In this document: positions 1 to 64,000 of the stretch, piece after piece
Layout: every line of letters starts with the position of its first letter
Numbering within the stretch: the first letter of the stretch is position 1
Assembly: GCA_017941635.1 (NCBI GenBank)
Contig: JAGAVZ010000175.1
Span: 1 to 64,000 of the forward strand
Reading direction: 5' to 3'
Origin: Cellulosilyticum sp.
GTDB lineage: Bacteria; Bacillota; Clostridia; Lachnospirales; Cellulosilyticaceae
DNA: 64,000 nt
Made by a program: the position numbers and the translations under genes
The notes under the pieces: model-generated
Database searches by the model: none
Told to the model about the DNA's origin: nothing
What the model saw: only the letters and a program-made list of their open reading frames with translations

Positions 1-2
1 AA

Positions 3-76
3 GGACCAGTGGTACAGTTGGTTAGCACGCCGCCCTGTCACGGCGGAGGTCGAGGGTTCGAGTCCCTTCTGGGTCG
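3..76 (+). tRNA. tRNA-Asp (GTC)
   Basis: Cloverleaf with anticodon GTC at 37-39 in a CTGTCAC loop, a CCGCC/GGCGG anticodon stem and a TTCGAGT T-loop. No CCA is encoded. The acceptor arms GGACCAG and CTGGGTC leave an A-G mismatch at pair 3-70 and a G-T at 2-71. The D-stem appears to have an A-C mismatch at 12-23. The gene may be slightly degenerate but the identity is clear. It is the first of a three-tRNA cluster. Confidence 0.93.
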
Positions 77-136
77 TTTGAGTAAGTTTTCTTACTTAAA
101 TGCTAATAACAATTTTATATTGATAATAGCACATAT

Positions 137-209
137 GGTCGCTTAGCTCAGCTGGGAGAGCACCTGCCTTACAAGCAGGGGGTCATAGGTTCGAGCCCTA
201 TAGCGACCA
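137..209 (+). tRNA. tRNA-Val (TAC)
   Basis: Fully paired cloverleaf: acceptor GGTCGCT/AGCGACC, anticodon TAC in a CTTACAA loop, T-stem ATAGG/CCTAT with TTCGAGC loop. No CCA is encoded. Second gene of the tRNA cluster. Confidence 0.97.
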
Positions 210-233
210 TCATTATAACTTAATAATGAATAT

Positions 234-307
234 GGCGGAATAGCTCAGTTGGCTAGAGCACACGGTTCATACCCGTGGTGTCATGGGTTCAAATCCCTTT
301 TCCGCTA
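234..307 (+). tRNA. tRNA-Met (CAT), elongator type
   Basis: Cloverleaf with anticodon CAT in a TTCATAC loop and acceptor GGCGGAA/TTCCGCT. The first base is G and pairs with T72, unlike the unpaired C1-A72 of initiator tRNA, so this is elongator Met. The sequence resembles firmicute elongator tRNA-Met more than the CAT-bearing tRNA-Ile2. Confidence 0.93.
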
Positions 308-335
308 CTAGAATATATCAGTGATATACGAAAAA

Positions 336-366
336 AGCACTCTAACTTGGTTAGGGTGCTTTTTTC
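336..366. terminator. Bidirectional terminator after tRNA cluster
   Basis: Stem AGCACTCTAA/TTAGGGTGCT with a short loop, preceded by six A and followed by six T. It can end the tRNA transcript on + and the hypothetical gene at 444-884 on -. Confidence 0.85.
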
Positions 367-443
367 GTATATTATTTATTACTATGTAAACAGAACGCTC
401 AAGGTAGATTTAATAAAATCGGTCTTGATTAAACTAGATTGGA

Positions 444-884
444 TTAAGTGAGAGAAGAAGTGGAAGTACAATCACATTCAAAAAAAGTATAGTGTGTTAA
501 ACCAGTAGGATTAGTAAGGGTCCAGGTTTCTTTATAAGATGAATGAGAAGTTTCTTTATAATAGGTGGATAAACTAATCGATACATTATTTTTGGAGAAG
601 GATAAATCAACAGATTGTGCATACTGAATGAGCCATTCATAAACAAATTCAAAGCGACAATTTGATTTTGAGATATAAGGTTTAAGAATAGGATAGTCAT
701 CAATATGACAAAGAATATAGTTGCCTAATCCTTGGTAAGGAGGTTCATAATAAATTTGCCAGTCGTTCTTTTCGATATGGAGCAAGGTGAGAATAACTTT
801 TAGAGGAATGGCAGTGGCATACTTTTGGGTAAGTAAAATATTACTTTCTTCGTGATAGCGTGACATCATTAAATTATACTTCAT
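444..884 (-). CDS. Hypothetical protein, 146 aa
   Basis: I do not recognise this protein. It is soluble, without signal peptide or membrane segment, and rich in aromatic residues (an Ile-Tyr-Tyr stretch near residue 43, several Trp). A strong TAAAGGAGG ribosome site lies 6 bases before the ATG, which supports a real gene. It is transcribed alone between the tRNA terminator and the divergent HAD-ispF pair. It ends in a Cys-Asp-Cys followed by Thr/Ser residues. No function is proposed. Confidence 0.65.
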   Translation of the reverse strand: MKYNLMMSRYHEESNILLTQKYATAIPLKVILTLLHIEKNDWQIYYEPPYQGLGNYILCHIDDYPILKPYISKSNCRFEFVYEWLIQYAQSVDLSFSKNNVSISLSTYYKETSHSSYKETWTLTNPTGLTHYTFFECDCTSTSSLT

Positions 885-1033
885 ATGTAGCCTCCTTTAT
901 TTTTACTTTTGTAGAAGTTTTTATATAAGTATTTTCTCTTTAGAAAAAATGAGTAGTTAAAATATGTATATGCAGTAAAAAATAAAAATATGACCTGATC
1001 TAGTGGAATGAGCAAGCTATTTTAAAAAAGGTA

Positions 1034-1042
1034 TGCTACAAT
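1034..1042 (+). promoter_or_regulatory. Extended -10 promoter for the HAD-ispF operon
   Basis: TGC-TACAAT at 1034-1042 matches the extended -10 form TGnTATAAT; no good -35 is seen. It lies about 115 bases upstream of the HAD start, leaving a long leader. Confidence 0.35.
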
Positions 1043-1079
1043 AAAGGGAATAGGTAAAAGTAGTAATTAATAAAAGAAT

Positions 1080-1093
1080 TGTAAGCGCAATCA
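1080..1093 (+). promoter_or_regulatory. Candidate cre (CcpA) site
   Basis: TGTAAGCGCAATCA matches 13 of 14 positions of the cre consensus TGWAANCGNTNWCA. It sits downstream of the predicted -10 in the HAD-ispF leader, where CcpA binding would block transcription. Function is inferred from the match only. Confidence 0.35.
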
Positions 1094-1155
1094 ATCGCAG
1101 TTAATTGCTAAAGTAACTCATAAAAGTAAGTATACAAGAAATGAAAGGCAAAAGT

Positions 1156-1986
1156 ATGGACAAGACAATTTATATTTCTGATTTAGATGGCACATTATTA
1201 AATAGTAGGAGACAAGTTTCCAAGCGTTCAGAAACGCTTTTAAATAAATTAATAGATGAGAAGGAGATCCATTTTTCTGTAGCAACTGCAAGGACACCAG
1301 CAACTGTAGAACATCTCTTAAGTGAGGTACATATGAAGCAACCGATTGTTGTAATGAATGGTGTTGCCTTATATGACTTACAAAAGCACGAATATAGTCA
1401 AGTGGAGTATATTTCATCTGAAATTAGTAAACAGATTATAGAAAAATTAGGAAAGTGGATTGAACAAGGATTTATTTATACCATTTATAATCATCGCTTA
1501 ACAGTACATTATAATCAATTACAGGAAAAAGGTAGAAGAAACTTCTATGAAGAGCGAAAAAATCTTGAACACAAGAAGTTTACAAATGAGCCTCTAGTCC
1601 ATCATGACCGTATTATCTATTTTGTATTTATTGATAGCAAAGAAAACATTCAAGCGATATATGATTTACTAGCGGATATTGAAGGAATTGGTGCAGTGAT
1701 GTATAGAGATGTTTATAGTAAGGAAAGTTACTTATTAGAGGTTTATAGTATTAAGGCAACAAAGGCAAATGGGATTAAAAAGCTGAGAAAATTAGGTTCA
1801 TTTACAAAGGTTATTGGTTTTGGAGACCAGCTTAATGATATGACGATGTTTCAAGAGGCAGATGAAGCTTATGCAGTTGGCAATGCTGTAAAAGAGCTTA
1901 AGAAAATAGCAACAGCTGTCATTGGAACTAATGATGAAGATAGTGTAGCTCAGTATATCAATAAACATGTAAATCATGAGAATTAG
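1156..1986 (+). CDS. HAD-superfamily Cof-type sugar phosphatase
   Basis: Probable cytoplasmic Mg-dependent phosphatase of the Cof/YidA branch, acting on small phosphorylated metabolites; substrate unknown. Motif I is DLDGT (Asp9 nucleophile, Asp11), motif II is the Thr in SVATART near residue 44, a Lys lies in SIKATKANG near 204, and motif IV is GDQLND near 223. Total 276 aa, normal for the C2B-cap family. An in-frame ATG at 1141 has no ribosome site, whereas GAAAGG lies 7 bases before the ATG at 1156, so I chose the latter. ispF follows after 9 bases, so the two are probably co-transcribed. Confidence 0.9.
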   Translation: MDKTIYISDLDGTLLNSRRQVSKRSETLLNKLIDEKEIHFSVATARTPATVEHLLSEVHMKQPIVVMNGVALYDLQKHEYSQVEYISSEISKQIIEKLGKWIEQGFIYTIYNHRLTVHYNQLQEKGRRNFYEERKNLEHKKFTNEPLVHHDRIIYFVFIDSKENIQAIYDLLADIEGIGAVMYRDVYSKESYLLEVYSIKATKANGIKKLRKLGSFTKVIGFGDQLNDMTMFQEADEAYAVGNAVKELKKIATAVIGTNDEDSVAQYINKHVNHEN

Positions 1987-1995
1987 GAGGATAAA

Positions 1996-2472
1996 ATGTT
2001 AAGAGTAGGAATGGGATACGATGTCCATCAATTAGTGGAAGGACGTAAATTAATTATGGGTGGCGTGGAAATACCGCATGAAAAGGGACTTTTGGGCCAT
2101 TCAGATGCAGATGTATTATTACATGCCATTATGGATGCACTACTTGGTGCAATTGGTGAAGGAGATATTGGTAAACATTTTCCTGATACAGATGAAAGAT
2201 ATAAAGGAATTAGTAGTATTGCATTATTAGAAGAAGTAGCAAAACTCTTAAAATCTAAGAATGTAGTGATTCAAAATATTGATTCTACTATTATTGCACA
2301 GAGACCGAAGATGGCGCCCCATATTCCTAGCATGAGAGAAAATATTGCGAAGGCATTAGGGATTGAGGTAAACCAAATTAATGTAAAAGCCACAACAGAA
2401 GAAAAATTAGGTTTTACAGGAACAGAACAAGGGATCTCTAGTCAAGCCATTACTTTGGTAGATATGAAGTGA
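1996..2472 (+). CDS. ispF: 2-C-methyl-D-erythritol 2,4-cyclodiphosphate synthase
   Basis: MEP-pathway enzyme that cyclises CDP-methylerythritol 2-phosphate to 2,4-cyclodiphosphate with release of CMP, on the way to isopentenyl diphosphate. The sequence shows the metal ligands Asp9 and His11 in YDVHQL, His43 after [10 protein letters not shown], and the C-terminal [12 protein letters not shown] segment that binds CDP. At 158 aa it has the family's usual length. The ribosome site AGGAGG precedes the ATG, 9 bases after the HAD gene. Other MEP genes are not in the window. Confidence 0.97.
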
Positions 2473-2495
2473 TTTTAATCAGAAATGATGGAAAA

Positions 2496-2535
2496 AGCGA
2501 TAAAGCTATTAACAGAAGTTAATGGTTTTATCGCT
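2496..2535 (+). terminator. Hairpin terminator after ispF
   Basis: AGCGATAAA pairs with TTTATCGCT, extended inside by TTAAC/GTTAA. The T tract after it is weak (CTTATTAT), so termination may be partial. The outer stem resembles the terminator at 24500. Confidence 0.6.
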
Positions 2536-2610
2536 CTTATTATAAAGAGGACATATTATAAAGGGTGTTTACTTTTTAAATAAAGGAAAAAGAGGGGATA
2601 AAATCAGTGA

Positions 2611-3702
2611 TTAGTTTAATTGACTTTCAATCTTCTTGATCAATTCTGTTGTCATAGCATCAATTACTGTAAAATCGGTGGCAGAAATATAGTATTTTTC
2701 AAGGTCATCATGTAAGAACTTAGCATAAGCTAAATGAGAGGTGCCTTCTGAAATGCAAGATTTGTAACGTTTAACAATATCCGAAAGTTCATCCGCATAA
2801 TCTTCATCGGTATTAGGGGTAATAAGTTCTTTGTACATATCTAAGATAATATCATTAGGTCGTGTTGGATAATATTCATGAGGTGCGGTACTATCAAAAA
2901 TACAAATTTCAAGTTCTGGCATAATGAGCATATCTAAGCTGTCTGGATCAAATGAACAATGATAAACTTCGGTGTCGATACCTCTAGTCTGTGCAGAAGC
3001 TAATATTTTCTTAAGCATGGTAGATTTTCCAGAACCGGGTCTACCTTTGATAAAATAACGTGTTTTCATTTTATCAGTTAATCCTTCTACATAGTCGACA
3101 AATCCTTGAGGTGAAGAGCCACCAAAGAAGCGATGCATTACAACACTAGTTTTATCAAAGTGTGTATTAGTAAGTAAGGTTTGAATAACTTGCTGTGTAA
3201 AGAGGTTAGCTTTCTTGAAGTCCATATGATCGATATATATTTTTTCCCATTCATCATGGATTTTTAAGCCTCTAGCAAAGCAATCATAAGCTTTAGGATA
3301 GCAGCTGCTGATTTCAGATTGAAGATATAAGATTTCTTTTTTATGAGTAGCCAGTAAATCTACATCCCATGCTATACCTAAATTAATATATTCTTCTATT
3401 GCACCAGGAGCAGTAGGTTCAATGACATGGGGGGCTGTACCGTCAACTATAGCAGTACCTATTTGTCTAATGATTACACCATCTAGTGAATTAGGATCAG
3501 AAGAACAGTGAATGTATTCCACAGGTACACCGCGGTCAACCATGGTCTTACCTACTTTTTTCATTAAAGAAGATTTACCAGTACCTGGCCCGCCTTTTAG
3601 AATATAGATTTTATCAAGATTTTTAAGATTTGAAACAAAGAAATTTTGGAAACCTTTTGCTGTATTTCCGCAAGCAAAATAGTGTTTAATTAATTCAGAC
3701 AT
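2611..3702 (-). CDS. Tandem P-loop ATPase of the PRK06851 type
   Basis: Soluble 363-aa protein with two copies of one nucleotide-binding unit. The first Walker A is GGPGTGKSS at residues 37-45, the second GRPGSGKST near 220. The repeats share further matching stretches: a Tyr/His-Cys-Ser then Asp-Pro-(N/D)-Ser-Leu-Asp after each P-loop, and a Thr-Ala-Pro-His motif later. The family is common in spore-forming Firmicutes and has no established function that I know of. Ribosome site AAGGAAG precedes the ATG. It stands alone, convergent with ispF and divergent from the gene at 3882. Confidence 0.8.
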   Translation of the reverse strand: MSELIKHYFACGNTAKGFQNFFVSNLKNLDKIYILKGGPGTGKSSLMKKVGKTMVDRGVPVEYIHCSSDPNSLDGVIIRQIGTAIVDGTAPHVIEPTAPGAIEEYINLGIAWDVDLLATHKKEILYLQSEISSCYPKAYDCFARGLKIHDEWEKIYIDHMDFKKANLFTQQVIQTLLTNTHFDKTSVVMHRFFGGSSPQGFVDYVEGLTDKMKTRYFIKGRPGSGKSTMLKKILASAQTRGIDTEVYHCSFDPDSLDMLIMPELEICIFDSTAPHEYYPTRPNDIILDMYKELITPNTDEDYADELSDIVKRYKSCISEGTSHLAYAKFLHDDLEKYYISATDFTVIDAMTTELIKKIESQLN

Positions 3703-3881
3703 CGTGTCACTTCCTTATCCAAACAGTCTGTTAAAAATAATGTCTCTATACAGTATGAGGATAGCTTGTTTTTGGTGAAAAAATAGTAGATATAATATTC
3801 GATTAAAATAACACATAGAATATCTTTTATACTATATAATAGAATTTAAATAATATATAAAAAACTAGAAGAGGAGATGCT

Positions 3882-5573
3882 ATGAAACCTTATGGAAGGC
3901 TGAAAGAAAGCTTAAAAAGTGGCTTGTATATTTTAGTGGGATTAGTTGCTTTATATTTGATAACAATTAGATTACAGACACTCAATATAGATGATGAAAC
4001 AGTCATAGTGAGTAAAGAAATAGAAGAGCAGAGCCCTACTACCAATGAAATAGAGATTCAATTAAGTATTGATAAGATTTACACCTATATAAATCAAACT
4101 GCAAGTGAAGAAAACATTACAGAACTTATAAAAAATTATATACCTGGAGGTGTTTATTTAACTAACGTCATAATGGATCAGGATGCAATCCATAAGGTGT
4201 ATTTAACCTATGTAGTTGAACAAAATACACCAATACTTAATAAGTCTAGAAAAGATCAAATTGCCCTTTTAGATGCAAGTATATTAATGAGTTTATATCC
4301 ACAGATAGATACAATTCAGGTTGATATTAAAGTTGAGTCAGAGTTATATCGTAAGGTACTTTATAGACCAGATATAGAAGATTATTTTGGCATAAGTATT
4401 GCCACGCGAGGAGAAGGAAGAACATTTGAACGTATTGCAAGTGAATTTTTAAATACTTCTTGTGTAAGTCAGTATATGAATATGAGACATCCATATGATA
4501 GTCTGATAGGAGAAGCGGTAGAAAACTTTTACAAGATGAATTTTCCCGTGGTAGAAGGAGAAGAAGCATTTGTGTATATTGACGAATCAGCTGAGGAAGA
4601 ACTGGTAAAAAACTATGGTCATAAGCTATTTATACAAGGTTTAGTCTATGAAAATCCATTAATGAATTATTATAGTGCTTATCGTTTGGTAGAATATTAT
4701 GAGAGTACATATAAAGAAGAAATCATGCTAGAATTGGCAACTTGCCTAACTAAGACGGATGATGAGCGTGTAAAGCAAGCTTGTCAGAAGGTTATTGATT
4801 TATTGGCACCATGCAAAGAAGAGATAAAAGTATTCGATCGTTTTATTGAAACTTCCTCAGAGGGAGGACGAAAGCTTTATAAAATAGATACAGATGGCTT
4901 GAAGATATTGGCAGAGTGGAAAGGAAAAGATACAGCAGGATTAAAAATAATAAGTCAGTCGCCGAGCAAGGAATATGTACTTTGTGAGGTAGTTACAGCT
5001 AAAAATCGTTATCGTTATATACTTTCTTGTAAGCAACAGGGAACCTATAGAATAGATGAAAAGGGAAGTTTTATTAATGAGATACAAAGCTGTACTGAAC
5101 TAATGTCTCTAATCAGAAATAGAGTAGAAAATCAATATGATACTCAGGCGGTTCAAGCTAGTAATATACAGTGGGAGTGGTATTTAGGAGATTTGATGTG
5201 TATAAGTATAGGGGATGAAATAGAGCTAATCTATAATATACAAACAGATAAAATTCAGCTAAAGTCTCAGTATATGGAGAACTTTGGGCTAGGAGAGTTA
5301 GAACAGTATTTAGAACAAATATTTGAGAATGTAAAGACAGCAACCTTGTCTGAGGTAGATTCAAAAGCGTATATAAAGAAATTTACAGTAGATGGAGAAG
5401 TGTTAACTGTATATGCTTACGACAATGTATTGCAAAAGAATATGGAGTTATCTGCGCGAGAAGGACAAGCTCAAAATGAAGGGGCTAAAATGTGGAATCA
5501 GGGAAAACTTGTAATTTACTATAATGGAAATAAGCAAGAAATAATCAAAGGGATGAATCAATTATTATTATAG
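3882..5573 (+). CDS. Membrane-anchored protein of unknown function
   Basis: 563 aa. One hydrophobic segment at about residues 14-31 (GLYILVGLVALYLITI) with Lys/Arg before it predicts a single N-terminal anchor and an extracytoplasmic body. Residues 50-150 form a predicted alpha/beta region; the part around residues 330-400 is beta-rich and has propeller-like phrases (GLKILAEWKGKD, SKEYVLCE), but I cannot assign a domain. The ribosome site GAGGAG lies before the ATG. It is a single-gene unit ending in a large structured element at 5646-5770. In this neighbourhood a sporulation or cell-surface role is possible but unproven. Confidence 0.7.
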   Translation: MKPYGRLKESLKSGLYILVGLVALYLITIRLQTLNIDDETVIVSKEIEEQSPTTNEIEIQLSIDKIYTYINQTASEENITELIKNYIPGGVYLTNVIMDQDAIHKVYLTYVVEQNTPILNKSRKDQIALLDASILMSLYPQIDTIQVDIKVESELYRKVLYRPDIEDYFGISIATRGEGRTFERIASEFLNTSCVSQYMNMRHPYDSLIGEAVENFYKMNFPVVEGEEAFVYIDESAEEELVKNYGHKLFIQGLVYENPLMNYYSAYRLVEYYESTYKEEIMLELATCLTKTDDERVKQACQKVIDLLAPCKEEIKVFDRFIETSSEGGRKLYKIDTDGLKILAEWKGKDTAGLKIISQSPSKEYVLCEVVTAKNRYRYILSCKQQGTYRIDEKGSFINEIQSCTELMSLIRNRVENQYDTQAVQASNIQWEWYLGDLMCISIGDEIELIYNIQTDKIQLKSQYMENFGLGELEQYLEQIFENVKTATLSEVDSKAYIKKFTVDGEVLTVYAYDNVLQKNMELSAREGQAQNEGAKMWNQGKLVIYYNGNKQEIIKGMNQLLL

Positions 5574-5645
5574 GATAAGTTGAGGACAAAATAGAGGATT
5601 TATATAAGAAAAAGAACCTAGGTTTGAGAAGAGAATAAAAATAGT

Positions 5646-5770
5646 AAAAGGCTACCTTATTATGCGATATCTACATAAGCAATTAGATTAAGTATAAAGC
5701 GTGATACACCTAAATGAATCATTCTTTATATCTAAGCTTAGAAGATTGGCAAATAAAAAGGTAGTCTTTT
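5646..5770. repeat. 125-bp inverted-repeat structured element
   Basis: The terminal arms 5646-5658 and 5758-5770 pair over 13 bp with one G-T, and six T follow AGGTAG on the + strand. Inside, TATAAAGCGTGAT (5692-5704) pairs with ATCATTCTTTATA with a single mismatch, and TTAGAT pairs with ATCTAA. It lies between the convergent ends of the 3882 gene and luxS. It may act as an oversized bidirectional terminator, be a small RNA, or be a MITE remnant. Confidence 0.55.
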
Positions 5771-5819
5771 TTATTTAAGTGAATCAATCTACTATGGAGT
5801 TGATTGGCTTACTATACGA

Positions 5820-6299
5820 TTAGTTTGGATAGTTGAGATGAGCATCTGTAATATTTGTAAGAATTTCATCTACATATTTTTTAGCTTCGTATTTTGCCAT
5901 TGGTAAATTCATATCAAGATAGTTTCCACAATCTCTTGCACTTGCACCAGGTACTTCACCTTCAAAGTTAGCTACAAATGTGAAAAGCTCTGTGATTAGT
6001 GGAACGATTTCTTTTGAACTTCTTTCACCTTTTAAAATGAGATAGAAACCAGTACGACATCCCATTGGTCCGAAGTAGATTGTTTCATCTGCAAATGTAG
6101 GATGATTGCGTAAGAAAGTAGCAGCAATATGTTCAATAGTGTGAATTTCAGCTGTGTTCATAACAGGTTCTAGATTTGGTCTTTTAAAACGTAAATCATA
6201 AGTTGTTAAAACTTCATTTCCAATTGTATCAATACGTGACACATAGATACCAGGAAGAAGGTCGATATGATTAACAGTAAAACTTGCAATTTTTTTCAT
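5820..6299 (-). CDS. luxS: S-ribosylhomocysteine lyase
   Basis: Cleaves S-ribosylhomocysteine to homocysteine and DPD, the autoinducer-2 precursor, in the activated methyl cycle. The metal-binding motif HTIEH gives His53, Glu56 and His57. Cys81 in MGCRTGFY is the catalytic cysteine and Cys124 in ARDCGNY is the third metal ligand. Length 159 aa is normal. Ribosome site AAGGAG precedes the ATG. Transcribed alone; the partner nucleosidase gene is not in the window. Confidence 0.97.
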   Translation of the reverse strand: MKKIASFTVNHIDLLPGIYVSRIDTIGNEVLTTYDLRFKRPNLEPVMNTAEIHTIEHIAATFLRNHPTFADETIYFGPMGCRTGFYLILKGERSSKEIVPLITELFTFVANFEGEVPGASARDCGNYLDMNLPMAKYEAKKYVDEILTNITDAHLNYPN

Positions 6300-6452
6300 A
6301 GTATTTACTCCTTAGCTAAAATAATGATAAAGCTATTATAGCTCAAAATTAAGCTTTAAACTAGAGTCATACAAAAGCACGTTTTGGCTTGATTTACAAG
6401 AAATTGTCTGATAACATTAAGGGATAATACAAAATGTAAAAGAGGTGCACAA

Positions 6453-7460
6453 ATGAACGATCAAAAAAAGGTTATTTTTAGTGGCATGCAGCCATCTGGT
6501 ACAATTACGTTAGGAAATTACTTAGGTGCCCTTAAAAATTGGACAAACTTACAAGATGAATACAATTGTTTATATTGTATCGTAGATATGCACGCAATCA
6601 CTGTAAAACAAGAACCAGCAGTACTTAGAAAAAATGCAAGAGATTTAATGATGATGTATATTGCAGCAGGACTTGATCCTGAGAAAAATACAATCTATAT
6701 GCAATCTCATGTATCTGCCCATGCTGAACTTGCTTGGATTTTAAACTGCTTCACTTATATGGGTGAATTAAACAGAATGACGCAGTTCAAAGATAAATCG
6801 CAGAAACATAGTGAAAATATTAATGCTGGTTTATTTACTTATCCAGCACTTATGGCAGCAGATATTTTACTTTACCAAACGGACTTAGTACCTGTTGGTG
6901 CAGACCAAAAGCAACATCTTGAATTAACAAGAGACCTTGCTATTCGCTTTAACAACCAATACGGCGATGTATTTAAAGTACCAGAAGCATATATTCCAAA
7001 AGTTGGGGCTAAAATTATGAGCCTTCAAGACCCAACTAAGAAAATGTCAAAATCTGATACAGATGTTAATGCTTCAGTTACAATTATTGATGACCCAGAT
7101 ACAATCATTCGTAAATTCAAACGTGCGGTAACAGATTCAGATACAGAAGTACGTTTTGATGTGGATAACAAACCAGGTATTAGTAACTTAATGACTATTT
7201 ATGGGGCGATTACTGGTCAAACAATGGAACAAATTCAAAATGAATTTGCTGGTAAAGGCTATGGTGATTTTAAAATGAAAGTTGGAGAAGCGGTAGTAGA
7301 AGAACTTCGTCCACTTCAAGCACGTTTCAAAGAATTAAGTGCAGATAAAGCTTATATTGATAGCATTATCAAAAATAATGCACAAACAGCAAACTACCTT
7401 GCAACAAAAACACTTCGTAAGGTACAAAAGAAAGTGGGATTCCCACCAATTATTCGTTAA
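6453..7460 (+). CDS. trpS: Tryptophanyl-tRNA synthetase
   Basis: Class I aminoacyl-tRNA synthetase charging tRNA-Trp. The N-terminal SGMQPSGTITLGNYLGA holds the HIGH-type signature (T-x-x-x-G-N) and KMSKS lies near residues 196-200. The GADQKQHLELTRDLA segment is typical of TrpRS. Length 335 aa is normal for the bacterial enzyme. The gene has the ribosome site AGAGGTG and a clear terminator at 7475. No T-box is visible in the 150-base leader; a possible second trpS elsewhere cannot be excluded. Confidence 0.97.
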   Translation: MNDQKKVIFSGMQPSGTITLGNYLGALKNWTNLQDEYNCLYCIVDMHAITVKQEPAVLRKNARDLMMMYIAAGLDPEKNTIYMQSHVSAHAELAWILNCFTYMGELNRMTQFKDKSQKHSENINAGLFTYPALMAADILLYQTDLVPVGADQKQHLELTRDLAIRFNNQYGDVFKVPEAYIPKVGAKIMSLQDPTKKMSKSDTDVNASVTIIDDPDTIIRKFKRAVTDSDTEVRFDVDNKPGISNLMTIYGAITGQTMEQIQNEFAGKGYGDFKMKVGEAVVEELRPLQARFKELSADKAYIDSIIKNNAQTANYLATKTLRKVQKKVGFPPIIR

Positions 7461-7474
7461 TAGGAATAGAAATG

Positions 7475-7514
7475 AAAGTGTAGTAAGTAAAATAGAGCTT
7501 ACTGCACTTTTTTT
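7475..7514 (+). terminator. Terminator after trpS
   Basis: AAAGTGTAGTAAG pairs with CTTACTGCACTTT over 12-13 bp around a 9-10 base loop; the + strand continues TTTT. Confidence 0.9.
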
Positions 7515-7693
7515 GATATAGAAAAGGATAGGACTCATCTTAGATGGTTATAGAATAAGAACGATTGAGTAGTGAAGGGCTAGTGGTTAAGTGAAAAATA
7601 TGCGTAAGGATGTTTAAGAAACAATGATGAGGTAGGCATTGGGGAGAGAGTTTTATACAATAAAGGTAAAACAACGGTGAGGAGAGATAAAAT

Positions 7694-8257
7694 ATGGGAA
7701 GACAGTTTACAAAGCACTTTACAACATTTCCAACATATGAGGGAGAAAAAATCAATCTTAGACAATTGAGATTAAGTGATGGCAAGGACTTACTCACTTA
7801 CTACAATAATCCAATGGTGTATCGTTACCTAGATTGGTATGGGCCACAGGATATGGAGATGGCAGAGCGTGTTTTAAAACATTGGATAGAAGGCTATGAG
7901 AAAGGTTATATTCTAAGATTTGCAATCACAGAAAAAGAAACAGACCAAATAATTGGGACAATCTTTTTAACAGATGTGACAGAAACTAAAGGTGAAATAG
8001 GTTATGAACTTTCACAAAGCTATTGGCATCAAGGGATTATGACAGAGGCACTTAAAGAGGTTATTCGAATTGGGTTTGAAGAAATGGGTTTAGTACGATT
8101 GCAAGCTATTGTATGTGAGGACAATAAAGCTTCACAGAAACTATTAGAAAAGGTTGGTTTCATAAAAGAAGGATTACTAAGAAGTTATGAATGTCATATG
8201 GTCACTGGTGAGTGTAAAGATATGGTGATGAATAGCTTGATTAATGCTGGAAAATAA
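7694..8257 (+). CDS. GNAT acetyltransferase, RimJ/RimL type
   Basis: 187-aa N-acetyltransferase of the Acetyltransf_3 branch. Visible landmarks are the N-terminal INLRQLRLSD, the strand-4 block IGTIFLTDV, the acetyl-CoA loop region ELSQSYWHQGIMTEALKEV (residues ~108-126) and the C-terminal EDNKASQKLLEKVGF typical of the family. It may acetylate a protein N-terminus or a small amine; the substrate cannot be read from the sequence. The ribosome site GAGGAGAG precedes the ATG. It is probably a single-gene unit, possibly with the 35-codon gene at 8328. Confidence 0.88.
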   Translation: MGRQFTKHFTTFPTYEGEKINLRQLRLSDGKDLLTYYNNPMVYRYLDWYGPQDMEMAERVLKHWIEGYEKGYILRFAITEKETDQIIGTIFLTDVTETKGEIGYELSQSYWHQGIMTEALKEVIRIGFEEMGLVRLQAIVCEDNKASQKLLEKVGFIKEGLLRSYECHMVTGECKDMVMNSLINAGK

Positions 8258-8327
8258 TGCATAATATATAGAATGTTTGAATTATTCATAAATGGTTTTA
8301 ATTATATAAGTGTAATAAGGTGGTTTT

Positions 8328-8435
8328 ATGAAGCAAAGAATTATTCATGAAGTGTCTATTTGGGAGCCAGAAGATTTTAATGATAAGATAGATTATTTTA
8401 TGAGTAGTTTAAAAGAGTATGTAGATACAGTGTAA
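8328..8435 (+). CDS. Small hypothetical ORF, 35 aa
   Basis: ATG with an AAGGTGG ribosome site 5 bases upstream opens a 35-codon frame, acidic and rich in aromatic residues, with IHEVSIWEPEDFNDKIDYF as its core. It lies 70 bases after the acetyltransferase and before a bidirectional terminator. I do not recognise it. It could be a genuine small protein or the remnant of a longer gene. Confidence 0.35.
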   Translation: MKQRIIHEVSIWEPEDFNDKIDYFMSSLKEYVDTV

Positions 8436-8460
8436 AAAATATATCATAGGAATAACTAAA

Positions 8461-8510
8461 AATCCCCTGATGAAATGAAGGTGCTTATCCTTATGTCATC
8501 AGGGGGTTTT
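8461..8510. terminator. Bidirectional terminator
   Basis: AATCCCCTGATGA pairs with TCATCAGGGGG, with an inner AAGG/CCTT helix; TTTT follows on + and AAAAA precedes on the left, giving a T tract on -. It serves the genes converging from 7694/8328 and 8512-9372. Confidence 0.85.
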
Positions 8511-8511
8511 A

Positions 8512-9372
8512 TTATTTATCTTCCATATGAATAAAACCACGACCATTTCCAATAACTTGAGAAGTTTCTGTAACAGTCATAAAGGCCTTAGGGTCAACTG
8601 ATAGAACCAATTGTCTTACTTTGGCTACTTGTTTCACACTAACGGTGGTAAGTAAAATATAACGAGGCTTTTCTGTATAAGCACCAATCGCAGGAATCAT
8701 TGTTACCCCACGATGAAGCTCTTTAAGAATAACCTTTGATAGTTCATTATAATGGTTTGCATCAGTAACAATATGAATTGTACGTTTACGGTTAATCCCA
8801 TCTACTACAAAATTAACAACATTGCTACTGACAAACATAGTACTAATAGTCAGTACGGCAATATCAATATTAAAGAAATAAGCTGATAATGCAATAATAA
8901 TGGCATTAATGGTTAAAGTTGTGGTTGCCATATTAATGGAGAAGTGGTTGTTAATAATTTTGGCAATAATATCTGTACCACCTGTTGAGCCATTTGCTCT
9001 AAAGATAATCCCTGTTCCAATTCCATGCAGTACCCCTGCTACTACAAGAATAGATAGTGGACTTTCTGCTGGAATATAAATATGACTTGTGATTTCAAGC
9101 CAAGAAGAAAGACAAAGCATTCCAAATAGGCCATAGGCGAGATAACTTTTCTTTAAGAAAATAAAGCCTATAATAAAAATTGGAATATTAATCAGTAAAA
9201 CAAGTAAACTAACTTTAAAGCCAGAGATAAAGTAAATGAGCATAGAAATACCGTTTACGCCTCCACTTAAAAGGTGGTTAGGAAGCAAGATTCCATTGGT
9301 TGCAATGGCAATAAGCAATGTACCTACAATAATACTAATGATACATTTGATGTCGATAGATTTAGATCGCAT
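8512..9372 (-). CDS. YitT family membrane protein
   Basis: 286 aa with about five to six membrane segments in residues 10-190 (YitT_membrane, formerly DUF161), followed by a soluble C-terminal domain from about 200 (DUF2179; the stretch HRGVTMIPAIGAYTEKPR is characteristic). The ANGSTGGTDIIAKI loop near residue 126 is a family hallmark. The molecular function of this family is not firmly known. The ATG has an ACAGGAG ribosome site. It stands alone and ends at a shared terminator. Confidence 0.93.
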   Translation of the reverse strand: MRSKSIDIKCIISIIVGTLLIAIATNGILLPNHLLSGGVNGISMLIYFISGFKVSLLVLLINIPIFIIGFIFLKKSYLAYGLFGMLCLSSWLEITSHIYIPAESPLSILVVAGVLHGIGTGIIFRANGSTGGTDIIAKIINNHFSINMATTTLTINAIIIALSAYFFNIDIAVLTISTMFVSSNVVNFVVDGINRKRTIHIVTDANHYNELSKVILKELHRGVTMIPAIGAYTEKPRYILLTTVSVKQVAKVRQLVLSVDPKAFMTVTETSQVIGNGRGFIHMEDK

Positions 9373-9558
9373 GATGTACTCCTGTAATATAAAATTAATC
9401 TCATACTAATATAGAATAGATAAAGTGAATTATCAATAAGTTTTCCATAAATCTTACAATAATATTTATCAAAAAAGGGGAAAACTAAAAGAATAGGTAA
9501 GCAGTGAATATGAAAAATATGGTATAATGATGAAAATATATGTAGAAGGGACTAGAAT

Positions 9559-10179
9559 ATGAAGATATTAGTAGATGTACATACACATACAGTAGGTAGC
9601 GGACATGCGTATAGTACAATAACTGAAAATATGAAAGCAGCTAGTGAAAAAGGTTTAAAGATTATGGCCATGACGGACCATGCACCAGGTATTCCAGGAG
9701 CACCTCCAAGATACTACTTTGATAATTTAAAAGTGATTCCATCTGAAATGTTTGGCGTGAAACTTTTAAAAGGAGCAGAAGCTAATATCACAAGCTATGA
9801 AGGGGATATTGATTTACCAGAAGATGTACTAGAAAAACTGGATATTGTACTTGCAAGCTTCCATCCACCTTGCATTGATTTTGCAGACCAAGAAACGGTA
9901 ACAGAAGGTTTGATTAAAGTTATGGAAAATCCATATGTCAATGTCATTGGACATCCAGGAGACCAACGTTATCCATTAGATTTTGAGAAAATTGTTTTAG
10001 CATCTAAGCGAACAGGTACACTGTTAGAAGTCAATAATGCGTCCCTAAAACCAGGTAGCTTTAGAGTAGGTGTAAAAGAGAGCTTAGCCCAAATGCTTAC
10101 TTATTGTAAGGAGCATGAAGTACCAATTGTTTTAGGAACAGATGCACATTTCCATACAGAGATTGGTGAATTAAAATAA
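9559..10179 (+). CDS. PHP-domain phosphatase, YcdX type, with premature stop
   Basis: PHP-family metal-dependent hydrolase. The N-terminal VDVHTHTVGSGHAYST (His8, His10), MTDHAPGIPG near residue 40, the Glu of KGAEANI near 73, ASFHPP near 105, IGHPGDQRY near 138 and GTDAHFH near 195 are all present, so the metal site is complete. The frame stops at TAA 10177-10179 after 206 residues; YcdX relatives run to about 240. The same frame continues without further stops to 10281 with a family-like tail. An AAA-to-TAA change would explain this. The shortened protein may still fold, or the gene may be on its way to loss. Ribosome site GAAGGG. Confidence 0.8.
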   Translation: MKILVDVHTHTVGSGHAYSTITENMKAASEKGLKIMAMTDHAPGIPGAPPRYYFDNLKVIPSEMFGVKLLKGAEANITSYEGDIDLPEDVLEKLDIVLASFHPPCIDFADQETVTEGLIKVMENPYVNVIGHPGDQRYPLDFEKIVLASKRTGTLLEVNNASLKPGSFRVGVKESLAQMLTYCKEHEVPIVLGTDAHFHTEIGELK

Positions 10180-10281
10180 TCACTAGAGCTTCTTGAGTCT
10201 TTAGATTTTCCAGAGCATTTAGTACTCAATACAAATCCTGAGGCATTCCTTTGTCATATCCAGCAAAAGAGATTGAAATAG
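10180..10281 (+). pseudogene. Stranded C-terminal tail of the PHP phosphatase
   Basis: Thirty-three codons in the same frame directly after the TAA at 10177, ending at TAG 10279-10281. The text includes LELLESLDFPEHLVLNTN, the kind of ending seen in YcdX-type proteins. There is no start codon with a ribosome site here, so it is a detached part of the upstream gene. Confidence 0.7.
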
Positions 10282-10337
10282 CAAGTTTAATACTGTACAA
10301 TGATAAAGTAATGTATAAATGAAAGGGACGAAAGAGG

Positions 10338-10628
10338 ATGAGTTCGAAAATAAAAGATGAAGCAAATGATAAGCTTTTTGAAGCCATTTTGTCCTTACAA
10401 AGTGTGGACGAGTGCTATGCTTTTTTTGAAGATATTTGTACAGTCAATGAGATTAAAGCAATGGCGCAGCGCCTTGAAGTGGCGAAAATGCTACAAGCCA
10501 AAATGACCTATCAAGAAATTCAACAAAGCACCCATGCATCTACTGCAACGATTAGTCGAGTGAATCGATGTTTAAGTTATGGTAGTGATGGGTATAAATT
10601 AATATTAGAACGTGTCGGTACAAAGTAA
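10338..10628 (+). CDS. yerC: YerC/YecD family TrpR-like DNA-binding protein
   Basis: 96-aa all-helical protein of the TrpR/YerC/YecD family. The segment AMAQRLEVAKMLQAKMTYQEIQQSTHASTATISRV (residues ~40-75) contains the helix-turn-helix. In Bacillus subtilis yerC lies just upstream of pcrB-pcrA-ligA; the same order is kept here, with pcrB absent. Its target is not known. AAAGGG and AGAGG both lie close before the ATG; the first gives the better spacing. Confidence 0.9.
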   Translation: MSSKIKDEANDKLFEAILSLQSVDECYAFFEDICTVNEIKAMAQRLEVAKMLQAKMTYQEIQQSTHASTATISRVNRCLSYGSDGYKLILERVGTK

Positions 10629-10650
10629 TCGCAGAGAGATGTACCAATCC

Positions 10651-10680
10651 AAAAGGGTGCTATCATACAGCACTCTTTTT
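10651..10680 (+). terminator. Hairpin terminator between yerC and pcrA
   Basis: AAAAGGGTGCT pairs with AGCACTCTTTT around a 7-base loop and ends in five T. The pcrA ribosome site follows 10 bases later, so it may also attenuate read-through into pcrA. Confidence 0.8.
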
Positions 10681-10701
10681 AAAATTTAAAGGAGAGAAAT
10701 C

Positions 10702-13089
10702 ATGGATTTTACAAAAGGACTTAATGATAAACAAAAAGAAGCTGTTCTCCATACAGAAGGGCCTCTTTTAATATTAGCGGGTGCGGGCTCTGGTAAGACA
10801 AGAGTACTGACCCATCGTATTGCTCACTTGGTAGAAAATAAGGGAATCAAGCCTTGGTCAATCCTTGCGATTACCTTTACAAACAAAGCGGCTAAAGAAA
10901 TGAAAGAGAGAATTGGGAATCTTATTCCACCAGATGCAGTAAGTGAAATGTGGGTAAGTACCTTCCACTCCATGTGTGTACGTATTTTAAGACGTTATGC
11001 AGAACGCCTTGGATATGGTCGTTATTTTACAATCTATGATACAGCAGACCAAAAGACACTCATTAAAGATACTTTAAAAGCATTAGATATTAATGAGAAA
11101 AACTTCCCAGTTGGGACGGTAATGGGAGCCATCAGTAGTTACAAAAACAAATTAGAAACACCAGAACTTGCAAGAATGAATGCAGGGGAAGATTATAGAT
11201 TAAAGCAAATGGCCAAAATCTATGAAATGTACCAAAAGAAGTTAAAAGAAAATAATTCAATGGACTTTGATGACCTTCTTGTCAATACTTACTTATTATT
11301 CAAAGACCACATAGATGCACTAGACTATTACCAAAATAAATTCCAATATATTCTTGTAGACGAGTACCAAGATACAAATGGAGCTCAATACAAACTTGTA
11401 GAAATGCTCGCTCAAAAACATCAAAACCTTTGTGTAGTAGGGGATGATGACCAGTCTATTTATGGATGGCGTGGAGCGGATATTAGCAATATCCTTGGAT
11501 TTGAAAAAGACTTTACAAATGCTACGGTTATTAAACTTGAGCAAAACTATCGTTCAACTAAAAATATTCTTGATGCAGCCAATAGTGTTGTGGCTAACAA
11601 CAGAAGTAGAAAAGCAAAACAACTTTGGACAGAGAGTGAAGCAGGTGAAGGCATCTCTATCGTGCCAACAGTAAATGAGTATAAAGAAGCAGAAGTGGTT
11701 TCAAGCTGTATTGTAAATCTCATTGAAAAAGGCGAAAGAGATTACAAAGATTTTGCGATTTTATACCGTACCAATGCACAATCACGTGTACTGGAAGAAA
11801 AATTGATTTCAGCCTCTATTCCATACCGTTTATTAGGTGGGGTACGATTCTACGAACGTAAAGAAATCAAAGATCTTGTAAGTTACTTAAAAGTCATCTG
11901 TAATACAAAGGATGATATTGCTATCAAACGTATTATCAATGTACCAAAACGTGGAATTGGTGCAGCTAGTATTGCAAGTATCTCTGACTATGCAGACAGA
12001 AATAATATGGACTTCTTAGAAGCTGCTAAGCTTTGTAAAGAAATGGGTATCTTAGGTGCGGGGCCAAGTCAAAAGGTCCTTGGATTCACAGCTATGATTG
12101 AAGAGTTCCAAGCAATTGCTGAGGAAAATGATGTACAAGCATTACTCGAAGCCATTTTAGACCGCACAGAATTTAGAAACCATATTCGCATTACAGAAGG
12201 CGATACAGCAGAAGACCGACTTGCCAATATCGATGAGTTAGTGGCTAAAACAATGCACTATATGGAAACCACAGAAGACCCTAGTTTAGGTGAATTCTTA
12301 GAAGAAGTGGCACTTGTAGCAGATGTAGATAACTATGATGAAAATAGTAATTCAGTTGTCCTCATGACACTGCACAGTGCCAAAGGGCTTGAGTTCCCAG
12401 TTGTCTTTATGCCAGGTTTAGAAGAAGGTTTATTCCCAAGCTACATGAGTCTCACAGAAGGTGATGATAAAGTAGAAGAAGAAAGACGTCTTTGCTATGT
12501 AGGGATTACTCGTGCAAGAGAAAAACTTTTTATTTTATATTCAGACCAACGTACAATGTTTGGGCGTACACAATATAGTTCACCATCACGATTTATTAGA
12601 GAACTTCCAACAGAGCTAACAAATCTTGCAAAATTAGACCAAAGTAGAACGGAAAGACAAAGCTTTGTAGGTGGTGGCATGAATGGCTTTGGTAAGAAAA
12701 CCTTTGCTTCAAGTTCACCAACAAGTAGCTTTGGTGGTAAGAGAACTTTTGAAGGAAGTACAGCTGGGGTGGTAGAAAAGAGAGGCTTCCAAAGTAGTAT
12801 GGCGGAACCAACATCAAAAAGAACCTTTGCCACAAAAGTACCTGAAAAGCCAGGCCTTCCAAACTTTAGAAAAACAAGTTCACTTTATGGTATGGGCAAA
12901 AAGCTTGAAAACATCCCAGGTACAATTGAAACATTTGTAGCAGGAGACCAGGTAAGTCATATTAAATTTGGTAGAGGTAAAGTTGAGGCTGTAAAAAATG
13001 AAGGCAGTGACTCATTTGTAACCGTTACTTTTGAAAATGGTGAAACGAAACAACTCAGTACTAAATTTGCTAAATTAAAGAAACTATAA
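10702..13089 (+). CDS. pcrA: ATP-dependent DNA helicase PcrA
   Basis: Superfamily 1A 3'-5' helicase for repair and replication-fork processing. Motif I AGAGSGKTR is at residues 28-36, motif Ia AITFTNKAA near 58, motif II VDEYQDTNGAQ near 220, motif III VVGDDDQSIYGWRGA near 247, motif IV QNYRST, motif V TLHSAKGLEFPVVF near 557 and motif VI YVGITRAR near 600. Residues ~655-745 are a low-complexity Gly/Ser/Lys/Phe linker with repeats of the FGKKTF/GGKRTF type. The last ~50 residues (GDQVSHIKFGRGKV...) form the RNA-polymerase-binding C-terminal domain. It belongs with yerC upstream and ligA downstream. Ribosome site AAAGGAGAG. Confidence 0.97.
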   Translation: MDFTKGLNDKQKEAVLHTEGPLLILAGAGSGKTRVLTHRIAHLVENKGIKPWSILAITFTNKAAKEMKERIGNLIPPDAVSEMWVSTFHSMCVRILRRYAERLGYGRYFTIYDTADQKTLIKDTLKALDINEKNFPVGTVMGAISSYKNKLETPELARMNAGEDYRLKQMAKIYEMYQKKLKENNSMDFDDLLVNTYLLFKDHIDALDYYQNKFQYILVDEYQDTNGAQYKLVEMLAQKHQNLCVVGDDDQSIYGWRGADISNILGFEKDFTNATVIKLEQNYRSTKNILDAANSVVANNRSRKAKQLWTESEAGEGISIVPTVNEYKEAEVVSSCIVNLIEKGERDYKDFAILYRTNAQSRVLEEKLISASIPYRLLGGVRFYERKEIKDLVSYLKVICNTKDDIAIKRIINVPKRGIGAASIASISDYADRNNMDFLEAAKLCKEMGILGAGPSQKVLGFTAMIEEFQAIAEENDVQALLEAILDRTEFRNHIRITEGDTAEDRLANIDELVAKTMHYMETTEDPSLGEFLEEVALVADVDNYDENSNSVVLMTLHSAKGLEFPVVFMPGLEEGLFPSYMSLTEGDDKVEEERRLCYVGITRAREKLFILYSDQRTMFGRTQYSSPSRFIRELPTELTNLAKLDQSRTERQSFVGGGMNGFGKKTFASSSPTSSFGGKRTFEGSTAGVVEKRGFQSSMAEPTSKRTFATKVPEKPGLPNFRKTSSLYGMGKKLENIPGTIETFVAGDQVSHIKFGRGKVEAVKNEGSDSFVTVTFENGETKQLSTKFAKLKKL

Positions 13090-13136
13090 GTAATAGAGGA
13101 TTTAAATAAATAGAGGGGAAGAAAACTCCTTAATAT

Positions 13137-13173
13137 AAAAACACCTTAGATTAAAAATTTAAGGTGTTTTTTT
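13137..13173 (+). terminator. Terminator after pcrA
   Basis: AAAACACCTTA pairs with TAAGGTGTTTT and ends in a run of seven T. Confidence 0.9.
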
Positions 13174-13311
13174 GTATAAATGCAGTAAAATTTTTGAAAT
13201 TATTGTAATTATTCTTTGTTGGCATAGAAATTTGTGTCTAAAAAAATGTAAAATCATATGTGGACTATAAAATAACTTAAATAGTTTAAAGACTAGAATT
13301 AGGAGCATAAG

Positions 13312-14182
13312 ATGAAGACAATTAAAGGTAAGGTTATGTTGAGTGTTTTGATATGTTGTATTACACTCATAAATATTTTATTAAGTAGCATACTAGTGAT
13401 TAGCGGTAGACTGACTTATCAAAAGAGCATGAAAAAATTAAGTGAGGCAGCAAGCAGATATACTAGTGAGATTAGTAAGTGGTATAGTGAGCAAGTAGCT
13501 ATTATTCAAATGGTAGCAGAAGTTGCTGAGCATGGCTTAAATAATGACGAAGATAAGAAAATGTATACAACTTCAGTATTAGAAGAAAATACACAGTTTG
13601 TAGACTTATATGTAGCATATGAAGATCGTAAATTTATATCTGGTACAGATATAGAAAATCCAGATGATTATGATTGCCTTAAATGCAACTATAGAAGCAG
13701 CTAGAGCGGGAGAGGTTGGAAGAGGCTTTGCGGTAGTGGCAGGTGAAATTAGTTCATTAGCATCTAATACACAAATAACAGTAGGTAAAATACAAGATAT
13801 TATTAAGAATGTAATTTTATCTGTACAAGACCTTGCAGGGAGTGCAGAAGATATCTTGGAGTTTGTAGATCAAAAGGTAATGGATGATTATGGCTATATG
13901 GTTCAAACAGCAGAGCAATATAGTAAGGACTCTGGCGTTTATGTAAATTTAGCATCAGAGCTAGACAAGGCATCTTGCGAATTATCAGTAGCTATTGATG
14001 AAATAGTTGAGAAAATCCAAGATATTAATCAATTAAGTGGTGAGATTACAGAAGCAACAGATGAAATGGATGATTCTACACAAATGGTAAGTAGAAATTC
14101 TGATTGTGTTTTATGCCAGATGGTAGATTTAAGAGATAGTGCAAGTAAGCTTACAAGCATTGTAGAGCAATTCATAGTATAA
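13312..14182 (+). pseudogene. Decayed methyl-accepting chemotaxis protein
   Basis: Two parts of one chemoreceptor remain. 13312-13670 encodes the N-terminal signal anchor (hydrophobic residues ~9-31) and about 85 residues of an extracytoplasmic sensor domain, with a ribosome site TAGGAG. From 13673 another frame encodes [24 protein letters not shown], the conserved hairpin tip of the signalling domain, followed by about 145 residues of its C-terminal coiled coil ending at 14182. The rest of the sensor, the second membrane segment, HAMP and half of the signalling domain are missing, and the join is out of frame, so the first frame stops at TAG near 13704. The gene cannot make a working receptor. 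It sits between pcrA and ligA, which are usually adjacent. Confidence 0.88.
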
Positions 14183-14215
14183 AATACATCATTATTTTAC
14201 ATAATTGCAGATAGT

Positions 14216-14286
14216 AAAAAAGAGCTGATATCTAATAAAATAAGCCTATAACAGGGAGTATTTTACTAAGGTACAGCTCTTTTTAT
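14216..14286 (+). terminator. Large composite hairpin terminator
   Basis: Outer arms AAAAGAGCTG/CAGCTCTTTT, an inner helix of about 10 bp with one mismatch (TAATAAAATA/TATTTTACTA) and a CCT/AGG tip, followed by TTTT. It ends the chemoreceptor remnant transcript. Confidence 0.7.
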
Positions 14287-14293
14287 ATAAATG

Positions 14294-14343
14294 AAAGAGT
14301 TTAAAATAGAAGACGTTTATCGCAAGAACAGTTAAACTCTTTT
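14294..14343 (+). terminator. Second hairpin upstream of ligA
   Basis: AAAGAGTTTA at 14294-14303 pairs perfectly with TAAACTCTTT at 14333-14342 around a 29-base loop, directly after the hairpin at 14216. The T tract is short. Confidence 0.4.
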
Positions 14344-14477
14344 AAAGACTAAGATTAAAATAGGATGGTTAAAGAAACACTTTCTGATATAATAAAGTCA
14401 TAACTTATGATAAAGATGAAATACTAAAAATAGGATTAAAAATAAAGAAAGGCCAATAAACGGATTAAGGTGAACGA

Positions 14478-16442
14478 ATGAAATCAAATAAGATGGAACG
14501 CATGAAAGAACTTGTTGAGCTGCTTGGTAAGGCTGCATATGCTTATGAGCAAGAAGATCGTGAAATCATGAGTAACTTTGAATATGATGCACTATATGAC
14601 GAGCTTAAAGCACTAGAAGAAGAAACAGGGACGATTTTAGCAGGGAGTGTCACACAAAAAGTAGGTTATGAGGTTGCAAGCAGCTTACCAAAAGTCACAC
14701 ACCCAAAACGTATGCTTTCTTTAGATAAAACAAAAGAAGTCTCAAGACTGAAATCATTTTTAGTAAATCAAGAAGGACTTCTATCTTGGAAATTAGATGG
14801 TTTAACGATTGTATGTACTTATGAGGAAGGTAAACTTGTAAGTGCTGTAACAAGAGGAAATGGGCAAGTTGGTGAGGAAATAACTAATAATGCACGTACC
14901 TTTAAAAATTTACCACTAACTATTGATACCAAAGAACGTTTAGTACTTCGTGGTGAAGCGATTATTACATATGATGATTTTAATCGTATTAATGAGAGCT
15001 TAGCTGAAGGAGAGGAAAAATATAAAAACCCACGAAATCTATGTAGTGGTAGTGTTAGACAACTTAATCCAGCAATTACAGCCAAAAGAAATGTGAGATT
15101 ATATGCCTTTACATTAGTAGAAGGTGGTCCAAATTTTGAAACAAAATCTGAACAAATGGATTATTTAGCTGAAATAGGCTTTAAGGTAGTAGAGTACAAA
15201 AAAGTAACAGCAGATAACATTGAAGAAACAGTAGCTTATTTTGCAGACCAAATTGGTAAGCAAGAGTTTGCTTCAGATGGTTTAGTGCTGACCTATAACA
15301 ATAGACCGTATTCAGCATCATTGGGAGAAACAGCGAAGTTTCCTAAGGATTCTATTGCTTTTAAATGGCAGGATGAGCTAGTAGAAACTACCTTATTAGA
15401 TATTGAGTGGAATACATCTCGTACAGGGTTAATCAATCCAGTGGCAATCTTTGAACCTGTAGAAATTGAAGGTACCACAGTAGAACGTGCAAGTGTGCAT
15501 AATTTAAGTATTTTAGAAGAAATGGAATTAGGTATTGGAGACAAAATTACAGTCTATAAAGCAAATATGATTATTCCACAAATTGCAGAGAATTTTACAA
15601 GAAGTAATCGAATTGAAATCCCAGCACACTGTCCAGTTTGTGGTGCACAAACAGAAATAAAGAAAGAAAAAGAAACTAAAACACTTATTTGCCCAAATAG
15701 CAATTGTAAAGCACAGAGACTTCGTGCCTTTGTTCACTTTACGACAAGGGACGCTATGAATATTGAAGGGCTATCAGAAGCAACCATTGAAAAATTCCTT
15801 GAAAGAGATTATATTGAAGATTTTACTTCTTTATATCATTTAGACCAATATGAAGCACAGATTATTGAGATGGAAGGCTTTGGACAGAAATCTTATACTA
15901 AACTTATAAACTCTATCGAGAAGTCTAAAGATGTTTCACCGGCAAACTTTATTTATGCATTAGGTATTGCTCAAGTAGGACTTGGTACAGCCAAGTTAAT
16001 CTGTAAGCATTTTGAAAATGATTTAGAAACTATGATGAATGCAAAAATAACAGAGCTTACAGCTATTGATGGCGTAGGCCCAGTTATTGCAGAAGAGTTT
16101 GTAGCATACTTTAGCTTAGAAGCAAACCGCAAGATGGTTAAAACATTAGCTGATGAGGAATTACGTATTAAAGTAGAGCAAGCGGCACCTATTTCAAGTG
16201 ATTCAAAAGTAGCAGGAAAAACATTTGTCATTACAGGAGATGTTCATCACTTTAAAAATAGAAAAGAGTTACAAGCTAAGATTGAGGAGCTTGGTGGTAA
16301 GGTAACGGGTTCAGTAAGTAAAAATACAGATTACCTCATCAACAATGATAGTGAATCAAGCTCAAGTAAAAATAAGAAAGCCAAAGAATTAGGTATTCCT
16401 ATTTTAACAGAAGAAGCTTTCTTAGCACTTATGGAAGTATAA
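14478..16442 (+). CDS. ligA: NAD-dependent DNA ligase
   Basis: Seals nicks in DNA using NAD+. Domain order: N-terminal Ia domain (residues 5-60), adenylation domain with the nucleotidyl-accepting Lys105 in SWKLDGL, OB fold near 310-370, four-cysteine zinc finger (CPVCGAQ...CPNSNCKAQ, about 384-410), helix-hairpin-helix region with GIAQVGLGTA and IDGVGPVIAE, and a C-terminal BRCT domain from about 575 (GKTFVITGDV). The residue before Lys is Trp, not the Pro of many LigA proteins (EPKxDG), a variant also seen in clostridia. Length 654 aa is normal. Ribosome site AAGGTGA. Its partner pcrA lies upstream, separated by the chemoreceptor remnant. Confidence 0.95.
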   Translation: MKSNKMERMKELVELLGKAAYAYEQEDREIMSNFEYDALYDELKALEEETGTILAGSVTQKVGYEVASSLPKVTHPKRMLSLDKTKEVSRLKSFLVNQEGLLSWKLDGLTIVCTYEEGKLVSAVTRGNGQVGEEITNNARTFKNLPLTIDTKERLVLRGEAIITYDDFNRINESLAEGEEKYKNPRNLCSGSVRQLNPAITAKRNVRLYAFTLVEGGPNFETKSEQMDYLAEIGFKVVEYKKVTADNIEETVAYFADQIGKQEFASDGLVLTYNNRPYSASLGETAKFPKDSIAFKWQDELVETTLLDIEWNTSRTGLINPVAIFEPVEIEGTTVERASVHNLSILEEMELGIGDKITVYKANMIIPQIAENFTRSNRIEIPAHCPVCGAQTEIKKEKETKTLICPNSNCKAQRLRAFVHFTTRDAMNIEGLSEATIEKFLERDYIEDFTSLYHLDQYEAQIIEMEGFGQKSYTKLINSIEKSKDVSPANFIYALGIAQVGLGTAKLICKHFENDLETMMNAKITELTAIDGVGPVIAEEFVAYFSLEANRKMVKTLADEELRIKVEQAAPISSDSKVAGKTFVITGDVHHFKNRKELQAKIEELGGKVTGSVSKNTDYLINNDSESSSSKNKKAKELGIPILTEEAFLALMEV

Positions 16443-16451
16443 AATAAGTAT

Positions 16452-16582
16452 AAAGTACTGCTCGAAGTACTTAATAGCCTAAAGAGAACATATTTTCTTC
16501 TATTTGATTCTATAATACATTTATAGAATCAAATAGATTTCTAATAAATAGGCATATAAGTACTGGAAGAGGAGTACTTTTT
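16452..16582. repeat. Nested long inverted-repeat element
   Basis: A nearly symmetrical structure of about 130 bp. Outer arms 16452-16463 and 16569-16580 pair over 12 positions with one mismatch. Middle arms 16466-16480 and 16550-16564 pair at 12 of 15 positions. The core 16500-16514 pairs perfectly with 16522-16536 around a 7-base loop. TTTTT follows on +. It lies between ligA and proA. It may be a large terminator, a processed RNA or a MITE-like repeat. Confidence 0.6.
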
Positions 16583-16732
16583 CTTTATGTAATATATTGT
16601 TAGTGCTAAGAATACAAAGAAAACACTGTTAAATTAGGTTAATTAAGATAATAACTAATATTATAAATAATTGACAGAATAATTTGTATATACTAAACTG
16701 ATAAGAACATAAAACAATAGGAGGTACTAGAG

Positions 16733-18013
16733 ATGAGTATGATTGAAGCGGCTAAAAAAGCAAGAGAAGCATCTATTAAGCTTGCAGCAATGTCAGCTGA
16801 AAGTAAAAATCAAGCTTTATTAGCAATCAAAGAGGCATTAGCAGCTAAGGTTGAAGAAATCAAAGCAGCGAATGCAATAGATGTAGAAAATAGCAAGAAG
16901 GAGCAAGTTGCAGAACCGATTCTTAAACGTCTTAAATTTGAAGAACAAAAAGTACAAGATGTATGTGCAGGTATTGAAAGTCTTGTTGGATTAGCTGATC
17001 CAGTAGGAAAAGTACAACTTCAAACAGAATTAGATGATGAATTAACATTAACACGTATTGCTTGGCCAATTGGTGTAATTGGTGTCATCTTTGAATCTAG
17101 ACCAGATGCACTTGTGCAAATTTCAACACTTTGTTTAAAGAGCGGAAATGCTGTTTTACTAAAAGGTGGTTCTGAAGCAAAGGAAACAAACCGTATTTTA
17201 TTTGACATTATTAATGAAGCATCTGTTGAAGCTGGAATGCCAGAAGGCTGGATTGCTTTAATGGAAAGTAGAGAAGATGTAAATAGCATTTTAGCTATGG
17301 ATGAATATATTGATTTATTAGTACCAAGAGGTTCAAATGCCTTTGTACAATATATCATGAAAAACACCAATATTCCTGTAATTGGTCATGCAGATGGTAT
17401 TTGTCATACATTTGTAGATGAATCAGCCGATATGGATATGGCAGTAAAGTTAGTGGTAGATTCAAAAACACAATATGTAGTAGTATGTAATGCCTTAGAA
17501 ACATTACTGGTACATGAAAAGATTGCAAAAGACTTCTTACCAGCTCTAAAAAAAGCATTAGCTGAAAAGGGGGCTATTCTTAAAGGGTGTGAGAAAACAA
17601 GAGCCATTATTGAATGTGAGGTAGCGACAGAAGAGGACTGGAAAACAGAATATCTAGACTATATTCTTTCAGTAAAAATTGTAAGTGATTTAGAAGAAGC
17701 AATCGTGCATATCAACACCTATGGTTCAGGTCATACAGATTCTATTATTACAGAGAATGCTGTCAATACAAAGATTTTTATGAATCTAGTGGATTCAGCT
17801 AATGTATTCCATAATGCCTCTACACGTTTTAGTGATGGATTTAGATATGGATTTGGAGCAGAAGTTGGTGTAAGTACTTCTAAAATCCATGCTAGAGGGC
17901 CTGTTGGCTTAGAAGGGCTTCTTATTTATAAGTATCAGTTAGAAGGAAAAGGGCATATTGTAGCAGATTATGCATCAGGTAAAAAGTCTTTCAAACATAG
18001 ACATATTGTCTGA
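16733..18013 (+). CDS. proA: Glutamate-5-semialdehyde dehydrogenase
   Basis: NADPH-dependent reduction of glutamyl 5-phosphate to glutamate 5-semialdehyde in proline synthesis. The aldehyde-dehydrogenase fold shows IGVIFESRPDALVQI near residue 115, the cofactor-binding KGGSEAKETNR near 145, the LLVPRGSNAFVQYI segment, the catalytic Cys in VVCNALETLLVH near 252, and GFGAEVGVSTSKIHARGPVG near 380. Length 426 aa is typical. Ribosome site TAGGAGG. The usual partner proB is not adjacent. Confidence 0.96.
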   Translation: MSMIEAAKKAREASIKLAAMSAESKNQALLAIKEALAAKVEEIKAANAIDVENSKKEQVAEPILKRLKFEEQKVQDVCAGIESLVGLADPVGKVQLQTELDDELTLTRIAWPIGVIGVIFESRPDALVQISTLCLKSGNAVLLKGGSEAKETNRILFDIINEASVEAGMPEGWIALMESREDVNSILAMDEYIDLLVPRGSNAFVQYIMKNTNIPVIGHADGICHTFVDESADMDMAVKLVVDSKTQYVVVCNALETLLVHEKIAKDFLPALKKALAEKGAILKGCEKTRAIIECEVATEEDWKTEYLDYILSVKIVSDLEEAIVHINTYGSGHTDSIITENAVNTKIFMNLVDSANVFHNASTRFSDGFRYGFGAEVGVSTSKIHARGPVGLEGLLIYKYQLEGKGHIVADYASGKKSFKHRHIV

Positions 18014-18074
18014 TATGATGAAAAAAACAATCAAAATAATATATTAAAAAAATAGTGAAAACTTCTTGCAAATA

Positions 18075-18083
18075 TGCTATAAT
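18075..18083 (+). promoter_or_regulatory. Extended -10 promoter
   Basis: TGC-TATAAT is a perfect extended -10; the -35 region is poor. It lies about 35 bases before the GTG of the small membrane ORF at 18120. Confidence 0.55.
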
Positions 18084-18119
18084 CATTATTACGTAAACTA
18101 ATTAGCAGGAAGGAAGAAT

Positions 18120-18389
18120 GTGTTGAAGCAATTTTTTATGGGGAGAAGTAAAGATCTGCTTAAGTTTGTTAAGAGATTCCTTATGGTCAATATATTATTA
18201 TTTTTGATTTGTATTGTGATGAATTATGTAACTTACAAATACTATGAGCATAAAGTATACAGAGTAGAAGAAAAAATTATTTATAATATACAGTCATCGA
18301 ACAAAACACAGAAAACATTAAATTTTATTAAAAAACACCTTATCTGTCAAATGATAGATAAGGTGTTTTTATTATTGCAAAAAATATAG
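18120..18389 (+). CDS. Small membrane protein, possibly a gene remnant
   Basis: An 89-codon frame starting at GTG with ribosome site AGGAAGG and a good promoter. One strong hydrophobic segment spans residues ~22-40 (MVNILLFLICIVMNYVTY), followed by a charged stretch like the juxtamembrane part of a membrane sensor. The last 20 or so codons are the transcription terminator at 18331-18370 read through in frame, which suggests that the original stop was lost or the gene is the 5' remnant of a longer sensor-like gene. I do not recognise the family. Confidence 0.4.
   Translation: MLKQFFMGRSKDLLKFVKRFLMVNILLFLICIVMNYVTYKYYEHKVYRVEEKIIYNIQSSNKTQKTLNFIKKHLICQMIDKVFLLLQKI
18331..18370. terminator. 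Bidirectional terminator inside the end of the small ORF
   Basis: AAAAACACCTTATCT pairs perfectly with AGATAAGGTGTTTTT around a 10-base loop. A and T runs flank both sides, so it can end both the 18120 transcript and the permease gene on the opposite strand. Confidence 0.85.
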
Positions 18390-18408
18390 AGAAAGTTACT
18401 TAAGCATA

Positions 18409-19905
18409 TTATTTTAAATAATTATTTTCATAGCGCCAGTAAAGGATATAGGCAATTGCTGCAAAGAGGATGGGTCCTCCACCAGCGAATAATGTATCGG
18501 ACCAGTTTCCATGAACTGCAGGCTCTATGATAGAAAAGACATTAGCAACACCAATAATGAACGTAACAATAACAGATGCAATAAATGCAACAGTTTGACT
18601 TTTATAGATTTCAAAAGGTTTTTGTATGCTCTTTTTCTTTTTAAAGAAGATAAATGCAATGGATAAGAACATATAAGGAATCGTCATGGCAACGTTCGTC
18701 ATGGTGACAAGCTTATTAAAGAAGGTTGCAGCATTATCGCCACCAAAAGATACAAGAAGGATTAAGATACAAACAATAACACCTTGAACAATCATGGCAT
18801 TTAAAGGCATTTGGCGTTCATCTAGTTTAGTAAGTTTCTCAGGTAAAAGGTGTGTAGGGATACCTTCTATCAATTGTTTAAGTGGTGCATAAATAAGGGT
18901 GAAAAAAGCACCAGTTAAAGCAAGAAACATAGCAAGCCCTGTAAGGCGTGCAATAGTGCTACCAATACCAGCCGATGCAGCAGTTGAAAGACCGAAGGCT
19001 TGACCAAGTTTATAACCTAAATGATTCATGACAACATAGGTAACGTTGGCTGTATTGACATTTTCTGAAGAAAGAATTTCTTCCCAGTTTGTAAAGCATC
19101 CTACAGAGAAGATACCAATAGAATAACCAATAGAAATGACGACAGCAGAGATGGCAACCCCTTTTGGGAAAGTTACTTCTGCTTTTTCAGTTTGGTCTAC
19201 TAAGCCACCAACAGCTTCAATTCCTCCATAAGCAAAGATTGCATAAGTAAAGAAGGAAAGAATCGAAATAAGAGATTGGTAGGCTGGATTAGGTGAGGCA
19301 AAGACATTTACATTGTTACCTGTAACAGGTTGAGCAAAATCGCCTCTATTGAGCGCAAGAATCAGTAGGCCGCCACCAATAAGCAAAATATTTAAGAAAG
19401 TAATGGCACTACCCCCAACAGAAGTTACTTTTTTGATGGCACTAATTCCTCTAGAACAAATAAGAGTAACAAGAATAATCCATATAACACCTAAAAGCCC
19501 GATAACCTGAGTACTATTTAAACCAAATAATGATAGATTTCCGGTACGATCTTCTCCAAAGATGGCATTGGATAGTGGAATCCAAATAGAAGAAGAAACA
19601 TTGACTTGCCATACTAAGTAAGAAGCATACCACATAAAGGTTCCAACAAAAGCATATTTAGGTCCAACAGCAGAGTTCATCCAAGAATAAATACCACCTT
19701 TTTCTTTTTTATAAGCGGCACCGTATTCTGCCATCATAAAAGCATACGGAAGGAAGAAAGCAATTGCACCTAGTATATACCAAGGAATTGCCCCATAGCC
19801 CATTAAGAAGAAAGCTCTAGGCATATTAGCAAAGCCGTATACTGAAGTAAAAATCATAAGAACTAATGACGTTAAAGTTAATTTTTTTGCCGTTTGATTA
19901 GACAT
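18409..19905 (-). CDS. yjeM: APC-family amino acid permease, YjeM type
   Basis: 498-aa integral membrane transporter with about 12 hydrophobic segments. The N-terminal LTLTSLVLMIFTSVYGFAN and the segment AEYGAAYKKEKGGIYSWMN closely resemble Escherichia coli YjeM, a member of the glutamate/GABA antiporter branch of the amino acid/polyamine superfamily. FAYGGIEAVGGLVDQTE near residue 225 is another branch hallmark. The substrate of YjeM is not established. Ribosome site TTAGGAGG. Single-gene unit ending at the terminator shared with the ORF at 18120. Confidence 0.9.
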   Translation of the reverse strand: MSNQTAKKLTLTSLVLMIFTSVYGFANMPRAFFLMGYGAIPWYILGAIAFFLPYAFMMAEYGAAYKKEKGGIYSWMNSAVGPKYAFVGTFMWYASYLVWQVNVSSSIWIPLSNAIFGEDRTGNLSLFGLNSTQVIGLLGVIWIILVTLICSRGISAIKKVTSVGGSAITFLNILLIGGGLLILALNRGDFAQPVTGNNVNVFASPNPAYQSLISILSFFTYAIFAYGGIEAVGGLVDQTEKAEVTFPKGVAISAVVISIGYSIGIFSVGCFTNWEEILSSENVNTANVTYVVMNHLGYKLGQAFGLSTAASAGIGSTIARLTGLAMFLALTGAFFTLIYAPLKQLIEGIPTHLLPEKLTKLDERQMPLNAMIVQGVIVCILILLVSFGGDNAATFFNKLVTMTNVAMTIPYMFLSIAFIFFKKKKSIQKPFEIYKSQTVAFIASVIVTFIIGVANVFSIIEPAVHGNWSDTLFAGGGPILFAAIAYILYWRYENNYLK

Positions 19906-20137
19906 AGAAAACCTCCTAAGTTATTTAAAGTCATATAAGAGTTAGCTAGCGCATATGTTTGATGTTAGAAAATGAAAGCATACTGCACAACAAGGAGCAG
20001 TTCATATAAGGTATAGAAAGTATGTGTAGTGGAAAAAAGAGATTCATAATGTCATTAGCGTGTGTATTTTTTCTAAAAAAATACTTATAATGGGAAAAGA
20101 ATTTAAAAATTAAATAAAGGAATTTACGAAAAATCAA

Positions 20138-20165
20138 TTGACAAAAACAAAATTTATGGTATGAT
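20138..20165 (+). promoter_or_regulatory. Promoter of the rubrerythrin gene
   Basis: TTGACA at 20138-20143 and TATGAT at 20160-20165 with 16 bases between. It lies about 80 bases before the rubrerythrin ATG. Confidence 0.7.
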
Positions 20166-20178
20166 AAATACATCTAAA

Positions 20179-20193
20179 GGATAATTATTATTA
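20179..20193 (+). promoter_or_regulatory. Candidate PerR box
   Basis: GGATAAT-T-ATTATTA matches the PerR consensus TTATAAT-N-ATTATAA at 11 of 14 fixed positions. It lies just downstream of the predicted rubrerythrin promoter, where a repressor would act. PerR control of rubrerythrin is known in clostridia; here it is inferred from the site only. Confidence 0.4.
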
Positions 20194-20245
20194 CTTAATA
20201 AAAAGAAGTGATAAAATGTTCTATATAACATGGAGGGAATTAGTA

Positions 20246-20791
20246 ATGAAAAAATATGTATGTACAATTTGCGGTTATGTATTTGAAGGTGAAGTAGCAC
20301 CAGAAGTATGTCCAATCTGTAACGCTGGATCAGATAAATTCATCGAACAATCAGGTGAAAGAGTATACGCTGATGAACACAGAATTGGTGTAGCTCAAGG
20401 TGTAGATGAAAGAATCTTAGAAGGTCTTCGTCAAAACTTCGTAGGAGAATGTACAGAAGTTGGTATGTATCTTGCAATGAGTCGTCAAGCTGATAGAGAA
20501 GGTTACCCAGAAGTAGCTGAAGCTTACAAAAGAATTGCTTTCGAAGAAGCAGAACATGCTGCAAAATTCGCTGAATTATTAGGTGAAGTAGTAGTGGCTG
20601 ATACAGCTAAAAACCTTGAAATGCGTGTAGAAGCAGAACACGGTGCAACACAAGGTAAAAAAGATATTGCTACACTTGCAAAAGAATTAGGATTAGATGC
20701 AATCCACGACACAGTACACGAAATGTGTAAAGACGAAGCTCGTCACGGTAAAGCATTCGAAGGTTTATTAAACAGATACTTCGGTAAATAA
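20246..20791 (+). CDS. rbr: Rubrerythrin with N-terminal rubredoxin domain
   Basis: Peroxide-reducing non-haem iron protein for oxygen and peroxide defence in anaerobes. The N-terminal rubredoxin-like knuckle has Cys6/Cys9 and Cys22/Cys25; the ferritin-like diiron domain follows, with the Glu/His patterns [30 protein letters not shown] and [12 protein letters not shown]. Having the rubredoxin part first is the reverse rubrerythrin arrangement of clostridia. An upstream in-frame ATG at 20216 has no ribosome site; GGAGGG lies before the ATG at 20246, giving 181 aa. Codon use is regular, with many AAA/GAA/GTA codons, suggesting high expression. Own promoter and strong terminator. Confidence 0.94.
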
Positions 20792-20801
20792 TAAATGTAA
20801 T

Positions 20802-20839
20802 AAAAAAGGTATATTGGTGTGGACCAATATACCTTTTTT
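20802..20839 (+). terminator. Terminator after rubrerythrin
   Basis: AAAAAAGGTATATTGGT pairs perfectly with ACCAATATACCTTTTTT around a GTGG loop. Confidence 0.95.
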
Positions 20840-21231
20840 ATTTATATTTTTTGTCCCTATATAATCTTATAGTTACATTTTATAACTTAAATAGGCTAGA
20901 CATATTAGGGTCGAAATGTGTGGATTTAACGATGATATAAAGTTCTTCAAGAGATGAAATAAGAGCAATGAGACATATAAGAGAAATAGTAGGTAATATA
21001 CTGGCAAGGCAAAGGTAATAGAGAACAATAAAAAGAAGGTGACAATGCTTTAGTGAATAATAATAGAAATGAAAAAGGTATTCGAGTGAGTGTGATGATA
21101 TTAGCAAGATAATGAAACATATGCCACCTTCAAAGATATTAAAAGTTTATAGATAGGAATTATCGTATAAATCTATTAAAGACAATAAATGATGATGAAC
21201 TATAAAGTGTAGAAAAAAAGAACCACTATGT
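20840..21231. other. Gene-free stretch, possible eroded coding remnant
   Basis: No convincing gene. On + one frame (about 20887-21020) reads as short protein-like pieces separated by a stop, including RDEIRAMRHIREIVGN, which may be a relic of a gene. A 75-codon frame on the other strand has no ribosome site. Nothing else seen. Confidence 0.25.
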
Positions 21232-21936
21232 TTAATGTGTCTCATCTTGAATTTGATATTTACTGATGGCTACATGTTCTACATATTGGGCTTTAAGTGC
21301 TTGTAATTTCTCATAGTGTTTAAAAGTACCATGGAGTTTTTGTGTGTGTTCATTGGTCCACATTTCCATTAAACAAATATCATTATTTGAATCCATAGGA
21401 TAGTAGTAATCATATTTAATATTTCCGGGTTCAGCTTTTGAGTCGGCCACAATATTTTGGCGAACCACTTCATTATAGAATTGGGTTCTTTTACCTTCTT
21501 TGATAGTATAACGAACGTTTACAAGCATATAATGGCGTGTACTTTGAAGGGCAGAATCATAGTCTGTACTTTTAGTAACGGCAAAGTATTTACCAAATTC
21601 TTTAGTCCACATGTCCATTTCTTCGCCAATAGTTTCTTCATTGAGTTCATTCATAATAAAGCAAACAAATTGGCAAGAGGTCTTAGACATCTCAGGTAAT
21701 AAGAAAGAAAATCCCCACTCTATATCTCTAGGGTCATCTTCAAAGCCATTACGTGCATCAACGATAAAATGACTTCCTTCATGTTGACGAAGTAGATTAA
21801 GGGCAAATGTAGTAGGTTCTCGATATTGGTCTAAGCAGGCAAACTTTTTCCAAGCTAGAAAAACGATATGATCCTTTTCAATATATTCTACATGACAAAA
21901 TTCTGAGTTAAATTCATTTAACATAATATAATTCAT
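21232..21936 (-). CDS. Two-domain protein with C-terminal ABM monooxygenase-like domain
   Basis: 234 aa, soluble. Residues ~1-130 look like a STAS/SpoIIAA-like alpha/beta unit (HFIVDARNGFEDDPRDIEWGFSFLLPEM). Residues ~133-225 form an antibiotic-biosynthesis-monooxygenase (ABM/quinol monooxygenase, YgiN-like) ferredoxin-like fold: MLVNVRYTIKEGKRTQFYNEVVRQ, then AEPGNIKYDYYYP, LMEMWTNEHTQKLH and HYEKLQAL. YgiN-like domains act on quinones or heme-like compounds without a cofactor; the substrate here is unknown. The ribosome site AAAGGATG precedes the ATG. It is divergent from the PadR gene at 22100, so PadR may control it (inference). Confidence 0.75.
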   Translation of the reverse strand: MNYIMLNEFNSEFCHVEYIEKDHIVFLAWKKFACLDQYREPTTFALNLLRQHEGSHFIVDARNGFEDDPRDIEWGFSFLLPEMSKTSCQFVCFIMNELNEETIGEEMDMWTKEFGKYFAVTKSTDYDSALQSTRHYMLVNVRYTIKEGKRTQFYNEVVRQNIVADSKAEPGNIKYDYYYPMDSNNDICLMEMWTNEHTQKLHGTFKHYEKLQALKAQYVEHVAISKYQIQDETH

Positions 21937-22099
21937 CCTTTCAAAAGATATACTCTTGAATAATATATCAGAAAAGCATGATTAAACAAATGGACTGTTT
22001 GAAATAAAATAAATATTCAGATTAATTGTTTGGCATTAGTATTGATTTATAGTACTCTAATGATATAGTAGTATAAGTCAAAATGTGAAGGGGATAGAT

Positions 22100-22630
22100 A
22101 TGTTTTCTAAGGCAAGTATTTTATTGTTAGGAATGATTAGTGAAGGAGATAAAGGTGCTTATGAAATCACCAAAATGCTTGAACAAATGAGGATAAGATG
22201 GTGGTTTAATATCGGAGATTCAACAGTTTATGCTGCGATAAAGAACTTGAATAAAAAAGGTTATATTTTAGGACGATTAGACAAGCAAGGGAATATGCCA
22301 GAACGTACAATTTATACGATTACTGCTGAGGGAATGGTAGCATTAAAAGAGGCAATTATAAGGATTGTAGGAGAAATGGATTTTGACACAACGATTGTTT
22401 CTATTGCAGTGAATTATCTAGATATCTTTACTCAAGAAGAGCGTAAAAATTTATTAGATCAAAGAATAACGATTCTAGCCCAATATATACAGGGGATAGA
22501 AGCACAATTACATAACATGCATGAGAATGAAACAAAGTCATTAGCCATTGTAAATTTAGAAAGAATGAAAGAAATTGTAGAAATAGAATATCGTAGTACC
22601 AAACAAATTTTAATGAGCATGGGGAAATAG
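22100..22630 (+). CDS. PadR-family transcriptional regulator
   Basis: 176-aa regulator with an N-terminal winged helix (SKASILLLGMISEGDKGAYEITKML, then STVYAAIKNLNKKGYI and RTIYTITAEGMVALKEAI) and a C-terminal helical dimerisation region of about 90 residues (Vir_act_alpha_C type). An upstream in-frame GTG at 22085 lacks a ribosome site, whereas AAGGGG precedes the ATG at 22100. It is followed after a short gap by a truncated membrane protein that would be its natural target partner, and it is divergent from the ABM-domain gene. The inducer is unknown. Confidence 0.9.
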   Translation: MFSKASILLLGMISEGDKGAYEITKMLEQMRIRWWFNIGDSTVYAAIKNLNKKGYILGRLDKQGNMPERTIYTITAEGMVALKEAIIRIVGEMDFDTTIVSIAVNYLDIFTQEERKNLLDQRITILAQYIQGIEAQLHNMHENETKSLAIVNLERMKEIVEIEYRSTKQILMSMGK

Positions 22631-22650
22631 AAATGCTAAGGGGAAAGAAT

Positions 22651-22893
22651 ATGTATTATGGGTTAAGTTTATTACTATTATTAGATTGTATCATACCATT
22701 TGTATTAGCATACTTTTATGAAGGGTATAGCCATCAAACGATGTTATTAAGTGTGCTTGGAAATGAAAGTTCACCTGTACATAAAATTTATTGCTTATGG
22801 ATGGGCATTTTAGGTGTGGGAATTGTATGGCCTATGATAGTTCAGGCATGCAATCTAAAAAAATCTTTGGGTCGCTATATGAGCCTATTTTAA
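22651..22893 (+). pseudogene. Truncated DUF998-like membrane protein
   Basis: About 65 residues of a membrane protein start at ATG 22651 with an AAGGGG ribosome site: a hydrophobic segment (SLLLLLDCIIPFVLAYF), a linker with SVLGNESSPVHKIY typical of DUF998 proteins, and the start of a second hydrophobic segment. After about 22835 the frame runs into DNA derived from a methyltransferase gene and stops at 22893, so the last ~17 residues are foreign. PadR plus DUF998-type membrane protein is a familiar pair; here the second partner is destroyed. Confidence 0.65.
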
Positions 22894-23200
22894 TGATTAA
22901 TAAGAACGCAAAGAATAAGTATACATTTAATGCAGAAACAATTATGATAGAAGCTAAAACAGGGGCACAAAAAAAGTACCAGGTAATGTATCGGAGTTTC
23001 CAAGGGTAAGATATAAGATGGAAGAGTATGAAAATCATCCTACTTAAAAACCAGAGGTTTTATTAGAACGTGTCATTTTAGTATCGAGTCATGAGCAAGA
23101 TGTGATATTTGACCCATTTAGTGGAAACTTTACGACTGCAGCAGTTGCTTTAAAACATAAACCAAAGGTAATAGAAATTGAGTTAAATGAAACGTTCTAA
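22834..23200 (+). pseudogene. Remnant of a site-specific DNA methyltransferase
   Basis: C-terminal debris of an N4/N6 (YhdJ-type) DNA methyltransferase. Frame 1 from about 22834 gives SSGMQSKKIFGSLYEPIL and YTFNAETIMIEAKTG. After a deletion and frame change near 22972 the text continues VPGNVSEFPRVRYKMEEYE, then HPT-stop-KPE where CAA of HPTQKPE has become TAA at about 23044-23046. LLERVILVS and FDPFSGNFTTAAVA follow, with the Asp-Pro-Phe-x-Gly AdoMet motif, ending at TAA 23198. The catalytic (D/N)PPY part is absent. There is no adjacent restriction gene. Confidence 0.85.
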
Positions 23201-23387
23201 GAATAAGGTATATCCCCTTTTATTTGCCTTAGAATAGATATTGAAAGATTGTTAAGCAAATAGAGGTTTTTTTAAATAATATAATAGTGTATTATGGGTA
23301 GTAAGGTTAAAATTTATTAATAGAACACAAAGAATAGATTTTACATGAGGACATAATGAGTATAAAAGCTTGGAAGTGGAGAGTAGT

Positions 23388-24488
23388 ATGAAAAAAAGTT
23401 TTTTAAAAGTATTTTTATCTGGAATGATGGTAACAAGTTTACTTGTAGGTTGCGGGCAGTCTGCTACAACTAATGAAAGTACTTCATCAAAGTTTGATAG
23501 ATTAGACTCTGATTTAAACGTAGGAATGGTAACAGATTCAGGTTCTATTGATGACCGTTCATTTAATCAAGGAACTTGGGAAGGTGTTGCAGCGGCAGTA
23601 AAGAATGCAAGGTATATTCAACCTAAACAGACATCAGAAGCTGATTTTTTAACAGCAATTAGTAATTTATATGATGCAGATTATTCATTTATTGTAACAC
23701 CTGGATTTACTTTTGAAGGTGCCATTTATGAAGCGCAAACAAGATATCCAGATGCACATTTCTTGTTAATCGATGGGATTCCTACCAATAAAGAGGGACA
23801 ATCTTATATTGCAGAGAACACAACATGTATTTCTTTTGCAGAACATGAAGCAGGATTCTTAGCAGGTGTAGCTGCAGCAGTGGAGCTTCAACAAGGAGAT
23901 TTTGCTTTCTTAGGTGGAATGGAAGTACCTGCTGTACAAAAGCTTAATTGGGGATTCCAACAAGGTGTAGTCTATGCTAATGAAAATCTTGGAACACAAA
24001 TTAATTTAGCCCCAGAAAATATTATTTACCAAGGAACCTTTACAGATATGGCAGCAGGGCAACAAATTGCATCACAATTTTTGGATAGAGGAGTGGATGT
24101 GATTTTTGTAGCAGCAGGGACAACGGGTGTAGGAGCTATTACAGAAGTAAAATCTAGAGCTTCTAAAGGTGAAGAAGTTTGGACGATTGGTGTAGATGTG
24201 GATCAATATGAAGAAGGTGTTTATGCTGAGGGCAAATCTGTGATGTTAACATCTGCAATGAAATATTTAGATCAGGCAGCTTATACAACTATTAAAGAAT
24301 TCACAGAAGGAAAATTTAATGGTGGAAAGAGTAGGGTCTTTTCAGTTGAAAATAATGGTGTAGGCATACCGGCTGAAAATCCAAACTTAAGTGAAGCTAC
24401 AATGCAAATTGTAGAAGAAGTGAGAGCTCGCATTGCTTCAAGAGAGATTGTAGTGGATGGAGAGAATAATCAGGGAAAATGGATTTAA
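23388..24488 (+). CDS. BMP-family substrate-binding lipoprotein
   Basis: Secreted lipoprotein of 366 aa. The signal peptide ends in LLVGC with Cys22 as the lipidation site. The mature part has the basic-membrane-protein fold: VGMVTDSGSIDDRSFNQGTWEG (residues ~50-71) is the family signature, followed by IVTPGFTFEGAI, ISFAEHEAGFLAGVAAA, GGMEVPAVQKLNWGFQQGV and FVAAGTTGVGA. Relatives bind purine nucleosides for ABC import. No ATPase or permease gene is adjacent. An in-frame TTG at 23370 is possible, but GTGGAGAG lies well placed before the ATG at 23388. Confidence 0.92.
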   Translation: MKKSFLKVFLSGMMVTSLLVGCGQSATTNESTSSKFDRLDSDLNVGMVTDSGSIDDRSFNQGTWEGVAAAVKNARYIQPKQTSEADFLTAISNLYDADYSFIVTPGFTFEGAIYEAQTRYPDAHFLLIDGIPTNKEGQSYIAENTTCISFAEHEAGFLAGVAAAVELQQGDFAFLGGMEVPAVQKLNWGFQQGVVYANENLGTQINLAPENIIYQGTFTDMAAGQQIASQFLDRGVDVIFVAAGTTGVGAITEVKSRASKGEEVWTIGVDVDQYEEGVYAEGKSVMLTSAMKYLDQAAYTTIKEFTEGKFNGGKSRVFSVENNGVGIPAENPNLSEATMQIVEEVRARIASREIVVDGENNQGKWI

Positions 24489-24499
24489 AACTAAAAGTG

Positions 24500-24533
24500 G
24501 CGATAAAACGTATTCGAGTTTTATCGCTTTTTT
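24500..24533 (+). terminator. Terminator after the BMP lipoprotein gene
   Basis: GCGATAAAAC pairs with GTTTTATCGC around an 8-base loop, followed by six T. Confidence 0.92.
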
Positions 24534-24685
24534 CTATTATAAAAGCTACTTGCATAATAGGCCGTTTTAAGTCACTTTATGCTATAAAAAGATTGATAAT
24601 TTATATTTTTGAGATTAATCTAACTATGTAAGAATAAAAGTCCATTGAACATTAGAGTTTATAAATAATAGATAGGAGAATAAAT

Positions 24686-25348
24686 ATGGGATATAATCAA
24701 AGTTCGTTTAAAAATATAGAATTACACTGCAAGAATATATTTGGGAAAGATAGAGGGAACTTTATTTATTTAGAGTCAGAAAAAAAGCTTAGTGAATTGC
24801 TTGAGGAAATGGATGATAGAGGGAGTAAGGCAGTTAGAAATCATATGACTAAGAATATGTTACCAGTTATTGCTTATTATTTAACATTAAAAAATAATGG
24901 TTTTTCAAACGAAGAGGCTTATGAAAAAACTTTAGATTTATCACAGAATATGGCAAAAGAAAAAGCAGAAACATATAAAAAGTTAACGAGACTCCCTTTT
25001 GTATATCTAATTTTTAAGTTAGCATGTAAAAAGATGATGAGTCAATCTTATCCTAAAGAAGGTTGGAATGTTGAGTGGGAGCAGAATAATCAAGAAGAGA
25101 TTGCCTTTAATATGAAAAGTTGCGTTTATCATGAGACAGTATGTAGATATCAATGTCCAGAGTTATGTACCGTATTTTGTGAGAATGATGTTACTGTATT
25201 TGGTGCATTAGCACCTAAAATTATTTTTAAGCGTAGCGAAACGATTGGGGAGGGCAAAAGTAGATGTGATTTTCATTATTACAACGGTAAAAGATATTTT
25301 AAAGATGGAATAGGACTTGTTTTTGAAGAATATGGTAAAAATAAATAA
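24686..25348 (+). CDS. L-2-amino-thiazoline-4-carboxylic acid hydrolase-like protein
   Basis: 220-aa soluble protein of the ATC hydrolase family. The C-terminal half carries the conserved Cys/His cluster: YHETVCRYQCPELCTVFCENDVTVFGAL (residues ~146-173) and GEGKSRCDFHYY. The family takes its name from an enzyme in cysteine formation from thiazolines in Pseudomonas, but most clostridial members are uncharacterised and probably do other chemistry. The ribosome site TAGGAGA precedes the ATG. The GH13 gene begins 32 bases downstream, so they may be co-transcribed. Confidence 0.8.
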   Translation: MGYNQSSFKNIELHCKNIFGKDRGNFIYLESEKKLSELLEEMDDRGSKAVRNHMTKNMLPVIAYYLTLKNNGFSNEEAYEKTLDLSQNMAKEKAETYKKLTRLPFVYLIFKLACKKMMSQSYPKEGWNVEWEQNNQEEIAFNMKSCVYHETVCRYQCPELCTVFCENDVTVFGALAPKIIFKRSETIGEGKSRCDFHYYNGKRYFKDGIGLVFEEYGKNK

Positions 25349-25380
25349 GAGGAAGCATCAAACTTGGAAGGGGTATGTAG

Positions 25381-26748
25381 ATGTCAAATTGGATTAATAA
25401 AGCGATTATTTATCATATATATACATTAGGTTTTTGTGGTGCACCAGAACAAAATAATGATGAAGTTATTTGTACAAATAAAATTAAAAAGGTTTTAGAT
25501 TGGATAGAGCATTTAAAAACACTAGGAATTAATACGATTTTATTTGGGCCACTTTTTGAATCGACAAGTCATGGTTATGATACAGCAGACTATTGTAAGT
25601 TAGATAAGCGTTTGGGGACCAATGAGGATTTTAAGGAAGTTTGTAAGGTACTCCATGAAGAAGGGTTTCGTATTATATTAGATGGTGTTTTCAATCATGT
25701 GGGGAGAGATTTCTTTGCGTTTAAGGACTTGCAACAACATAGAGAAAACTCTAAGTATAAAGATTGGTTCTGTAATGTGAATTTCTGGGGTTCTAGTCCT
25801 TATGGGGATTCTTTTTCTTATGAAGGCTGGGAAGGGCATTACAATTTGGTAAAGCTTAATGTATGGAATCAAGAAGTGCGAGATTACTTATTTAAGGCAG
25901 TAGAGTTATGGATCAAAGAATTTGATATTGATGGTTTAAGGTTAGATGTAGCTTATTGTATTGATGAAGGTTTTTTGAGCACCCTTAGAAGATTTGTAGA
26001 TACAAAGAAAGAAGATTTTTGGCTAATGGGTGAAATGATTCATGGCGATTATAGCCGACTTACTAAGCCCGGGTTATTACATTCTACAACGGATTATGAA
26101 TGTTATAAAGGTATTTACTCAAGTCATAATGATAAGAATTACTTTGAAATTAACCATTCTATGAATCGTTTGTTTGGTAAAGGTGGATTATGTGAGAATT
26201 TGAAACTGTATAATTTCGTAGATAATCATGATGTAGAACGTATAGGAAGTATCTTAAAAGAAAAAAGGCATCTAGAAAATGTCTATACACTTCTATTTAC
26301 TATGCCAGGTATTCCAAGTATTTATTATGGTAGTGAGTGGGGAATTGAAGGCAAAAAAGTTCAAGGAACAGATAAAAGTTTAAGACCAGAATTAGAGATA
26401 GATAAAATGCTAGCAGAAGATCAAACAGTGGTAGAACATATTAGCAAATTATCTGCTATTTATAAGCAGTATCCAGCACTCCAAGAAGGAAGCTACGAAC
26501 AAGTCATTGTTAGAAATCAGCAGCTTATTTTTGCAAGAAGTTTAGGAGATGAGACAGTTTACACTGTGCTTAATTTACAAGGTGAAGCGATGCAGCTAGA
26601 ATTTAGTGAAAAGAGAGGGGAAAGTTTAATCAATGCCTTAGACGAAGAAGAAGGCATTATAAGGTGTGAAAATGGGCTTATTAGGGTACAAGTGCCACCA
26701 TTTTCAAGTAAGATACTCGTAAGTAGCAAAAAGTATTTGGGAAAATAG
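25381..26748 (+). CDS. GH13 alpha-amylase family glycosidase, cytoplasmic
   Basis: 455-aa alpha-glucan-active enzyme without signal peptide. The four GH13 motifs are present: DGVFNHV near residue 101, GLRLDVA near 184 with the nucleophile Asp, GEMIH near 217 with the acid/base Glu, and FVDNHD near 280. A small beta-rich C-terminal domain begins near 375. It probably hydrolyses or rearranges imported malto-oligosaccharides inside the cell; the exact specificity is not readable. Ribosome site GGAAGGGG. Neighbours are the ATC-hydrolase-like gene upstream and an EamA protein downstream. Confidence 0.92.
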   Translation: MSNWINKAIIYHIYTLGFCGAPEQNNDEVICTNKIKKVLDWIEHLKTLGINTILFGPLFESTSHGYDTADYCKLDKRLGTNEDFKEVCKVLHEEGFRIILDGVFNHVGRDFFAFKDLQQHRENSKYKDWFCNVNFWGSSPYGDSFSYEGWEGHYNLVKLNVWNQEVRDYLFKAVELWIKEFDIDGLRLDVAYCIDEGFLSTLRRFVDTKKEDFWLMGEMIHGDYSRLTKPGLLHSTTDYECYKGIYSSHNDKNYFEINHSMNRLFGKGGLCENLKLYNFVDNHDVERIGSILKEKRHLENVYTLLFTMPGIPSIYYGSEWGIEGKKVQGTDKSLRPELEIDKMLAEDQTVVEHISKLSAIYKQYPALQEGSYEQVIVRNQQLIFARSLGDETVYTVLNLQGEAMQLEFSEKRGESLINALDEEEGIIRCENGLIRVQVPPFSSKILVSSKKYLGK

Positions 26749-26805
26749 ACAATAAGGCGCAACTTATAGTACAATCTAGAATGAACATCAAAAGGAGAAC
26801 TGAAT

Positions 26806-27225
26806 ATGGAACAATGGATTATCTATGCTGTTTTATCAGCAGTATTTGCCAGCCTAACCTCTATTTTAGCTAAGGTAGGGATTGGTGACATGAATTCAAA
26901 TTTAGCCACAGCCATTCGTACGATTGTGGTATTGATTATGGCATGGGGAATGGTCTTTTTTGTAGGCGCCCAAAAAGAAATTCCCCATATCACTTCAAAA
27001 AACTTATTCTTTTTAATTATTTCAGGGATTGCGACAGGTCTATCTTGGCTCTTTTATTATAGAGCGATTCAATTGGGACCTGTTTCAAAGGTAGCACCAA
27101 TTGACAAGATGAGTATTGTATTAACGATGGTATTGGCCTTTATTTTTTTACATGAGCAACTCACAATCAAAGGGATTGTAGGTGGGCTATTAATTGTAGC
27201 AGGAACATTCGTGCTGATTTTATAG
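26806..27225 (+). CDS. EamA-domain membrane protein, single-domain
   Basis: 139 aa with five hydrophobic segments, the size of one EamA unit of the drug/metabolite transporter superfamily. The SAVFASLTSILAKVGI start, the TGLSWLFYYRAIQLGPVSKVAPIDKMS segment (residues ~84-110) and the final FLHEQLTIKGIVGGLLIVAG are typical. Single-unit members must form dimers to transport. The substrate is unknown. Ribosome site AAAGGAG. It may be co-transcribed with the phosphatase gene downstream. Confidence 0.9.
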   Translation: MEQWIIYAVLSAVFASLTSILAKVGIGDMNSNLATAIRTIVVLIMAWGMVFFVGAQKEIPHITSKNLFFLIISGIATGLSWLFYYRAIQLGPVSKVAPIDKMSIVLTMVLAFIFLHEQLTIKGIVGGLLIVAGTFVLIL

Positions 27226-27261
27226 ACGCAAGGAGAAATGATATTTAAGGGAGTGAAAAGC

Positions 27262-28056
27262 GTGCAAAAGATAAAGAGAGATGGTCATATACATACCCCC
27301 TTTTGTCCACATGGAACCAAGGATTTATTAGAAGACTATGTAAAAGAGGGGTTACGATTAGATTTAGAAGAAATCAGCTTTACTGAGCATTTTCCGCTAC
27401 CAAAGTCCATTTGTGACCCGATTTTTCAAGCAGAGTGTGCACTTTGTGAAGAGGATATTCCAAAGTATTTCGAAGCTGTAGAATTATTACAAGAAAAGTA
27501 TAAGGGGAAAATAAAAATCAATAAAGGATTTGAAGTAGACTATATTGAAGGGCGTGAGGATGAAATTTGCACCTTACTCAATCAATATGGACCAGAAATA
27601 GAAGATAGTATTTTGTCTGTACACTTTGTTTACTATGAAGGTGAATATTATGCCATTGATTATGGGCCAGAAGTAGAAAGACTCATAGGAAAAGTAGAAA
27701 GTATAGAAAGGGTCTATGATTTATATTTTAAAACTGTTATCAAATCTATTGAAGCAGACTTAGGACCCTATAAACCAAAACGTATAGGGCACCCTAGTTT
27801 GGTTCGCATCTTCCAAAAGAAATGGCCTGTTGAGTACGATGACCATGGGCTTTATAAGGAATTAGTAACCAAAATTAAAGCAGCAGGCTATGAGATTGAT
27901 TTTAATGTAGCTGGTCTTAGAAAAGAAGATTGTGGTGAAACTTATCCATCAGGTGTATTATTAGAGATAATTAAGGCGTGTAAAATCCCATATGTCATGG
28001 GTTCTGATTCACATAGTGTGAAGCATATGGCATTATTAAAACAGCCAGAAAAATAA
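27262..28056 (+). CDS. hisK: Histidinol-phosphatase, PHP family (HisK/HisJ type)
   Basis: Dephosphorylates histidinol phosphate in histidine synthesis. The PHP metal motifs are intact: RDGHIHTPFCPHGT near the N-terminus, SFTEHFPLP, GFEVDYIEG, ILSVHFVYYEG, PKRIGHPSLV and the final GSDSH. I chose GTG at 27262, preceded at 8 bases by AAGGGAG; the ATG at 27238 has its SD only 2 bases away, and Bacillus HisK starts at the matching position. Beyond GSDSH only 13 residues remain (SVKHMALLKQPEK), a few shorter than HisK and unlike its usual end, so a late frameshift is possible. No other his genes lie nearby. Confidence 0.88.
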   Translation: MQKIKRDGHIHTPFCPHGTKDLLEDYVKEGLRLDLEEISFTEHFPLPKSICDPIFQAECALCEEDIPKYFEAVELLQEKYKGKIKINKGFEVDYIEGREDEICTLLNQYGPEIEDSILSVHFVYYEGEYYAIDYGPEVERLIGKVESIERVYDLYFKTVIKSIEADLGPYKPKRIGHPSLVRIFQKKWPVEYDDHGLYKELVTKIKAAGYEIDFNVAGLRKEDCGETYPSGVLLEIIKACKIPYVMGSDSHSVKHMALLKQPEK

Positions 28057-28066
28057 TAGATTATAG

Positions 28067-28243
28067 GGAGATATACATTACTACTATAATAATGAGGAAG
28101 AAGATGTAGTGGATGTAGAGATACAAGGTAATTATTATCCAAGTCATATGGTGTCTAATCATAAAGGCTTATTATTTAGTATCATTACTGAATTTACTCA
28201 AAATGGGAGAATTGTTAATAAGGGAAACTGGATTGAAGAGTAA
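28067..28243 (+). pseudogene. Short gene remnant without start
   Basis: An open stretch of 58 codons ending at TAA 28241 reads as normal protein text (VVDVEIQGNYYPSHMVSN, then GLLFSIITEFTQ and NWIEE) but has no start codon with a ribosome site at its left end, where an in-frame TAG (28064) stops it. It directly follows the phosphatase gene. It looks like the 3' end of a lost gene of unknown family. Confidence 0.4.
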
Positions 28244-28322
28244 AGTAAGAGAGATATTATGAATGACTTAAATGTGACTAGAACATAAAATATAGGAAAC
28301 AAATAAAAAGAATAAAAATAGT

Positions 28323-28373
28323 AAAAATGAGAGTTGAATTAGTAGGGAGACCAACTAATTCACTCTCATTTTT
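28323..28373. terminator. Bidirectional terminator at the end of galT
   Basis: AAAATGAGAG-T-TGAATTAGT pairs with ACTAATTCA-CTCTCATTTT; A and T runs flank the stem on both sides. It ends the gal operon on the minus strand. Confidence 0.9.
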
Positions 28374-28382
28374 AATTTCATA

Positions 28383-29855
28383 TTATAAACTATTGATAAA
28401 TTGTTTAAAGTGACTAATGCCTTCAGATGTCATTTTAAATACACCTGCATCTTCTAAAACACGTGTAAACTTTTGGCCTACAGCATTATGGATATATGTA
28501 TTAATATCAATAGTTGAATTATAGTGAACTTTAAGTTCTTTTGCCCATTCTAAGTGATAATCTTCAATTGCGTTTGGTTGGTCTAAGATAAAGGCCTTAA
28601 CTTCTTCTAATTCATCCTTGAGACGAGCAGGAAGAACAGCAAGCCCCATAACTTCAATAAGTCCAATATTTTCTTTTTTGATATGTTGAACATCACTATG
28701 AGGATGGAAAATGCCAAGAGGATGTTCCTCACTTGTACGGTTGTTGCGAAGGACGATATCCATGACAAAGGCATTGCCTTGCTTGCGTGCCACTGGTGTA
28801 ATGGTATTATGACGTACATCTTCTGTTGAAGCAAGAATATTTACTTCTGGGTCTGAGTAAGTTTTCCATTTCTCATAAATATAGTTAGTACATTTGGCAA
28901 CTTCATCAAGATTTTGACCTGAGATGGAAATAGTAGAAAGTGGCCAATTTAAGAGTTGGCAAGTGATATTTGGATATTTGTCTAAAGTAAAGGTATCCAT
29001 CACCCTTGCACTGTGCATTGGGAATTCATAGCAGCCCCCTTGATAATGTTCATGGGCTAAGATAGAGCCTCCTACGATTGGTAAATCTGCATTGGAACCG
29101 ATGAAATAATGTGGAAACTGTTCTACAAAGCTAAGGAGATTGTAGAAGCTGTTTTCAGTCAGTGACATCGGTTCATGTTTAGAAGAGAGCAATATGCAGT
29201 GTTCGTTGTAGTATAAATAAGGGGAATACTGAAGTCTCCAATCTCTATGGTTAAGGTGTAAATCAATGGTGCGATGGTTGGCGCGATCTGGATGGGTGCT
29301 TGTTCCAGCATAGCCTTCATTTTCAATGCAGAGTAAGCAGGTTGGGTAGTTGGTACTTTTCATATTTTTTTGTTTTGCAATATCTTTTGGGTCTTTTTCT
29401 GGTTTAGAAAGATTGATAGTAATATCTAGTGGGCCATAAGCTGATGGGGTTTTAAATAAAATGTTTTTGGCAATACGATTAACTTTGACGTAATTAGACA
29501 TACGGCTGAGATTGTAAAAATACTCAGTAGCCTTTTGGGGTGTATCTTGATAGAGTGACCAAAAGTGGTTTTCTACAAGAGAAGGTACTGGTAAAAATAA
29601 ATTCATCAAAGAACTGGTGAAGATATCCCTTTGAGCAAGGGTATCTTCAATGAGTTCTTTTTGAATGGCAATATGGGCTAATTGGTCTAAAGTTTCATAA
29701 AGATCTGTTTCACAAGGTGCAGTTTGTTCATAGTCTGTTTCACAAAAAGCATCTAAGAGTCGGTTACGCATATAAATAGCATCACGACTGGTAATGAGTT
29801 TATTTTCTATAGAAAGCTGGATTAAACGTTCAATTAAGCCATAAAGTGTATTCAT
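28383..29855 (-). CDS. galT: UDP-glucose-hexose-1-phosphate uridylyltransferase, class II
   Basis: Leloir enzyme exchanging galactose-1-phosphate with UDP-glucose. At 490 aa it belongs to the longer firmicute GalT family (GalT_1). Recognisable blocks are CLLCIENEGYAGTSTHPDRANHRTI with the Cys pair, the GSNADLPIVGGSILAHEHYQGG segment (residues ~237-258) holding the His-x-His catalytic region, and the C-terminal NAIEDYHLEWAKEL. Ribosome site TAAAGGAG. It is the last gene of galK-galE-galT, 2 bases after galE, and ends at the strong terminator at 28323. Confidence 0.96.
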   Translation of the reverse strand: MNTLYGLIERLIQLSIENKLITSRDAIYMRNRLLDAFCETDYEQTAPCETDLYETLDQLAHIAIQKELIEDTLAQRDIFTSSLMNLFLPVPSLVENHFWSLYQDTPQKATEYFYNLSRMSNYVKVNRIAKNILFKTPSAYGPLDITINLSKPEKDPKDIAKQKNMKSTNYPTCLLCIENEGYAGTSTHPDRANHRTIDLHLNHRDWRLQYSPYLYYNEHCILLSSKHEPMSLTENSFYNLLSFVEQFPHYFIGSNADLPIVGGSILAHEHYQGGCYEFPMHSARVMDTFTLDKYPNITCQLLNWPLSTISISGQNLDEVAKCTNYIYEKWKTYSDPEVNILASTEDVRHNTITPVARKQGNAFVMDIVLRNNRTSEEHPLGIFHPHSDVQHIKKENIGLIEVMGLAVLPARLKDELEEVKAFILDQPNAIEDYHLEWAKELKVHYNSTIDINTYIHNAVGQKFTRVLEDAGVFKMTSEGISHFKQFINSL

Positions 29856-29857
29856 AA

Positions 29858-30850
29858 TTATTCTCCTTTATATCCATGTGGATGCGTACTGTGCCATTTC
29901 CAAGCAGAAGCAATAATTTCTTCAATATTTGTAAAGTTTGGATCCCAACCGAGTACTTCTTTTGCTTTATCAGAAGAAGCAATAAGAAGGGCAGGGTCAC
30001 CAGCGCGTCGTTCACCTAATTCTAAAGGAATAGGATGACCAGTTACTTTTCTAGCGGCTTCAATCATCTCAAGTACAGAATAGCCTGTGCTGCTGCCTAA
30101 GTTAAAGATATCACTTTTGCCACCGTTCATAAGGTACTTAAGTGCCAAGATATGTGCATCAACTAAATCTGTGATGTGGATATAGTCTCTAATGCAAGTA
30201 CCATCTGCTGTTGGATAATCTGTTCCAAATACAGTGATGTGAGGTCTTTGACCAAGTGGTACTTGGAGAATCAGTGGAATAAGATGTGTTTCGGTTGTAT
30301 GAGCTTCTCCGATTGAGCCACTTGCATCTGCACCAGCGACGTTGAAGTATCTTAAGCAAACATAATTTAAATCATGAGCACCATTTGTCCATTTGAGCAT
30401 TTTTTCAATAGCTAGCTTGGTTTCCCCGTATGTATTAGTTGGATAGGTTGGTGTTGTTTCTGTGATTGGCATTTGAGTCACTTCACCATAAGTGGCAGCA
30501 GTTGAAGAGAAGACGATGTTTTTTACACCCGTCTCTACAAGTACTTCAAGAAGTGTTACAGCACCAGAGACATTATTATTGTAGTATTTTAGTGGGTTTG
30601 TCATAGACTCGCCAACGAGCGAGTTCGCAGCAAAGTGCATCACCCCATCTGGTCTTTCTTTTTCAAATACAGCTTTTAAAGCATCTTTATCACGAATGTC
30701 TACTTGATAAAATGGGACAGAGGTAGGAACACTTTCGCGGTGTCCTGTTTGTAAGCTATCAATAACAGCCACGTCATCTCCATTTTCTAAAAGTTGCTTA
30801 ACAGCATGAGAGCCGATATAACCAGCTCCACCGATTACAATAATTTTCAT
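29858..30850 (-). CDS. galE: UDP-glucose 4-epimerase
   Basis: NAD-dependent interconversion of UDP-galactose and UDP-glucose. The N-terminal Rossmann motif GGAGYIGSH is at residues 7-15; the catalytic Ser/Thr region [10 protein letters not shown] is near 121 and the [12 protein letters not shown] Tyr-x-x-x-Lys pair near 147. The conserved [12 protein letters not shown] and RDYIHITDL blocks follow. Length 330 aa is typical. Middle gene of the galactose operon; ribosome site AGGAGG. Confidence 0.97.
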
Positions 30851-30932
30851 AAGTTATACCTCCTATAGGTTGGATTAAAATGTTTGGTACCCATAATATT
30901 AATAAGATGATTGAAAAGATCTTTATGTATTT

Positions 30933-32096
30933 CTAAGCAAGTTGGATAGGACCATCACCAATGGTTGCGTTGTAAAAAGAAGCAGCATAGCCGATGGTCT
31001 TCTCATAATGTGCGCCTACCTTTTGGATAAAGGTATCCATCTTACTTGTTTGAACTAAGCTAATCGCACACCCCCCAAAGCCTGCACCTGTCATACGTGC
31101 ACCAATGGCACCAGCATCTAGAGCAGCGTGTACAAGGGTATCTAATTCGATGCCCGTTACTTCATAATCATGTTGAAGTGAGTGATGTGAGGCATTTAGT
31201 AGTTTACCAAATCCTATTATATCATTATTTGCAAGGTATTTTGTACTCATGAGAACACGTTCATTTTCTGTTATCACATGACGTAGGCGTTTCATTAAAA
31301 TAGGGTCTAGATTGAGCTTGCTTATCTCAGCAAGTTGTGATTCCTTTAAGTTGCAAAGATAGGTAATAGGATAGTGTAACTTAAGTTGTTCGAGGACAGT
31401 CTGACATTCATTAAAACGTTCATTATATTTGGAGTCAGCAAGCTCGCGGCGCTTGTTGGTGTTCATAATAACTAATTGATAATCTTGCATATCAAAAGGA
31501 ACATATTCATATTCCTGTGAATTGCAGTTTAGTAAAAGTGCAGAGCCTTTTTTACCAAGTGCAATGGCAAATTGATCCATAATGCCGCTGCTTACACCGA
31601 TATAGTCGTTTTCAGTTTGTTTACCAATCAAAGCCATATCGGTTGGTGTCAGTTTTAAGTTATAGAAAGTATCAAAAACCTTACACATCAAGAGTTCCAA
31701 GGAAGCAGAAGAAGAAAGACCAGCACCATTTGGTAAATCGCCATAGACAACAATGTTTAATCCAAAAGGAATTCTATAGCCTTTTTCTATTAATATAGAA
31801 AGAACACCTTTTACATAGTTGGTCCATTCACCTGAAGCATTGAGTGGCAAATTGTCTAAATCAAACTCTATAATGCCAAGGTCTCTAAAGTTCTCCGAAT
31901 AAAGTTTAAAGGTGGAGTCGGCACGTTTTGAAACTACGGCATAGGTGCCTTTTGTGATGGCACAAGGAAAAACAAGTCCACCATTGTAGTCAATATGTTC
32001 GCCAATTAAGTTGACACGACCTGGTGCAAAAAAGCTTGCAGAAGGTGGTTCATTAAAAATATTTTTAAAAGTACTGGTTAAAGAATTTAGTAACAT
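30933..32096 (-). CDS. galK: Galactokinase
   Basis: GHMP-family kinase phosphorylating galactose at C1. The signature PGRVNLIGEHIDYNGG is near residues 25-40, the ATP-binding GDLPNGAGLSSSASLE near 120-135, and the C-terminal GARMTGAGFGGCAISLV near 335-350. Length 387 aa is typical. First gene of the leftward galK-galE-galT operon, with ribosome site AAGGAGG, a clear promoter at 32129-32156 and an overlapping operator. Confidence 0.97.
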   Translation of the reverse strand: MLLNSLTSTFKNIFNEPPSASFFAPGRVNLIGEHIDYNGGLVFPCAITKGTYAVVSKRADSTFKLYSENFRDLGIIEFDLDNLPLNASGEWTNYVKGVLSILIEKGYRIPFGLNIVVYGDLPNGAGLSSSASLELLMCKVFDTFYNLKLTPTDMALIGKQTENDYIGVSSGIMDQFAIALGKKGSALLLNCNSQEYEYVPFDMQDYQLVIMNTNKRRELADSKYNERFNECQTVLEQLKLHYPITYLCNLKESQLAEISKLNLDPILMKRLRHVITENERVLMSTKYLANNDIIGFGKLLNASHHSLQHDYEVTGIELDTLVHAALDAGAIGARMTGAGFGGCAISLVQTSKMDTFIQKVGAHYEKTIGYAASFYNATIGDGPIQLA

Positions 32097-32128
32097 CTTT
32101 CATACCTCCTTAGTTTAACTATGATTTC

Positions 32129-32156
32129 ATTATAACATTTTAGTAAAACAAATCAA
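32129..32156 (-). promoter_or_regulatory. galK-galE-galT promoter
   Basis: On the minus strand TTGATT (32156-32151) and TATAAT (32134-32129) with a 16-base spacer, 33 bases upstream of galK. Confidence 0.75.
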
Positions 32157-32170
32157 TAATTTTGCTAAAA
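32138..32170. promoter_or_regulatory. Putative GalR operator pair
   Basis: TTTTAGTAAAA at 32138-32148 and TTTTGCTAAAA at 32160-32170 are inverted half-sites (the second is the reverse complement of TTTTAGCAAAA), separated by 11 bases. The pair covers the -35 and spacer of the galK promoter and lies just upstream of the galR promoter. The divergent LacI-family gene is the likely binder (inference). Confidence 0.6.
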
Positions 32171-32178
32171 ATTTAAAA

Positions 32179-33239
<1,061 letters not shown>

Positions 33240-33256
33240 AAAGTTGGAGGGGTACA

Positions 33257-34303
33257 ATGCAAGCTTTAAGTGAAAAAGTTGTATTAAATTCAGGAAGAGA
33301 AGTGACAAAATATCAGCTCAAAAATAAATTGGGAATGGAAGTAGAAGTGATTAGCATTGGTGCAACATTAACCAAAATTACAGCACCAGATGCAGATGGT
33401 AATTATGAAAATGTGATTTTAGCTTGGCAAGATTTAAATTTATATGAAGCACATCCAGGTAACTTTGGTGCTATTGTAGGACGTACTGCTGGACGTATCT
33501 ATAAAGGAAAAGCAACAATTGCAGGTAAAACCTATCAATTCCCAATCAATACCTTTGAAAATACATTACATGGTGGTATCAATGGATTCCATACAAAAGA
33601 TTGGCAAGGTGAAACAATTGTGGAAGATGATGAAGTGCGTCTAGTAATGAGCTGCGTAAGTAAGGATGGAGAAGAAGGTTATCCTGGTAATCTAGATATA
33701 AAAGTTACATATATCTTAAAAAATGATAATAGCTTAACGTTAGATTATGAAGCTACTACAGACCAAGAAACCATTATCAATTTAACAAATCATGCTTATT
33801 TTAATTTATCTGGAGATGGAAAAAGAGATATTTTGGAACAAGAACTGACTATTGATAGTGATAGAATTTATGACTTAGATGAAGAGCTTATCCCAACAGG
33901 AGAAATGATCGATTTAGATGATGAACCAATCTTTGATTTTAGAAAGCCAAAGGCAATTGGAAAAGATATTAATAAAGAAAATAAACATTTAAAAAATGGG
34001 TGTGGCTATGACCATGCTTGGGCATTAAATTCTAAAGAAAATGCTATTAATCTTTACGATTCTGTTTCGAAAAGACACATGTCTGTTACAACTTCTGAAC
34101 CAGCAGTTGTCGTGTATACAATGAATCATGCGGGCGATACCTTTGTGTTATCTAATGGCATGCAACAAAAGCCAAGATATGCAGTTTGCTTAGAAACTCA
34201 GAAACCAGCTGTGGGTTATAATGAGGTGGGTAGACAAGCTATTACCTTAAAATGTAATGAAGTATATAAACAATGTACAATATTTAGCTTTAGTGTGAAA
34301 TAA
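33257..34303 (+). CDS. galM: Aldose 1-epimerase (mutarotase)
   Basis: Interconverts alpha and beta anomers of galactose, feeding the alpha form to GalK. Landmarks: GRTAGRIYKGKATIAGKTY near residue 70, NTLHGGINGFH with the active-site His near 100, the LTNHAYFNLSG block with the second His near 175-180, and the C-terminal CLETQKP segment with a likely catalytic Glu near 317. Length 348 aa. An in-frame TTG at 33218 overlaps galR, but GGAGGGG precedes the ATG at 33257, so that start is chosen. Cytoplasmic. Confidence 0.95.
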   Translation: MQALSEKVVLNSGREVTKYQLKNKLGMEVEVISIGATLTKITAPDADGNYENVILAWQDLNLYEAHPGNFGAIVGRTAGRIYKGKATIAGKTYQFPINTFENTLHGGINGFHTKDWQGETIVEDDEVRLVMSCVSKDGEEGYPGNLDIKVTYILKNDNSLTLDYEATTDQETIINLTNHAYFNLSGDGKRDILEQELTIDSDRIYDLDEELIPTGEMIDLDDEPIFDFRKPKAIGKDINKENKHLKNGCGYDHAWALNSKENAINLYDSVSKRHMSVTTSEPAVVVYTMNHAGDTFVLSNGMQQKPRYAVCLETQKPAVGYNEVGRQAITLKCNEVYKQCTIFSFSVK

Positions 34304-34311
34304 ATGTAGTG

Positions 34312-34353
34312 AAAAATCCCTGAAAGTTTTTAATAACTTTCAGGGATTTTTTT
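34312..34353 (+). terminator. Terminator after galM
   Basis: AAAAATCCCTGAAAGTT pairs with AACTTTCAGGGATTTTT, ending in seven or more T. Confidence 0.95.
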
Positions 34354-34500
34354 GTTTTTTGTCCAAAAATATAATTGACAGAAAAAATTATTAAATATAT
34401 AATAGATTTGTAATAATTAGTTAACAATTTAAATGGACACATTAATAAATGTAACGACTTAGAAAAAGAGATGAAATATATATAATCTGGGGGGAAATAA

Positions 34501-35319
34501 ATGCAAATTCGTAAACTTTTTTTAATAGGTGCATTAGTAGTCAGCATGGTAATGCCAATACAAGCTGCAGTATATGGTACATTAAAACAAGATTTATATT
34601 TTGATATTGAAGGTAATCAGATTGTAAAATCATCAGGAACAGGCGTTAGCATTCTCGACGAAGATGAAAATAACTATTTAATACGTATAGATGAAAGTAA
34701 TAGTGATTTAGTAAGTAAAAAGTTTGTTGAAATTGCAGGAACAATTACAACTGCTAATACAAATTTATCTATCATAGAAAAAGTAGAACAAGATGCTGAG
34801 GCAATAGGAAATGTTGCCGAGGGTGATTTAATAATGGCTTTAGCTAAAGAAGGCGATTATTATAAAGTTAAAGTAGATGGAATAGTGGGTTATGTCTATG
34901 GACAGAGTATCGACCAAACAAAACTTGTAGATATGACAGATAAAAATAGTAGTTTAGCAAAAGGAGAAGAAGTTGTTTCTTATGCAAAACAATTTTTAGG
35001 TGGAAGATATGTCTACGGTGGTAATAATTTAGCGACAGGAGTGGATTGTTCAGGATTTGCACAACAAATCATGAAACATTTTGGGATTTCAATAGAAAGA
35101 AGTTCTAGATCACAATATGCTTGCAATGGATATTCAGTTAGTCAATCAGAAATTCAACCAGGGGATTTGGTGTTTTATGGAAATGGCAGTGTCAATCATG
35201 TTGCAATTTATGCAGGTGATGGACAGATTATCCATGCAAGTACAGAGTCAACAGGTATTATTATGAGCGATTTATATTATGGCAAACCGATTATAGGAAT
35301 TAAAAGAGTCATTGAATAA
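34501..35319 (+). CDS. Secreted NlpC/P60 peptidoglycan endopeptidase with SH3 domain
   Basis: 272 aa. A signal peptide (residues 1-22, ending in an Ala-rich stretch) is followed by an SH3-like wall-binding region (about 80-140, GDYYKVKVDGIVGYVYGQSI) and an NlpC/P60 domain from about 155. Catalytic residues are Cys183 in GVDCSGF, a His near 233 in VNHVAIY and a His near 245 in IIHAS. Such enzymes cut D-Glu-diaminopimelate type bonds in wall peptides. Ribosome site TGGGGGG. Single-gene unit with a good terminator. Confidence 0.94.
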   Translation: MQIRKLFLIGALVVSMVMPIQAAVYGTLKQDLYFDIEGNQIVKSSGTGVSILDEDENNYLIRIDESNSDLVSKKFVEIAGTITTANTNLSIIEKVEQDAEAIGNVAEGDLIMALAKEGDYYKVKVDGIVGYVYGQSIDQTKLVDMTDKNSSLAKGEEVVSYAKQFLGGRYVYGGNNLATGVDCSGFAQQIMKHFGISIERSSRSQYACNGYSVSQSEIQPGDLVFYGNGSVNHVAIYAGDGQIIHASTESTGIIMSDLYYGKPIIGIKRVIE

Positions 35320-35408
35320 TAGAGAAAAGATAGTAATTGAGGGGAAGATATGAAAAATAAGTTATTCGTATGAAAAATAATTTATTAAGATTAATAGGAA
35401 TAAGAAAG

Positions 35409-35447
35409 AGGAGCACTTTTAAGATAAACTTAAAAGTGCTCCTTTTT
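35409..35447 (+). terminator. Terminator after the NlpC/P60 gene
   Basis: AGGAGCACTTTTAAG pairs perfectly with CTTAAAAGTGCTCCT around a 5-base loop, followed by seven T. Confidence 0.95.
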
Positions 35448-35561
35448 TTGTTTAATTTTATTAGATTTAAGTTTTCAATATAAATTTACAATATAAAGTT
35501 TACATTGAAAAAATACCTTTGAAACATAATAAAGTAAAAATGATATACAAAGGAGTAGAAT

Positions 35562-36473
35562 ATGGAGAAAGTAGCAGTAAGAGTAGGCTATGCTTGTCTT
35601 AATTTATCGTTAAAAGATTCTTTTAGAAATTATCGTTTGGCAACAGTGGAAAAAAAAGATGAAGAAAAGATTACTGAAGTGATATGGCACAATATACGCC
35701 TTTTAAGAGAAATTATTGATTATAATATCAAACATAATATTTATGTTTATAGGGTGAGTTCAGACTTGATTCCTTTTTGCGCCCATCCTTATATAAAGGA
35801 AATTTATAAGGAAAAGGTCATAAATAATGAAGAAATGTATTATCACTTTACAGCGATTAGAGCATTGCAAGAAGAACATCATTTAAGAATTAGTATTCAT
35901 CCAAGCCAATTTAATGTCCTATCTAGTCCTAAAAAAGAGGTAGTGAGTCGCTCTATAGAAGAAATTAATGCACAGACAGAATGGATCAAGGCGTTGAGGG
36001 GAGAAAATGTAGTGATTCATGTAGGTGGAAGTTATGGGGATAAAAAGTCTGCTATAGAAAGGTTTAAAACCAATCTAAGATATGTGGATGAGAGTCTTAT
36101 TTCTATCGAAAATGATGATAAGACTTATAATGTAGAAGAAGTAGTGGAGATTTGTGAACATAAATGTGTAAAGTGGGTCTATGATTATCATCATGATCGT
36201 TGCCATCCAAGTGCCGAAAATGGAGTAGAAAATCTGATTAAAGCGTATCCGCCAAATAAATATCATCTATCTACCGGGGCACCTCACGCCGACTCAAGGC
36301 CTCATGCAGATTATATTTCAGCTACAGATTATAAACATTTTACAGAGTTTTTAACCCAGTGTGGCATAAAGGAAGCAGATGTGATTTTTGAAGCAAAGAA
36401 AAAGAATAAAGCAATTTTTCATATATTAGAAGCCTGTGGCAATGGCTATTGGAAATTAGAAGGGGATAATTAA
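35562..36473 (+). CDS. uvsE: UV-damage endonuclease UvsE
   Basis: TIM-barrel, metal-dependent endonuclease that nicks 5' of UV photoproducts. Landmarks are RVGYACLNLSL at the start, YRVSSDLIPFCAHP near residue 63, LRISIHPSQFNVLSS near 107, VVIHVGGSYGDK near 149, the SIENDD block near 185, and KWVYDYHHDRCHPS near 207. Length 303 aa is normal. Ribosome site AAAGGAG. The polysaccharide deacetylase gene follows after 52 bases; the two may share a transcript. Confidence 0.94.
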   Translation: MEKVAVRVGYACLNLSLKDSFRNYRLATVEKKDEEKITEVIWHNIRLLREIIDYNIKHNIYVYRVSSDLIPFCAHPYIKEIYKEKVINNEEMYYHFTAIRALQEEHHLRISIHPSQFNVLSSPKKEVVSRSIEEINAQTEWIKALRGENVVIHVGGSYGDKKSAIERFKTNLRYVDESLISIENDDKTYNVEEVVEICEHKCVKWVYDYHHDRCHPSAENGVENLIKAYPPNKYHLSTGAPHADSRPHADYISATDYKHFTEFLTQCGIKEADVIFEAKKKNKAIFHILEACGNGYWKLEGDN

Positions 36474-36525
36474 CAATAAGCTGTAAATACTAAATACATC
36501 TAGCTTACAAATAGGAGGAAAAAAC

Positions 36526-37416
36526 TTGAAAATGACAGGAAAGAAAAAGAGGAAAATCCAAAAAATTGTTGCGTTTACTTTAGCACTATTAAGTTTGCTT
36601 GCTCCCTGTGCTTCGGTTGCAGCTTATATAAGAAGAGGAGATGTGGCAACATATAGTACTCATTTACAGCAGCAGATGTTAGATACTAAGCAAACTAATC
36701 ACATAAAAAGAGAAAGTGGATTGGAGAAGTATAAAGCTTTTGAGACTTCGGCAAAAGTAGCAAAGAAACTTCCTATCTATTGTGTAGATACAAAAGGCCA
36801 AAAAAAAGTGGCCATTACTTTTGATGCGGCATGGGGGAATGAAGATGCTGATCAAATTTTAAATACACTTAAAGAAAATAATGTACGAGCTACTTTTTTT
36901 ATGGTAGGAGATTTTATTAGAAAATATCCTGACTTAGTAAAGCGTATTGCACAGGAAGGACATGATGTTGCGAATCATTCTAATAAGCATCCGCACGTAA
37001 ACAAAATGACAAAAGATGCAATCAAAGAAGATATAATGGGCGCTCATGAAGAAATTAAAAATTTGACAGGTGTAGAGTGTAATCTATATCGTCCACCTTA
37101 TGGGGAATATAATGATACGGTATTAGATGCAGCCAAAGAATGTCATTATCATACGATTCAGTGGGATGTGGATTCTATTGACTGGAAGGGATATGATGCA
37201 CCTACTATTGTAAAAAAAGTATTAGAACATAAGCATCTAGGAGATGGTTCTATTATTTTACTGCATAATGGGGCAAAACACACGGCGGAAGCTTTACCCC
37301 AAATTATTACAGGGCTTAAGGAAAAGGGATATGAGATTGTCCCAATTAGTGAGTTGATTTATATGGAGAATTATACTTTAGATCATGAAGGAAGACAAAG
37401 TATAGCTGAATCATAA
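36526..37416 (+). CDS. Polysaccharide deacetylase, PdaB/sporulation type
   Basis: NodB-family deacetylase of 296 aa with an N-terminal signal/anchor (hydrophobic residues ~12-33). Motif 1 is TFDAAWGNED (catalytic Asp and metal Asp region, near residue 98), motif 2 is HSNKHPH near 152, motif 3 RPPYGEYN near 188, motif 4 WDVDSIDW near 208 and motif 5 LLHNGA near 243. The TFDAAWGN form is typical of PdaB-like sporulation deacetylases acting on wall or cortex glycans. TTG at 36526 has AGGAGG at 7 bases; an ATG two codons later is an alternative start. Confidence 0.9.
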   Translation: MKMTGKKKRKIQKIVAFTLALLSLLAPCASVAAYIRRGDVATYSTHLQQQMLDTKQTNHIKRESGLEKYKAFETSAKVAKKLPIYCVDTKGQKKVAITFDAAWGNEDADQILNTLKENNVRATFFMVGDFIRKYPDLVKRIAQEGHDVANHSNKHPHVNKMTKDAIKEDIMGAHEEIKNLTGVECNLYRPPYGEYNDTVLDAAKECHYHTIQWDVDSIDWKGYDAPTIVKKVLEHKHLGDGSIILLHNGAKHTAEALPQIITGLKEKGYEIVPISELIYMENYTLDHEGRQSIAES

Positions 37417-37465
37417 TAAGTATTTAAAAATAGTAAGTACTTGAATTGTAATAAGCAAGTAAAAA

Positions 37466-37512
37466 GGGGATGCCACGAAATTAATCTTTTAGATTAGTTT
37501 CGTGGCATCTCT
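37466..37512 (+). repeat. Hairpin repeat, copy 1 (left side of galactan locus)
   Basis: GATGCCACGAAA pairs with TTTCGTGGCATC; the tip AATCT-TTT-AGATT is identical in the second copy at 46225. It follows the deacetylase gene and precedes the galactan locus. Only a weak T tract follows (CTAATTTTA). Likely a terminator or stabilising hairpin. Confidence 0.75.
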
Positions 37513-37632
37513 AATTTTATACAGTGCATTCAATGAAATTGGAATGAAAAAATATTTTCACTAAAATCAAAGTTATTGGACTGTTTTTGTGTGATATTTT
37601 TAAGTGCTGCTTCTATAAATAAAGTAAAATTT

Positions 37633-37665
37633 GCAACGTTGTATCATAAAAAAGAACAACGTTGC
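37633..37665. promoter_or_regulatory. Paired palindromic operator candidate
   Basis: GCAACGTTGT at 37633-37642 and ACAACGTTGC at 37656-37665 are exact inverted copies. Each contains the self-complementary CAACGTTG with a central CG, the hallmark of LacI-family half-operators; centres are 23 bp apart. It lies 180 bp upstream of the LacI-family gene at 37848, the likely binder. Confidence 0.55.
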
Positions 37666-37747
37666 GCATAAAATAGTATAAAAAGTATCGAAAATGTACA
37701 AGGAAGATTAGGTACAATTTGTAGAAAAATAATAATAGAATAAAAAA

Positions 37748-37776
37748 TTGAAAACATTTATAATATAAAGTATAAA
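37748..37776 (+). promoter_or_regulatory. Promoter of the galactan locus
   Basis: TTGAAA at 37748-37753 and TATAAA at 37771-37776 with a 17-base spacer, about 70 bases before the regulator gene. Confidence 0.55.
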
Positions 37777-37791
37777 GAATGAACAAAAAAA

Positions 37792-37805
37792 TAGAAACGA
37801 TATGA
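37792..37805 (+). promoter_or_regulatory. Weak candidate cre site
   Basis: TAGAAACGATATGA matches about 11 of 14 cre positions and lies just downstream of the predicted start point, a usual place for CcpA repression. The match is imperfect. Confidence 0.25.
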
Positions 37806-37847
37806 ACAATGAGTTGCGCAGAATTGCTATGAGAAAGGAAGGGGGCA

Positions 37848-38849
37848 ATGATTATAGAAAAAGAAATAAGTATTTCGGCTTTGGCACAAGAACTTGGTTT
37901 ATCTAAGTCTACAGTGTCGAGAGCTTTATCTGGAAAAGGTAGAATTAGTGAAGAAACTAAAGAAAGAATTAATCAGTACATAGCAGAAAATAATTATCAC
38001 CTCTCTAATACATCAAAGGAGGAGATGTCTTTAAAAGTGCGAAGCATAGGGGTTGCTTTGCCGACAGATACCAATATGGTGGAAACACCTTTCTTTCAAG
38101 CTTGTCTTACAGGTATTTGTGAGGTGGCTGTAACGACAGATTATGATGTCATGGTTACCTTGATCAAAGAATCAGATATTACCTTATTAAAGAAAATGGT
38201 AGAGCATAAAAAGGTTGAGGGAATTATACTGACTAGAAATTTGGTAGATGACTTATCGATTCAATATTTAAAGGAAGTTCAAATGCCCTTTGTTCTGGTG
38301 GGATCATGTGAAGAAGAGGGCGTCATTCAGGTGGATAGTAATCATAGTGAAGCCTGTGAAAAGCTAGTATCTATGCTGATTAGACAAGGGGAGAGACGCT
38401 TTGCTCTAGTTGCAGGGGATAGGAGGCATATGGTTAATAGGTATCGTTGTGCAGGGTTTTACAATGCACTCAGTAACCATGGTATTGCCGCAGAAGCTGA
38501 TTTGATTTTTCTAGATGTGACTAGTCAAGTACTAGCGGAACAAGCTGTTATTCAAGCTGTGCAAAATGAGGCGGGTTGTATTGTGTGCACAGATGATGTG
38601 TTATGCGAAAGAGTTATTTCTAAACTTAATGAAAAAGGATATAGCATTCCAAGGAATATTAGGGTGGTTTCATTGTATGACAGTATGTATATGAAGACAA
38701 ACAATCCGCCGATCACTTCCATTGGCGTAGATATTAGACAGTTAGGCGCTATGGCTGGAAGAAGACTTATTGAAAAGTTAAACGGTGAAGGAGTTCCATT
38801 AAAAACTACTGTGAGTTATGAAATTCATATGAGACAATCAACGATTTAA
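37848..38849 (+). CDS. LacI-family regulator of the galactan locus
   Basis: 333 aa. Helix-turn-helix at residues ~8-28 (ISALAQELGLSKSTVSRALSG), followed by a sugar-binding-type effector domain (TPFFQACLTGICEVA near 83, FALVAGDRRHMVNRYRCAGF near 185, then VSLYDSMYMKTNNPPITSIGVD). The usual IGFDD motif is replaced by VVSLYDS. It is the first gene of a rightward cluster with an ABC importer, GH53 and GH42 enzymes, so it probably senses galacto-oligosaccharides (inference). Ribosome site GGAAGGGGG. Next gene after 14 bases. Confidence 0.9.
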   Translation: MIIEKEISISALAQELGLSKSTVSRALSGKGRISEETKERINQYIAENNYHLSNTSKEEMSLKVRSIGVALPTDTNMVETPFFQACLTGICEVAVTTDYDVMVTLIKESDITLLKKMVEHKKVEGIILTRNLVDDLSIQYLKEVQMPFVLVGSCEEEGVIQVDSNHSEACEKLVSMLIRQGERRFALVAGDRRHMVNRYRCAGFYNALSNHGIAAEADLIFLDVTSQVLAEQAVIQAVQNEAGCIVCTDDVLCERVISKLNEKGYSIPRNIRVVSLYDSMYMKTNNPPITSIGVDIRQLGAMAGRRLIEKLNGEGVPLKTTVSYEIHMRQSTI

Positions 38850-38863
38850 GGAGGAGAGTTAAA

Positions 38864-39787
38864 ATGCAAGGAATAACAGATTTTGGTAAAAAGTTAAAGA
38901 AAAATAAAATACTTTTATTAATGTTAATGCCAGCAGTAATCTATGTACTTATTTTTAGTTATGTACCTATGTGTGGAATTATTTTAGCCTTTAAAAAGTA
39001 TACATTTGCAGGTGGAATTTTTGGAAGCAAGTGGAATGGCTTAGATAACTTCAAATTCTTTTTCCAATCGGGATCAGCATGGAAAGTTACAAGAAATACG
39101 GTTTTATATAATGTAGTCTTTATTATTGTAAGTAATGTTTTACAGTTAGCAGTTGCTATTTTACTTGTGGAAGTAAAAAATAAATACTTTAGAAAGATTA
39201 GTCAATCGCTTATGTTTTTACCTTATTTCATTTCATGGGTTATTGTTTCTGTTATTGCCTTTAACTTATTAAGTTATGATTTTGGTTTTATTAACCGCGT
39301 TATTGAGGCTTTTGGGGGAGAGAAAATTAACTTCTATAAATCACCAGGCTGGTGGCCGTTATTGCTTACACTCTTTAATACTTGGAAGGGGATTGGCTAT
39401 GGTTCAGTTCTTTACTTAGCCGCCATTATGGGAATAGATACTTCTATTTATGAAGCAGCAACTATTGATGGGGCTAATCTTTTCCAACGTATCTTTAAAA
39501 TTACCATTCCTATGGTAAAACCAACTATGATTATTTTACTCTTATTAGCTGTAGGTGGTATTTTCAAAGGTAACTTTGATATGTTTTATAATCTTATTGG
39601 CAGCAATGGTATGCTTTATAACTACACAGATGTTATTGACACCTTTACTTTTAGAGCGCTTATTCAAAGTAATGATTATGGTATGTCAGCAGCTTCAGGA
39701 TTATATCAATCAGTATTCTGCTTTATTACTATTGTAATAGTTAATAAATTAGTGAAGAAATATGATGAGGAGTATGCATTATTTTAA
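38864..39787 (+). CDS. Carbohydrate ABC transporter permease 1 (LplB-like)
   Basis: 307-aa inner-membrane permease with about six hydrophobic segments. The binding-protein-dependent permease signature (EAA loop) reads YEAATIDGANLFQRIFKITIPMVKP, near residues 190-215. Its N-terminal LMPAVIYVLIFSYVPMCGIILAFKKY is typical of the LplB-type CUT1 branch. It should pair with the permease at 39819 and the lipoprotein at 40805. Ribosome site AAGGAGGAG. Confidence 0.93.
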   Translation: MQGITDFGKKLKKNKILLLMLMPAVIYVLIFSYVPMCGIILAFKKYTFAGGIFGSKWNGLDNFKFFFQSGSAWKVTRNTVLYNVVFIIVSNVLQLAVAILLVEVKNKYFRKISQSLMFLPYFISWVIVSVIAFNLLSYDFGFINRVIEAFGGEKINFYKSPGWWPLLLTLFNTWKGIGYGSVLYLAAIMGIDTSIYEAATIDGANLFQRIFKITIPMVKPTMIILLLLAVGGIFKGNFDMFYNLIGSNGMLYNYTDVIDTFTFRALIQSNDYGMSAASGLYQSVFCFITIVIVNKLVKKYDEEYALF

Positions 39788-39818
39788 TAAGATAAAATGT
39801 TTGGAGAGGAGTTAGGAA

Positions 39819-40742
39819 ATGAAGAAATATAGGAAAAACAATAGCATGAAAAAATCAAGAGATTATATTGCTGTTCAAGTTATAGGATATCTTTTTACTG
39901 GGATTATTGCATTAGCTTGTTTAATACCGTTTATTATGGTAGTTTCAGCTTCTTTTTCATCAGAAGCAGCAGTTAGTCAAAATGGTTTTAGTCTTTTACC
40001 ACAAGAGTTTACCTTACAAGCTTATAAAGCCGTTTTCAAAAATCCTTTGGTCATTGGCAAGGCTTATTTAGTAACAATTGTTTTAACACTCAGTGGAACG
40101 TTTTTAGGATTATTGCTGCAAGTAATGACTGCTTATGTTCTTTCAAGAAGAGATTTTGAATGGAGAAATCAATTTTCCTTTTTCTTCTACTTTACAACAT
40201 TATTTAGTGGTGGTTTAGTTTCAAGTTATATTTTAATGACGAACTATCTTAAACTGGGGGATTCTTATTTTGCTTTATTATTACCAATGTTATTTAGCGT
40301 ATTTAACTTATTAATTATGAAGAGTTACATACTAGGCATTCCAGAATCTTTATTTGATGCAGCTAAAATTGATGGTTGTGGGGATTTCAAGATGCTTTTC
40401 CAAGTGGTATTACCATTAATTAAACCTGCACTTGCTACCGTTGGGTTGTTTGTGGCCCTGGCTTATTGGAATGATTGGTATAATGCTATGCTTTATGTGA
40501 AAGACTCAAGTAAATATCCACTTCAGTACTTTTTATATCAGCAGGTTAACAATATAGAAGCATATAAGAAAATTGTTCAATCTCAAATGGTAAGTAGTTC
40601 AGTAACGACTGCATTATCCTTACCGACTCAAACTTTAAAGATGGCACTTACAGTGGTTGTAACAGGGCCTATTGTACTAGCGTATCCATTTGTTCAGAAA
40701 TATTTTGTACAAGGTATTACAATTGGGGCTGTAAAAGGTTAA
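39819..40742 (+). CDS. Carbohydrate ABC transporter permease 2 (YtcP/LplC-like)
   Basis: 307-aa permease with about six hydrophobic segments. The EAA loop reads FDAAKIDGCGDFKMLFQVVLPLIKP near residue 180-205. The N-terminal part (FIMVVSASFSSEAAVSQNGFSLLPQEFTL) and the late LPTQTLKMALTVVVTGPIVLAYPFVQKYFV segment are typical of the second permease of LplABC/YtcP systems. Ribosome site GGAGAGGAG. No ATPase gene is present in the locus. Confidence 0.93.
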   Translation: MKKYRKNNSMKKSRDYIAVQVIGYLFTGIIALACLIPFIMVVSASFSSEAAVSQNGFSLLPQEFTLQAYKAVFKNPLVIGKAYLVTIVLTLSGTFLGLLLQVMTAYVLSRRDFEWRNQFSFFFYFTTLFSGGLVSSYILMTNYLKLGDSYFALLLPMLFSVFNLLIMKSYILGIPESLFDAAKIDGCGDFKMLFQVVLPLIKPALATVGLFVALAYWNDWYNAMLYVKDSSKYPLQYFLYQQVNNIEAYKKIVQSQMVSSSVTTALSLPTQTLKMALTVVVTGPIVLAYPFVQKYFVQGITIGAVKG

Positions 40743-40804
40743 TGTGTGTAATTGCACAAGCAATTTTACATAATTAAATAATCAAAATTTATAGGGGGAA
40801 AATT

Positions 40805-42355
40805 ATGAAATTATCAAAGAAGAAGATGTTAGCATTATTTACCGCAATTATGACAATGGGCAGTTTTGTAGGATGTGGCGCAAGTAGTGGCAATAATAGC
40901 GCAGCAACCTCAATAGATATTGAAACAGGGGAAGTAGATACTTCAGAGGAAGTAAAGCTTACGATGTATTTATTAGGAGAAAAAACACCGGATTTTGATA
41001 AGGTCTATACAGAAATTAATAAGATTTTAAAAGAAAAATGTAATGCAACTGTAGATGTAAAGTTCTTATCATGGGCAGAACATGCAACAACTTATTCTTT
41101 ACTCTTTTCAGCCAATCAAGACTTTGATTTGATTTTTACAGCATCTTCTTGGGGACATTATGAAGAAGTTGCAGATATGGGTGGATTTTATGAGTTAACG
41201 CCAGAGTTTGTTGAAAAATATGCACCTGGTATTTCAGAAGTCGTACCAGATGTAGCATGGAATCAAGCGAAGATTGATGGCAAGATTTTTATGGTACCAA
41301 ACTATCAAAATGAATTTGGTGACGACTGTATCGCTATTCGTGGCGATTTAATGAAGAAATATGGTTATGACAGCATTGATAGTGAAGAAAAACTAGAGGC
41401 ATTCTTTGCTGATTTAGTAGCTAATGAATCTGGCATCACACCTTTTGGAACACAAGGTGGCGCTATTCAGTATATGTATGAATTCCAAAATCAAGGTTAT
41501 TCATTAGTGAGTGGAACACCTAGCGAATTATTTGTTTATAATTATTCAGACCCAGCTGATTTAGAAATCAAATATATATTAGATTGGGATCATTTCACAG
41601 ACTATGCACATAAAATGCAAGATATGTACCAAAAAGGCTACTGGTCACCTGATAGTGGCGTTTCTAATGATGAAAGACAAACAGGTTTCATCAATGGGAC
41701 AGCAGCATGTATGATTTGGAATGCTGAAAGTTGCTATAATTATGCAAAACAAGCTAATGAAGCACATCCTGAATGGGAATGCCAAGTAATCAATGTGGCA
41801 CCTAATAATGCCAGAAAAGTTAAACCATATATCGGAAATGGTATTGCAATCAATGCTAATAGTAAAAACAAAGAAAGAGCAATGATGGTCTTAAATGAAT
41901 TCTATACGAATCCAGATGTATATGATCTTGCTTATATCGGTATTGAGGGAGAACACTGGGAAGCAGTAGGAGAGGATCAATATAAGACTTTACCAGCAGA
42001 AGCTAACTATGGTGTAGATTCTAACTGTAACTGGGGATGGACTAACGAGAATATTAAACGTACTGAATTTGTAGAAGGTACAGACATTGCTTATGAATCA
42101 AAAGAAGCAGTACTTAAGAATTTTGAAGAGCATAAAACAGAAGGTCATAAATATGACGCCTTTAACTTTGATACAACCAATGTTTCTACAGAAGTAGCAA
42201 CTGTTAACTCTTTAGTAACTCAATACTATGACCCAATTAAGATGGGGATGGTAGATGATGTGGACGCAGCAATTGCAGAGCTTAGAGGTCAACTTGAAGC
42301 AGCAGGTATTCAAAGGATTTATGATGAGATTAAGAGACAAGTAGAAGAACAATAA
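40805..42355 (+). CDS. Carbohydrate-binding lipoprotein of the ABC importer (LplA-like)
   Basis: 516 aa. A signal peptide ends in SFVGC with the lipidation Cys near residue 24, followed by a Ser/Asn-rich tether. The mature part is an extracellular solute-binding protein of family 1 type with the YLLGEKTPDFDKVYTEINKILKEK start and a DUF3502-like C-terminal part typical of large LplA-like proteins. Aromatic residues are abundant, as expected for sugar stacking. Given GH53 and GH42 downstream, beta-1,4-galacto-oligosaccharides are the likely ligand (inference). Ribosome site TAGGGGG. Confidence 0.92.
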   Translation: MKLSKKKMLALFTAIMTMGSFVGCGASSGNNSAATSIDIETGEVDTSEEVKLTMYLLGEKTPDFDKVYTEINKILKEKCNATVDVKFLSWAEHATTYSLLFSANQDFDLIFTASSWGHYEEVADMGGFYELTPEFVEKYAPGISEVVPDVAWNQAKIDGKIFMVPNYQNEFGDDCIAIRGDLMKKYGYDSIDSEEKLEAFFADLVANESGITPFGTQGGAIQYMYEFQNQGYSLVSGTPSELFVYNYSDPADLEIKYILDWDHFTDYAHKMQDMYQKGYWSPDSGVSNDERQTGFINGTAACMIWNAESCYNYAKQANEAHPEWECQVINVAPNNARKVKPYIGNGIAINANSKNKERAMMVLNEFYTNPDVYDLAYIGIEGEHWEAVGEDQYKTLPAEANYGVDSNCNWGWTNENIKRTEFVEGTDIAYESKEAVLKNFEEHKTEGHKYDAFNFDTTNVSTEVATVNSLVTQYYDPIKMGMVDDVDAAIAELRGQLEAAGIQRIYDEIKRQVEEQ

Positions 42356-42410
42356 TCATAAATGAGAAATGGTTATTATTAGGAATTGAACGAGTTATAT
42401 AAATGAAATA

Positions 42411-42438
42411 GGGAGTGTGTGCGTTTTGCAACACTCCC
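42411..42438 (+). terminator. Hairpin between binding protein and GH53 genes
   Basis: GGGAGTGT pairs with ACACTCCC around a GTGC/GCA-tipped loop. No T tract follows. It more likely stabilises the upstream message or gives partial termination, which would keep lipoprotein expression above enzyme expression. Confidence 0.5.
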
Positions 42439-42469
42439 ATCATTTTACGATTAGGATGATGGAGGGATT

Positions 42470-44155
42470 ATGGAATTTTTAAAGGGTATGGACATATCAG
42501 GTCTTCCAGAACTGGAGGATATGGGAAAACATTTTTATGATAAAAAGGGTAATGAGCGAGAGATTTTTGATTTATTAAAAGAAAATGGTGTTAATGCCAT
42601 ACGTCTTCGTATTTGGAACAATCCTGAAAATAATGAAGATAAAAAGACATACTGCGACTTGATTCATACGGTGCAAATGGCAAAGAGAATTAAGCTGCAT
42701 CAGATGCACTTTTTATTGGACTTTCATTACTCTGATTATTGGGCAGATCCAGGTCAACAAAGAAAACCAAAAGCATGGGAAAATCTTAGCTTTGAGGAAT
42801 TAAAACAAGCGGTATATCAGTATACCAAAGAGGTTATTGAAACTTTAATAGATAATGGTTGTATGCCAGATATGGTTCAGGTGGGAAATGAGATTAGAAG
42901 TGGCATGCTATTTCCAGAGGGGGAAGTACCCCGTTATCACGAATTAACTCAGCTGATAAATGAAGGACTTAGAGCAGTAAAGGATGCAGGTAAGGGCAAG
43001 ATACAAACTATGATTCACTTAGACCAAGGGGGCAGATATGCTTATTTAAAAGAATGGTTTGATGCGGTTATAGCTGAGGGGTTAGATGATTTTGATTATA
43101 TAGGCATCTCCTATTATCCATTTTGGCATGGAACTTTTGCAGATGTTAAAGATTCTATGGAACGCTTAGTAGAACGTTATCAAAAACCACTAATGGTAGT
43201 CGAAACAGCACACCCATGGCGAAGAGTAGAGGGAGGGTTTGTAGATGAGGAGCAAGAGAAGATTGCGGGCTTTGTTGCCAATATAAAGGAGCAGAAAAAA
43301 GTTATAGACCTAGTGATGAATATTACTGCGTCTGTAAGTGGCAAAATGGCACAAGGGGTTTATTATTGGGAGCCTGTTGTGATTCCAGATGAGAAGTCAG
43401 AAGGCTGGAGTGCTAACATGGGAATTTTTGATGAAAAGGGTGTGGCATTACCTTGTCTAGAGTCTTTTAAATTTACAAGAGAACAAACTTGCTTTAAAGA
43501 GGTGGCAAAAGTTTATAATCCTAGAGAAATAATTGTGGAGAAAGGTCAAAAATATGACCTGCCTAAAGAAGTAGAAGTTTTATATTTTGACGGAACCCTT
43601 AGAAAAAAAGCCGTAGAGTGGAAGCGTCAAGAGATTTTAGATGAAGATTATATAGAAGTGCTAGGGATAGTTGAAACCCTTAATCAAAAAGTGGTTCAAG
43701 GTATTAGACTTATTAAAGAAGATGCTGAAGGAGAAAATCTCATTCAAAATGCAAACTTTACAAATGGTTTAGACGCTTGGAAGGTAGAGACTTCATCATT
43801 AGATGTTAAGTACAATATCAATGAAAAAGAGCATAGCTTTGAATTAAATTCTCTTAAAAACTTTTCTTTAAAGCTATCTCAAGAAGTGACCATTAAAGAA
43901 AAAGGTAACTACAGATTAGGCGTGAAGTATTGTGGAACCAATACAACAGGTGTAGTAGTTAAATTAGTGGCTAAGAAGACCTATAGCGGTATTCTTGAGC
44001 AGGAAGAACTACAAATTTTTCCAGAGAATATTGGCTTTAAGACGTATTATTTAGATTTATATTTAGAAGAAGGCATTGCCTATTGTGGTATAGATATTAA
44101 GTCACCACCAGTGGACGGCAAGCTAACAGATATGAAGCTTATAAAAATAGATTAG
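42470..44155 (+). CDS. GH53 endo-beta-1,4-galactanase with C-terminal accessory domains
   Basis: 561 aa. The GH53 catalytic barrel (residues ~3-345) starts FLKGMDISGLPELEDMG; the acid/base Glu is in VQVGNEIRSG near 141 and the nucleophile Glu in VVETAHPW near 244. GVYYWEPVVIP near 310 is also conserved. Residues ~360-420 resemble a bacterial Ig-like (Big_4) domain and ~425-561 a CBM-like beta sandwich starting NLIQNANFTNGLDAW. There is no signal peptide, so it should act in the cytoplasm on imported oligosaccharides, although the accessory domains are more usual in secreted galactanases. GH42 follows after 15 bases. Confidence 0.93.
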   Translation: MEFLKGMDISGLPELEDMGKHFYDKKGNEREIFDLLKENGVNAIRLRIWNNPENNEDKKTYCDLIHTVQMAKRIKLHQMHFLLDFHYSDYWADPGQQRKPKAWENLSFEELKQAVYQYTKEVIETLIDNGCMPDMVQVGNEIRSGMLFPEGEVPRYHELTQLINEGLRAVKDAGKGKIQTMIHLDQGGRYAYLKEWFDAVIAEGLDDFDYIGISYYPFWHGTFADVKDSMERLVERYQKPLMVVETAHPWRRVEGGFVDEEQEKIAGFVANIKEQKKVIDLVMNITASVSGKMAQGVYYWEPVVIPDEKSEGWSANMGIFDEKGVALPCLESFKFTREQTCFKEVAKVYNPREIIVEKGQKYDLPKEVEVLYFDGTLRKKAVEWKRQEILDEDYIEVLGIVETLNQKVVQGIRLIKEDAEGENLIQNANFTNGLDAWKVETSSLDVKYNINEKEHSFELNSLKNFSLKLSQEVTIKEKGNYRLGVKYCGTNTTGVVVKLVAKKTYSGILEQEELQIFPENIGFKTYYLDLYLEEGIAYCGIDIKSPPVDGKLTDMKLIKID

Positions 44156-44170
44156 AAAGGGGAGATTGAG

Positions 44171-46165
44171 ATGATTATGACAGATCAATTAATGTATGGT
44201 GGAGATTATAATCCTGAGCAATGGTTAGATAGACCAGATATTTTAGAAACAGATATCGAATATATGAAAAAAGCAAAGATTAATACAGTAACGCTAGGGG
44301 TATTTTCATGGGCTGTATTAGAGCCTGAAGAAGGTCAGTATCATTTGGATTGGTTAGAAGATATTGTTGATAGATTATATAGCAATGGGATTTCAGTTAT
44401 TTTGGCGACACCATCTGGTGCTAGACCTAAGTGGATGTCTGATAAATATCCAGAAGTATTAAGAGTTAGTGAAGATAGAAGAAGAGCCTTATTTGGAAAA
44501 AGACATAATCATTGCTATACTTCTCCAGTTTATAGACAAAAGGTAGCAACGATAAATCAAAAGTTAGCAGAACGTTTTGGCAATCATCCAGCTATTAAGT
44601 TGTGGCATATTTCTAATGAGTATGGTGGGGAATGTCATTGTCAACTTTGTCAGGAAGCCTTTAGAAATTGGCTTAAAAATAGATATCAAAGCATAGATGA
44701 ACTTAATAAGAAGTGGTATACCAGATTTTGGAGTCATACTTATCATTCTTTTGATACCATTGAAAGTCCTTCATCTATAGGGGAATATGATTTACATGGA
44801 TTAAAATTAGATTGGAAAAGATTCGTCACTGACCAAACTGTAGATTTTATAGAAAATGAAATAGCTGCTATCAGAAAAGGTGGAGCCACTCAACCTACTA
44901 CGGTGAATATGATGTATGATTATCTTGGCTTAAATTATGAAAAGTTAGCTAAAGTTGTAGATATTATCTCTTGGGATTCTTATCCATTATGGCACAAAAC
45001 AAAGGAGGTAGAAATTGCTAGAGATAATGGCTTGCAACATGATTTCATGAGGAGCTTGAAGAAGAAACCATTTTTACTTATGGAATCTTGTCCAAGTGCA
45101 ACAAACTGGCAAGGTATTAGTAAACTAAAGAAACCAGGGCTCTTATCAGCAGCTTCGTGGCAAGCTATTGCCCATGGTTCAGATAGCGTTTTATACTTCC
45201 AAATTAGACAAGGTAGAGGAAGCTCAGAAAAATTCCATGGTGCTGTGATTGATCATTCAGGAAGAGATGATACGAGAGTATTTAAAGAAGTAACAGCTAT
45301 GGGTGAGCAGCTAGAAATGCTTCAAGAAGTAAAAGGTACAAAGTGTAAAGCAGATATAGCCATCATTTATGATACAGAAAATAGATGGGCACTAGAAGAT
45401 GCACAGGGTCCAAGAAATAATGGTTTATTCTATCACGAAGCCGTTATGAAGTCTTACAGTGCCTATAGAAAATTAGGTTATAATGTGGATGTAATTAATG
45501 AGGCTCAAGATTTATCAGACTACAAAATTGTTGTAGCACCAATGCTCTATCTATTTAGAGAAAAAATTGAGACTCGATTAGAAGCTTTCGTGAAAAATGG
45601 TGGACATTTAGTCATGACTTATTGGTCAGGCGTAGTAGATGAATGGGATCGTTGTTTCTTAGGGGATACACCTTATGGTTTAACACAAGTATTAGGTGTA
45701 AGAAGAACTGAGATAGATGCGTTATATGATGGAGAGACTAACTTTATTCAGGGCACTAATAATGAACGCTATGAGTGCCAATATCTTTGTGAATTGACCC
45801 AAAATGAGGGGGCAAAAACGCTTATGACCTATGGCAAAGATTTTTATAAGGATGAACTTGCCATTGCAGAAAACCTTTATGGAAAAGGGAAGGCTTATTA
45901 TGTAGGAGTAGATGCAGAACAAGCATTTTATGATACTTTCTATAAAAAGGTGGTTAAGGAAGCTCATTTACAACCTATTCTAAGCATAGAAACTCCAGAA
46001 GGAGTAGAAGTGACTTCAAGAGTTTCTGAGAAACATGAGTATATATTCATCCAAAACTATAATACTGAGCCAGTAGACATGCCATTAGATGGAGTAGGCG
46101 AAGTTATATTAGGTAGTTATAGAGATGGAATAGGAGCTTATGAAACTGTTATTTTAAAGAAATAA
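44171..46165 (+). CDS. GH42 beta-galactosidase
   Basis: 664 aa, cytoplasmic (no signal peptide). Family GH42 landmarks: MYGGDYNPEQW at the start, FSWAVLEPEEGQY near 58, the acid/base Glu in LWHISNEYGG near 149, Cys residues of a structural zinc site (Cys118 region and GECHCQLC near 153-160), and the nucleophile Glu in LLMESCPS near 305. A trimerisation domain (~395-600) and a small C-terminal beta domain follow. It should release galactose from the ends of galacto-oligosaccharides produced by the GH53 enzyme. Ribosome site AAAGGGGAG. Last gene of the locus. Confidence 0.95.
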   Translation: MIMTDQLMYGGDYNPEQWLDRPDILETDIEYMKKAKINTVTLGVFSWAVLEPEEGQYHLDWLEDIVDRLYSNGISVILATPSGARPKWMSDKYPEVLRVSEDRRRALFGKRHNHCYTSPVYRQKVATINQKLAERFGNHPAIKLWHISNEYGGECHCQLCQEAFRNWLKNRYQSIDELNKKWYTRFWSHTYHSFDTIESPSSIGEYDLHGLKLDWKRFVTDQTVDFIENEIAAIRKGGATQPTTVNMMYDYLGLNYEKLAKVVDIISWDSYPLWHKTKEVEIARDNGLQHDFMRSLKKKPFLLMESCPSATNWQGISKLKKPGLLSAASWQAIAHGSDSVLYFQIRQGRGSSEKFHGAVIDHSGRDDTRVFKEVTAMGEQLEMLQEVKGTKCKADIAIIYDTENRWALEDAQGPRNNGLFYHEAVMKSYSAYRKLGYNVDVINEAQDLSDYKIVVAPMLYLFREKIETRLEAFVKNGGHLVMTYWSGVVDEWDRCFLGDTPYGLTQVLGVRRTEIDALYDGETNFIQGTNNERYECQYLCELTQNEGAKTLMTYGKDFYKDELAIAENLYGKGKAYYVGVDAEQAFYDTFYKKVVKEAHLQPILSIETPEGVEVTSRVSEKHEYIFIQNYNTEPVDMPLDGVGEVILGSYRDGIGAYETVILKK

Positions 46166-46224
46166 CAATTTTGATAAGACTAAATGGTGCTTTAGCGTGT
46201 AAGATGATTAGATATTAGATTAGT

Positions 46225-46282
46225 AAAAAAGGGATGTCACGAAACGAATCTTTTAGATTAGTTTCGTGGTATCCCTCTTTTT
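46225..46282 (+). terminator. Hairpin repeat, copy 2 (right side of galactan locus)
   Basis: GGGATGTCACGAAAC pairs fully with GTTTCGTGGTATCCC (two G-T pairs); the tip AATC-TTTT-AGATT matches the copy at 37466. It is preceded by six A and followed by CTTTTT, so this copy is a plausible terminator for GH42. Confidence 0.85.
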
Positions 46283-46335
46283 AGTGCATCTAAATTATAC
46301 ATGTCATTTAAAGAGTACATGTTTTTTAACAATAA

Positions 46336-46509
46336 TTAAATAGGGAAATTGTTATCTAATTGACGTTTGAATAAGGGCAACATCAAACGGTCTAATTCAC
46401 TGCTTAATTCAATAACTTCTGGAGAGAGAAGATCGTAATTATTGGCTTCAATTACTTTAAGTAAGTCTTGTTTAAGTGACATAATAATAGTAAGGGTAGA
46501 AGTTTTCAT
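46336..46509 (-). CDS. Spo0E-like aspartyl-phosphate phosphatase
   Basis: 57-aa protein, too short for most gene callers. It consists of two predicted helices: SLKQDLLKVIEANNYDLLS, then PEVIELSSELDRLMLPLF. The Ser-x-x-Leu-Asp signature (SSELD, residues 36-40) is the mark of Spo0E-family peptides, which dephosphorylate Spo0A-P and delay sporulation. The ATG is preceded by GTGAGG at 11 bases, a slightly long spacing. It lies alone between the galactan locus and the SSB-like gene. Partner Spo0A is not in the window. Confidence 0.75.
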   Translation of the reverse strand: MKTSTLTIIMSLKQDLLKVIEANNYDLLSPEVIELSSELDRLMLPLFKRQLDNNFPI

Positions 46510-46701
46510 AAGAATCGCAGCCTCACTTTGTGGTTAGTGATTTAAAGTCAACTTAGTGACTACTATATACTATGCCATAAATTACAAAAGGTGAATAAAA
46601 TTAGTTGTGATAGGTTGTCATATTTAGAAGGAATCGTTCATATAATTTTAAAGGCAGACAGATCAGTTAGAGAAACAAAGTAGGATAAGGAGTGAGTAGG
46701 G

Positions 46702-47379
46702 ATGATAGAACATAAAATTGAAAATAACGAAGTTATTTTAATTGGAAAGGTCATAAGTGATGTAAAATTTAGTCATAAAGTCTATGGAGAAGGCTTTTAC
46801 AGTTTTGATTTGCAGATTCCAAGATTAAGTAATTCCTTTGATGTATTGCCTATTACCATATCTGAGCGTCTCTTACCAAGTTATGGTAGCATACAAGGCA
46901 AAATCTTAGAGTTACAAGGGCAGCTTAGGTCATACAATCAATATTCAGAAGGAAAAAATAAACTGATTTTAACTGTATTTTGCTTAGAAATGAAGGAAGT
47001 TTCAGCTGGTGAACTTTCTAAGAGCAAAAATCATATTTATTTAAATGGGTACATATGTAAGAAACCGATTTATCGAACAACCCCATTTGGTAGGGAAATT
47101 ACAGATTTACACTTGGCAGTTAACAGGGCATATCACAAGTCAGATTATATTCCTTGTATTACATGGGGAAGAACAGCCAGGTTTTCAGAAAGTCTTTCTG
47201 TAGGCGATCATATTCAAGTATGGGGACGCATTCAAAGTAGAATGTATCAAAAGAAATTGGAGACAGGAGAATCTATTGTAAAAACAGCTTATGAAATCTC
47301 AATTAATAAGCTAGATACAGTAATAGATGATATAGAAGTTAAGGAAGCTGGAGAAGAAGATTATATAGTACAATCATAA
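46702..47379 (+). CDS. Double OB-fold single-stranded DNA-binding-like protein
   Basis: 225 aa with two SSB-like OB folds. The first (residues ~8-108) starts EVILIGKVISDVKFSHKVYGEGFYSFDLQIPRLS; the second (~112-212) starts HIYLNGYICKKPIYRTTPFGREITDLHLAVNRAY and continues with DYIPCITWGRTARFSESLSVGDHIQVWGRI, close to the core of PriB/SSB domains. The acidic Gly-Pro-rich tail of true SSB is missing, although the end is acidic. A DNA-binding role separate from the essential SSB is likely. Ribosome site AAGGAG. Followed by a hairpin. Confidence 0.85.
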   Translation: MIEHKIENNEVILIGKVISDVKFSHKVYGEGFYSFDLQIPRLSNSFDVLPITISERLLPSYGSIQGKILELQGQLRSYNQYSEGKNKLILTVFCLEMKEVSAGELSKSKNHIYLNGYICKKPIYRTTPFGREITDLHLAVNRAYHKSDYIPCITWGRTARFSESLSVGDHIQVWGRIQSRMYQKKLETGESIVKTAYEISINKLDTVIDDIEVKEAGEEDYIVQS

Positions 47380-47382
47380 GGT

Positions 47383-47420
47383 ATAAGGGGGACTGATCAA
47401 AAGGGTTGGTTACCCCTTAT
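47383..47420 (+). terminator. Hairpin after the SSB-like gene
   Basis: ATAAGGGG pairs with CCCCTTAT, continued inside by ACTGATC/GGTTGGT with wobble pairs. The T tract is weak (TTATATG). Confidence 0.55.
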
Positions 47421-47445
47421 TTATATGAGATTGGAGGAAGGGCTT

Positions 47446-47528
47446 ATGCTATCAAATGATTATTTAAATGAACTTTAATCGAAGATATAGCATATTTATT
47501 GGGATGTGATATAATAAAAAAGAAGTAG
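47446..47528 (+). pseudogene. Tiny frameshifted ORF
   Basis: ATG 47446 has a GGAGGAAGG ribosome site but stops after 10 codons (MLSNDYLNEL). The shifted frame from 47475 continues IEDIAYLLGCDIIKKK to TAG 47526. One missing T in the CTTTA run would explain it. It could be a broken 27-28-residue gene or chance. Confidence 0.25.
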
Positions 47529-47579
47529 AGAAGAGACAATAAAATAAAGAAATAGAATAAAAAGGAATCTAGTAGGCAG

Positions 47580-48245
47580 ATGGATTACACAGTTGTTAAA
47601 CAAAATAGAAAGACAGCTACAATTGTAATTAGTGACAATCTAGAGGTGCTAGTTAAAGTGCCAAGATATGTAACAAAAAGACAAATTGAAGCCATTGTAA
47701 CAAAGCACGAAGACTGGATTTTACAAACATTAGAAAATAAAAAGCAGCTTATAGAAGCAAAAGATTGGTATTATACAAAACGGATTATGTATTTAGGTAA
47801 GTATTGGCCAGTAGAGCTTATTATCCAGCCATCAGCAAGGCAAAAGGTTGACTTTACACAGAAAGGCTTTATAATTGTTTCAGATGGTAGTGAGTCTGAA
47901 AGTAGACAGCTCATGGAGCAGTTTTATAGAAAACAGGCAAAAGAGCAGCTAACAAAGTTAGCCTATAGATACGCTAAGCTTGTTGGTGTACAGTTTCAAA
48001 AAATTACAATTCGTAATCAAAAGACGAGGTGGGGAAGCTGCTCTTCTAAGGGCAACTTATCTTTTAATTTAAAGATTCTGTGTGCACCACAAGAAATGAT
48101 GGAATATGTTGTTTTACATGAAGTCATGCATCTAAAACATTTTAATCATAGTAAAGAGTTTTGGAAGGATATTGAAGTATTGATGCCAGATTATAAAAAA
48201 CGCATGAATTACTTTAAGCAGTTTGGACAAAACTTTATGATATAG
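47580..48245 (+). CDS. YgjP/SprT-like zinc metallopeptidase (DUF45)
   Basis: 221 aa. The zinc site is HEVMH (residues ~180-184) with the third His a few residues later in HFNHSKEFW. The preceding ITIRNQKTRWGSCSSKGNLSFNLKIL block is the signature of the YgjP-like family (M48-related). The N-terminal part VVKQNRKTATIVISDNLEVLVKVP is also typical. The cellular target is unknown. The start at 47580 has AAGGAA at about 12 bases, which is far; no better start is seen. cobO follows after 25 bases. Confidence 0.9.
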   Translation: MDYTVVKQNRKTATIVISDNLEVLVKVPRYVTKRQIEAIVTKHEDWILQTLENKKQLIEAKDWYYTKRIMYLGKYWPVELIIQPSARQKVDFTQKGFIIVSDGSESESRQLMEQFYRKQAKEQLTKLAYRYAKLVGVQFQKITIRNQKTRWGSCSSKGNLSFNLKILCAPQEMMEYVVLHEVMHLKHFNHSKEFWKDIEVLMPDYKKRMNYFKQFGQNFMI

Positions 48246-48270
48246 GATGGAGAGCTGAGGAGGAAATAAG

Positions 48271-48801
48271 ATGGAAAATGGACTTGTCCAAGTATACTAT
48301 GGCAAAGGTAAAGGCAAGACAACTGCGGCCATTGGACTTGGTATTAGGGCACTAGGCAATGATTATAAGGTAATTATGATACAATTTTTAAAAAATGATA
48401 CAACAGGTGAATGTAGAATGATTAAAGCCTTAGAGCCTGATTTTAAAATTTTTCATTTTGAAAAGAAAAGAGGTTTTACTTGGCAATTAAATGAAGAAGA
48501 AAAGCAAGAATTAAGAAGTGAAACGAGTAATGCACTTAAATTTGCAATGAAAGTAATGGATACAGGGCAGTGTGATGTACTCATTTTAGATGAAATCTTA
48601 AATTCATTAGAATTAGGATTTGTAAGTGAAGAAGACGTATGTGCACTCATTGATAATAAATCAGATGATGTAGAGCTCGTTTTAACAGGACGTAGCTTGC
48701 CGGAAAGTATTGCTCAAAGAGCAAATTATATTAGTTATATTGAAGCAATTAAACACCCTATGAGCTCAGGAATTGATGCTCGAAGAGGTATTGAATATTA
48801 A
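48271..48801 (+). CDS. cobO: Cob(I)yrinic acid a,c-diamide adenosyltransferase, CobO type
   Basis: Adds the adenosyl group to cobalamin precursors. 176 aa with the Walker A GKGKGKTTAA at residues 11-20, followed by the CobO/BtuR pattern VIMIQFLKND and the VLILDEILNSLELGFV Walker-B-like block near 105, and LTGRSLPESIAQRANYISYIE near 132. Here it stands alone with the metallopeptidase, away from other cobalamin genes, so it may serve corrinoid salvage. Ribosome site GAGGAGG and a strong terminator. Confidence 0.93.
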   Translation: MENGLVQVYYGKGKGKTTAAIGLGIRALGNDYKVIMIQFLKNDTTGECRMIKALEPDFKIFHFEKKRGFTWQLNEEEKQELRSETSNALKFAMKVMDTGQCDVLILDEILNSLELGFVSEEDVCALIDNKSDDVELVLTGRSLPESIAQRANYISYIEAIKHPMSSGIDARRGIEY

Positions 48802-48806
48802 AAGAT

Positions 48807-48850
48807 AAAAAACTGGTAATGAGTATGAGATACTTATTACCAGTTTTTTT
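48807..48850 (+). terminator. Terminator after cobO
   Basis: AAAAACTGGTAATGAGTA pairs with TACTTATTACCAGTTTTT (one A-C/G-T irregularity near the tip), followed by further T. Confidence 0.93.
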
Positions 48851-48941
48851 GTATAGTACATTTATAATCAACTAAGCTCAGAAAATCTTTAGGAACATCA
48901 TCCTTAGTAGTCAAAAATCATTAAGGATAAAGTATTCTTGA

Positions 48942-49706
48942 TTAGAATGAGTTATCTAATAAATGATCCATATTATATAATCCAGGTGCTTTATCTGCTA
49001 AGAAGGTAGCAGCTTTGATGGCACCAGTTGCAAATACTTCTTTAGAAGTTGCTTGGTGAGAGAGTGTGATAAATTCATCATTTCCCGCAAATAGAATATC
49101 ATGTTCACCAACAATTGTGCCACCACGAACTGCGTGGATGCCGATTTCTTTTTGAGGTCTTTTTTCACGGACTGTGCTGCGATCATAGCGATAAGTATAA
49201 GTATTATCTAATGTTTCATTGATAGCATCAGCAATAGCTAAAGCTGTACCACTTGGTGCATCAATTTTTTGATTGTGATGTTTCTCAATAATTTCAATGT
49301 CAAAGCCACTTGTAGCTAAGATTTCAGTTGCACGCTTTGCAAGTGCAATGAGTAAGTTGACGCCTAGAGACATGTTGGCAGAGAAGAAAATAGGCACGCT
49401 ATGACTTGCTTCTTTTAAATAAGCAATATCTTCCTCTGATAAGCCAGTTGTACAAATAACGGTTGGAATGTTGTGATGAAGTGCGTAATCAATTAATCCT
49501 CTTACAGCAGATGCAGTAGAAAAATCAATAATCACATCAGCTTCTACATTGCATTCATTAATATTTTGAAAAACAGGATATTTATTTGGAACCTCTACAT
49601 AAGGATCAATACCTGCTACGATTTCTACATTTTCTTGACTATCAATAAGGCGAGTAATGGCTCTACCAATTTTACCATTACAGCCGTGCATTAAGACTTT
49701 TGTCAT
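48942..49706 (-). CDS. dapB: 4-hydroxy-tetrahydrodipicolinate reductase
   Basis: Second dedicated step of diaminopimelate/lysine synthesis, NAD(P)H-dependent. The nucleotide-binding HGCNGKIGRAI is near the N-terminus, the catalytic EKHHNQKIDAPSGTAL block near residue 150, with SANMSLGVNLL before it. Length 254 aa is usual. ATG 49706 has AAAGGA at 8 bases; an ATG three codons upstream (49715) is too close to that site. It follows dapA by about 40 bases and so is under the same lysine riboswitch. Confidence 0.95.
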   Translation of the reverse strand: MTKVLMHGCNGKIGRAITRLIDSQENVEIVAGIDPYVEVPNKYPVFQNINECNVEADVIIDFSTASAVRGLIDYALHHNIPTVICTTGLSEEDIAYLKEASHSVPIFFSANMSLGVNLLIALAKRATEILATSGFDIEIIEKHHNQKIDAPSGTALAIADAINETLDNTYTYRYDRSTVREKRPQKEIGIHAVRGGTIVGEHDILFAGNDEFITLSHQATSKEVFATGAIKAATFLADKAPGLYNMDHLLDNSF

Positions 49707-49747
49707 GTCATTCATCCTTTCTGAAGTACCTGTGCATTTTTAACTTA

Positions 49748-50632
49748 TTAACCTAAAAGTTTAGCATCAATAAGTGTTTGTTTGAGTAATTCGATATGAT
49801 CTTCTTCAAGTGTTGTAAGTGGTAATCTACAAGGTCCTGCCTCCATACCCATTAGATTAAGTGCTGCTTTAACTGGAATAGGATTTACTTCACAGAATAA
49901 AGCTTTGATAAGCGGTAAAAGTTCTAATTGGATATGTAATGCTTTTTCTGTATGGCCATCAAGATATAATCTAACCATATCGTGTGTTTGGCGTGGTGCT
50001 ACGTTAGATAAAACAGAAATAACCCCTTTACCACCAAGTGATAGAACAGGAATAATTTGATCATCATTTCCAGAATAGATAGGGAAATCTGGTCCACAAA
50101 GTGCAGCAATTTCTGCTACAGTTGAAATGTTTCCTGTAGCTTCTTTGATCCCTTGAACAAAATCATATTTGGCTAGAGTAGCTACAGTTTTTGGAGAAAT
50201 AGTAACGCCAGTACGACTAGGCACACTATAAAGAATCATTGGAAGGTCTACTTCACGTCCAATTGCTGTAAAGTGTTCGATTAATCCTTTTTGTGTTGCT
50301 TTATTATAGTATGGTGTCACTTGAAGTGTTGCATCCGCACCTAAAGCTTTTGCTCTTTTGGTTAGGTTGATACCATGTCTTGTATCATTGCTACCTGTTC
50401 CTGCAATAACAGGTACACGGCCTTTTGTACGTTCAACAGCTACTTTAATACATTCAAGATGTTCATCATCTGTCATAGTAGAAGCTTCACCAGTTGTACC
50501 ACAAATAATAATAGAATCTGTACCATTTTCAATTTGAAAATCAATATATTGTTCTAATTTCTCAAAATTAATATCCCCATTATCTAAAAATGGTGTAACA
50601 ATTGCAACGCCTGCTCCTTCAAAAATTGCCAT
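49748..50632 (-). CDS. dapA: 4-hydroxy-tetrahydrodipicolinate synthase
   Basis: Condenses pyruvate with aspartate semialdehyde, the first committed step to diaminopimelate and lysine (also dipicolinate for spores). TIM barrel of 294 aa with GTTGEASTM near residue 45, VTPYYNKATQKGL near 105 with the proton-relay Tyr, the SRTG block with Arg near 138, and the Schiff-base Lys in VQGIKEATGN near 161. Ribosome site CGGAGG. First gene of dapA-dapB, with a lysine riboswitch and terminator upstream. Confidence 0.97.
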   Translation of the reverse strand: MAIFEGAGVAIVTPFLDNGDINFEKLEQYIDFQIENGTDSIIICGTTGEASTMTDDEHLECIKVAVERTKGRVPVIAGTGSNDTRHGINLTKRAKALGADATLQVTPYYNKATQKGLIEHFTAIGREVDLPMILYSVPSRTGVTISPKTVATLAKYDFVQGIKEATGNISTVAEIAALCGPDFPIYSGNDDQIIPVLSLGGKGVISVLSNVAPRQTHDMVRLYLDGHTEKALHIQLELLPLIKALFCEVNPIPVKAALNLMGMEAGPCRLPLTTLEEDHIELLKQTLIDAKLLG

Positions 50633-50748
50633 AATATCATCCTCCGTTTACGTTAAAAATAGATTTTGTTAATTTTAAATAGAATTTGCCGTCTACTAAC
50701 ATTTTATTCCAAAAGGGTAGAAACGTAGCCTATTTAAAATAAACCAAT

Positions 50749-50775
50749 AAAAAAACCAGCACATAGAGGCTGGCT
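50749..50775 (-). terminator. Riboswitch-controlled terminator upstream of dapA
   Basis: On the minus strand CCAGC and GCTGG pair (extendable by two) around CTCTATGT, followed by seven T. It lies between the lysine aptamer and dapA, as expected for transcriptional control. Confidence 0.88.
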
Positions 50776-50818
50776 ACTACAATCATAATCAATAAATATG
50801 AATACTCGGATATGATTA

Positions 50819-50997
50819 TATGTAGCTCTCCACCCTTATTGTAATATGAACGGGTGACAGTTGTATAGCTCTTAACTAGACAACCAGGAAAAAATAGTAC
50901 AAGCTATTTTTTCCTTCGGCGATTACCCCTTTTGGCTCTTTTCACTTTCCCTTGTAGGAATCCAAAAGCTTACTAATGGCATTCGCGCCTCTACAAT
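50819..50997 (-). ncRNA. Lysine riboswitch (L-box) aptamer
   Basis: The minus strand reads GTAGAGGCGCGAAT, GTGAAAAGAGCCAAAA and GGGGTAATCGCCGAAGG, the conserved core of lysine riboswitches, with the closing helix TGTAG/CTACA at its ends and long paired arms between. It sits downstream of a strong promoter and upstream of a terminator and dapA. Lysine binding should favour termination of dapA-dapB transcription. Confidence 0.93.
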
Positions 50998-51015
50998 GAA
51001 TATTTAATTGAATTC

Positions 51016-51044
51016 AATATAACGCTATAAGAATAAAATGTCAA
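51016..51044 (-). promoter_or_regulatory. dapA-dapB promoter
   Basis: On the minus strand TTGACA (51044-51039) and TATATT (51021-51016) with a 17-base spacer, just upstream of the lysine aptamer. Confidence 0.85.
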
Positions 51045-51148
51045 CAATAATTAGAAAATTTGAAAGGACTATTTTTTTAGAAGGAATGTATAAAAAAGTA
51101 GAAAACGTAACATACTCTAATAGATTTTATGGTTAGAGGAGACGCGTT

Positions 51149-51373
51149 ATGAAAAAAGACAGTACTAAAAATAAAGAAAAATTATTTGATGCTTTATCAC
51201 CAGATGATAAGATGAAACTCGAAATTGCAGAAGAGCTTGGTCTTTTGGAGAAAGTTCATGAAGGTGGTTGGAAAGCTCTTAGTGCAAAAGAGACAGGTAA
51301 AATTGGAGGATTGATGACTAAGAAAAAAAGAGAACTAAAGAAACAGCAAGAAATGAACCAAGAAACTGAGTAA
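51149..51373 (+). CDS. Small acid-soluble spore protein, alpha/beta type
   Basis: 74 aa. MKLEIAEELGLLEKV carries the Glu-Ile-Ala site cut by germination protease GPR, and GGWKALSAKETGKIGGLMTKK is the second conserved DNA-binding block of alpha/beta SASPs. Lys-rich extensions surround the core at both ends, longer than in the smallest members. It coats DNA in the dormant spore. Ribosome site AGAGGAG. It should be expressed from a forespore (sigma-G) promoter, which I did not try to place. Confidence 0.9.
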   Translation: MKKDSTKNKEKLFDALSPDDKMKLEIAEELGLLEKVHEGGWKALSAKETGKIGGLMTKKKRELKKQQEMNQETE

Positions 51374-51444
51374 ACATTCACATTAGACGATGATTTGTAG
51401 ATAGAGTGTTACTTAAGAAATAAAAGTCTAGTAAAAATAGGACA

Positions 51445-51489
51445 AAAAAATAAGCTCCTTATGACATCCGACATAAAGAGCTTATTTTT
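51445..51489. terminator. Bidirectional terminator between SASP and CNNM genes
   Basis: AAAAATAAGCTC pairs with GAGCTTATTTTT, with a TTA/TAA inner extension; A and T runs flank the stem on both sides. Confidence 0.88.
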
Positions 51490-51542
51490 GTAGTCTATCC
51501 AGTTTATATGAATCGTAAAATTTACGTTATAAGTGCTAAGAA

Positions 51543-52811
51543 CTAACTTGCTTCGTTAATGGTAATACGAAGACGATTAATACGATTATTAACAGTTTCC
51601 TCAATTTTGAAAGTGAGTTCATTGAAAGTAATTTCTTCACCTAAATCAGGGAAACGGTCAAATAGACCAATGACAAAACCACCAATAGAATCAAAATCTT
51701 CAGAGGTGATATTAAGACCAAGTTCGTCATTAATATCTGGAATACGAGAGCTACCATCTACTACATATTCACCTTCTTTGATTTTTATGACATCTTCAGT
51801 AGTTTGATCATACTCATCATCAATATCTCCAACGATTTCCTCAATTAAATCTTCCATGCTGACAAGTCCAGAAGTACCACCATATTCGTCTAAGACGATA
51901 GCCATACCAATCTTTTGACTACGCATTTCTTTAAAGAGCTCGTCATTGTTTTTAAATTCATGAATAAAATATGCCTCACGTAAGTAATCAGAGGTTTTAA
52001 AGTGAGCTTCATTGATATCATTTAAAATAAGGTCTTTTATGTGTAAAATACCTACAATATGATCCAAAGAATCTTCAAACACAGGTATTCTGGAAAATTG
52101 TTCTTTTTTATAAAGATTAATAATATCTTCATAAGTTGAGTCTACAGCAATTGCAATCATATCTGTACGGGGAACCATAATATCCTTTGCACAAGACTCA
52201 CCGAAATTAAATACGTTGTTAATCATTTCTTTCTCATCAGATTCAATAACGCCTTCTTCGTGACTTACATTAACAATTGTTTTAAGTTCATCAGCAGTAA
52301 TGAAAGGTTTGGCTGCATCAGGTTTGCCACCTAACAATCTAATTAATCCATTAGTAATAAACATTAAAATAGCTACCACAGGACTAAAAACTTTAACAAT
52401 AATAGAAATAGCAGGTGAAACCAACAATGCAATCTTTTGGGCATTTTGAGTAGATAGTGATTTTGGGGTGATTTCGCCAAAGATTAAAACAAGTAAAGTC
52501 ATAATCCCAGTAGCAATCCCCACACCGATTCCACTTGATGAGCCACCAGATAGAGCAATAGCAATCATTGTAGCTAAAGATGAAGCCATAATATTGACTA
52601 AGTTATTACCAACTAAGATAGAACCTAAAAGTTTGTTAGGGTCTTCCAGAAGTTTTTCTAGTTTTTCTGCTCCTTTAATATTTTGTTCAATCATGTAACG
52701 TACGTCTAGTTTACTAAGTGCCATTAAAGCTGTCTCAGATGCAGAGAAAAAGCCTGATGCAAGTAGTAAGAATACTAGGCAAATAATCTGTACCGATAAC
52801 GAAGGGTCCAA
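51543..52811 (-). CDS. CNNM/CorC-family (hemolysin-like) membrane protein
   Basis: 422 aa. Residues ~1-190 form the CNNM (DUF21) transmembrane domain (LLLASGFFSASETALMALS near 16 is the signature), ~200-330 two CBS domains (DIMVPRTDMIAIAVD, IVGILHIKDLI) and ~340-420 a CorC_HlyC domain. The DEYGGTSGLVSMEDLIEEIVGDI block is highly conserved. Relatives mediate Mg2+ or Na+/Mg2+ exchange; the old hemolysin label is not informative. The start is TTG with AGGAGAG upstream. Single-gene unit. Confidence 0.92.
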   Translation of the reverse strand: MDPSLSVQIICLVFLLLASGFFSASETALMALSKLDVRYMIEQNIKGAEKLEKLLEDPNKLLGSILVGNNLVNIMASSLATMIAIALSGGSSSGIGVGIATGIMTLLVLIFGEITPKSLSTQNAQKIALLVSPAISIIVKVFSPVVAILMFITNGLIRLLGGKPDAAKPFITADELKTIVNVSHEEGVIESDEKEMINNVFNFGESCAKDIMVPRTDMIAIAVDSTYEDIINLYKKEQFSRIPVFEDSLDHIVGILHIKDLILNDINEAHFKTSDYLREAYFIHEFKNNDELFKEMRSQKIGMAIVLDEYGGTSGLVSMEDLIEEIVGDIDDEYDQTTEDVIKIKEGEYVVDGSSRIPDINDELGLNITSEDFDSIGGFVIGLFDRFPDLGEEITFNELTFKIEETVNNRINRLRITINEAS

Positions 52812-53078
52812 AGTATTATCACTCTCCTAAAAAATTAATTATTATAAATGCTATATACTCTATGTATTTTAAGCAATCAAGTATAACACTTATTAATGAT
52901 ATCATAGCACAAGCTAAAAAAAATACAACTAAAAAAATATTCTAAAAGCTGTAACTTTTTGACATTGAAAGATTTTTAGACAAGCAAATCAAAAATAGGC
53001 TATAATAAGATGTTAAGTCCTGTTTGTTCTAAATCAATAATGGTTCTATATGGAATAAATCATCAGTGAATAGACAAA

Positions 53079-53153
53079 CCTATATAGTATGGAATATAAA
53101 TAGTATACGTAATATAAAGCATGAAGTATAGTGAGCAGGCCATACTTTATAGG
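53079..53153. repeat. Imperfect inverted repeat in a long intergenic region
   Basis: CCTATATAGTATGG at 53079-53092 and CCATACTTTATAGG at 53140-53153 pair at 13 of 14 positions across a 47-base loop. A further palindrome AGTGATATAATCACT follows near 53175. The 440-base gap between the CNNM gene and the methyltransferase holds no other recognisable feature. Confidence 0.45.
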
Positions 53154-53251
53154 ATCTATAGGTAGAAATAGTATGTAGTGATATAATCACTAGAACCTAT
53201 ATAAGAACATATGGACAATAATAAAACAGTGATCAAATAGGAAGGTGTAGA

Positions 53252-54004
53252 ATGGAAGCATATAGTGAGTTTGCTAATGTATATGATCTTTTTATGGAGG
53301 ATACACCTTATGAAGCGTGGTATCAGTTTATACAAGATTGTCTAAAAGCGCACAAGGTTCAAGTGCAATCTGTTTGTGAACTAGGATGTGGAACAGGTCA
53401 AATGACTATACTTTTTGCAAAAGCTGGGAAAGAAGTAATTGGAATTGATTATTCACCAGAAATGTTAATGGTTGCACAAGACCATGCATATGATGAAGGC
53501 GTTTCTATTTTATATTCTATGCAAAATATGGCGGAATTTGAATTAGAAGATGAAGTGGACCTGATTTGCAGCTGTTGTGATAGCGTCAATTACTTATTAG
53601 AAGAAGAGGATGTATTAGACACCTTTAAACAAGTTCATACTTATCTTAAGGAAGATGGTCTTTTTATCTTTGATATGAACACAGCTTATAAATATAAAGA
53701 AGTATTAGGTGACCAAATTTTTGCAGATCAAACAGAAAATGCAGCATACATTTGGGAAAACTTTTATGATGAAGAAGAAGAAATCAATGAGTATGAAGTA
53801 AGCTTCTTTATTAAGGATGAAGATGGTAAATATGAAAGAACCATTGAAAATCACTACCAAAGGGCTTATAGTATAGAAGTCGTGAAAGAAATGTTAGAAG
53901 AAGCAGGTTTAGAATTAGTGGCTGCTTATGATAATTATACAAATACACCTGTTCGTGAGGAAACAGAACGTATCACTTATGTGGTAAGAAAATATCAATC
54001 ATAG
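53252..54004 (+). CDS. Class I SAM-dependent methyltransferase
   Basis: 250 aa soluble methyltransferase. Motif I is VCELGCGTGQMT (residues ~41-52), followed by EVIGIDYSPEML with the acidic AdoMet-ribose residue near 67, and LICSCCDSVNYLL near 105. The C-terminal half is acidic. Substrate unknown. Genes of this type are often found directly before hslO in clostridia; here hslO starts 32 bases after. Ribosome site GGAAGGTG. Confidence 0.88.
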   Translation: MEAYSEFANVYDLFMEDTPYEAWYQFIQDCLKAHKVQVQSVCELGCGTGQMTILFAKAGKEVIGIDYSPEMLMVAQDHAYDEGVSILYSMQNMAEFELEDEVDLICSCCDSVNYLLEEEDVLDTFKQVHTYLKEDGLFIFDMNTAYKYKEVLGDQIFADQTENAAYIWENFYDEEEEINEYEVSFFIKDEDGKYERTIENHYQRAYSIEVVKEMLEEAGLELVAAYDNYTNTPVREETERITYVVRKYQS

Positions 54005-54036
54005 CCCATAAGAGCAAAATGAAAGGAAGTACGATT

Positions 54037-54918
54037 ATGAGTAAAGATAGAAAAGATTATTTAGTAAGAGGGGTAGACAAAGGAAGAAACTTCAGATTCT
54101 TTGGTGCCAACTCTAGAAATTTAGTAAATGAAGCGTGTATGAAACACCAAACAACACCAGTTGCATCTGCTGCACTTGGTAGAACACTTACAGCCAATGT
54201 CATCATGGGAAGCATGTTAAAAAGAGATGAAGATAGAGTAAGTATCATCATCAAAGGGGATGGACCAATCGGTGGCATCATTACAGAAGCAAATGGTAAA
54301 TGTGAAGTAAAAGGTTATGTATATCACCCACAAATCGAATCTCACCTTAACTACTTAGGAAAATTAGATGTTGGTGGTGCTGTTGGTAATGCCAACATGA
54401 CAGTTGTAAAAGACTTAGGTATGAAAGAGCCATACTCAGGACAAGTACCAATGCTTACTGGAGAAATTGCAGAAGACTTAACATACTACTTTGCAGTTTC
54501 AGAACAAACAAACTCAGTTGTAATCTTAGGGGTATTAGTAGACGTAGACTACAGCATCAAACAAGCTGGTGGTATCATCATTCAAGTATTACCAGATGCA
54601 AAAGACGAAGCAATCGACTTACTTGAAGAAAAACTAAAAGACTTTGGTAACTTAACAGATAAACTTGAAAAAGGTCAATCAATCGAATACGTTATCGAAA
54701 AACTTTTAGGTGAAGTAGAATACATGAGTGAAACACCAATTACATTCCACTGCGATTGTAACAAAGACCGTATGGAAAGAGCGCTTATTAGCGTAGGCAA
54801 AAAAGATCTTCAAGAAATCGCAGATGAAGATGGACAAGCTGAACTTGTATGTCCATTCTGTAATGACAAATATTTATTTAATAAAGAAGAACTGGATGAA
54901 TTAATTCAAACAATCTAA
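54037..54918 (+). CDS. hslO: Redox-regulated chaperone Hsp33
   Basis: Heat-shock protein activated by oxidation. 293 aa; the N-terminal domain contains DGPIGGIITEANG near residue 77 and GYVYHPQIE near 97, and the C-terminal zinc module has the HCDCNKDR and CPFCN cysteine pairs near 240 and 270, which form disulfides on activation. An in-frame ATG at 54019 exists, but AAAGGAAG lies 7 bases before the ATG at 54037. Codon usage is strongly biased to AT-rich preferred codons, suggesting good expression. Own terminator. Confidence 0.96.
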   Translation: MSKDRKDYLVRGVDKGRNFRFFGANSRNLVNEACMKHQTTPVASAALGRTLTANVIMGSMLKRDEDRVSIIIKGDGPIGGIITEANGKCEVKGYVYHPQIESHLNYLGKLDVGGAVGNANMTVVKDLGMKEPYSGQVPMLTGEIAEDLTYYFAVSEQTNSVVILGVLVDVDYSIKQAGGIIIQVLPDAKDEAIDLLEEKLKDFGNLTDKLEKGQSIEYVIEKLLGEVEYMSETPITFHCDCNKDRMERALISVGKKDLQEIADEDGQAELVCPFCNDKYLFNKEELDELIQTI

Positions 54919-54931
54919 TCATTTTTTTAGG

Positions 54932-54970
54932 AATATCGCTAGTCTATATTTAAGACTAGTGATATTTTTT
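54932..54970 (+). terminator. Terminator after hslO
   Basis: AATATCGCTAGTCT pairs with AGACTAGTGATATT (one G-T/C-A irregularity), followed by TTTT. Confidence 0.92.
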
Positions 54971-55050
54971 ATGTATAAATAGATTTATATGCAAGGTGTC
55001 AAGCATAGAGCGATATACTATTATAGAGACTCATTTTTGAGGGAGATTGG

Positions 55051-55908
55051 ATGTGCTACTATACGTTTTATACCCAAACCTTAAAAGACGAGTTAGTGGA
55101 AAAAGTGAATGAATTGTTAGATGAATATGGAATGAGTAATCACTATGAAATGAAAGATCTTTATTCGGGAAAAATGGGGCATTTATACGAAGTTAAGTAT
55201 GAATTAAATGAAAAAAAAGAACAATGTGATGAGGGACTTGCACAGGTAGTCAGTGATATTGTACAAAAGCAGGCCATTAGTGCTGTGTGTGAACGATTTT
55301 TAAAGAAGAGAGAAGAGTTATCTATTCAAGATCGAAGTGAAATCACCAAAGCCTTTATGACAAATAATTATTTATCCAGGCAAGAGGGTGTATCCTATGT
55401 TTCTTATTATCTTGTCTATTTACCAATCTATAAAGAGATAAGAGATAAAGGCAGCTTAAATATAGAAGGATGGCTACAATTTCGTCTGGGTAAGTATAAA
55501 GTATTACTTAGGGATATATTGGAACAGTTTGTAGAAGATTATATAGCAAAAAAAGATGTCGTTAATTTTATTAGACTGATGCGAGAAGTGAGTTTGTTAG
55601 CTGTTCCGTTAGAAGAGCTCATTCATATTATTTATAAAAAAGAAGGCAAGATTCAAATCTATGATAAGAATAAGCGAAACGTAACAGGACATTATATTAA
55701 AAAGTATTGCAAGGATTTGCTTTTGGATAGCACCTTAACACGTGAAGATTTACTATTACATGTTCTTATTACAATTAGTCCAAAGAAAATTATTATACAT
55801 TGTTGTGAAAATATGAGAAGCAAACAATTTATGAATACTTTAGAAATTATATTTGAGGAAAATATTTCATACTGTAATGGATGTGGATTTTGTCATGATG
55901 AGGAGTAA
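55051..55908 (+). CDS. ytxC: Sporulation protein YtxC-like
   Basis: 285 aa, soluble. The fold and pattern match the YtxC family of spore formers: SRQEGVSYVSYYLVYLPIYKEI near residue 109, EGWLQFRLGKYKVLLRDILEQFVEDY near 138, and the later ISPKKIIIHC segment. Its C-terminus ends NGCGFCHDEE, with a CxxC-like cysteine pair, an unusual feature. YtxC is conserved in endospore formers, but its function is not well established. It lies directly upstream of the thrS leader, as ytxC does in Bacillus. Ribosome site GAGGGAG. Confidence 0.88.
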   Translation: MCYYTFYTQTLKDELVEKVNELLDEYGMSNHYEMKDLYSGKMGHLYEVKYELNEKKEQCDEGLAQVVSDIVQKQAISAVCERFLKKREELSIQDRSEITKAFMTNNYLSRQEGVSYVSYYLVYLPIYKEIRDKGSLNIEGWLQFRLGKYKVLLRDILEQFVEDYIAKKDVVNFIRLMREVSLLAVPLEELIHIIYKKEGKIQIYDKNKRNVTGHYIKKYCKDLLLDSTLTREDLLLHVLITISPKKIIIHCCENMRSKQFMNTLEIIFEENISYCNGCGFCHDEE

Positions 55909-56064
55909 TGATAAGAAAGTTGAGGTTGATATTGACATATTATTTTGTATTTAATAGAATATATTAAGATATTATGTGCTAATTTATTCTTATAAGGTGT
56001 AAATTTCATAATAACAAATGGATAAGAAAGAGAGTTCATGCAAATAGATTTTATAAATCAATTA

Positions 56065-56319
56065 AAACGATGATGAGAAGAGTAGCTTATTATAGCTTTT
56101 TCAGAGAGGAAATGTGATGGTGAGAGCATTTTTAAAGCAGACAAGTGAAGACCACCTCGGAGTGATTGTAAAACAATACGGTAACGACGTTATAGTTTAA
56201 ATGAAGTGGTGACTTCCATTGGGGATGCCTAGTGGAATGCACAACAAGGGTGGAACCACGGGAATTGAGTACCCCGTCCCTTTTAAGCGTGAAATTGCGC
56301 TTGGAGGGACGGGGTTTTT
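56065..56319 (+). ncRNA. T-box leader of thrS
   Basis: Conserved T-box sequence AAGGGTGGAACCACG at 56246-56260. A stem I with AGTAG and GGTGAGAGC elements precedes it, and the likely specifier ACC (Thr) is at 56151-56153 in GTGAAGACCA. The terminator CCCCGTCCC/GGGACGGGG at 56272-56315, followed by TTTTT, can be replaced by an antiterminator using the T-box sequence. Uncharged tRNA-Thr should allow thrS transcription. Confidence 0.95.
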
Positions 56320-56514
56320 ATATGTCATTTGGTAAGGATAGTATATTGAAATCATTACATTTATAAGATCACTCATTTTATAGAATCATCATGTAAACCA
56401 GTAAGGAAATATCATAGACTTTTAAGAGGATATACACTAAAAATATGTTTCAGAAAATGAGCCATACAATGATTTGTATGACCTATTCAATATAAATGAA
56501 AGGATGTTAGCATA

Positions 56515-58437
56515 ATGATTAAAATTAAACTTAAAGATGGTAGTGTCAAAGAATGTGAAGTAGGTATTTCAGTATTAGAAGTAGCAGAAAGTCTTAGTAG
56601 TGGTTTAGCAAGGGCAGCTTGTGCAGGGCTTGTGAATGGAGAAAGAGTAGACCTTCGCACCCAGCTAAATGAAGATTGTAATTTGGAAATCTTAACTTTC
56701 AATGACAAAGATGGAAGATGGGCATTTCGTCATACTGCAGCCCATATTATGGCACAAGCAGTCAAAAGACTTTATCCAGAAGTAAAATTAGCTATTGGAC
56801 CAGCCATTGAAGAGGGGTTCTATTACGATTTTGATACAGACAAACCATTCTCACAAGAAGACTTTGAAAAAATTGAATCTGAAATGAAAAAAATCGTTAA
56901 AGAAAAATTACCAATTGAACGTTTTGAATTACCTCGTGATGAAGCCATTAAATTAATGGAAGTTGCTGATGAGCCTTATAAAATTGAACTCATTCAAGAC
57001 TTACCAGAAGGTGAAACTATTTCTTTCTACAAACAAGGGGAATTTATTGACCTTTGTGCAGGGCCTCATCTTATGAATACAAAATCAGTAGAGGCATTTA
57101 AGATTATGTCTGTGGCAGGAGCTTACTGGAGAGGTAGTGAAAAAAATAAAATGCTTTCTCGTCTGTATGCAACAGCCTTTTCAAAGAAAGCAGAGCTTAA
57201 TGATTACCTCGAAAAATTGGAAGAAGCTAAAAAACGTGATCACCGTAAATTAGGTAAAGAACTTGAACTTTTTACATTATTAGATGAAGGACCAGGATTC
57301 CCATTCTTTTTACCAAAGGGCATGGAACTTAAAAATACACTTATTGACTACTGGAGACAAATTCATAAAAAAGCTGGTTATGTGGAAGTTTCTACACCAA
57401 TTATTCTTAATAAACAGTTATGGCTTAGAAGCGGTCACTGGGACCATTACAGAGACAATATGTATACAACAATCATTGATGATGAAGATTATGCCATCAA
57501 ACCAATGAACTGTCCTGGGGGCATGCTGGTTTACAAAACTAAAATGCACTCATACAAAGACTTACCACTTAGAGTAGGGGAATTAGGTCTTGTACACCGT
57601 CATGAACTTTCTGGAGCCCTTCATGGTTTAATGAGAGTGCGTAACTTTACTCAAGATGATGCCCATATTTTTATGTTACCAGAACAAATCAAAGATGAGA
57701 TCAAAGGAGTAGTTAATCTAATTGATGAAGTATATAAAACATTTGGTTTCAAATACAAAATTGAGCTTTCTACTATGCCAGAAGACCATGTAGGTGAATT
57801 AGAGGCTTGGGAAATGGCGACCAATGGTCTTAAAGAAGCTATTGAAGAATTAGGCTATGACTATGAAGTCAATGAAGGAGATGGTGCTTTCTATGGACCA
57901 AAACTTGACTTCAAATTAGAAGATAGCTTAGGAAGAACATGGCAATGTGGTACCATCCAATTGGACTTCCAACTTCCAGAACGATTTGAATTAGAATACA
58001 TTGGTGCAGATGGTGAAAAACATAGACCAGTTATGATTCACCGTGTGGTATTTGGTAGTATTGAACGTTTTATTGGAGTCATTACAGAGCACTTTGCAGG
58101 CGCTTTTCCAACGTGGCTTGCACCAGTTCAAGTTAAAGTACTTCCTATTTCTGATAAACATCAAGCTTATGCTAGAAAAGTTTATGATACACTAGAAGCA
58201 GTAGGTATAAAAGTAGAGATTGATGAACGTTCAGAAAAAATCGGATACAAAATCAGAGAAGCAAGAAATATGCGTACACCATTTATTGTTGTAGTAGGTG
58301 CACAAGAAGAAACAGATGGTACAGTGAGTGTACGTAGCCGTAAAGGTGAAGAAGGTGCTATGAAATTAGAAGATTTTGTGGCAAGAGTGCAAGATGAAAT
58401 CCGAACTAAGTATAACTACCTATTGGATGAGCAATAG
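56515..58437 (+). CDS. thrS: Threonyl-tRNA synthetase
   Basis: Class II synthetase of 640 aa. Domains: N-terminal TGS (residues 1-62), SAD editing domain with HTAAHIMAQAVKRL (~73-86) and the late CAGPH region, catalytic core (~240-535) with motif 2 VHRHELSGALHGLMRVRNFTQDDAH, and an anticodon-binding domain to the end (VKVLPISDKHQAYARKV). Ribosome site AAAGGATG. Expression is controlled by the T-box at 56065-56319. A strong hairpin terminator follows. Confidence 0.98.
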   Translation: MIKIKLKDGSVKECEVGISVLEVAESLSSGLARAACAGLVNGERVDLRTQLNEDCNLEILTFNDKDGRWAFRHTAAHIMAQAVKRLYPEVKLAIGPAIEEGFYYDFDTDKPFSQEDFEKIESEMKKIVKEKLPIERFELPRDEAIKLMEVADEPYKIELIQDLPEGETISFYKQGEFIDLCAGPHLMNTKSVEAFKIMSVAGAYWRGSEKNKMLSRLYATAFSKKAELNDYLEKLEEAKKRDHRKLGKELELFTLLDEGPGFPFFLPKGMELKNTLIDYWRQIHKKAGYVEVSTPIILNKQLWLRSGHWDHYRDNMYTTIIDDEDYAIKPMNCPGGMLVYKTKMHSYKDLPLRVGELGLVHRHELSGALHGLMRVRNFTQDDAHIFMLPEQIKDEIKGVVNLIDEVYKTFGFKYKIELSTMPEDHVGELEAWEMATNGLKEAIEELGYDYEVNEGDGAFYGPKLDFKLEDSLGRTWQCGTIQLDFQLPERFELEYIGADGEKHRPVMIHRVVFGSIERFIGVITEHFAGAFPTWLAPVQVKVLPISDKHQAYARKVYDTLEAVGIKVEIDERSEKIGYKIREARNMRTPFIVVVGAQEETDGTVSVRSRKGEEGAMKLEDFVARVQDEIRTKYNYLLDEQ

Positions 58438-58501
58438 ATTATATTCATTTTGGATTCATTACCTTATTAATAGGAGTTATAAAAGGGTTAACTAAAGGTT
58501 G

Positions 58502-58558
58502 GTAAAAAAGTGTTTCTGTTAGAAAAGGCTGAAAGTTTCTTTTAGAAACACTTTTTAC
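58502..58558 (+). terminator. Terminator after thrS
   Basis: GTAAAAAAGTGTTTCT pairs with AGAAACACTTTTTAC (one bulge), with an inner TTAGAAAAGG/CTTTT helix. Confidence 0.85.
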
Positions 58559-58822
58559 GACCATCTGAGCTAGTTGTTGAAAATGTTTGATGAAGATAGG
58601 ATGAACAAGTGAGATTTATATGCCCTAGTTATGTGTTCGACAGAATATGGTTTATCTATAACAGATCAATACAATGATAGTATATGAAACAGTTATAGCG
58701 TTCAATACTTAAGAAATAAACTTGGGTAAAGAACGTAAGTAATGAACTAAGATCAAGTGTGGGTGCTGGATTGATAGACTTAGATATTTACAAAAAATAG
58801 ACTGATCATAAGGAGAAGAATA
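58559..58822. other. Intergenic stretch without recognisable features
   Basis: 264 bases between the thrS terminator and the MFS gene. I see no convincing gene, RNA motif or strong promoter here. Confidence 0.4.
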
Positions 58823-60001
58823 ATGGATAAGATTAAAAAGTTTTGGCCATGTTATTATGCTTTTTTGGCAAATGGGATGATGGCATTAGTATTAGGTATT
58901 GTTTTACCGTATTTGATTGAAGAAATAGGTATTAATTATAGTGTGGCAGGTAGTTTGTTATCTGCTTTTGCTATAGGGAATTTTTTAGCAAGTTTTATTA
59001 ATCCTATTTTAGTTGGAAAAATAGGAAGAAAGAAAACCACAGTAGGATTGACACTTCTTATTCCAGTAAGCTTAGGTGTAATTAGTTTCTGTCCACCAGT
59101 ATATTTATTATTTGTATTTTGCCTCTTATTAGGTATAGGAAGAGGAACAGTTAGTATTGTTAACAATATGGTAGTCAATGATCATATTGGAACAACAGCT
59201 GCGCTTAATTTATTACATACAGTTTTTGCAGTAGGGGCGTTTACTTGTCCATTACTGGCAACTTATTTTATAGGACAAGGCATGGGGTGGCGTGCTATTG
59301 TTTATCTCGTTATGATATTATGCTTTATTGCATGGCTTGGTTATATGAGATTGCCACTGGAAGAAAAAGTAGTGGTATCTAAAAAGAATAAAGGACAAGA
59401 TGAAAAACAGTTCTTGAAAAATATGGGGTTCTATACAATGGGTGGGATTTTATTCTTCTACCTAGGCGTAGAAAATTGTGTAAATGGTTGGTTTATTACC
59501 TATTTTAAAAGTATGGGGATTATGAGTGATCAGTATGCAACCAATCTGATTTCGATTACATGGCTTGTGATTATGGTAGGGCGTTTACTTACAGCTTATT
59601 TATCAAGCAGAGTAGATAAGAAAAAACTCATTTTAATGAACTGTAGTGCCACTGCTATTTTCTTTGTATTGTTGATTTCTACTCAGCAGCTTTTATGGAT
59701 TACAGTAGCTATTATTGGTTTAGGATTCTTCTTTGCAGGCATTTATCCAACTTCAGTAGCATGTGGAGGAGAATATATTAAAGGCTCTACATTAGGCATG
59801 TCTCTTTTATTAGGTATTGCAGCACTTGGTGGAATTATTACACCACAGATTGTAGGGATGGTAGCAGATGCTTTAGGTATGATACCAGCGATTATGATTT
59901 TAGTAGTGAATGTAATCTGTATGGTATGTTTAGCTGTTATAAATAGTGTAAGAAAGCCTAAGATATTAGAAGTGATACATAGAATATTGAACTATAAATA
60001 G
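58823..60001 (+). CDS. MFS transporter
   Basis: 392 aa with about twelve hydrophobic segments in two halves. The motif GKIGRKKTTVGL near residue 64 is the MFS loop 2-3 signature, and RVDKKKLILM near 270 is its partner in the second half. The second half begins after a charged linker (KKNKGQDEKQFLKN). The N-terminal part PYLIEEIGINYSVAGSLLSAFAIGNFLA resembles sugar/fucose-type or drug-type permeases, but the substrate is not clear. Ribosome site AAGGAG. Own terminator. Confidence 0.9.
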   Translation: MDKIKKFWPCYYAFLANGMMALVLGIVLPYLIEEIGINYSVAGSLLSAFAIGNFLASFINPILVGKIGRKKTTVGLTLLIPVSLGVISFCPPVYLLFVFCLLLGIGRGTVSIVNNMVVNDHIGTTAALNLLHTVFAVGAFTCPLLATYFIGQGMGWRAIVYLVMILCFIAWLGYMRLPLEEKVVVSKKNKGQDEKQFLKNMGFYTMGGILFFYLGVENCVNGWFITYFKSMGIMSDQYATNLISITWLVIMVGRLLTAYLSSRVDKKKLILMNCSATAIFFVLLISTQQLLWITVAIIGLGFFFAGIYPTSVACGGEYIKGSTLGMSLLLGIAALGGIITPQIVGMVADALGMIPAIMILVVNVICMVCLAVINSVRKPKILEVIHRILNYK

Positions 60002-60111
60002 TTATAGGTCAAAAAGGAAATGTAAATTTTTACATATAATAGTTTGCATAAAAAGTGGACAAATAGACAGCCATAAATTATGATAAAAGCATAAGATAAG
60101 AATTAAATAAG

Positions 60112-60160
60112 AAAAAAAGTAGTAGGTAGATGAATCATTAATAGACCTACTACTTTTTTT
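60112..60160 (+). terminator. Terminator after the MFS gene
   Basis: AAAAAAAGTAGTAGGT pairs with ACCTACTACTTTTTTT; the loop contains a small ATGA/TCAT helix. Confidence 0.93.
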
Positions 60161-60336
60161 ATACAGCTTTAGCAGAAAGCAAATTTTAGATATAGATTGA
60201 ACATTAAGTATGTCTAGATTAGAGGTATATTTTGAACATCTTTTATTACGTAGGGAAAAAATGATAGTAGGAATACAAATAGGATAGATAAAAGATAGAT
60301 TAGCTAGATATACTTACTACAGAAGGGAGACAATAA

Positions 60337-61011
60337 ATGATAAAAATATTACTTGTAGAAGATGAAATACGAATGCAAGAAGTCATTGTAGACTATTTTA
60401 AGATAAAGGATATAGAGGTGACGTGTGCTAATAATGGAGTGGAAGCACTGGAGCGACTAGAGGAAAATAGTTATGATTTGGTTCTATTAGATATTATGAT
60501 GCCAAAGTTAGATGGCTTTTCAGTTTGTAGGGCAATTCGTAAGAATAAGCAAACCATGCCGATTATCTTTTTAACTGCTAAGATAGATGAAAGTAATCAA
60601 CTATTGGGCTATGAATTAGGGGCGGATGATTATATGACCAAACCTTTTTCACTTGTTGTACTTTATGCCAAGAGTATGGCACTAATTAAACGGGCACAGG
60701 GGAAGGTGATAGAAGATTGTCTACAGGCAGGCAATATTCAAATGTTTAGTAGTGAGCGGAAGGTTTATGTAGCAGAAAAAGAGATTAAATTGCCTCATTT
60801 AGAATACCGTTTATTAGAATATTTTTTACATCATAAAAATCAGGTAGTATCTAGAGAGGAGATTTTGGTGAAGCTATGGGGATATGATTTTGAAGGGGAT
60901 GAACGTATATTAGATAATCATATGAAAAAGCTTAGAAAAGCATTAGGGAAAAGTGGCAAGTGTATACATACGATTAGAAAAGTGGGCTATAGACTGGAGG
61001 CAGAGGATTAG
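60337..61011 (+). CDS. OmpR-family response regulator
   Basis: 224 aa. Receiver domain with the acidic pair in VEDE near residue 8-9, phosphoacceptor Asp52 in LLDIMMPKLDG, the Thr of FLTAK near 79 and the Lys of DDYMTKPF near 101. A winged-helix DNA-binding domain follows from about 130, with RLLEYFLHHKNQVVSREEILVKLWG. It is immediately followed by the sensor kinase gene at 61012 with no gap, so they are translationally coupled. Target genes are unknown. Ribosome site AGAAGGGAG. Confidence 0.94.
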   Translation: MIKILLVEDEIRMQEVIVDYFKIKDIEVTCANNGVEALERLEENSYDLVLLDIMMPKLDGFSVCRAIRKNKQTMPIIFLTAKIDESNQLLGYELGADDYMTKPFSLVVLYAKSMALIKRAQGKVIEDCLQAGNIQMFSSERKVYVAEKEIKLPHLEYRLLEYFLHHKNQVVSREEILVKLWGYDFEGDERILDNHMKKLRKALGKSGKCIHTIRKVGYRLEAED

Positions 61012-62811
61012 ATGAAAACATTCTGGAAGATTTTTGGTAAGGTGTTAGTTGGCTTTGGCATAGGTTATGTGACCATGATGGGGATTTTTACATATAGCAA
61101 ACAAAAAGATGTGAAAAAGGAATATAACAGTCATATTTTTGAAATAGTAGATTCTGTAGAGGAGCATATTGAAGCCTATTATAGTAAAGAGGAAGTTGCA
61201 ATAAGACAGAGAGAAATCAATGCCTTAAAGCAGGAGAGTAATAGAGGCAATGAACTTGATAAGATTGAGCAAAATCAAACAGAAATACTGAATAAGGAGG
61301 ACAATATAAAAGTAGAAACGACTGAAGAGGTAGCTGAAGGTATAGATGGTGGCTTTATACATATTAATGATAGTATGAATAACGACTTGGCGTATGAAGA
61401 CGACTATAAAGTATATGGGGCAATGGCAATTTTCAAAGATAAAGCATGTGTTGCAAAATCAGGAACATATTTAATTAGTAATGGGATGAATTGGAATTTA
61501 GAACCAATAAAAGGTGGAAGTCAATATATTGATTTGGAGAAATGGCTGACTCAGGAGGAGATAGAAGAAATTATATCGTTTGTAATGAGAGTTCAGACGG
61601 ATGAAGAATGCATTGATTGGATTAAGGCAAGTGGGTATATCTTAGGACAGGAACTCTATCCAGAGAAAATAGAGATTTATGAAATCTATAGAGATAGAGA
61701 AATAATGGCATGGAGAGATGAAGATGCCAAACTTGTCAAAGAATACGAATTTGAAGTAGAGCCAAGCTCAGAAATGGTTCCTTATGAATCCGACTGGTGG
61801 GATTTTTCAGTGCCAATAAAAGACGTGGCAGAAGAGGCAAATAAGCTTTCAAAGAGATACTTAGAGCGGCAGAAGGAACTGAAGCCTTTTAAAGAGAGAT
61901 TATACCAATGGGAAGAAGCAGGTTATAGAATTACTGATGAAATGAATTTAAGGGCTTATGAAAACTATAGAGAGATTGAAACAGAAACAGGAAGCTATCA
62001 GTTGGCTATAGCAATGCTTTATAGACCATGGAATGTTACCATAGAGGAGTTAAAGCTGGTTTATTTCTTTTCAGGGCTATTAACATTTGTGATGTCTCTC
62101 ATTTTATCGATGGCTTTATGGCGTACGAATCAAAAAAGAGAGCAGTTTGAAAAGAATAGAAGACAATTGGTAGATGCCATAGGACATGAACTTAAAACAC
62201 CACTAGCCATTATTCAAACTTATAGTGAAGGGTTAAAGGAAAAGATTGCAGAGGATAAGAGGGAACATTATCTAGAGGTTATTATTGATGAAACTAATAA
62301 AATGAATGAGTTGATACTAGAAATGATTGAATTGAGTAGATTGCAAAATAGTGCTTATGCAATGAAACTAGAAAATATTGTACTACAACAGTTAGTAGAA
62401 CATTTACTACAAGGTAAAGAAAAATGGTTAGAAGAAAAAGAACTTAAGGTTCAGTTAGATTTTGAGGGAGAGGAGATTCAAGCTGAGTATAAAAGTATGG
62501 AACGTGCCATTCATAACTTACTCTTAAATGCCATCCAACATGCAGAAAGGGGAAGTATCATAGAGATTGGATATAAAGAAGATAAGTTTTATATACAAAA
62601 TCAAGGACCAATTATTCCTAAAGAAAAAATAGATCAAATATGGGAGGTATTTTATAAAGTAGAGAATGATGCGCATAGAAGTGGACAAGGAACAGGACTT
62701 GGACTAGCCATTGTGGCACAAATTTGTGAGAGGCATCAAATGACTTATGGTGTAGAGAATCGTGTAGAGGGTGTGAAGTTCTGGTTGGGTAATTTTAAGA
62801 AATTAATTTAA
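61012..62811 (+). CDS. Sensor histidine kinase
   Basis: 599 aa. A membrane segment at residues ~8-26 and another near 347-370 enclose a large, acidic extracytoplasmic domain of about 315 residues that I cannot assign; it contains Trp-rich motifs (ESDWWDF). No HAMP domain is evident. The phosphoacceptor His is in AIGHELKTPLA near residue 391, the N box in NLLLNAIQHAE near 502, and the G boxes in GQGTGLGLAIV near 562. Partner of the response regulator directly upstream. Its ligand is unknown; cell-envelope stress or an antimicrobial is possible but not shown. Confidence 0.93.
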   Translation: MKTFWKIFGKVLVGFGIGYVTMMGIFTYSKQKDVKKEYNSHIFEIVDSVEEHIEAYYSKEEVAIRQREINALKQESNRGNELDKIEQNQTEILNKEDNIKVETTEEVAEGIDGGFIHINDSMNNDLAYEDDYKVYGAMAIFKDKACVAKSGTYLISNGMNWNLEPIKGGSQYIDLEKWLTQEEIEEIISFVMRVQTDEECIDWIKASGYILGQELYPEKIEIYEIYRDREIMAWRDEDAKLVKEYEFEVEPSSEMVPYESDWWDFSVPIKDVAEEANKLSKRYLERQKELKPFKERLYQWEEAGYRITDEMNLRAYENYREIETETGSYQLAIAMLYRPWNVTIEELKLVYFFSGLLTFVMSLILSMALWRTNQKREQFEKNRRQLVDAIGHELKTPLAIIQTYSEGLKEKIAEDKREHYLEVIIDETNKMNELILEMIELSRLQNSAYAMKLENIVLQQLVEHLLQGKEKWLEEKELKVQLDFEGEEIQAEYKSMERAIHNLLLNAIQHAERGSIIEIGYKEDKFYIQNQGPIIPKEKIDQIWEVFYKVENDAHRSGQGTGLGLAIVAQICERHQMTYGVENRVEGVKFWLGNFKKLI

Positions 62812-62880
62812 GAGATTATTATAAAAAGCAGCTTAAGGAAGTGTTTAATCGAGGAGTTGAATAAGTAGAAAGCAGGAACT

Positions 62881-62929
62881 AAATCGTAAGTTTAGAGTGA
62901 AATCAACACTTGAAACTTACGATTTTTAT
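62881..62929 (+). terminator. Terminator after the histidine kinase gene
   Basis: AAATCGTAAGTTT pairs with AAACTTACGATTT with an inner GTG/CAC, followed by TT and then ATTTTT. Confidence 0.92.
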
Positions 62930-62952
62930 TTTTGAAGAAATGTAAAATTTTG

Positions 62953-62981
62953 TAGACAAAGCAAGAAAAATGTATTATGAT
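62953..62981 (+). promoter_or_regulatory. Promoter of the riboswitch-permease unit
   Basis: TAGACA at 62953-62958 and TATGAT at 62976-62981 with a 17-base spacer, just before the purine aptamer. Confidence 0.6.
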
Positions 62982-63003
62982 AGTCAACATATAAAGCAAA
63001 GTA

Positions 63004-63068
63004 TCGTATAACGTTGAAAATATGGTTCAACAGTTTCTACCAGGTTACCTTAAATAACTTGACTACGA
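63004..63068 (+). ncRNA. Purine riboswitch aptamer, guanine class
   Basis: P1 TCGTA/TACGA, P2 GTTGAA/TTCAAC and P3 CAGGTTA/TAACTTG surround the conserved TATAA, TTTCTACC and GACTACG core. The base that pairs with the ligand (position 74 of the xpt aptamer) is C63063, as in guanine-type switches; adenine switches have T. It precedes a nucleobase permease gene. Downstream, TCATGC can pair with GCATGA across the ribosome site, which suggests translational control. Confidence 0.92.
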
Positions 63069-63141
63069 GATGACAATATTATTACATATCGTTAAAGGGA
63101 CTCATTATACGGTCATGCTAACTAACATGGAGGCATGAATA

Positions 63142-64000
63142 ATGAATACTATCAAAGAAAAAAGCAATTTATTTATCCAAGGAGCGAAAAACTATTCTAG
63201 CGTTTATGAATTAGATGGAAGAGTACCTGTTACTACAGCGATTCCTTTTGGACTTCAACACGTTTTAGCTATGTTCGTAGCAAATATTACACCTATTATT
63301 ATTGTAGCTGGCGTATCAGGCTTATCTAGTGAGCAAAGTGCTATGCTCATCCAATGTGCTATGATGATTGCCGGAATCGGAACAATTATACAACTTTACC
63401 CTATATGGAAAATCGGTTCAAAAATGCCGATTGTTATGGGGATTAGTTTTACCTTCGTTTCTGTATTTTGCACCATTGGCGCCCAGTATGGTTATGGTGC
63501 CATTATGGGAGCTGTCATTGTAGGGGGCTTAATAGAAGGTTTTTTAGGTTTATTTGCAAAGTATTGGAGAAAGATTATTACACCAATTGTTGCAGCTAGT
63601 GTTGTAACAGCTATTGGTTTTTCACTTTTAAATGTAGGAGCTGCCTCTTTTGGGGGTGGACATGGAGCAAGTGATTTTGGCTCAGTATCCAATTTATTAT
63701 TAGGAACGATTACATTAGTAACTTGTTTAGCATTTAATATTTTTGCACATAAGCATTACAAACAGCTATCTGTTTTAGTAGGCTTAGTAGTAGGTTATAT
63801 TGTAGCTATTTTTATGGGAAAAGTAGATTTTACAGCAGTAAGTCAAAGTAGCATTATCGCACTACCACAGTTTTTACCGTTTAAACCAGAGTTTAATTTA
63901 AATGCGATTATCTCAGTGGTACTGATTTTCTTAGTTTCAGCAACAGAAACAATAGGGGATACCTCAGCTTTGGCAAAATCAGGTTTAAATCGTGAAGTAA
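63142..64000 (+). CDS. Xanthine/uracil permease (NCS2), cut by window end
   Basis: The window holds the first 286 codons. The protein starts with a short cytoplasmic part, then VPVTTAIPFGLQHVLAMFVANITPIIIV near residue 32, typical of the NCS2 nucleobase:cation symporters. Several hydrophobic segments follow, with GSKMPIVMGISFTFVSVF near 93 and FLVSATETIGDTSALAKSG at the end of the window, which contains the substrate-binding Glu. Xanthine, guanine or hypoxanthine is the likely substrate given the guanine riboswitch; uracil is less likely. Ribosome site TGGAGG. Confidence 0.93.
   Translation, partial: MNTIKEKSNLFIQGAKNYSSVYELDGRVPVTTAIPFGLQHVLAMFVANITPIIIVAGVSGLSSEQSAMLIQCAMMIAGIGTIIQLYPIWKIGSKMPIVMGISFTFVSVFCTIGAQYGYGAIMGAVIVGGLIEGFLGLFAKYWRKIITPIVAASVVTAIGFSLLNVGAASFGGGHGASDFGSVSNLLLGTITLVTCLAFNIFAHKHYKQLSVLVGLVVGYIVAIFMGKVDFTAVSQSSIIALPQFLPFKPEFNLNAIISVVLIFLVSATETIGDTSALAKSGLNREV

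Follow-up and report, generated by a model that had tools for sequence, protein, structure and literature searches.

A large nested hairpin directly behind ligA in Cellulosilyticum sp. is probably an intrinsic transcription terminator of unusual size

The region between ligA and proA in the 64,000 nucleotides of Cellulosilyticum sp. DNA that we analyzed (the whole stretch is called the window below) contains a single long nested hairpin, or rod, at positions 16444..16588 of the plus strand, right behind the ligA stop codon. This rod is probably an intrinsic (Rho-independent) transcription terminator of ligA, and an unusually large one. On our best reading, it is an ordinary kind of element of extreme size; we do not take it for a member of a repeat family, for a transposon-like element, or for a riboswitch. 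The structure, its position, a T tract at its base, its context, and an excess of hairpins at gene 3′ ends can all be seen directly in the DNA.

RNA folding of the ligA 3′ region gave the complete segment 16444-16588 as one long hairpin with several helices nested in it. Outermost lies an extension of 5 pairs, in which 16444-16448 pairs with 16584-16588. The outer left arm AAAGTACTGCTC (16452..16463) then forms 11 pairs with the outer right arm at the hairpin base (16569..16580), namely 16452-16459 with 16573-16580 and 16461-16463 with 16569-16571. It is followed by the middle left arm AGTACTTAATAGCCTA (16466..16481), which forms 13 pairs with the middle right arm (16549..16564; 16466-16473 with 16557-16564 and 16477-16481 with 16549-16553). 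A small side hairpin of 6 pairs, found by folding at 16483..16498, interrupts the symmetry between the middle arms and the core. The core hairpin (16499..16537) pairs 16499-16515 with 16521-16537. A preliminary description had placed three nested sets of arms around one center at 16452-16582; all three are present at these coordinates, with centers (approximately 16515, 16516, and 16518) that differ by no more than about 3 nt. The core, which had been described as a perfect helix of 15 bp, is indeed perfect, but measures 17 bp and encloses a loop of 5 nt.

The genes on both sides were identified with NCBIfam equivalog models. The upstream gene ligA (14478..16442, plus strand) encodes an NAD-dependent DNA ligase (NF005932, E 6e-176; TIGR00575, E 2e-173; both above cut-offs), and the downstream gene proA (16733..18013, plus strand) encodes a glutamate-5-semialdehyde dehydrogenase (NF001221, E 4e-165). 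The rod starts 1-9 nt behind the ligA stop codon and carries the T tract TTTTTCTTT (16578..16586) at its base, on the ligA sense strand. Downstream of the rod lies a likely proA promoter, TTGACA-N17-TAAACT (16671..16699, plus strand), which matches the consensus at 10/12 positions. Since 2.6 sites of this type are expected by chance in the stretch, the consensus match is weak if taken alone. The promoter block is near-identical in L046, the closest relative, and visibly present in L044, and the gene order ligA-proA is retained in several relatives. Judged by LigA, the closest named records are Cellulosilyticum MAGs with 81-92% identity.

Two features of the rod point to a terminator: a hairpin that is stable beyond chance shortly behind a stop codon, and a T tract directly at its 3′ base on the sense strand. 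Intrinsic terminators of Firmicutes likewise combine a stem-loop close to the stop codon with a T tract at its 3′ base. As for such terminators, we also found an enrichment between convergent genes (see below) and a downstream gene with its own promoter. The difference is one of size. Terminator stems typically measure 4-14 bp in the range given by one survey (PMC8355165), and stems of more than 19 bp were left out of the analysis as described in another study (PMC5381666), whereas the rod spans about 130-145 nt and comprises several nested helices. The same survey describes hairpin clusters acting as terminators, which resemble the rod in that multiple helices occur where a gene's transcription terminates; as described there, these hairpins lie side by side, while the helices behind ligA are nested in one rod. 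A G+C-rich stem of usual length beside the T tract was not found. Instead, the closing stem AAAGTACT/AGTACTTT consists of 8 bp, is A+T-rich, and leads into a stack that totals far above 14 bp. We take a G+C-rich stem of usual length as typical of terminators but not defining for them; its absence lowers the certainty of the terminator reading. A further point against this reading is that a simple terminator scan takes only the core (16499-16537) and not the full rod; in its support, L046 keeps a large hairpin at this place, with an interior that cannot be aligned to the rod.

From these features we infer that the rod terminates transcription, that its parts fold in the cell in the order given below, and that it may additionally stabilize the 3′ end of the ligA mRNA. 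RNA polymerase leaving ligA would first produce the left arms and the core, and the core would snap shut. The emerging right arms would then zip outward and displace a hairpin that the 5′ arm had transiently formed on its own, until the last 8 bp (AAAGUACU/AGUACUUU) close at the U tract UUUUUCUUU and the transcript is released. Transcription of proA would then begin from its own downstream promoter. Folds of transcript prefixes suggest that formation begins with a local 5′ hairpin (AAGUACU/AGUACUU), continues with the core, and reaches the long rod later, whose outer stem is the last to close, at the U tract. An intrinsic terminator with a very long stem that is nucleated beforehand would have this geometry. 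Before the 3′ half exists, the middle left arm has an alternative local pairing with 16452-16459.

The stem is much longer than usual, and its extra length is superfluous for termination, which also speaks against the terminator reading. The rod could instead be a 3′-UTR element that serves mainly for mRNA stability or for freeing a small RNA and terminates transcription only secondarily. Its length goes far past what termination needs, and its rod energy of -51.6 is the lowest among 207 sampled gene 3′ ends. On the other side, termination already accounts for both the T tract and the position. We regard this alternative as unlikely. A broader proposal is about equally doubtful: in Cellulosilyticum and near relatives, oversized 3′-end hairpins could occur genome-wide, with selection acting on their presence and size, a fast-changing sequence, and a length that does more than terminate. 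Conceivable examples are protection of the mRNA 3′ end or timing of the release through the transition from the 5′ AGUACU hairpin to the long rod. Should the extra length turn out to be functional, the rapid turnover of the sequence, while its place stays fixed, would be a clear instance of selection that acts only on structure.

The ligA 3′ ends of relatives illustrate this turnover. LigA of L046 is 92% identical over residues 73-653. At the same position, this relative has a different hairpin of about 85 nt, AAAAGGGGTACTATC ... GATAGTACCTTTT. The right arm of this hairpin aligns weakly with that of the rod (P 0.01); its left arm (P 0.14) and its interior (P 0.23) do not align. L046 was the only relative comparable for an analysis of compensatory changes. 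Other terminator-like hairpins are found at the ligA 3′ end in L045, L050, and L051. No strong terminator-like hairpin was found at this place in L038, L041, and L048, and therefore termination at the ligA 3′ end is not universal, a further point against the terminator reading. Taken together, a hairpin behind ligA is common in the nearest relatives without being universal, and the turnover of its sequence is quick.

MITE-like or REP/Correia-type repeats are short palindromic intergenic DNA as well. The ligA rod differs from them in being single copy and in belonging to no sequence family. A search of its own genome returned 42 places at E ≤ 10, and only the rod itself and its palindromic self-match fell below 0.01. 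In six other genomes of the genus, no homologue was found; three of the six had matches at E ≤ 0.01, all of 22-34 nt. Likewise, 23 other genomes of the family contained no convincing homologue, with matches at E ≤ 0.001 in only two of them (39 nt at E 2e-5 in G019 and 29 nt at 9.5e-4 in G006), and 147 other genomes of the class contained none, with one match of 30 nt at E ≤ 1e-4 (E 8e-5). Plasmids gave no matches. Among phages, 26 cyanophage records shared a common 38-base A+T-rich match at E 4e-3. A repeat family or MITE was rejected as an identity of the rod, given that the searches found no copies in the genome, in the sampled relatives at the level of genus, family, or class, or on plasmids. 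The related idea of a MITE-like non-autonomous mobile element that inserted behind ligA, possibly into an existing terminator, would fit the size of about 140 bp, the inverted-repeat plan, and the failure of the interior to align with the corresponding site in the nearest relative. Against it stand the single copy and the searches above, in which the cyanophages offered only their short match. No target-site duplication is visible by eye at the rod ends; the nearest relative gives no clean empty site. In addition, the arms line up with the place of the hairpin in the relative and do not interrupt it. We consider such an insertion quite improbable.

Slightly less probable still is a cis-regulatory RNA or attenuator that controls ligA or proA by a riboswitch-like change between the local 5′ AGUACU hairpin and the long rod. 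The motif AGTACT is present in four copies, so that two mutually exclusive pairings are possible, and the prefix folds pass from one to the other. The window also contains regulatory RNAs elsewhere, namely a lysine riboswitch (50815-51001, minus strand), a T-box leader (56061-56284, plus strand), and a purine riboswitch (62984-63085, plus strand), all found with Rfam. For the rod, however, Rfam returned no match at the gathering score and only chance-level matches below it, by which a known RNA family was ruled out, and the sequence is not conserved in relatives. Furthermore, since the likely proA promoter is downstream of the rod, a leader started there would not contain it, and the long rod is the sole strongly stable end state.

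That the symmetry arose by chance in A+T-rich DNA has practically no probability: a permissive palindrome score did fail to separate intergenic DNA from shuffles, but the fold energies were matched in 0/200 and 0/500 shuffles, and a score of 60 was reached in 0/740, while the element scores 81 on the strict scale. The segment 16440-16590 folds at -52.7 kcal/mol compared to -22.6 ± 3.2 for its 200 shuffles (z -9.3), and the opposite strand of this region reaches a z of -8.0. When the core was taken out, what remained on both sides still gave -31.8 against -16.1 ± 3.0 for 500 shuffles. The outer arms are thus significant without the core, and the nested plan is no artefact of it.

We scored palindromes in intergenic DNA between open reading frames of at least 80 codons, which is a crude gene call. 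With the permissive first score, 18/37 intergenic regions of the window reached at least 60, compared to 17.2 in shuffles. This score was replaced by a stricter one, with which 9/37 regions reached 60 and 0.0 in shuffles. Together with the folding energies, this sets the symmetry clearly above what the base composition leads one to expect, the point on which the preliminary description had made its proposal depend. In 420 kb of this genome, where shuffles gave 1.0 and coding controls 0/211, 33/211 intergenic regions scored at least 60, and 16/211 also spanned at least 70 nt. A second genome of the genus, G001, gave 28/204 and 16/204, respectively. Palindrome counts include rods that are not terminator-like, namely L141:4090-4198 between divergent genes and rods of G011 that consist of coding-type repeats (L172, L176).

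The location of the strong palindromes is that of terminators. They were found in 13/27 convergent, 18/153 co-directional, and 2/31 divergent regions of this genome, and in 11/28, 16/137, and 1/39 of those of G001. The co-directional palindromes lie nearer to the upstream stop codon in 16 of 18 cases in this genome, at a median of 14 nt, and in 10 of 16 cases in G001. Over the whole set, T tracts show no bias towards the sense strand (greater/less, 6/4 in this genome and 4/6 in G001). This is expected if many of the hairpins act bidirectionally, and does not provide positive support.

Looking at gene 3′ ends directly, we found a hairpin score of at least 50 at 77 of 207 ends in the sampled DNA of this genome, compared to 0.3 in shuffles, and 59 of these 77 hairpins begin no more than 50 nt behind the stop codon. 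The corresponding counts were 60/193 in G001, 10/43 in G004, 6/18 in G017, 10/32 in G020, 17/74 in G023, 4/43 in G049, 12/53 in G136, and 4/55 in G033. The excess is thus present in G001 and most of the sampled family genomes, but not in G011 (L165-L184), where 1/120 gene 3′ ends had a strong hairpin, equal to the 1.0 in shuffles. Transcripts of the G011 lineage may end by another route.

The spans of the 77 strong hairpins are 44, 47, 58, 79, 122, and 131 nt at the 10th, 25th, 50th, 75th, 90th, and 95th percentile. They grade continuously from ordinary terminators of about 45 nt to the ligA rod. Given this continuous distribution, in which the ligA rod has the lowest energy, we place it at the extreme of a continuous set and not in a separate kind. 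This bears on the suggestion, made from two similar structures in the window, that the genome harbors a class of large palindromic intergenic elements. Their excess over shuffles and coding DNA is real. As a distinct class, they do not hold up: they occupy terminator positions and form the continuous tail of the span distribution, and in the sampled DNA of this genome just one pair of large rods, 37445-37534 and 46215-46293, has sequence in common; in G001, repeats are shared as well. The two rods of the pair are 92% identical over 48 nt and stand behind unrelated genes, one encoding a polysaccharide deacetylase and the other a protein of 664 aa that matches GH35 only weakly. The terminator reading explains the striking symmetry behind ligA as gene punctuation. 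For this A+T-rich lineage, it is a reason for caution, as long intergenic palindromes are usually terminators, not repeats or mobile elements.

The second structure, noted near 5646 as similar in plan and different in sequence, was borne out: a nested rod lies between convergent genes at 5639..5776, with the T tract TTTTTTATTT at its plus-strand base, a fold z of -5.3, and a sequence unlike that of the ligA rod. The window contains a third nested rod at 14186..14316, with outer arms AAAAAGAGCTG ... CAGCTCTTTTT and an inner palindrome, and a long hairpin between co-directional genes at 35364..35485.

Some palindromes of other genomes are of a different nature. G001 carries a palindromic repeat family of about 245 bp (L162:2270-2514, loci L202-L231) with 49% G+C in a genome of 34% G+C. 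It was matched by 59 pieces, a number in which a palindrome may be counted once per strand, and several of the pieces form inverted pairs approximately 300-450 bp apart. This family was found in none of the other six genomes of the genus, including that of the window, and has no Rfam match. In G017, visual comparison of a palindrome of 251 nt (L191:10999-11249) with the G001 family shows a shared inner motif centered about TTTGAGCGCAGCGAGTTTGCGGCGTTCAT, which hints that the family may reach another genus. Finally, the 109-nt palindrome L141:4090-4198 consists of repeated TATAAAATCACATA-like units and has the appearance of an operator or a repeat, not of a terminator.
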